DNA of 24,195 nt from a virus: the IMG/VR virus record IMGVR_UViG_3300023296_000303, positions 1 through 24,195 of that record. One strand, 5' to 3'. Within the stretch, counting starts at the first letter, position 1. Every line of letters begins with the position of its first letter. The notes below the pieces were generated by a model. That model made no database searches and was not told the origin of the DNA. It saw nothing but the letters and a program-made list of their open reading frames with translations. Both the position numbers and the translations under genes were made by a program. Shown one piece after another: positions 1 through 24,195 of this stretch.

Positions 1-579
1 TACATCCTCGTGGAAGCTGCCGACAAGGTCGCGGAATGGCTGCCATCTGAACATAACTGAGCAGGATGGAATGTAGCACTCTCTGTGAAGCCGTGCCTTA
101 TCATACTGTGAAATGTTCTCTAGTAGTTTCTCATTCTCCAATAACTCTTCTTCGCCCGACACTGGATTCTCTTGTATCTCCCAGCCTGCTGTGTACTTGT
201 CTCCGTATACTGCGATAAGGTCTGGGTTGTCTTCTAGGACTGCCTTCCTTGCTACGATTGCAGAGTCTTCGAAATAATCATCAGCATCAAGCAAACAAAC
301 ATATCTAATCCCATTCTGAGTTTTTAGATACTCAATTGCCCTATTGCGTGCAGCGCCGGGTCCAGAATTTACTTTACTGGCAATAAGCACTGTGTTCTCT
401 TTATTCTTGTCACACTCATGTAAAAGTGCTGCGCGCGTGTCAACATCCGTTGAGGCATCATCAACGACAACATGTAATATGTCATCACGGTGCTGCTTCC
501 TAATTGATAAAAAGTGTTTATGAATTAGGTTATATGGTGTGTTATAACAAGGTGTAATAATTGCTACCCTATTCTGCAT
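1..579 (-). CDS. Family 2 glycosyltransferase (GT-A fold), C-terminus cut by window edge
   Basis: A GT2-type enzyme would transfer a sugar from a nucleotide-sugar donor to an acceptor not identifiable here. Reading the minus strand from the ATG at 577-579 gives 193 residues with no stop before the window edge. The start MQNRVAIITPCYNTPYNL is the usual first beta strand of the GT-A nucleotide-binding fold. It is followed by VVDDASTD (donor uracil/ribose region), GPGAARNRAI, and LLDADDYF, which carries the DXD-type metal-binding motif near residue 100. The start overlaps the end of the preceding glycosyltransferase gene by 11 nt, so the two are probably translationally coupled. It is the fourth glycosyltransferase in a row after the sigma factor. 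The family assignment is firm. The substrate is unknown, and the C-terminal part cannot be seen. Confidence 0.88.
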   Translation of the reverse strand, partial: MQNRVAIITPCYNTPYNLIHKHFLSIRKQHRDDILHVVVDDASTDVDTRAALLHECDKNKENTVLIASKVNSGPGAARNRAIEYLKTQNGIRYVCLLDADDYFEDSAIVARKAVLEDNPDLIAVYGDKYTAGWEIQENPVSGEEELLENEKLLENISQYDKARLHRECYIPSCSVMFRWQPFRDLVGSFHEDV

Positions 580-1615
580 TATGTCTCTCCGTTACGGTTT
601 GCAATGTTTTGTTCCAGTCTTCAACATATCTTTCTTTATTGAAGTGCTCTAGAACCGTTGCTCTTGCGGCTGCGCCTAAACGCTTTCGTAGTTTACGGTC
701 ACTAAGCAGTCTATCGACTGCCGCAATACATTCTTCGTGAGTTTCGAAGATTAAGCAGTTTTCTTCATGCTTGAAGAAGTTAGGAATAGCACAGGTTGCT
801 GTAGTAACAATTGGCATTCCTACCGATGCTGCTTCTAAAAGTGACGCTGGCAATGGCGACTGAAGACTTGTATTAATAAATACGTCGTGCTCCTTAAGTT
901 GCTGTACAACTTGGTCACCCACTAATATTGGGCTGTTGTATCCAGCATTTGCACCGAACAACTGAAGTCGTGGACGAGGAGGTTGGTCAGCTTTCTCTTG
1001 TGGGGCTGTCTTTGCGTCTAAACTTAACAGTCCATCAATATCACCAACGGCCCACTCTCTACCAGCGAAGGAGTTTACTAATAGCATTGCTTTACCATTG
1101 CTGCCTTCCCATCCTGAGAACTTCTCAGTATCTACCATGTGATAGATTGTGTTAGATAGTTCGTCGTCCTTACAGCCCCATTCTTCTTTGGAATAATTAG
1201 TAATGAAGCCACGAACAACCATAGATAAGTCTTGAACGATTCTCTCCACAACGCCTTGTTGCTTCCACGCCTCTGTCGGCAGTGTGTGTTCAAATGACAT
1301 AACAGGACAGTCGAACTGTTGTGCTATGTTAATCCAATGGTTGTACTGGTCTACAATGTTCTGTGAGATAATAAGGTCTGGTCTACATGGAAGTTCATCC
1401 AAGGAATGAATGACTGTCATGTTCTCAGGAACCTTCTCTTGGTTTTGCCACTTAATGGGAAACTGAGGAATGTCTAAATTATAAAACTGGTGCCCAGTCT
1501 CACATAGATTTCTGTCAGTCATTGGATGCGTACTCGTTAAAAGTATTACTAATGGTCGATTACCAGCAGGTCTGTTTAGGTCACCGATAATATAATCTGC
1601 TCTAGCCTTGCCCAT
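569..1615 (-). CDS. GT-B glycosyltransferase (GT4-like)
   Basis: A 348-aa protein whose C-terminal half is a typical GT-B donor-binding domain. DVFINTSLQSP followed by LLEAASVGMPIVTT (about residues 244-272) matches the family block in which the glutamate contacts the donor sugar. The tail LLSDRKLRKRLGAAARATV is the usual closing helix of GT4 enzymes. The E-x7-E motif is incomplete: E261 is present, but its partner position 253 is serine. The N-terminal acceptor domain (about 20-165) is divergent, with HTLPTEAW and a strand ending in FITNYSKEEWG. The gene overlaps the upstream glycosyltransferase by 14 nt and the downstream one by 11 nt, so it lies in a tight operon. It ends in TAG. The fold is clear; the acceptor and the sugar are not. 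Confidence 0.82.
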   Translation of the reverse strand: MGKARADYIIGDLNRPAGNRPLVILLTSTHPMTDRNLCETGHQFYNLDIPQFPIKWQNQEKVPENMTVIHSLDELPCRPDLIISQNIVDQYNHWINIAQQFDCPVMSFEHTLPTEAWKQQGVVERIVQDLSMVVRGFITNYSKEEWGCKDDELSNTIYHMVDTEKFSGWEGSNGKAMLLVNSFAGREWAVGDIDGLLSLDAKTAPQEKADQPPRPRLQLFGANAGYNSPILVGDQVVQQLKEHDVFINTSLQSPLPASLLEAASVGMPIVTTATCAIPNFFKHEENCLIFETHEECIAAVDRLLSDRKLRKRLGAAARATVLEHFNKERYVEDWNKTLQTVTERHNAE

Positions 1616-2720
1616 TGATGATTTCCTTTAACTTTTGGCCAATTGTTGCTGGGTCGAACTTAGCAAACAATGCTTCCTGTTGTGTATCAATATTTCTCTT
1701 CATTGAAGAAAAGTGATTCTGTAGTGCTTCTGCGCCAGACTTGATAACTGGTTCATACCAGTTCTCTCTTGCGGTATAAAGTGCTGGGTCTGGATGTGGC
1801 ATGTTGTGAACTGAGTCAAGATATGAATCTACCAGATGGGAGTTCTCATCATTGGCCCAGTCGAGCATAGCGGTATTATGCGTTGTAACAAGCTCGTTAC
1901 CATAACAAAGTGCTTCAAATGCAGGAATTCCCCATCCTTCGCCTCTAGATGTATTTAGATAACAGTCGCCCATTTTGTGTAACTTCTGAATCCCGGCCTC
2001 TGTCATTACAGTGTCTGTAATATAAATGCGTGGATACTTAGGAAGTCTCATAGCTCCTTTAATTTCTTGAACAGCACCGGCAACCTTCTGTGCGTCACCC
2101 TGTTGACTATGCATACCAACATAACCCTTTAATACTAGTAACACTGACTCATCGTTTTGGAAGGCTAAGAAGTATGAGCGAATAGCTGCGTCAATACCTT
2201 TTTTATGTGACCATTGAGCAATGTTGTAATATATAGTCACTTCCTCTGGATTTACTCCGAGAATTTCATATGGTACTACATCGTCTGTATTAAAGTCATC
2301 CTTAAAGATTGGCATTGGAACTACATGAATTGGAATTGATACTCCGCTTCTTTTAAAGGCTTCCTTGTTAGCCTCACATGGAACAATTAGTTCATTGAAT
2401 GAGTTGAGTTGAATTGCCCAGTGTGGAGGAATTCTGTCAGTCTCCCAACAACAAATACCAATGTTACGTTTGCCCGGTGCCGCTCTCATCTCGTTTGGTG
2501 TGATGATTTGAACAGTCGTTTCAATCTCGTCGTTGATTTGGCGACGAAGACATGGAATGATTTCCTTTGGTAGTGGTGACCTGCTGCCGCTGTCGTACTT
2601 AGTACATGCCAGTGACCAATTCTCAGCATCATCTACTAAGAGCAGTGCCCTCATGTAGCTTCTTGCTAATGTGGCATAGCCACTCATGTCCTTGAATGGA
2701 CCGAGTCCTAACTTTTTCAT
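1602..2720 (-). CDS. GT-B glycosyltransferase (GT4-like) with intact E-x7-E motif
   Basis: A 372-aa enzyme of GT4 type. The N-terminus GPFKDMSGYATLARSYMRAL resembles the glycine-rich acceptor-side loop of these enzymes. The sequence TIYYNIAQWSHKKGIDAAIRSY (about 162-183) corresponds to the start of the second Rossmann domain. RGEGWGIPAFEALCYGNELVT (about 259-279) holds a canonical E-x7-E pair, E261 and E269. The ATG at 2718-2720 overlaps the TAA of the upstream 603-aa gene in a TAATG arrangement, which favours coupled translation. Its own 3' end overlaps the next glycosyltransferase by 14 nt. Of the three GT-B enzymes in this cluster it has the most conventional active site. The substrate is not inferable. 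Confidence 0.85.
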   Translation of the reverse strand: MKKLGLGPFKDMSGYATLARSYMRALLLVDDAENWSLACTKYDSGSRSPLPKEIIPCLRRQINDEIETTVQIITPNEMRAAPGKRNIGICCWETDRIPPHWAIQLNSFNELIVPCEANKEAFKRSGVSIPIHVVPMPIFKDDFNTDDVVPYEILGVNPEEVTIYYNIAQWSHKKGIDAAIRSYFLAFQNDESVLLVLKGYVGMHSQQGDAQKVAGAVQEIKGAMRLPKYPRIYITDTVMTEAGIQKLHKMGDCYLNTSRGEGWGIPAFEALCYGNELVTTHNTAMLDWANDENSHLVDSYLDSVHNMPHPDPALYTARENWYEPVIKSGAEALQNHFSSMKRNIDTQQEALFAKFDPATIGQKLKEIINGQG

Positions 2721-4531
2721 TATAGTACCATTCCTTGTAAGATGTTTTCATTCTTCAATAGTTCCCGCATCTGTTCTTGGTGCGCCTTCTGTGCCCTATA
2801 TTGAAGCATTAACATTTCAGTCTTGTTGTCCTTAGTTGCTACGCCCATGAAGTATTCGACAATAGATTGACGAGGTCTGCCATGAGCTAATGATTCAAGC
2901 CATGTTTGGCGGCCTACTACATCTACTGTGCTTCCTAGAATTTCTGTATAACACCAATCTACAAACTGTTCGTCTGGTAGGTTTGGAATTGTAATACCAT
3001 TAAGGTTTGGAACCTCGTCTGGTGAAATCTCTTTGTCCCATGTAGTTGTTCTGTCGTGTGCTGGAAGGTTGTCAATGACATACTCCCAACGCTTTGCAAT
3101 TTCGTCATAGTCACAGTTGTCCTTAATAGACTCAACGGCCTTCTGAGAAAGAATCTTCAACTTCTTAGGGTTGGCAATAACTTTCATCTTCATAGCCATG
3201 TCTTTGCGGTCGAAGTAACAACGACGCTGCATTGTTGCCGCTTCGTGGAACTCGTATGCAATGTTAACTGCGATGCCACCCTCATGCATTGTATATGGAG
3301 TACCGTCTGCATTCTTGTGCATAATATTACCTTCCCAGTCGGTTGGCTTCATTCCTTTTTCCTTCATCGCTGCGTTAGCAGTAACTAAGACAGGAACACC
3401 ACAACCTTTGGCTTCTGAGATAGGCATTTCGTCAGCACCGGCAATCGAACCTTGAACGTATAAGTCCATCATGTTGAATACCTCTGCCATTTCTTCACGA
3501 GTGAATCCTACGTTTGTGTTAGGAGTTCTTAGTGCCTCGTTACCACAGCATGGACACTTCATGTAAGCACGACCATTTGTCATCTTAGCATGTAGCAACC
3601 AGATTGCATAGCCGACTAGCTTCTTATTACATGAGTCACACTGGTATGTGTGAAGAATGTGTTTGTGGAAGCCTTCAAAATAATTAGGCATATATTTCAT
3701 TTGTGACAGTCTTGCGATGTGTGTCCAATACTCTTGACCGGCATCATATCCAGATGAGTGAATTAAAAATACAGCTTTCTGAATTGTTTCGTTATTAGGA
3801 TTCTTTTTCTTCATCATTGCAAAGCTATCAAGGATTTCACAGAATAGCTTACGCTGTTGATTTCTCATAACGGTTCCGATAATCGGAAGGTCTACTGAGA
3901 TACCCCATTTCTCTCGCACTGCATTCTTGTCCATTGGTTTAAACACATCCATGTCTACGCCGGGACGAGTTGGTGTGGGAAGAAGCTTCTTTGCGCCACC
4001 CTGTCTAATCTTAGGTGACTGCTCTTTCATTACATTAATGGCAAAGTCTGAGTAACCCATAAGATAATCTGCCGTCTCATACATCTTCAACCACTCTTGT
4101 CGTTGTGGTGTGCTGTCAATACATGGCATGAATATCCAACGGAAGTGTTTACGGAATGGACTGTCCATGTGGATAGTTGACATCCACGGGTCCATCCATG
4201 AGCATACATAGTCAGGTTCAAAGTCTAGAAGAACGCCATCATATACAGCGGCGCCGAATTGGCCTAACTGTTGTTGACGGCCCCATTGTTCATGGGGTTT
4301 GCGGTATTCTTGCTGACCGGCTTGGTCGTTATCCTCTGGGATAGCAGCATAGACTTTCCACGGTACATTTGCAATGCGTGGGTCTGACTGTTTAATATAA
4401 GTGCCAAGTTCAGCAATCTCATATTTCCCAGTATCGTATAGTCGTCTAATCAATGACTTAGCGATATTAGAGAATCCCGTGTTAAGTTCGCTGAACTCTG
4501 TAACAAACAGGATGCGCTTCTTCTTACTCAT
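2720..4531 (-). CDS. Large GT-B glycosyltransferase with inserted zinc ribbon
   Basis: A 603-aa protein. Residues 5-35 (KRILFVTEFSELNTGFSNIA) form the first strand and glycine loop of a GT-B enzyme. GVDMDVFKP (191-199) is the domain-linker motif of GT4 family members. PIIGTVMRNQQRKLFCEILDSF (216-237) opens the donor domain, and the region 362-385 with ISEAKGCGVPVLVT is the donor-binding block (E373 kept, no glutamate at the usual partner position 365). Between the donor-domain strands, residues about 295-332 carry C298-x2-C301 and C326-P-C-C-G, a zinc-ribbon-like insertion not usual in this family. About 120 further residues follow the GT core and are not assignable. The start overlaps the end of the sigma factor gene by 8 nt. 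The catalytic class is likely, the substrate unknown. Confidence 0.8.
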   Translation of the reverse strand: MSKKKRILFVTEFSELNTGFSNIAKSLIRRLYDTGKYEIAELGTYIKQSDPRIANVPWKVYAAIPEDNDQAGQQEYRKPHEQWGRQQQLGQFGAAVYDGVLLDFEPDYVCSWMDPWMSTIHMDSPFRKHFRWIFMPCIDSTPQRQEWLKMYETADYLMGYSDFAINVMKEQSPKIRQGGAKKLLPTPTRPGVDMDVFKPMDKNAVREKWGISVDLPIIGTVMRNQQRKLFCEILDSFAMMKKKNPNNETIQKAVFLIHSSGYDAGQEYWTHIARLSQMKYMPNYFEGFHKHILHTYQCDSCNKKLVGYAIWLLHAKMTNGRAYMKCPCCGNEALRTPNTNVGFTREEMAEVFNMMDLYVQGSIAGADEMPISEAKGCGVPVLVTANAAMKEKGMKPTDWEGNIMHKNADGTPYTMHEGGIAVNIAYEFHEAATMQRRCYFDRKDMAMKMKVIANPKKLKILSQKAVESIKDNCDYDEIAKRWEYVIDNLPAHDRTTTWDKEISPDEVPNLNGITIPNLPDEQFVDWCYTEILGSTVDVVGRQTWLESLAHGRPRQSIVEYFMGVATKDNKTEMLMLQYRAQKAHQEQMRELLKNENILQGMVL

Positions 4532-5159
4532 GTCCTTTAACCTTACTTCTAATTTTTTCGACTACCTTGTGTACTCGTTTTCTCATTGTTTCTCTTGAGA
4601 GACTATAGTGTTCAGCAATTTGGCTGTATGTCATCCCCTCAAGTTTGAATTTTAATAACTGCTTCTCGTCATCTGTTAAGTCAACGTCTTCCAACAAAGA
4701 AGATAGGTCAACTGAGTCAATCCCTGTCGTTGAGTGGTCAACCAGAGCTTCTGGGACTGGGACCACCTTGCCAACTTTGACGATGGCTTGTAGGTTTTTG
4801 AATTCCGTGTCAGACATCTTCATGGCAGTCTTAATATCACATTCTTCAACTCCGCGACCAAGAAGTTTCTTGAATGTGTTAAGTCTAAGTCTCTTGTTGT
4901 GAGGCAGCGAGGTAGGGCCATAAAACTTATTGGCCTCTTGCATGATAGCGTTGCGAATGCACTGGATAACGTATGTTGTCTTTTTGGTGCCTGCCGATTT
5001 TGCTCGCGCTGGAGAATATGAAGCAAGTCCGTTAATCATACCGATTTTACCGGCTTGCTCTAGGTCGTCAATATCGGATACGTTGGATTCGAGATACATT
5101 TGTTTAGAATACTTTTTAATCTGCCCAATGTAGTTTTTCAGTTCTATTTCGAAATCCAT
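4524..5159 (-). CDS. Sigma-70 family RNA polymerase sigma factor (phage-encoded)
   Basis: A 211-aa sigma-like protein expected to redirect host RNA polymerase to phage promoters. Residues about 30-78 match region 2: DDLEQAGKIGMINGLASYSP is the core-binding and -10 recognition helix start, followed by TTYVIQCIRNAIMQEANKF. Residues about 160-206 match region 4, with LTDDEKQLLKFKLEGMTYSQ leading into the helix-turn-helix IAEHYSLSRETMRKRV. Region 1.1 is absent and region 3 is short, as in group 3/4 or phage sigma factors. The leader holds an AGGAT ribosome-binding site just before the ATG and, 19 nt upstream of it, a strong inverted repeat (5179-5245). The gene overlaps the first glycosyltransferase gene by 8 nt, so that cluster is probably co-transcribed with it. 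Which promoters it recognises is unknown. Confidence 0.85.
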   Translation of the reverse strand: MDFEIELKNYIGQIKKYSKQMYLESNVSDIDDLEQAGKIGMINGLASYSPARAKSAGTKKTTYVIQCIRNAIMQEANKFYGPTSLPHNKRLRLNTFKKLLGRGVEECDIKTAMKMSDTEFKNLQAIVKVGKVVPVPEALVDHSTTGIDSVDLSSLLEDVDLTDDEKQLLKFKLEGMTYSQIAEHYSLSRETMRKRVHKVVEKIRSKVKGHE

Positions 5160-5178
5160 TATATCCTAGTAAGGGTTT

Positions 5179-5245
5179 GGGTGGCCCCTCGTTTTCATTG
5201 AGTGCAATGGAATAGTTGGGTCCAATTACTCGCTTAGGGCCACCC
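5179..5245 (-). promoter_or_regulatory. Structured leader upstream of the sigma factor gene
   Basis: The spacer between SSB and the sigma gene contains a perfect 9-bp inverted repeat, GGGTGGCCC at 5179-5187 and GGGCCACCC at 5237-5245, enclosing 49 nt. In the minus-strand transcript the enclosed segment can form a second stem: GAGU pairs with ACUC and is continued by AAU/AUU and GG/CC pairs, with two small bulges. The element ends about 19 nt before the sigma ATG. No run of U follows either stem, so a simple intrinsic terminator is unlikely. It could be a regulatory leader, a processing site or an mRNA stabiliser. Base pairing was worked out by eye; function is inferred. Confidence 0.5.
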
Positions 5246-5275
5246 GGAGGTTTAATTAATTAGCTTAATTATGTT

Positions 5276-5665
5276 TTAAAAGGGCACGTCTTCTGAACTT
5301 GCTGCCGCACCACTAACTGCACCGGCACCCTCGCGGGGCTCTGTGAAGATAGAGATGTTACGAACATTAACGTGATTGCGCTTAATTGTCTCGCCATCCT
5401 TCTCGTACTGGTCTGTTTCCCAAGTACCTGTTAGAGTTACCTTTGCGCCCTTGGCGCCGTACTTCATAATACGTTCTGCGGTAGCACCCCAAGCCGTAAA
5501 GTCAATAAAGGTGGTTTGCTTAACAAGTTCCTCTTGACCCTTCTTACGGTGGTAGCGGTTTACTGCTACTGAGCCTACTGCTTTTGTGGTTTCTCCAACT
5601 GGGAAACTACGTGGGTCGTTAGTCATACGCCCGTTTACTGCTAGTTCTGCAAAATCTGTTGCCAT
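5276..5665 (-). CDS. ssb: Single-stranded DNA-binding protein
   Basis: A 129-aa SSB that would coat single-stranded DNA during phage replication and recruit partner enzymes. The OB-fold pattern is present: FAELAVNGRMTNDP at the start, VGSVAVNRYHRKKG, TTFIDFTAWGATAERIMKY with the conserved W-G and hydrophobic core, then GAKVTLTGTWETDQYEKDGE. It closes with the acidic tip SSEDVPF, like the DDIPF tail of bacterial SSBs that binds other replication proteins. The start is the ATG at 5663-5665, because AGGAG sits 7 nt before it; a longer reading from a TTG at 5683 would place that ribosome-binding site inside the coding region. The linker is short and alanine/glycine-rich. It has its own 109-nt upstream spacer with a promoter-like element (5711-5728). 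Confidence 0.93.
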   Translation of the reverse strand: MATDFAELAVNGRMTNDPRSFPVGETTKAVGSVAVNRYHRKKGQEELVKQTTFIDFTAWGATAERIMKYGAKGAKVTLTGTWETDQYEKDGETIKRNHVNVRNISIFTEPREGAGAVSGAAASSEDVPF

Positions 5666-5710
5666 TTTCTTTCTCCTATTCAACGTCTGAAAAATCAGCG
5701 TCTGTGTGTC

Positions 5711-5728
5711 CTCTTTAATATACTGTAA
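5711..5728 (-). promoter_or_regulatory. TTACAGTATA element upstream of ssb (promoter or operator candidate)
   Basis: On the minus strand this reads TTACAGTATATTAAAGAG, about 46 nt before the SSB start. The same TTACAGTATAnTAA core (13 of 14 positions) occurs in the 17440-17549 spacer, also just upstream of a gene block. TATATT could act as a -10 box, with GTCACA 15 nt upstream as a poor -35. A site for a phage-specific factor, perhaps the sigma factor encoded here, or a repressor operator is equally possible. Confidence 0.4.
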
Positions 5729-5743
5729 AAGGTGCTGTGTGAC

Positions 5744-5771
5744 CCGGGGAAATTAGTTTAAAATTCCCAGG
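5744..5771 (-). other. Hairpin in the spacer before ssb (terminator or processing candidate)
   Basis: Bases 5744-5754 pair with 5761-5771, giving nine base pairs with two internal mismatches around a 6-nt loop. Next to it, GGTTATTAACC (5770-5780) is a second small palindrome overlapping the stop codon of the HNH gene. No U-rich tract follows on the minus-strand transcript, so intrinsic termination is not convincing. It may mark the 3' end of the upstream transcript or an RNA processing site. Confidence 0.35.
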
Positions 5772-5774
5772 TTA

Positions 5775-5960
5775 TTAACCATTTCTGAGATATTCAATTG
5801 CTGAACGCAACTTCTCAATATCATCATAAAACAGTCCAAGTGCGTGATTGCATTGTTGACAAAGTAGTCCGCGAACATGGCCATATTCATGGCAATGGTC
5901 TACACACAAGGCTTTGGCTTCTTTGCAAATCTTACACTGTCCACCTTGTTGCTTTGACAT
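5775..5960 (-). CDS. Endonuclease VII-family HNH/His-Me core (61 aa, translatable part)
   Basis: This ATG-initiated frame encodes the recognisable catalytic core of the recombination endonuclease VII family (T4 gp49 type, resolves branched DNA). It has C9-x2-C12, then V-D21-H22-C23-H24, and C34-x2-C37-N38, the expected layout of four zinc ligands around the catalytic D-H and N. The helix DDIEKLRSAIEYL closes the domain. A GAGG lies about 11 nt before this ATG and could serve as a weak ribosome-binding site. The family-typical sequence continues upstream in frame (LRKYGITLEDFDK just before this methionine), so this is either the distal part of a broken gene or an internally started minimal nuclease. 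The domain call is firm; its expression as a 61-aa protein is uncertain. Confidence 0.7.
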   Translation of the reverse strand: MSKQQGGQCKICKEAKALCVDHCHEYGHVRGLLCQQCNHALGLFYDDIEKLRSAIEYLRNG

Positions 5961-6206
5961 TTTATCAAAATCCTCAAGGGTGATTCCATATTTTCTAAGA
6001 TACGCACTATTGCGTCTTAGTTTTTCATACTTTTTTGTGCTGCGATACTTCTTGCGGCGCTCTCGGCTAGAGATGGTGTAATTTTTAGAAATACAACTCT
6101 TACATCTGGTATTCCCATCTTTGCCTTTCTAGTTATTGCCACTATTAGTATATTTGATGCTGCAATTATAGCAGATTAGATGTCTAACTTTATTCTTCCA
6201 AGCCAC
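5775..6206 (-). pseudogene. Full-length endonuclease VII-like gene interrupted by an in-frame TAG
   Basis: Reading upstream of the 61-aa core in the same frame gives continuous family-like sequence up to a GTG at 6204-6206, which overlaps the polymerase stop codon by one base. Codon 26 (6129-6131) is TAG. Upstream of it lie 25 residues including L-I-C-Y-N-C; downstream come KGKDGNTRCKSC, a basic linker rich in R, K and Y, and YLRKYGITLEDFDK leading into the core. The first C-x2-C and the later C-K-S-C look like the two halves of one zinc finger, so the amber falls inside that module. With readthrough the product would be 143 aa, close to the 157 aa of T4 gp49. No ATG, GTG or TTG occurs between the amber and 5960. 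TAG is a normal stop in at least four other genes here. A point nonsense mutation, readthrough or a base-calling error could explain it. Confidence 0.6.
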
Positions 6207-9200
6207 TAGTTGAGAATACCTAAGTTGTTTACAATTAATCCGCCACTCTTACTGGTTTGCCCATCTATGAAGACTACCCGACCCTCTTCTAAGAGATTCT
6301 TAAATCTCGCGAATTGAGAAGGGAAGACTACAATTTGGTCATAGATGGCTGTGCCATCCGAACCTGTTAGGAAAGCCATTTCCTGTCCAGGGTTTTTACC
6401 CGTCTTGGTGACGGTCTTGCGGATTCCATCAATGTGAATCGCCGTGCGGACACGCTGAGTCATATGAGAGGGAATCTTCTTAATTTCTTGAAGATTGTGA
6501 GTTACTGTCGAGAAGACTGCGTCAGTCTCATTAACTGAGATATCACAGCCCAGGAAGTCTCTTTCGTACATTGCAATATGTAGGATAGACTCAAACTTGT
6601 CCTTGGACGCATATTCTGAGATTATGCCACGAAGCTTCTCACGGCGACGGATATTGGGGACCACATATTTTGCGACCTTTCTATCAGCTACCTTCGCTTC
6701 ATCAGCCATCTCCTTAATAACTGCCACGACACTCTTACCATCAACCTCTTTAACGACTGAGTTATACTCGCGCTCTGTAAGTGACTTGATTAACTCATAG
6801 TCTGCCAGCATTGTATTACGTGTCAATCCGAAGTGGTCTAGCGCACCTGACTTAATAAGTGCTTCGACTACGTTCTTCTTGATGCCAATGTTTAGTGCTT
6901 GGCTTAAGAACTTATCGTATGTGTCTAGGTCTTTGACTTGTTCGATAAGAGGAATCTGTCCGTCTCCAACACCCTTGATACGTGTCAGCCCGTAACGGAT
7001 AGTCTTCTCGTCAATAATCTTGAAGCGAGCATTACATGTCTTAATAGAAGGCAATGTGATAGTAATACCAAACTCCTTCGCATCATAGATGAACTCGCGT
7101 AACTTATCATGCTCTGAACGGTGAAGGTCACCAACAACGAAGTTACAGTTAGCTTCAAAGAACTCTAGAGGATAGTGATGCTTGAGATATGCTGTCTCAT
7201 AAGTGAGGAATGCATAACAAACACCGTGTGACTTGTTGAAGCCGTATCCAGAGAACTTAACAATCCAAGACCAAAGGGTTTCGCCAACTTCTTCCTTGAC
7301 GTTCTCCTTCTTACAGCCATCCATAAAGACGGCCTTCATCTTGTTCATCAGTTCTTCCTTCTTCTTACCGGCAGCGCGTCGAATGGTATCAGCGGTCTTT
7401 AGGTCAAGACCAGCGATGTCAGTACAGATAAACATTACCTGCTCCTGATAGATACATGCGCCGTGAGTATCGTCTAGAATCTTAGCAAGTTTAGGATGAG
7501 GGTAGTCCGACACCTTCTTGCCATCACGAACGTCGAGGTATTCCTGTGTCTGTCCTGAGTCCATTGCGCCAGGGCGAACAACTGTTACTAAGTCAGAAAG
7601 GTCTTCGATTGAGCGAGGCTTAACTAACTTACTGTACTTGCGTCCTAGTTGTGATTCAACTTGGAATACACACTTGGTCTTTCCTTCATCAAAGATGTTC
7701 TCGTAAACTTCTTGGTCATCTAGTGGAACCTGTTCAATATCAAATTCGTCGTCGTGTCTTTCGCGGACCAACTCCTGGGTTCGTTTAATAATATTCAGTG
7801 TGTTGAGACCCAGGATATCCACCTTTAATAGACCGTAGTCATCAATGGCGTTCATGTCATAGCCACCGATGTAACGCTTATCCTCTGGGTGCCATACCAT
7901 TGGTAGTCCACCATTTGTAAATGGTTCATCACTAATAATGACGGCAGCAGCGTGCTTACCGAATGACTCATAAGTTCCTTCGATTTGATGGGCGATGCCA
8001 AATAGGGCCTTACGGCGCTTTGCTTCCTCTTGAAGTTCTGGTGACATACTGATGGCTTCTTTAAGGTTCTTGGCCTTATGATGAATCATCTTAGTAATTT
8101 CATTCTGTTCTTCAAAAGCACACTGTCCGATATTTAAGACGACCTTAATCGACTTAGCGGCCCCAAACGAACCAAAGGTAATGATTTGGAAGACCGAATC
8201 ACTCCCCCATCTTTCTGACATATACTTAATAATTTCTTCACGTCGTTCTTTTTCAAAGTCTGTGTCGATATCAGGTAAAGCGCCCTCTCGTCCTGCATTA
8301 TAAAATCTTTCCCAGATTAGTCCGTATTCAATTGGGTCAATACCTGTAATACGTGTTAAGTAACAGATTAGTGAACCTGCACCAGAACCTCGTCCTCGAC
8401 CCTTCTTGATGTTGTTATCTCTTGCGAAGTCACAGATGTCTTCAACAATAAGGAAGTAGGATTCTAGGCCCGCATTCTCTACGTCTTTAAGTTCATACGC
8501 GAGACGCTCTCTGTAGTTGGGTTGGTCAATACCAAATTCTATCAGACGAGCTTCACATTTTTGCTTGAGTAACTCAAAGTTCGTTGTACCTTCTGGCGCC
8601 CGGTCGAACTCGGGTAAGCGCAGTCTTCCTAAGACTACGTCTAGTTCAACTTGGGACGCTAGGCTCTCCACATTCGCAATCCACTCAGGTTTTGCCCACT
8701 TCTCAAAGTCGGCCTTCGATTGAATGAAGTAGCCGTCTGAGTCGAGGTGCTCACCGTCCTTGTGAATATAGTTGTGGAAATAGTCGTGTGCTAATGCTTC
8801 TGTTCTATCATTGTAGAATACAGACGCAGTTGGAATAATCTTCAACCCAAGTTTTTCATACGCTTCGCTGACTGCTGGGTCAGTAGTCTCTTGTACTTCA
8901 ATGTAGATATCTTCGAAGTATGGTGTTAAGCTGTCTATGATGCCAACGTTGGTTGTAACAGCTACGATGCCGTCGTTACGCTGACCTTGTAGCTCAAAGC
9001 CACTGTCAGGGTTGGATGATAGTGTGGCGATACGGTTTAGGTTACGTAGACCTTCGTGAGTGGTTGCCCAAAGCGTAATCTGTTCGTGAAACTCATAGCC
9101 AATCATAGGTTGTAATCCAGCGGCCTTACACATCTTAGCTAAGTAGATAGTAGAGTGAATGCTGTGCTGGTCTAAGATAGCAACGTGAGAGTCGCCGTCT

Positions 9201-9283
9201 TTCTTGGCTTTTTCAATAATACTTTGAATATTAGCAATACTGTGCTTGATTGAGTAACGGCAATATGTTCTTAAATTAATCAT
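6206..9283 (-). CDS. dnaE: DNA polymerase III alpha subunit, DnaE type
   Basis: A 1025-aa replicative polymerase of family C. The N-terminus is a PHP domain (1-about 200) whose metal-binding histidines are degenerate: the expected HxH reads R5-T-Y7, so phosphoesterase or proofreading activity is doubtful. The palm has GRGSGAGS (297-304), the catalytic pair in PDIDTDF (D338, D340) and the third aspartate in LLKVDILGL (D489). Further landmarks are CIYQEQVM (610-617), FNKSHGVCYAFLTYETAYLK (682-701), a helix-hairpin-helix near LTRIKGVGDG, and a C-terminal OB fold ending in EEGRVVFIDGQTSK. It is shorter than E. coli DnaE (1160 aa) and lacks an obvious tau-binding tail. The start overlaps the FmdB-like gene by 8 nt. 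No separate proofreading exonuclease is seen in this window. Confidence 0.96.
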   Translation of the reverse strand: MINLRTYCRYSIKHSIANIQSIIEKAKKDGDSHVAILDQHSIHSTIYLAKMCKAAGLQPMIGYEFHEQITLWATTHEGLRNLNRIATLSSNPDSGFELQGQRNDGIVAVTTNVGIIDSLTPYFEDIYIEVQETTDPAVSEAYEKLGLKIIPTASVFYNDRTEALAHDYFHNYIHKDGEHLDSDGYFIQSKADFEKWAKPEWIANVESLASQVELDVVLGRLRLPEFDRAPEGTTNFELLKQKCEARLIEFGIDQPNYRERLAYELKDVENAGLESYFLIVEDICDFARDNNIKKGRGRGSGAGSLICYLTRITGIDPIEYGLIWERFYNAGREGALPDIDTDFEKERREEIIKYMSERWGSDSVFQIITFGSFGAAKSIKVVLNIGQCAFEEQNEITKMIHHKAKNLKEAISMSPELQEEAKRRKALFGIAHQIEGTYESFGKHAAAVIISDEPFTNGGLPMVWHPEDKRYIGGYDMNAIDDYGLLKVDILGLNTLNIIKRTQELVRERHDDEFDIEQVPLDDQEVYENIFDEGKTKCVFQVESQLGRKYSKLVKPRSIEDLSDLVTVVRPGAMDSGQTQEYLDVRDGKKVSDYPHPKLAKILDDTHGACIYQEQVMFICTDIAGLDLKTADTIRRAAGKKKEELMNKMKAVFMDGCKKENVKEEVGETLWSWIVKFSGYGFNKSHGVCYAFLTYETAYLKHHYPLEFFEANCNFVVGDLHRSEHDKLREFIYDAKEFGITITLPSIKTCNARFKIIDEKTIRYGLTRIKGVGDGQIPLIEQVKDLDTYDKFLSQALNIGIKKNVVEALIKSGALDHFGLTRNTMLADYELIKSLTEREYNSVVKEVDGKSVVAVIKEMADEAKVADRKVAKYVVPNIRRREKLRGIISEYASKDKFESILHIAMYERDFLGCDISVNETDAVFSTVTHNLQEIKKIPSHMTQRVRTAIHIDGIRKTVTKTGKNPGQEMAFLTGSDGTAIYDQIVVFPSQFARFKNLLEEGRVVFIDGQTSKSGGLIVNNLGILN

Positions 9284-9551
9284 GTTTTTCTTTCATCTTT
9301 CGGATTCGTTCTTTACTGGCGTCCTTGTACTTTTGGCTATTTGTGTCAACGCCTGCTGCATCTAATAAGTCTCCAATGGTTTCTCCTTGTAGTGCCACGC
9401 CTTTGATGATGGGTGTTCCGCCGCAGGAGATTTGATATGGAGCTTTCGCATCGCACTCACAACATAGTATACTGTCAGGTCGCTCATCGAACCCGCAGAA
9501 AAAATCGGTAATATGGGCGCATTCGGAGCAACGGAATTCGTATGTGGGCAT
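9276..9551 (-). CDS. FmdB-type zinc ribbon protein
   Basis: A 91-aa protein beginning MPTYEFRCSECAHITDFFCG, the hallmark of the FmdB/CxxC zinc ribbon family: C8-x2-C11 at the start and a second C-x2-C (C-C-E-C) about 22 residues later, then a glycine-rich turn. The rest is a charged tail ending in KERIRKMKEKHD. Small zinc ribbons of this kind are common in phages, and their role is not established. The ATG at 9549-9551 is preferred over an upstream in-frame start because AAGGAAGG lies 9-10 nt before it. The 77-nt spacer upstream holds a good promoter candidate (9591-9618), so it may head the transcript carrying the polymerase gene, with whose start it overlaps by 8 nt. Confidence 0.8.
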   Translation of the reverse strand: MPTYEFRCSECAHITDFFCGFDERPDSILCCECDAKAPYQISCGGTPIIKGVALQGETIGDLLDAAGVDTNSQKYKDASKERIRKMKEKHD

Positions 9552-9590
9552 TAAATTTTTATCCTTCCTTCTTTTAGTAATATCCCTACA

Positions 9591-9618
9591 ATCATATAGG
9601 TTATTCCAAGACAATCAA
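9591..9618 (-). promoter_or_regulatory. Sigma-70-like promoter upstream of the FmdB-like gene
   Basis: On the minus strand TTGATT (9613-9618) is separated by 16 nt from TATGAT (9591-9596), matching four of six and five of six consensus positions. It lies in the only non-coding gap of this part of the operon and would give a leader of about 33 nt before the ATG at 9551. It could be an internal promoter boosting polymerase gene expression. Found by eye, not by scoring. Confidence 0.45.
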
Positions 9619-9628
9619 ATACGACAGA

Positions 9629-9733
9629 TTACAGTGTAACTATGCCTAGAAATATCATTGATGCGTTAGTTGGTATACCAAGTGCTAGTATAATAAGGCC
9701 TCCAAGGAACCATATCCACCAACGCTTATCCAC
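9629..9733 (-). CDS. 34-aa single-pass membrane peptide
   Basis: A small reading frame starting at GTG 9731-9733, preceded by AAGGAG with 6 nt spacing, encodes a 34-residue peptide. It begins with a charged MDKR, then a hydrophobic stretch WWIWFLGGLIILALGIP, a short polar turn TNAS, and a hydrophobic end MIFLGIVTL. One or two membrane-inserted segments are plausible. It overlaps the end of the nuclease gene by 8 nt, as other real gene pairs here do, and fills most of what would otherwise be a 174-nt gap. No family is recognised. Small phage membrane peptides can act as inhibitors of host functions, spanin or holin-like proteins, but position inside the replication operon gives no direct clue. 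The coding call rests on ribosome-binding site, overlap and the coherent hydrophobic profile. Confidence 0.6.
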   Translation of the reverse strand: MDKRWWIWFLGGLIILALGIPTNASMIFLGIVTL

Positions 9734-10811
9734 CGAATTTCTCCTTAAAAATAGGCCACTGCTTTTTACAGACTTGGGCATCACACATTACTTTACATTT
9801 CCATGAGGATTCTGGGTCCTTGCCGTCTCCTTGAACCATTGTACGTCTGACCATCTGAGGTCCCGCAATAGACTCCCAATACTTAACTACCTGCTGACGA
9901 GTAAGCTCGTCTTCTTCTTCTGTGAACGAATAGCTTAGTGGACTTGTCCTTGCATAGTCGAACGTCACAAGGTATTCCTTATAGCCAGGGAACAGTTTAC
10001 GTGCCGCGTAAGAGTATAGCTTAACTTGAATGTCTTCGCTAAACTCATCAAACGATGGCTTCCACATTCCAAACTTGTGGTCGATAATATGACAAGTGTC
10101 TGGGTCTTCCTCAACTACTAGGTCGATGAATCCGGTTGAACGCATATCATTGCCGTGAATATCTTGCATTCCAAAGTCAATGTTAAATGCTGCTTCAATA
10201 CCAAGAATCTTCTTGTTTCGGAGAATAGCATCGTGTCGCGCTACATACTTGGTCATTATTTTAATGCTCTCGTGATAAAGTCCCTCTGGGCAACCTTGGC
10301 AACCGCGAGTATTCATGTACGCAAGTGTTTCACCTGTGCGTTTACATAGTGCGTCTTCCTTACCGCTTTGACAAGAGATACACCATTTCTCTGGGTCTGT
10401 AACATCCTTTGGCTTTGCGATATCAAAGATAGCAAAGTCAGGGTCCGTCTGTCCATTGTCCGTGCCACGCTTATAAATACGCTTCAATTCATTCTGCCAG
10501 TTGAGCCACTTCTTTGTATTTGTGGCAGATACCTTCTTACCGTCCTCAGTGGTACCGCGAATGGCTAATGCATAGTTCTCCATGATTTGGTGAAGTGCGG
10601 TTCCATGATTGGCTCCCCAGTTACTACGTAAGGTTACTCTGCTGTAATCTTCGCCACCACAATGTGGGCACTGCTTAGGTTCAGTCTGCTCTACTGTATA
10701 GAAGGTCTCTTCACAGTCATTACATTCCTTTAGCATATAGTTTAATATATACTTAAAATTACAGTGTTCGAATGTCTTGATGCGTGATGCACTAATGCTT
10801 TTAATGTCCAA
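9726..10811 (-). CDS. PD-(D/E)XK nuclease, RecB/AddB/Cas4-like, with cysteine clusters
   Basis: A 361-aa nuclease likely acting on DNA ends during recombination or host DNA breakdown. ISASRIKTFEHCNFKYIL (6-23) is the family's N-terminal motif with C17. The active-site series follows: H74 in GTALHQ, D230 in TGFIDLVV, D244-H-K246 in HIIDHKFG, and the Q-x3-Y motif IQVKLYSYA (261-269). C339, C343 and C348 near the C-terminus could join C17 to bind an iron-sulfur cluster, as in AddB and Cas4. Two further cysteine groups are inserted: C30-x2-C33 with C48-x2-C51 (zinc ribbon-like) and C144, C147, C156, C171, C174. It overlaps the dNMP kinase gene by 11 nt. There is no CRISPR context, so a Cas4 role is unlikely. 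Confidence 0.85.
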   Translation of the reverse strand: MDIKSISASRIKTFEHCNFKYILNYMLKECNDCEETFYTVEQTEPKQCPHCGGEDYSRVTLRSNWGANHGTALHQIMENYALAIRGTTEDGKKVSATNTKKWLNWQNELKRIYKRGTDNGQTDPDFAIFDIAKPKDVTDPEKWCISCQSGKEDALCKRTGETLAYMNTRGCQGCPEGLYHESIKIMTKYVARHDAILRNKKILGIEAAFNIDFGMQDIHGNDMRSTGFIDLVVEEDPDTCHIIDHKFGMWKPSFDEFSEDIQVKLYSYAARKLFPGYKEYLVTFDYARTSPLSYSFTEEEDELTRQQVVKYWESIAGPQMVRRTMVQGDGKDPESSWKCKVMCDAQVCKKQWPIFKEKFGG

Positions 10812-11511
10812 CTTTATTTATTCCCAGTTTAGGTAAAATTACGTCATCAATATATCTATCAATGTGTTCTGTACCAACTCTATTATTCATAAACTTAACG
10901 TCTGCGTCCCACTCATAATCATCTAATGCAGTCTCTGATGCGTGGTTGTCATCTGCAATATCTCCCCAGCTTGGCGATGTAATGCGAACGATGACTGCGT
11001 CATTATTAAGACCAGCTTGTAATTCGTTTGGAAAACGACAGTCTGGAATAAGGATAACATCAGTTGGTATATTTGCAAAGTCTTCTAACCAATCTTCTCC
11101 GCAGCTACTCCAACGACCGCTGTCTGGCACTGCTCTACGTCTGATATACTTTCTACGAAATGGAGCTTCTGCCCAAATAAGTCCATAGAAACTTTTACGA
11201 CAAACGTCAGTACCAATAATTTGTAGCAGTTCACGAATAGTGATATAGTCTTGATATTTTTCTGGTCTAACATAGTCTCCGCAATTTTCAATATCGTCCC
11301 ACTTAAGATAAGTTGACTTCTGCTTACCTTCTTCTGACTCCATGTCTTCGATTGGGATACCAAACACATCGTTAACAAATCTTTTAATAGGGTCAGCAAA
11401 TGCTGCTTTTTCGGTAGTGAGACCGTTGGCCTCTAATCTCTTACGTAGCTGTTTAGCAAAGAAGTCTTTGCCGCTTTGTTTCTTGCCACTGATTAATATG
11501 TATTTAGTCAT
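10801..11511 (-). CDS. Deoxynucleoside monophosphate kinase (T4 gp1-like)
   Basis: A 236-aa kinase predicted to convert dNMPs, including any modified ones, to dNDPs with ATP. KYILISGKKQSGKDFFAKQL (3-22) carries the P-loop GKKQSGKD (9-16). Further family-like blocks are AAFADPIKRF (36-45), IRELLQIIGTDVCR (92-105), the strand VILIPDCRFPNE (152-163) with an aspartate and arginine typical of the T4 gene 1 family, and HASETALDDY (190-199). Its closeness to a deoxyribosyltransferase-like gene and the replication genes fits dNTP supply. It overlaps the 51-aa gene upstream by 8 nt and the nuclease gene downstream by 11 nt. Specificity for a modified nucleotide cannot be read from the sequence. Confidence 0.85.
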   Translation of the reverse strand: MTKYILISGKKQSGKDFFAKQLRKRLEANGLTTEKAAFADPIKRFVNDVFGIPIEDMESEEGKQKSTYLKWDDIENCGDYVRPEKYQDYITIRELLQIIGTDVCRKSFYGLIWAEAPFRRKYIRRRAVPDSGRWSSCGEDWLEDFANIPTDVILIPDCRFPNELQAGLNNDAVIVRITSPSWGDIADDNHASETALDDYEWDADVKFMNNRVGTEHIDRYIDDVILPKLGINKVGH

Positions 11512-11659
11512 CTAGTTCTCCAATAATGTAAAAGATGCCTGATTTACTATCAATAGACATACTGACAAGATGATAACCCTTATCCATTAGATTGTTCAAA
11601 TTCTTATCAAGTTCATCGAAGGATAATACCTTGAATACTTTATATTTCTTTTTCTTCAT
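11504..11659 (-). CDS. Small conserved-looking hypothetical protein (51 aa)
   Basis: The protein reads MKKKKYKVFKVLSFDELDKN, followed by a helix-prone stretch LNNLMDKGYHLVSMSID and a strand-like end GIFYIIGELDD. I do not recognise a family by name, but the pattern (a helix, then G-Y-x-L-V and two strands) resembles the small DUF4177-like alpha/beta proteins found in phages and bacteria. The start at 11657-11659 is chosen because AGGAAGG ends 6 nt upstream; an in-frame ATG two codons earlier lies directly on that site. It overlaps the gene before it by 20 nt and the dNMP kinase gene by 8 nt. Confidence 0.6.
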   Translation of the reverse strand: MKKKKYKVFKVLSFDELDKNLNNLMDKGYHLVSMSIDSKSGIFYIIGELDD

Positions 11660-12227
11660 CGTCATCCTTCCTATCAAAGTCAAACAAAACAAACTCCTTG
11701 GCGTCTGTCTCGCTTCGTGGACCGTCTTCTGCAATGCTGCTAATATAAGCTAGTGCATCAGCATGATTACTGAAAATACGAGATGGCTTAATCAGTCCGA
11801 TTATCCATGCAGATACGTGTTCAATACCTTCTGGACAAATAATAAGCACTGGCTTCTTCTGACGACGAGCAGTTACAATCTCTTCGATGGTTCCTACTGT
11901 GCGAACGTCCTTGGGAAGTCTTGCAATAAGAATGTCACACTTGTCAACCATTCTTAAATCCATAGTGATAATCTTCTTCATCTGCTTATGTAACGACAAC
12001 CAGTCCTTGCGGTCACGGTACTTCTTTTGAAGCTCCCACTCCTTAGATACAGGGAGTGCGTGAGCCACGAATGGCTTATTAGTTGGGCTCAGAATATTCT
12101 TCCTCTGTGCGCCCATCTCTTTTAGTTTTTCTTCAATCTCTTCGCGCCAGCCAATGCCGTGGTCATCCACGTATTCCATTGGTCCCGCCAAGTAGAAAGA
12201 TACATCTTTCCAAATAGGGTTTGTCAT
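11640..12227 (-). CDS. Nucleoside 2-deoxyribosyltransferase-like protein
   Basis: A 195-aa protein of the nucleoside 2-deoxyribosyltransferase family, whose members exchange or hydrolyse the base of deoxynucleosides or dNMPs. VSFYLAGPMEY (9-19) is the substrate-binding first strand and loop. DKCDILIARLP (95-105) is the second conserved strand, and VGTIEEIVTARRQKKPVLII (111-130) holds the glutamates expected at the catalytic position. An insertion around 50-88 is lysine-rich and variable. The C-terminus is very acidic (KDDDEEKEI). It sits between primase and dNMP kinase, so salvage or remodelling of nucleotides for phage DNA synthesis is likely. The ATG overlaps the primase stop as TAATG. Confidence 0.78.
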   Translation of the reverse strand: MTNPIWKDVSFYLAGPMEYVDDHGIGWREEIEEKLKEMGAQRKNILSPTNKPFVAHALPVSKEWELQKKYRDRKDWLSLHKQMKKIITMDLRMVDKCDILIARLPKDVRTVGTIEEIVTARRQKKPVLIICPEGIEHVSAWIIGLIKPSRIFSNHADALAYISSIAEDGPRSETDAKEFVLFDFDRKDDDEEKEI

Positions 12228-13285
12228 TATAGTAAAGTCTCCAAAATCTCGCCAACTGTCAACGCTCCGTAGTCTTTTCCTGCTGGTGGTTGTTTAATTG
12301 AAACAGTGAAGTGTCCCTGAATCTGTTCCTTAATTCTCTCGCAAGCATTCAAGCCAGCATTGGCCTTGCTCTCGCTATCATTATCATAACATAGAATCAC
12401 CGTTTCGACACCTAGCGAAATCAGCAATTGTTGTTGTTCGAATGACAACCCTAATCCTAGAGTAGCCACTACATTATAGATGCCAGCCATTTGTAGCTTC
12501 CAAACGTCGATTGGTCCTTCAACGATGAATACTTTTTTAGTCTGCTTTAAATTATCTTTACAGTTATTTAGGTTATAAAGTACAGAGCCCTTGTTAAATA
12601 GTCCGGCTTTACGAGTTACAAAGTCACGACCGTGAACCCACTTGGCTTGGTCCGTAGAGGCCAGCTCCTCGTCATTTAATAAAACTCGTCCGGTGAACCC
12701 TACAACGTTATTGAGTGCGTCATACACAGGCACAACGGCTCTACGGTCCATGAACGTACCTGTCCTCTGCCAGTATCCGACCTTATGTTTTCTAAGGATT
12801 TCCGTTGAAATACCTCTCCCACAGAAGTAAATATCCTCCATTAGTAAAGTGAGTTTTTCAGGGTCTACAATCACATTGTCGCGCTCAACCTTGACGGCTG
12901 TCGAACCTCTGTCTGCTGGCATGTCCTTTAATTCGCCGTTTCTCAGTTCATCAATGTAGCGGAGTGCTTGTGGAAATGCCATCTCTCTCATTGCCTGCAC
13001 TAATCCAACTACGTCCGTAGAAGTATCTTCGTGACAACCATGTGAGTAACATCTCCAAACACCTTGGTCACAGGACCAAACCCACGCGCCAGTATTGTCG
13101 GCGTCTCCAGGGTGATACGGAATCTGGCAGCGAGCCTTGAGATATCTTCCACCATCAAAGTATTCGATGCCGAGTTGTTTGAGGACTGCTGTGATGTGTG
13201 AGCGACCCCACCTCTTAATCTCATTAATCTCGTCCTTAGTGTATGTCTTATATTCTTTAGTCATTGTCATTAGGTCCAAACTCAT
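12227..13285 (-). CDS. dnaG: DNA primase, DnaG type with TOPRIM domain
   Basis: A primase of up to 352 aa that would lay RNA primers for lagging-strand synthesis with the adjacent helicase. The N-terminus has a variant zinc-binding module: C53-x4-H58 and C79-x4-C84 (CYSHGC), close to but not the usual CHC2 spacing. The catalytic core contains the TOPRIM landmarks KKVFIVEGPIDVWKLQ (250-265, E256) and VILCYDNDSES (296-306, D301 and D303), preceded by RRAVVPVYDALNNVVGFTGR (181-200), the RNA polymerase basic region. There is no C-terminal helicase-interaction domain as in bacterial DnaG (about 580 aa). The start is unsure: ATGs at 13285, 13270 and 13264 are in frame, and all lie inside the end of the helicase gene. 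The end overlaps the next gene by one base. Confidence 0.9.
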   Translation of the reverse strand: MSLDLMTMTKEYKTYTKDEINEIKRWGRSHITAVLKQLGIEYFDGGRYLKARCQIPYHPGDADNTGAWVWSCDQGVWRCYSHGCHEDTSTDVVGLVQAMREMAFPQALRYIDELRNGELKDMPADRGSTAVKVERDNVIVDPEKLTLLMEDIYFCGRGISTEILRKHKVGYWQRTGTFMDRRAVVPVYDALNNVVGFTGRVLLNDEELASTDQAKWVHGRDFVTRKAGLFNKGSVLYNLNNCKDNLKQTKKVFIVEGPIDVWKLQMAGIYNVVATLGLGLSFEQQQLLISLGVETVILCYDNDSESKANAGLNACERIKEQIQGHFTVSIKQPPAGKDYGALTVGEILETLL

Positions 13286-14726
13286 TCTCTAGAAGTTCCT
13301 GTGTGGTTACGTCAGAGCCATGCTTCTTCTTTGCCTTCTTCTTGCCCCACTTCTTTTCTTCTTGTTCTGGTGGTGCAGACTGCCAAGTATGAATTCCCAA
13401 CTCTCCAATAATACCTGTTGCCTTGTTGTACTGAAATTGGATGTGTTCGTTTTCTGCTGTTGCTGGTCCGTGACGAGCCACGAATACGCGCATTAAGTGA
13501 GTACCGTTTGGGTCCTTGGTTAGTAGCTCGTTGTCCTTCTGTTTGAAGAGAGTTACCGAATCTACTAGGTCGGCAATTCGTTTCGACGCGCCGAGACAGT
13601 TAATAGTTGTGTCATCTGCACGGTTGGTCTGGCCGAACGTAATACATGGAACCTTGTACTTGCCACAGAAATCCTTGAGCGAACTCATATTTAGTCCGAG
13701 CAACTGATACTCTTGTAGTCCGTAAGCCTTCATGTCAGTGAACGATGATAGCTTTACATAGTCATAGATGATAAGACCTTCTGGGAACTTACCTTCTGCT
13801 GAAACTTTGTTCTCAATAATCCAACGTCGCATCTGTGGAATCAAGTCAACGACTTGTCTGCCACGCGCTGAGATGTATGTGATATCCCTGGTCTTGAACT
13901 CTGCAACTCCTTGTTGAATTCTATTGTAGAACTTGTGGTCGTCATGCTCTACGTTCTTCCAGTGACCATCTTTAATTAGCTTTGTAGGAAGCTTGGTAAT
14001 CATAGAGACTAGACGTACTAGAATCATTGATTCGTTCATCTCTGTGTCAATGAATAGGACTGGCATATGTTTACCAGTCTCCAATGCTGCGTTCATCCCA
14101 ATAGTTGACTTACCTGTCTTGTTGGTTGCAATAACACAATGGACTAGTCCGTTACCAATACCTCCGATACGTTCCTGCCAGATTGGAAATCCAATATCTA
14201 ATCCGCCTGTACCCTCGTTGTCTCCGTAGAAGTTAATCTCGTCCTCTACAATGTCTGCTAATCGTACTGCCCTGTCTTCAGAGAAGTTAGCCGATGACGT
14301 AACAGATAGAACTGTGTCTTCAAACTTCGATAAAATGTCTGCTAATGAATCGTCTGTTGATTCAATGTAGCTTCCAAGGTTCTTTAGTTGTGAGCGAGCA
14401 GAGCGTTTCATCGACTCTTTTTTGAGTTGTCGAACGTATGTTACTGCTTCGTCTCCGGTTGGCGAGAGTGCCATAATAGCTTCAATCTCGTCGCCACCTT
14501 TTGTTTGTTCGTCCCAATCGTCAATGGCAAGATTTCTTGCTGTTGATGTAATTAGGTTTACGTTGGGCTGTTGCCCCTCTTCTACAATCTGTAACACTGT
14601 GCGTGCAATGACGCGATTCGTAATCGACTCAAAATCTTCTTCGCTTAACTTAAAGGGAAGAGTGTGAGCGAAATCGGGAATGGTAATCAGCGCGGATAAT
14701 GTTCCTCTTTCAGCTTCTAAATTCAT
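13257..14726 (-). CDS. dnaB: Replicative DNA helicase, DnaB type
   Basis: A 489-aa hexameric helicase that would unwind DNA at the phage fork. The N-terminal domain (MNLEAERGTLSALITIPDFA) has the DnaB pattern of an early LxALI helix. The RecA-like motor includes the P-loop IATNKTGKST (199-208), FIDTEM (225-230) for the catalytic glutamate region, Walker B LIIYDYVKL (318-326), and TFGQTNRADD (363-372). VARHGPATAENEHIQFQYNK near 420-440 corresponds to the end of DnaB with the arginine-containing R-H-G-P. The C-terminal tail is lysine-rich (KKWGKKKAKKKHG) and ends acidic. It overlaps primase by up to 29 nt and starts 3 nt after the preceding nuclease gene, so helicase and primase are co-translated. 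Confidence 0.94.
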   Translation of the reverse strand: MNLEAERGTLSALITIPDFAHTLPFKLSEEDFESITNRVIARTVLQIVEEGQQPNVNLITSTARNLAIDDWDEQTKGGDEIEAIMALSPTGDEAVTYVRQLKKESMKRSARSQLKNLGSYIESTDDSLADILSKFEDTVLSVTSSANFSEDRAVRLADIVEDEINFYGDNEGTGGLDIGFPIWQERIGGIGNGLVHCVIATNKTGKSTIGMNAALETGKHMPVLFIDTEMNESMILVRLVSMITKLPTKLIKDGHWKNVEHDDHKFYNRIQQGVAEFKTRDITYISARGRQVVDLIPQMRRWIIENKVSAEGKFPEGLIIYDYVKLSSFTDMKAYGLQEYQLLGLNMSSLKDFCGKYKVPCITFGQTNRADDTTINCLGASKRIADLVDSVTLFKQKDNELLTKDPNGTHLMRVFVARHGPATAENEHIQFQYNKATGIIGELGIHTWQSAPPEQEEKKWGKKKAKKKHGSDVTTQELLENEFGPNDND

Positions 14727-14729
14727 ATG

Positions 14730-15149
14730 TTATAATGCCTCTGTAATAATCTCTTTTAATTCTTCTACAGACCATTCATCGAAGTCTCCTTCGCGGACGA
14801 CAATCAGCGTTACGTCGTTAAGGTCTGCAATTTTTTGTTTGCGCTGGTCTGCTACTATTTGCTTTTCGAAGCCAGCCTTTGTTTGGTGAAAGAATGGCAC
14901 GAACTCATCATGTTGTCGTCCGTGAAATTCAAATGCCATGTTTTGTCCCGGAACCCAAAAGTCCCAAGATAAGTTGCCACAGTTAGGTAGTGGATAGTCC
15001 TCGTATGTAGGTCCTCTGCCATAGATTTTGCAGATGAGTCTACCAAGCTTCCACTGAGCGTTAGAGCGACTTTCAGTCTTTCTCTTTACTCCGAACTGTG
15101 AGCGTAATTCAAATGTGTTTTCCTTTTCGTTGATATCAATAAATTTCAA
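14730..15149 (-). CDS. Small PD-(D/E)XK-like (Vsr/DUF559-type) nuclease
   Basis: A 139-aa protein with the core of a restriction-endonuclease-fold nuclease. LSWDFWVPGQNMAFEFHGRQ (60-79) places D63 and E74-x-H76 at the metal-binding positions, followed by H80. KAGFEKQIVADQRKQKIADL (91-110) gives the D-x2-K helix typical of Vsr and DUF559-type proteins, then the strand TLIVVREGD. The overall shape matches small single-domain nucleases often found in phage replication clusters. Substrate preference is unknown; nicking, junction or mismatch cleavage are options. It directly abuts recA (its ATG follows the recA stop with no gap) and precedes dnaB by 3 nt. Confidence 0.7.
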   Translation of the reverse strand: MKFIDINEKENTFELRSQFGVKRKTESRSNAQWKLGRLICKIYGRGPTYEDYPLPNCGNLSWDFWVPGQNMAFEFHGRQHDEFVPFFHQTKAGFEKQIVADQRKQKIADLNDVTLIVVREGDFDEWSVEELKEIITEAL

Positions 15150-16298
15150 TTATCTGCCTAACATTTCTAGCAGTTGTTTCTCAAGAGACGCATAAACTGA
15201 TGGGTTGTTAGCAATGTAAGCTGCTGCCTTAGCGCGACCAACAAACTTCTTCTCTTCGGGTGTACCTCTATCAAAGTAGTACGAGGTCTTCTCGTTCTCT
15301 ACAATACCTAGTTCAAGTGAAAGCTCTGTGATTTCACGGGCTCTATCAATACCTTCTCCATACTTCAACCAGAACTCTGGTGCGTTGTTTGTTGTTGCCA
15401 TCTTGTTCTTGACAACTTTAACTTTAATCAAGTGACCATTAATGTTTCCATCTGCGTCAATATCAAAGTTAGCCTTAGCTTCACCCTTAGATAGCTTGAG
15501 TCGCTGCGACGAGTAGAACTTGACTGCGTGACCACCGGGTGTAACCTCTGGGTCGCCAAACATCTTGCCTGGGTTCTCACGAACCTGATTAATCCAGATG
15601 AGACAGTTCTTATTCTTCTTACAAATGCTCTTTAGTTTACGACAGGCATCTGACATTAATTTAGCTAACTTGCCAATCGTCTGCTTACCAATCTCTCCAC
15701 CGTTTAAGATTGCGTCCGGCAGTAATGCGTCAATCGAATCAATAACAAGAACAGCGTTCTTGAATGTTGAAAGGAAGGTTTCTGCGTATTGTAGGTTTTC
15801 TTCTCCAGATAGAACTCTAACTTCGTCCTCGTCTTCTTTGTCGTGGACTAGGCCTTCTCTATAAATCCAAAGAGGGTTACCATCAGCATCTACCTTGTTA
15901 ATGTCAAGGGTTTGAATGGAACTGATTAACGACCTATTTAGTGAGCCTTCTACATCAAGGTAACCTACTAGTCCGCCATTTGATTGATGTTGTCCACAAA
16001 TCTCTAAAGCAAGAGTTGTCTTGCCAACACCGTTCTGTGCAAAGATTTCACTCATATATCCGAGCGGAAACGCTTCAGTTAATGCCATGTCTAATCTGAA
16101 TGAGCCAGTGCCAATACCTTTAGGTTCATCTACCTCTCCAGACATTCGTCCACCCAGCTTTTTCATTACTTGTTTTTCAAAAAGCTTGTAGTCGTGTGAG
16201 CCAAAACCTTCTGCTGCACCAATACGGTCTTTCTTCGGTGCCATCGCCATCTCTTCTTCTCTTAATCGTTCTTCTCTCTCTAATGCGTTCTCGCTCAT
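15150..16298 (-). CDS. recA: RecA-family recombinase
   Basis: A 382-aa RecA homologue for strand exchange and recombination-dependent replication. The core aligns well: GTGSFRLDMALTEAFPLGYM, P-loop FAQNGVGKTT (86-95), YLDVEGSL (113-120) for the catalytic glutamate, Walker B AVLVIDSID (182-190), LIWINQVREN (233-242) next to loop L1, and TPGGHAVKFYSSQRL (253-267) at loop L2 with the conserved glycines. The C-terminal domain is present but weakly acidic. The N-terminus is longer and more charged (RLREEEMAMAPKKDRIG) than in E. coli RecA. It lies between a hypothetical gene and the small nuclease with no spacing. A bacterial-type RecA rather than UvsX is supported by the L1 and L2 motifs. Confidence 0.93.
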   Translation of the reverse strand: MSENALEREERLREEEMAMAPKKDRIGAAEGFGSHDYKLFEKQVMKKLGGRMSGEVDEPKGIGTGSFRLDMALTEAFPLGYMSEIFAQNGVGKTTLALEICGQHQSNGGLVGYLDVEGSLNRSLISSIQTLDINKVDADGNPLWIYREGLVHDKEDEDEVRVLSGEENLQYAETFLSTFKNAVLVIDSIDALLPDAILNGGEIGKQTIGKLAKLMSDACRKLKSICKKNKNCLIWINQVRENPGKMFGDPEVTPGGHAVKFYSSQRLKLSKGEAKANFDIDADGNINGHLIKVKVVKNKMATTNNAPEFWLKYGEGIDRAREITELSLELGIVENEKTSYYFDRGTPEEKKFVGRAKAAAYIANNPSVYASLEKQLLEMLGR

Positions 16299-16733
16299 TT
16301 AAATGTCTCCTAGGAAGTCGGTCAACTTCTTATTCTTCTTTGGTGTTGCAATTTCTTTTTCAATCTCAATCTCAACTTCTACTGGCCTGTACTTGTTTGT
16401 GTAGACCGTAACAAGCTGCGCCAGGGTGAAATCAACAAGCGAATCGTCGTCTCGCAAATTATAGATAAACAGCCCAATATCATCATCAAACTGATACCCA
16501 GGATTCTTATACAAAAACCACGCAAGTCTGTTGCTTCCCACTTCTTTAGAAATCCGCCCAGCCAGTTTAATAAGTTTAACGTATTCCGCATAGAGCCTAC
16601 TCTCTCGCCAGAAATAATCCTGTTGATTTCCGTATTTATTTAACATTATAATTTCTGCTAAACATGCAGTATAGCTTCTATGTACGCCGCTACCACAAAT
16701 AATGTTGTACTTAATTACTGTTTTTTTTGCCAT
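16299..16733 (-). CDS. Hypothetical protein, 144 aa
   Basis: I do not recognise this protein. It starts MAKKTVIKYNIICGSG and is rich in aromatic and charged residues, with helices around YAEYVKLIKLAGRISKEVGS and a strand-like DIGLFIYNLRDDDSLVDF. The C-terminus has an acidic/basic segment (VEVEIEIEKEIATPKKNKK) ending in LTDFLGDI, which looks like an exposed short motif and could bind a partner such as SSB or a clamp-like protein; that is inference. It ends exactly one base before recA and overlaps a 45-aa gene upstream by 23 nt. Confidence 0.75.
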   Translation of the reverse strand: MAKKTVIKYNIICGSGVHRSYTACLAEIIMLNKYGNQQDYFWRESRLYAEYVKLIKLAGRISKEVGSNRLAWFLYKNPGYQFDDDIGLFIYNLRDDDSLVDFTLAQLVTVYTNKYRPVEVEIEIEKEIATPKKNKKLTDFLGDI

Positions 16734-16848
16734 ATTTAACTACCAAACTACATAGCCTTTTAAACTCTGTATTAGAATGTTGTGGGAATCTTTTAGGTAT
16801 CATTTTACCTACGAATTCAAATTCCTGTTTAAATTTTGGAACCCACAT
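16711..16848 (-). CDS. 45-aa hypothetical protein
   Basis: A short frame from ATG 16846-16848 to TAA 16711-16713. The product starts MWVPKFKQEFEFVGKMIPKR and ends LCSLVVKYGKKNSN; it is basic and has no membrane segment. AAGGAAAG lies about 9 nt upstream. The ATG overlaps the stop of the preceding gene as TAATG, and the end overlaps the next gene by 23 nt. Without it there would be a 114-nt gap in an otherwise gapless operon, so I take it as a real gene. No family is recognised. Confidence 0.6.
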   Translation of the reverse strand: MWVPKFKQEFEFVGKMIPKRFPQHSNTEFKRLCSLVVKYGKKNSN

Positions 16849-17069
16849 TATTTATATCTTTCCTTAGATGCGCGAGCCGCACAACAAGTTGATACTCTAA
16901 ATTTACCCATACTTGGGTATTCTACCCACTTGATTTTGCACCATCTGCGACAATGAATGTTTCCGCACCGATACCGAATTACAATCTTGTCAGTAATTCC
17001 GGGTTGGTCGGGCCGCATTGTTGCTGGAGTGAATCTTCGCTTAATTCGTGATAAATTGCGGACTCTCAT
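16848..17069 (-). CDS. Small cysteine-rich hypothetical protein (73 aa), possible zinc binder
   Basis: The product begins MRVRNLSRIKRRFTPATMRP and is strongly basic. Cysteines at 35, 40 and 44 (YRCGNIHCRRWCKIKW) and C62-C63 (STCCAARASK) could bind zinc. No named family is recognised. I chose the ATG at 17067-17069, with a weak AAGAGAG upstream and a 29-nt overlap with the preceding gene; an in-frame ATG at 17111 would add 14 residues but overlaps by 71 nt and has no visible ribosome-binding site. Nucleic-acid binding is a reasonable guess from charge and cysteines only. Confidence 0.6.
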   Translation of the reverse strand: MRVRNLSRIKRRFTPATMRPDQPGITDKIVIRYRCGNIHCRRWCKIKWVEYPSMGKFRVSTCCAARASKERYK

Positions 17070-17439
17070 TATCGACTGCTCTCTTTTCTTGCGTTGAGTT
17101 CTCACCGTCATACCAAGTGATTACTACTTCATCGTTGTTTGTCTCTGTTGCACCTACTCCAATATACTCTTTTCGGGCGTTCGTGCCACCCAAAAATCCT
17201 TCAACTTTACGGCTGAAGAAGTAGGCCCTAGCGTGTCTGGGCAGAAAAATACCCTGGTGGTCATACTGAATTTGCAGAGATACGACTTTTAAGTTTAAGT
17301 CTTTTGCGTATCTACGCAGCAGTAGCCAGGGGCGCTCGTCTTCCAAATTATGTCTTTCGACATACTGGGCAAGCGTCTTGTGAATTGTTTCTTCGTCTAA
17401 TTTAACGCCATTAGATAATTCGGCAGCGAATCCCCGCAT
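17041..17439 (-). CDS. Hypothetical protein, 132 aa, first gene of the replication operon
   Basis: An unrecognised protein starting MRGFAAELSNGVKLDEETIH. It has a helical first half (HKTLAQYVERHNLEDERPWLL) and a strand-rich middle (LKVVSLQIQYDHQGIFLPRH). The ATG at 17437-17439 is preceded by AGGAG at 7 nt spacing, the strongest ribosome-binding site of this block. The 110-nt spacer in front contains a promoter or operator-like element (17461-17478), so it probably opens the transcript carrying recA, dnaB and primase. Its function is unknown. Confidence 0.75.
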   Translation of the reverse strand: MRGFAAELSNGVKLDEETIHKTLAQYVERHNLEDERPWLLLRRYAKDLNLKVVSLQIQYDHQGIFLPRHARAYFFSRKVEGFLGGTNARKEYIGVGATETNNDEVVITWYDGENSTQEKRAVDNESPQFITN

Positions 17440-17460
17440 GTACTTCTCCTGTTAATCGTC

Positions 17461-17478
17461 TATCTTAGTATACTGTAA
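17461..17478 (-). promoter_or_regulatory. TTACAGTATA element ahead of the replication operon
   Basis: The minus strand reads TTACAGTATACTAAGATA, 22 nt before the start of the 132-aa gene. It shares 13 of 14 positions (TTACAGTATAnTAA) with the element ahead of ssb at 5711-5728. AGTATACT within it is a palindrome, so an operator is as likely as a promoter; TATACT could serve as -10, but no -35 match lies at 16-18 nt. Confidence 0.4.
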
Positions 17479-17481
17479 CGC

Positions 17482-17495
17482 GAGCCGTTTGGCTC
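17482..17495 (-). other. GAGCC/GGCTC hairpin in the structural-replication spacer
   Basis: GAGCC (17482-17486) and GGCTC (17491-17495) form a 5-bp stem with a 4-nt loop. It lies between the end of the structural block and the promoter-like element. No U tract follows, so it is a weak candidate for a terminator and may instead be part of the regulatory site. The rest of the 17440-17549 spacer is AT-rich and shows no reading frame. Confidence 0.3.
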
Positions 17496-17549
17496 CATGT
17501 GTTTTGGAAATTTATCTACTTACGTAATATATGTGTTCTGATTCTATCT

Positions 17550-18194
17550 TTAGATGTATTCTAAAGAGAATAAGAACGCAAAGTCAATTTTCTCTCCAGT
17601 ATTGATTGGAGCAACTGATAGTGCAATATGATAATCGTGCATAATACTTGTACCGGCACGCGAACTAAGGCTAAGTGAATTAGATGATGCGTCATCTGAA
17701 AACTTAGTCCATGCTGAATCTTTTACGGTCTCGAAGCCCTGTACTGTGACTCCCGTAACGAGCGCACTCTCATCGTCCACACCAGATGCGGCATTGAGAG
17801 CAATACACTTGAGTTCGGCATTCTGGGTCACAACTGCCTGACCAGAAGGCTCAGTGAACCTGACGCGGATTGTGGCGTCAAGGTCAGTAATCGTTGAAAC
17901 AGCCACAGAGCCCGAAGCGTTCGGATTGACTGAACCTGAGTTAATATACTTCAAATTAGCCAGTTCTCCCTGGGCCGCATTAATAGTTGCATCAGGGGCT
18001 ACACCACTCTCATTTACAGCAAAGGTCTTATCTTGATAGGTATTGACAGTTACGAATGACCCTGGACCGCTGGCTCCGAAGAACCCAAAACGGTTCCATT
18101 CCGTACCAGAACCCGCTACGAAGGGGTCCAACTGGTAAGGATGTGAGGCTGCCCCCGATGATGCGTGAAATTCAATAACTCCGCTGATTGCCAT
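17550..18194 (-). CDS. Putative virion structural protein, 214 aa
   Basis: A serine-, alanine- and threonine-rich protein with almost no lysine clusters, starting MAISGVIEFHASSGAASHPY and ending KIDFAFLFSLEYI. The composition, the beta-strand alternation and the position after tail-like genes suggest a virion decoration or tail component; no named family is recognised. AGGAG lies 4 nt upstream of the ATG, and a sigma-70-like promoter (18218-18245) precedes it, so it may be expressed more strongly than its neighbours. A spacer of 39 nt separates it from the 692-aa gene. Function is inferred from context and composition only. Confidence 0.65.
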   Translation of the reverse strand: MAISGVIEFHASSGAASHPYQLDPFVAGSGTEWNRFGFFGASGPGSFVTVNTYQDKTFAVNESGVAPDATINAAQGELANLKYINSGSVNPNASGSVAVSTITDLDATIRVRFTEPSGQAVVTQNAELKCIALNAASGVDDESALVTGVTVQGFETVKDSAWTKFSDDASSNSLSLSSRAGTSIMHDYHIALSVAPINTGEKIDFAFLFSLEYI

Positions 18195-18217
18195 ATTATG
18201 CTCCTAGATTCTCATAT

Positions 18218-18245
18218 ATTATACACCAAAAGACTAACTAGTAAA
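18218..18245 (-). promoter_or_regulatory. Sigma-70-like promoter for the 214-aa virion protein gene
   Basis: TTTACT (18240-18245) and a perfect TATAAT (18218-18223) are separated by 16 nt on the minus strand. The -35 part overlaps the last codons of the upstream gene. Transcription would start about 17 nt before the ATG at 18194, leaving just enough leader for the AGGAG site. Found by eye. Confidence 0.45.
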
Positions 18246-20312
18246 GTCGTCTATCCAGGCTGGTACTGTCCCAAATGGGCCCAGCATTTCCATTATCTTC
18301 ACAATATCCTTTACACCGGACGTAGCAATTTCCACCCGTCCAAGATATTGATACTGATTAGTATTTCCAAAAGGCTTCGCATTGAACAACATATAGTCAT
18401 TACCGACAAAATCCCCTTGTCCTTGAATAATTCTATTATTATTTGCTGGCGAGAAGTCAGCATTGATTAGTGACTCAAATGAGTGACCCAGCTCCTGTTC
18501 CATCATAATTTCATATGGTCCATTAGAGTCAGCATGGAATACAGCAGCAGCAAATTTACCTGAAGATACTGGCAGTGGATATATTGGCCGGGCTTGGTCA
18601 ACAACAAGTCCATACATTCTATGAGGACTATGTAGTCTGTGTATGGTAGATGCTCCCATTAGCCTTCCACCAATAGTGCCTACGAACTCTGGAACAGAGA
18701 TAGCCGTTCCCCAATTTCCAGAAGGGATGATGGCTCCTCGTGGGTTAATTCCGTCAGTAATAATAACACGTGTGAAGAAATCTGAACCCTCTCTTGTATT
18801 ACAGTATGTATATCCGCCAAGAGAAATTCCACCATCGTGAGGGACATGGTTTTCCATAGTCCCGGCAACATGTACGGGAAATGAAGGGTCATTTGTTACA
18901 AACGGTCCTGACTCAGTAGATGATAATAGGGCTCCAGTTCTCTTATTATAAGTTGCAAAAATAAAATATTCATCTTTGAGGGGCGGATTTGTTTGACTAG
19001 GTGGTGATTGTGGGAAATTAATTAATGTAAGTACCGTAAGGGTTGTTGAAGAACCAGGGTCATTATTTGGAGTATCTGTTCCCCAATTTTGTGCAGTTAT
19101 CATCTTTGAAGTTTGATATGTATCATTCTCAGCAAATCTGCGCCACATCACATCCCCGTTGATAGGTGAGCATAATATCATACCTGAAGAATCTGGAGAC
19201 CACATACCCTCGTTAAATACATGGATACCACTCGCCCTCATTACAGGTATACCACCTGTGGCAAACTTATATCCATATGCATTGAATCCCACATTTCTCC
19301 AGTTAGGAATTGGTGGCCAAATACCTAGTAGTCCTGACTTACCAGCATCGTCAAAGACTTGGAATCCGTATATCCCAGAATTGAGAGTAACTGATGGCGC
19401 TGAGAACTGCCCAAATCCATTATTACCCATGTCTTCTAAAAGGCGGCGTGGAAGTACAGACGTACAATCACCAGTCGCGCTGGCATCAAGTTTTCCTAAG
19501 TCTTCTAAGTCATATCCAATTCTTATTTTGGAGTTAGCAGTTGTGAAGCCATCTCCCATAACAAGAAACTTATCTAGGTCGGCCGCTGCATACCCGCTAC
19601 CGAGTACACCTGGGTATAGGTCGGAAATGATTATGTTGTTCGCGTGCGCTTTGTCTAAAGCTGATACCCTTACCATGCCACCAGTCTTGGACATGAATGA
19701 TGGCGTGATTGGCATGACGAAAGTTTGATTTCCGCCAGATGACGCAACGAACTTAGAGGCGCGAGTATATGGTTGATACTGAACTTCTCTCAGGTCGATA
19801 TCATATAGTGCTCCAGATACGGCAAGCCCAGATGGCGACGTACTGTCGTCAGGGTGTGTCCATGTTGGTAGAGATGTTCCGTCTGGTCCTGGGAGCTGGT
19901 TTGCTAGAAAATAGTCTTCAAGAATCTGGACACCTGAATAGTCAACATCCTCTGGGATATAAGTCATCAGTAATCCTGATAGGGCTGTACGCAAGTCCAC
20001 AATGTAGTCCTTGAATGCTACGTTACCTGGGCCAGCATCAGCACCACTTAGTGAAGGGTTAGCATATTGTCCATCTAAGTTTCCACCGTCTGCTCTAGGT
20101 TCAAAGTCGGCACTGACAGCGGCATCTTTATTAATATACTTTGTAAACTTTCTATCTGATGCTGAAATAGCTTTATAGATTGCTCTCTCGGCGGTAAGTG
20201 TAAACATAGGTTCCTCAAAGAGAATACCTGAGTATCCAATTTTCTCTCCCACCTGAAGGGTGAACTGGTCCCTGTTGTATGCATATGGTCTGACGCCGCT
20301 AGATACTGTCAT
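18234..20312 (-). CDS. Putative tail fibre or virion structural protein, 692 aa
   Basis: A large glycine- and serine-rich protein without a signal peptide. Near residues 76-90, GGNLDGQYANPSLSG resembles the G-x-L-x-G-x-Y-P-N-P-x-L repeat unit found in many phage tail fibres. The preceding part (TLTAERAIYKAISASDRKFT) may be an attachment helix. The remainder alternates strands and loops, with segments such as NRIIQGQGDFVGNDYMLF. It follows the 107-aa gene by one base and ends in TAG. A tail fibre or appendage protein is the best reading from motif and neighbours, but no domain is matched with certainty and no host specificity can be inferred. Confidence 0.6.
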   Translation of the reverse strand: MTVSSGVRPYAYNRDQFTLQVGEKIGYSGILFEEPMFTLTAERAIYKAISASDRKFTKYINKDAAVSADFEPRADGGNLDGQYANPSLSGADAGPGNVAFKDYIVDLRTALSGLLMTYIPEDVDYSGVQILEDYFLANQLPGPDGTSLPTWTHPDDSTSPSGLAVSGALYDIDLREVQYQPYTRASKFVASSGGNQTFVMPITPSFMSKTGGMVRVSALDKAHANNIIISDLYPGVLGSGYAAADLDKFLVMGDGFTTANSKIRIGYDLEDLGKLDASATGDCTSVLPRRLLEDMGNNGFGQFSAPSVTLNSGIYGFQVFDDAGKSGLLGIWPPIPNWRNVGFNAYGYKFATGGIPVMRASGIHVFNEGMWSPDSSGMILCSPINGDVMWRRFAENDTYQTSKMITAQNWGTDTPNNDPGSSTTLTVLTLINFPQSPPSQTNPPLKDEYFIFATYNKRTGALLSSTESGPFVTNDPSFPVHVAGTMENHVPHDGGISLGGYTYCNTREGSDFFTRVIITDGINPRGAIIPSGNWGTAISVPEFVGTIGGRLMGASTIHRLHSPHRMYGLVVDQARPIYPLPVSSGKFAAAVFHADSNGPYEIMMEQELGHSFESLINADFSPANNNRIIQGQGDFVGNDYMLFNAKPFGNTNQYQYLGRVEIATSGVKDIVKIMEMLGPFGTVPAWIDDFTS

Positions 20313-20313
20313 C

Positions 20314-20637
20314 TTAGAACTTCAAAAATGCGGACTTGCTGATATGAATGTATCGAACTTCTGCACTAAGACCAGATGTCGGCGTGAAGGTTGCCATAAT
20401 GCCCTTATCCCCTGGTTCTGCAAACTGTCCATATGGAAGAACATATACATCGTTATATCCAAAAGTAGTTGTAATACCGGATGCATCTAACTCTCTAACA
20501 GTTGCCAGTACGCCACTTGTTCCAGGATTTGTAAGACTAACAATCTCTACCGCAGTACCTCCACCTCCTGTACTGGGTGCAATCAATGTAAAACCTTGAT
20601 TATCTGGTCCTGGTTTAAAATTATTCTGTGATGCCAT
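20314..20637 (-). CDS. Small putative structural protein, 107 aa
   Basis: An unrecognised protein starting MASQNNFKPGPDNQGFTLIA with a short glycine run (STGGGGTAVEIVSLTN). The rest is strand-rich (SGVLATVRELDASGITTTFG, VRYIHISKSAFLKF). The ATG at 20635-20637 is chosen because GGAAG lies 5 nt upstream and it follows the stop of the 1067-aa gene by a single base; a longer in-frame start at 20676 would sit inside that gene. It lies between two large virion-type genes with one-base spacing on each side, so a small tail or adaptor component is likely. Confidence 0.65.
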   Translation of the reverse strand: MASQNNFKPGPDNQGFTLIAPSTGGGGTAVEIVSLTNPGTSGVLATVRELDASGITTTFGYNDVYVLPYGQFAEPGDKGIMATFTPTSGLSAEVRYIHISKSAFLKF

Positions 20638-20638
20638 G

Positions 20639-23600
20639 TTAGCTTCCGTTCTCAGCAACTTGTGTTTGAACACCAAGTGCTATTACTGTGTTATTTAGTG
20701 ATGGTAAGCTGCATAGCCATCTTCCGTGTGCATCTCCCAGAAGTGATACATTGTATGTGTCATCTCCGTTACTCTCTTCTACTTGAACCACCATTCCTGG
20801 GGAAAGCTTGCGTCCACCAGTTAGGTAGGCAAATTCTTCTCCATCGACGCGCTTGTGGATATATACACACTTGTCGCCAACGTTAAGATATCCGTCTAGA
20901 CAAGTAACACCTTGGTCTGTTACTGATTCTTCACTATTTCTAATTGTCTGATTGGTAGGTCTAACTGCACCTTCACGGTTACTGATGATAATAGTACCAA
21001 CGAATGCGTCAGAGTTCTGGTTATCTACAATAACGGTGTGCTGGTCAAGTTCGGTTGACAGGATATTCTGACGTGGAACCTGATTGCTATCTGGTAGTAC
21101 CACTGTTATAACATCAAGTGAGTTAAGTGTATGACCATGTGTTGAGGTTCCAATTGGGAACGTTACGTTTGTCTGCCCAGCAACAAATTGTGCACGGCGT
21201 GTAATCTGCACATAGTATCTTTCCTCTACTGGGTATGACTGGCCGCCTAGTACCTTAGAACAAGCTGCTTCATTAAAGATGTTATTAATTGAAATCACTT
21301 CACATGCCTCTTGACGTTCAAAGTCAAAATTCAGTTGTGAGCCTCCACCATTAGTGAATGGGTCGGGGTCAGTTACACTTGTATCTGGTAGTCCTGCTAA
21401 GAAGTTACCAAGGTCACTGAAATCAATAGGCTGAATCACACCTTCAAGTCTTGCGCGCGTTCGGTCCTCAAGAGGCCCTGGCTTACGAGGAGTTACGAAG
21501 AATGATTGAGCTTTATATTGTGTTTCAAGTCCACCGGCACCGTATGAGATATTAACTTCATTAACACCGTGGTCTCTTTCACCATATAATCCTGAACTAT
21601 TGACTGACTGTACTGCGAACGTATCAAACGAGATGCGTGGCAGACCAACTTGACTGATATTTACGAACTGTGCATCTTCTTGAATGGAACGATGGCTATT
21701 GATATAGTCGAATGCTCTACGATTTAGTTTTGTGATAGAAGTGTCAGAACCTTCTGGGAATTCAGACCAAGGTGATAATGCATCTTCAATGATTACGTTC
21801 GGCCCAGTAAGTGGGTCGGCAACACCAGATGACCATCCGGTTGGATATGTTCTACCATATCTTTCTGATGATATTACTGGAACTGCAACTCCGCTTAAGT
21901 AAGTATATGGAACAACAACTGTTCGTGGGTCGATTAAGTCAATTAATCCTGACTGTCCAAGAGCAAGTCCTAGTTCAGTTAATGTGGCTAAGTTTCCTAG
22001 TACATCATCTGTTTCAATACCACTTGCTGCTAGTGATGGAAGTTGACACCATAGTGTTCCTTCTGGGAAGTCTTCAAAAGAGAAAGATTCTTCTCGACGA
22101 GGGTCCATTACTCGCTGACCGACTGTGGTGATTTGTACTGGGATGTAGTGTTCGCCTGTGCCGCTTGGGTTAAACGGTTTCGCATCCTCGGTCCATTGAA
22201 TGAATGAAGCTGGTGAGTCCTCTCCTAGAGGTCCGTATACCGTTCCTGATGGAAGCACACAGTGTGCTCCAACCTTATTATTTCTTGTGTTGAAGAATGG
22301 AGATACAGGGCCATATCTTCTGTCAATTTCATAATCATCTACGAATGGTTGTGTCTGGTCTTGTCTGCGATTTTCAACATCACACCATGCTTCGGCAGCG
22401 AGGGCATATACACGGTCATCATATGTTAGTCCGTGAGTCGCGACATAACTCTTGCCATAGTGTCGGGATGCGTGTTGTGATACTCTGCTGAAGAATTCTA
22501 GCGTCCAATTATTGTTAATATCGCGACGGTTATTGATGACGCGAATATTTGTCTCTGGGTTGTTTAGAATTTCTGCAATCGGCTGTCTTGGGTCGAGTCG
22601 GCTCTGGAAGTCTAGATGCTGTGCAGCAACACTACCAGCGTCTGCTGTTAAAGCCCAGCCTGACGGAGATGGTGAAGACTGATAAATCTTGAAGTAAGAC
22701 CATTGTTCAATGCCAGCTAGTGACATCTGTAGTTCCTTCTCGGTTGGAACGTATGTTCTGTAGAATCCGTCTGCATCGTAGAAACCAACGGTTAACATAT
22801 GCCATGCGGCCTCAAAGAGAAGTGCGCCTGATGGGTTTGTTAGTCCTCCATCATATACAGTATCTAGTCCGTCGATAGGTGAAAGTAATTTACTATTCAT
22901 CATACCCTCTTGGCGAGCACCAAGAAGTTCTACGCGAGTTGATTCGTTAAGCTTGTCGATACCGTAAGAGATTCCCTTTACGTTTTCAATACCGGAACCG
23001 CCGAAGCCATCAATGATAGTTATAATTCTATCTTCAGGGATAGTGAATGGGGCTTGCTTGTTAATTAAGTCAATTTCTTCCTCTTGCATATTCCAGTACC
23101 ACTCGAATGCAGTGTCTAGTGTTACGTCATCCATCAGCTTGCGAAGTGACTGCATACCGAACTTGAATCGTAGTGAGTTGATATCTGTTCCGATGTTGGG
23201 CTGAATTTCCGCAGCAGGCGGTAGCTTACTAGAAACACCAGAGCCAAGTCTGCTTTCAATAGCTGCAACCATCTGTGGGTATGTTGCTCCACGACTAATA
23301 ATGCGTTGATACTCTAAGAAGTTGGGGTCGTTAGCTTCTAGCTCTGTCTTTGTTACACCACGGGCGTTCCAAGTTCTAGACTGTGGTCCCGAGATACCAT
23401 TAATTTCTCTCCATTCTCTAGGAATAGAAACTACGCCTGATGGAACGTCTCCAGCAAGGTCTTCTGTAGTAATTTGATACTGGTCTAGCGTTGTACGTGT
23501 GTCTCTTAGGATAACACTCATAGTTGTACCACCAGCACCTGAGTCCCAGTCCGCGTGTGTAATATTACCCTTTAGATAGAAGCCAGAGATTTGCATCTCA

Positions 23601-23842
23601 ATCGTACTGTTAATTGCTGGAAGATTTCCAGACGCACCGTGACCATAACCTGTTCCGCTAGGAATAAAGTCTAGTTCAAAACCATGAGGAGTTGAGTTGA
23701 ATCCGAATGTTGCTCGCATTCCAACTAAGAAGGCAAGTAGGTCTGACCCTGGCTCTCCTACTGGAATCTGTCCGCTTGGGAATGGAATACCAAAGAAAGG
23801 AGTTTGGTCGCCTGATAGTACGTCGATATATGATGCGGTCAT
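20639..23842 (-). CDS. Large tail/baseplate-like structural protein, 1067 aa
   Basis: The N-terminal part (1-about 330) resembles phage tail-hub or baseplate proteins: MQISGFYLKGNITHADWDSG followed by MSVILRDTRTTLDQYQI is the kind of paired strand block seen there. The segment KLMDDVTLDTAFEWYWNMQE (about 236-255) matches a recurrent hub-protein element. The middle is repeat-free and rich in short strands. The C-terminal region (about 820-1067) contains cysteines C844, C859 and a C-x8-C (VTCLDGYLNVGDKCVYIH) and ends in an OB-like strand set (GMVVQVEESNGDDTYNVSLL). These observations are by pattern, without a search. The ATG overlaps the preceding stop as TAATG. It is a virion protein with fair certainty; the exact part is open. 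Confidence 0.6.
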   Translation of the reverse strand: MTASYIDVLSGDQTPFFGIPFPSGQIPVGEPGSDLLAFLVGMRATFGFNSTPHGFELDFIPSGTGYGHGASGNLPAINSTIEMQISGFYLKGNITHADWDSGAGGTTMSVILRDTRTTLDQYQITTEDLAGDVPSGVVSIPREWREINGISGPQSRTWNARGVTKTELEANDPNFLEYQRIISRGATYPQMVAAIESRLGSGVSSKLPPAAEIQPNIGTDINSLRFKFGMQSLRKLMDDVTLDTAFEWYWNMQEEEIDLINKQAPFTIPEDRIITIIDGFGGSGIENVKGISYGIDKLNESTRVELLGARQEGMMNSKLLSPIDGLDTVYDGGLTNPSGALLFEAAWHMLTVGFYDADGFYRTYVPTEKELQMSLAGIEQWSYFKIYQSSPSPSGWALTADAGSVAAQHLDFQSRLDPRQPIAEILNNPETNIRVINNRRDINNNWTLEFFSRVSQHASRHYGKSYVATHGLTYDDRVYALAAEAWCDVENRRQDQTQPFVDDYEIDRRYGPVSPFFNTRNNKVGAHCVLPSGTVYGPLGEDSPASFIQWTEDAKPFNPSGTGEHYIPVQITTVGQRVMDPRREESFSFEDFPEGTLWCQLPSLAASGIETDDVLGNLATLTELGLALGQSGLIDLIDPRTVVVPYTYLSGVAVPVISSERYGRTYPTGWSSGVADPLTGPNVIIEDALSPWSEFPEGSDTSITKLNRRAFDYINSHRSIQEDAQFVNISQVGLPRISFDTFAVQSVNSSGLYGERDHGVNEVNISYGAGGLETQYKAQSFFVTPRKPGPLEDRTRARLEGVIQPIDFSDLGNFLAGLPDTSVTDPDPFTNGGGSQLNFDFERQEACEVISINNIFNEAACSKVLGGQSYPVEERYYVQITRRAQFVAGQTNVTFPIGTSTHGHTLNSLDVITVVLPDSNQVPRQNILSTELDQHTVIVDNQNSDAFVGTIIISNREGAVRPTNQTIRNSEESVTDQGVTCLDGYLNVGDKCVYIHKRVDGEEFAYLTGGRKLSPGMVVQVEESNGDDTYNVSLLGDAHGRWLCSLPSLNNTVIALGVQTQVAENGS

Positions 23843-24195
23843 TAGTTGTTCGCTCCAATCACTATTGAATCAGTCACGATGAATCCTTCTGCGTCACGAA
23901 CTCTAAATACCGGTATATAACAACCTATAACCGGATACATCTTATAGATAGAATTGACGCTTGCAGAACGAGTACCGTCCCCAAAGTACACATAACTATC
24001 TCTAATCTCGGTTGGTGCTGAATCAATAATACCACTAAAAGCAACCTCAAGCGGAGCTAGTCCAGACTGTGGTGTTGCTGTAAGTCTAATCTGTGGTAGT
24101 GTTGCGTTAGCAGCAGTGTTAACGAGCGTACGAGAGGAGTTGATTAGTCCCTTGTCATCAATGGCAACGAAGAGAACATCAAAGAGTCCTGACTC
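23842..24195 (-). CDS. C-terminal end of a structural protein with a PKD domain (partial)
   Basis: The frame is open from the window edge (24195) to TAA at 23842-23844, giving 117 residues. The last about 75 residues form a PKD (polycystic kidney disease, Ig-like) domain: LTATPQSGLAPLEVAFSG opens it, followed by YVYFGDGTRS with the diagnostic F-G-D-G-T, and PVFRVRDAEGFIVTDSIVIG closes it. Such domains mediate surface or protein-protein contacts, and their position beside tail-type genes suggests an exposed virion component. The N-terminal part is outside the window, so neither length nor main domain is known. The stop overlaps the next ATG as TAATG. Confidence 0.8.
   Translation of the reverse strand, partial: ESGLFDVLFVAIDDKGLINSSRTLVNTAANATLPQIRLTATPQSGLAPLEVAFSGIIDSAPTEIRDSYVYFGDGTRSASVNSIYKMYPVIGCYIPVFRVRDAEGFIVTDSIVIGANN

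Follow-up and report, generated by a model that had tools for sequence, protein, structure and literature searches.

What becomes of an endonuclease VII-like gene whose reading frame is cut by an amber codon inside its N-terminal zinc module? We addressed this question for a locus in a single metagenome-assembled IMG/VR record. The window, by which we mean the stretch of DNA analyzed, is the whole record of 24,195 bases. A first-pass annotation of the locus had offered three interpretations: a recently broken gene, a minimal nuclease made from an internal start, or a full-length form made by amber suppression. The first was borne out best, by a sense residue in relatives, an otherwise intact frame and the optional nature of the insertion, while the second found weak backing and the third none. 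We propose, with a probability of roughly 0.7, that the locus is a free-standing gene of the DHHRN homing-endonuclease type, located after dnaE, which was inactivated by a recent premature amber codon.

Translation of the minus strand confirmed the interrupted frame (Table 1). It runs from a GTG at 6206, which overlaps the TAG stop of dnaE (6206-6208) by one base, to a stop at 5775-5777, and comprises 143 residues plus the final stop when the single internal TAG (codon 26, 6129-6131) is read through. As had been annotated, this TAG separates two cysteine pairs, C-Y-N-C (residues 12-15) before it and C-K-S-C (residues 35-38) after it (read-through numbering, here and below), and no in-frame ATG, GTG or TTG was found between the TAG and the ATG at 5960. 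None was found between GTG 6206 and the TAG either. The uninterrupted frame with its own start that defines a working endonuclease gene is lacking, given the TAG at codon 26. By base composition, the occurrence of at most one stop in the 81 upstream codons has a probability of about 0.04. If the 61-aa ORF were the sole gene, 245 nt would be left non-coding ahead of it, more than in any other gap of the window. Codon usage upstream of ATG 5960 gave no discrimination because the predicted protein is rich in Lys, Arg and Asn. A different frame for the N-terminus was rejected, with nothing family-like present there.

Table 1. Features of the interrupted gene and its surroundings (positions in the window; L002, the nearest phage found, is record IMGVR_UViG_3300033067_000724)
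Feature	Position	Strand	Remark
DnaE-like DNA polymerase III alpha gene	6206..9283	-	1025 aa; directly upstream; TAG stop
First 25 codons of the interrupted frame	6132..6206	-	Translation; GTG start, C-x2-C; weakly family-like alone
In-frame amber TAG, codon 26	6129..6131	-	Translation; sense residues in relatives' column
56 codons from the TAG to the internal ATG	5961..6128	-	C-K-S-C, Y-G-I-T motif, helices rich in Lys/Arg
61-aa ORF from the internal ATG	5775..5960	-	Beta-beta-alpha-metal Endonuclease_7 domain
TTTACAGTATATTA (= TTTAYAGTATATTA)	5716..5729	-	Exact match upstream of ssb in L002 (8129-8142)
ssb (single-strand binding protein)	5276..5665	-	Downstream; ATG 5665

The original assignment to the gp49/endonuclease VII family was right at the domain level. 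Against Pfam PF02945 (Endonuclease_7; curated cut-off, 23.6 bits), the read-through product scored 83 bits and the 61-aa form 74.4 bits, which places the protein in this family. By sequence comparison, the C-terminal half is certain to represent an Endonuclease_7 domain. The zinc residues C91, C94, C116 and C119 and the catalytic residues D103, H104, H106, R112 and N120 are all invariant in an 11-sequence alignment with relatives (A4), and the 61-aa ORF retains the complete set, as the first-pass annotation had stated. The DHHRN, or Endo VII, motif (C-x2-4-C, D-H-x-H, R, C-x2-C, N) is thus present; it occupies residues 78-142 of 143, and the protein stops where the Endonuclease_7 domain ends (position 82 of 82).

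Clear family resemblance extends over the sequence from the TAG to ATG 5960, a stretch that also holds most of the helix preceding the catalytic domain but no usual start. The score against PHROG_2633 (endonuclease VII) rose from 85.2 to 108.8 bits once residues 28-82 were added; therefore, we consider this stretch to be coding in origin. Family resemblance is weak in the 25 codons preceding the TAG. They scored 3.0 bits against a profile of the module alone, a value that 295 of 5000 shuffles (6%) equaled or exceeded, and they lack the aromatic residue usual in the family, while the 19-residue spacing of their C-x2-C falls inside the range of the relatives (15-26). Because of this weak match, the position of the true N-terminus is uncertain. 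The fold predicted for the read-through product (mean pLDDT 89) begins with a strand pair (residues 9-20); next come a loop predicted with lower confidence, which surrounds the TAG, three helices (36-55, 58-73 and 77-86) and the beta-beta-alpha-metal fold. Its best matches in the PDB, T4 endonuclease VII and Hpy99I, were weak (E about 0.015-0.02); by sequence, the best PDB match was Hpy99I (E = 1.2e-4).

We fetched 80 relatives from viral contigs and 31 from genomes of bacteria and archaea and inspected the residue at codon 26. All 26 aligned relatives that have the four cysteines of the module carry a sense residue in the TAG column (K in 13, R in 8, N in 2, S in 2 and T in 1); hence, the residue is Lys or Arg in 21 of 26, and a stop occurs in none. 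A module cut by an in-frame stop was likewise seen in none of the 80 viral relatives. Since this column holds K, R, N, S or T, the interrupted codon corresponds to a variable, usually basic loop residue, which is neither a zinc ligand nor catalytic.

The frame continues intact past the TAG, as would be expected if the host or the phage made the 143-aa form by suppressing or recoding the amber codon. A variable, non-catalytic residue at codon 26 argues against such readthrough. Additionally, TAG serves as the stop of four genes in the window, namely dnaE and three others, each with another stop within 10 codons, and the other long genes in the window are all devoid of internal TAG codons. A suppressor tRNA had been suggested as a check, and neither the window nor the 66-kb record of L002, both of them fragments, yielded any tRNA. 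With four genes ending in TAG and no tRNA in these incomplete records, the phage does not resemble TAG-recoded phages (code 15 type). We thus found no support for amber suppression and regard suppression or recoding as very improbable.

The internal start could instead yield a functional 61-aa minimal nuclease (or a regulator). Every catalytic and zinc residue lies inside the 61-aa ORF, and a GAGGA is located 10 nt upstream of ATG 5960, with a duplex energy of -6.0 kcal/mol, a value that falls in the range spanned by real genes of the window. A possible precedent is T4 gene 49, for which two nested proteins are reported (Barth et al. 1988, cited in PMC2988022). However, GAGGA encodes the Glu-Asp of the family and for this reason may be incidental. 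In 107 of the 108 relatives with a locatable VRGLLC motif, the first start lies at least 66 residues ahead of this motif, compared with 28 residues in the 61-aa form. The column of ATG 5960 (Met 83) contains Met in 62 of 102 relatives, where it is an ordinary interior helix residue. Further, ATG 5960 falls inside the predicted helix 77-86, and the 61-aa form lacks positions 1-18 of PF02945. Given that the product would lack most of this helix, a purpose-built minimal nuclease is unlikely, whereas the plausible Shine-Dalgarno sequence makes some translation from ATG 5960 possible. In our assessment, a functional product from this start is improbable, and it is a little less probable again that the 61-aa protein is both made and active as a minimal Endo VII-type nuclease that lost its N-terminal zinc module.

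The internal-start interpretation would have gained from relatives that begin at the equivalent of position 5960, and only 1 of 108 does so. This sole exception (L161, Novosphingobium) starts 27 residues before the motif, although the helix motif is present in the same frame farther upstream; its Endo VII-like ORF looks like a fragment. The ORF spans positions 1648-1836 of L161, and a terminase-like ORF ends just upstream of it. The table of relatives can also serve as an annotation aid, in that Endo VII ORFs starting at the interior methionine of 'M-x3-Q' are likely to be fragments.

The genes of the window lie on the minus strand; among their products are a DnaE-like polymerase, a single-strand binding protein, a sigma factor, a primase, a DnaB-like helicase, a UvsX-like recombinase and glycosyltransferases. 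The DnaE of L002 is 66% identical to that of the window. In L002, dnaE ends at 8108 and the open frame of ssb begins at 8173, without a gene between them; the interrupted gene is accordingly optional between two conserved genes, as judged from the empty site of this one relative. The sequence shared upstream of ssb marks the downstream edge of the insertion and may be an ssb promoter element for a phage sigma factor. The only full Endo VII match of L002 is an intact 158-aa gene at 9296-9772, between its sigma-factor and glycosyltransferase genes. At the corresponding site, the window has no insertion, and the sigma-factor and glycosyltransferase genes overlap by 8 bases. Each of the two related phages therefore has an Endo VII gene of its own at a site that is unoccupied in the other, and the two genes differ. 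The two nucleases are 36% identical, compared with 66-68% for the shared core proteins, and for this reason look like separate acquisitions. Such reciprocal presence and absence would fit the behavior of free-standing mobile endonuclease genes (F-CphI and relatives, PMC6083498).

We searched further for the same insertion in other phages. No close DNA relative carrying it was found, and the whole window had no megablast match among phages. L002 was again the only relative recovered when viral contigs were searched further with dnaE, and no Endo VII motif was present in the examined stretches of the relatives collected through the glycosyltransferase gene (L097-L105). Rfam gave no match to a group I intron or any other known RNA in the window. 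A hairpin following the gene (about 5742-5772) was no better than shuffled sequences (z = -1.2) and was dropped as a candidate terminator.

The layout of the predicted protein agrees more with the homing and restriction branch of the family than with that of the T4 resolvase (PMC6083498). In that study, proteins with a C-terminal Endo VII motif fall in the endonuclease clade and not in the resolvase clade, and they include free-standing optional genes between conserved genes. With its motif at the C-terminus and a separate N-terminal part, the window protein groups with the DHHRN homing endonucleases under this clade rule. It shares with F-CphI of cyanophage S-PM2 (PMC6083498) the C-terminal catalytic motif with all five residues (D, H, H, R and N), and both are encoded by free-standing, optional genes that adjoin a conserved gene of the phage. 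In contrast to F-CphI, the window copy contains a nonsense codon, has no group I intron nearby and is known here from sequence alone.

The Holliday junction resolvase T4 endonuclease VII (gp49) has the same catalytic and zinc residues and gave the best PDB fold match (1en7, E = 0.015). Its motif is N-terminal and followed by resolvase domains, whereas the motif of the window protein is preceded by an N-terminal zinc ribbon and the resolvase domains are absent; hence, the protein is not a T4-type resolvase. The restriction endonuclease Hpy99I, the best PDB match by sequence, likewise has its beta-beta-alpha-metal domain at the C-terminus, but the window gene lacks an adjacent methylase gene and sits between phage replication genes. 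The L002 gene has the same architecture and is also an optional insertion; in contrast to the window gene, it is longer, uninterrupted by a stop and located elsewhere in the genome.

Taken as a nonsense-silenced gene, the locus would represent an optional Endo VII-motif gene inserted into the genome of an uncultivated tailed phage, directly behind the DNA polymerase gene. In its intact form, the 143-aa protein would start with a four-cysteine zinc ribbon and basic helices, a part that probably binds DNA, and end with a beta-beta-alpha-metal nuclease domain. The amber codon in the zinc-ribbon loop would end translation after 25 residues, so that the full nuclease would not be made. Endonuclease genes of this type are dispensable to the phage, and because of this, their loss is tolerated. 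Whereas the frame, the TAG, the domain, the empty site in L002 and the sense residue in relatives were observed, we infer the mobility of the gene, its homing function, the lack of product and the recency of the break. As the catalytic part is still intact, the break would be either recent or an error of the single assembled record. Since no close DNA relative of the insertion was found, the term recent is based on the otherwise intact frame.

The main rival to a nonsense-silenced gene is an assembly or sequencing error, or a minority variant, with the population carrying the intact 143-aa gene. This would be in line with the origin of the window from one metagenome-assembled record, with the sense residue at codon 26 in every aligned relative that has the module, and with the intactness of the remaining frame. 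On the other hand, none of the roughly two dozen genes in the window shows a second break, so the record looks clean, and degeneration of such optional genes is known. We therefore consider an error or variant unlikely. The case is an ordinary one, a damaged representative of a known kind of nuclease, with no sign of recoding or of a new type of enzyme. It adds another optional phage nuclease gene that was gained and apparently lost, and is relevant to the movement and decay of such genes.

A second nuclease-like gene of the window (14730-15149, minus strand) adjoins the UvsX-like recombinase gene and encodes a protein of 139 aa that matches HNH/homing endonuclease families in PHROG. Its conservation in L002 (68% identity) makes a core nuclease more likely than a mobile one. 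A neighborhood similar to that of the interrupted gene was observed in Synechococcus phage S-CBS2 (L009), where an Endo VII gene lies beside ssb and a sigma-factor gene. Among the relatives found via the glycosyltransferase gene, four (L117, L131, L133 and L126) encode DnaE in two ORFs, split near residues 510-515 of the window DnaE. About 1 kb separates the halves and contains a small ORF and an ORF that, by eye, resembles a DnaQ-type exonuclease; visual inspection of the split junction revealed no intein in these four. Unlike theirs, the DnaE of the window is a single chain.
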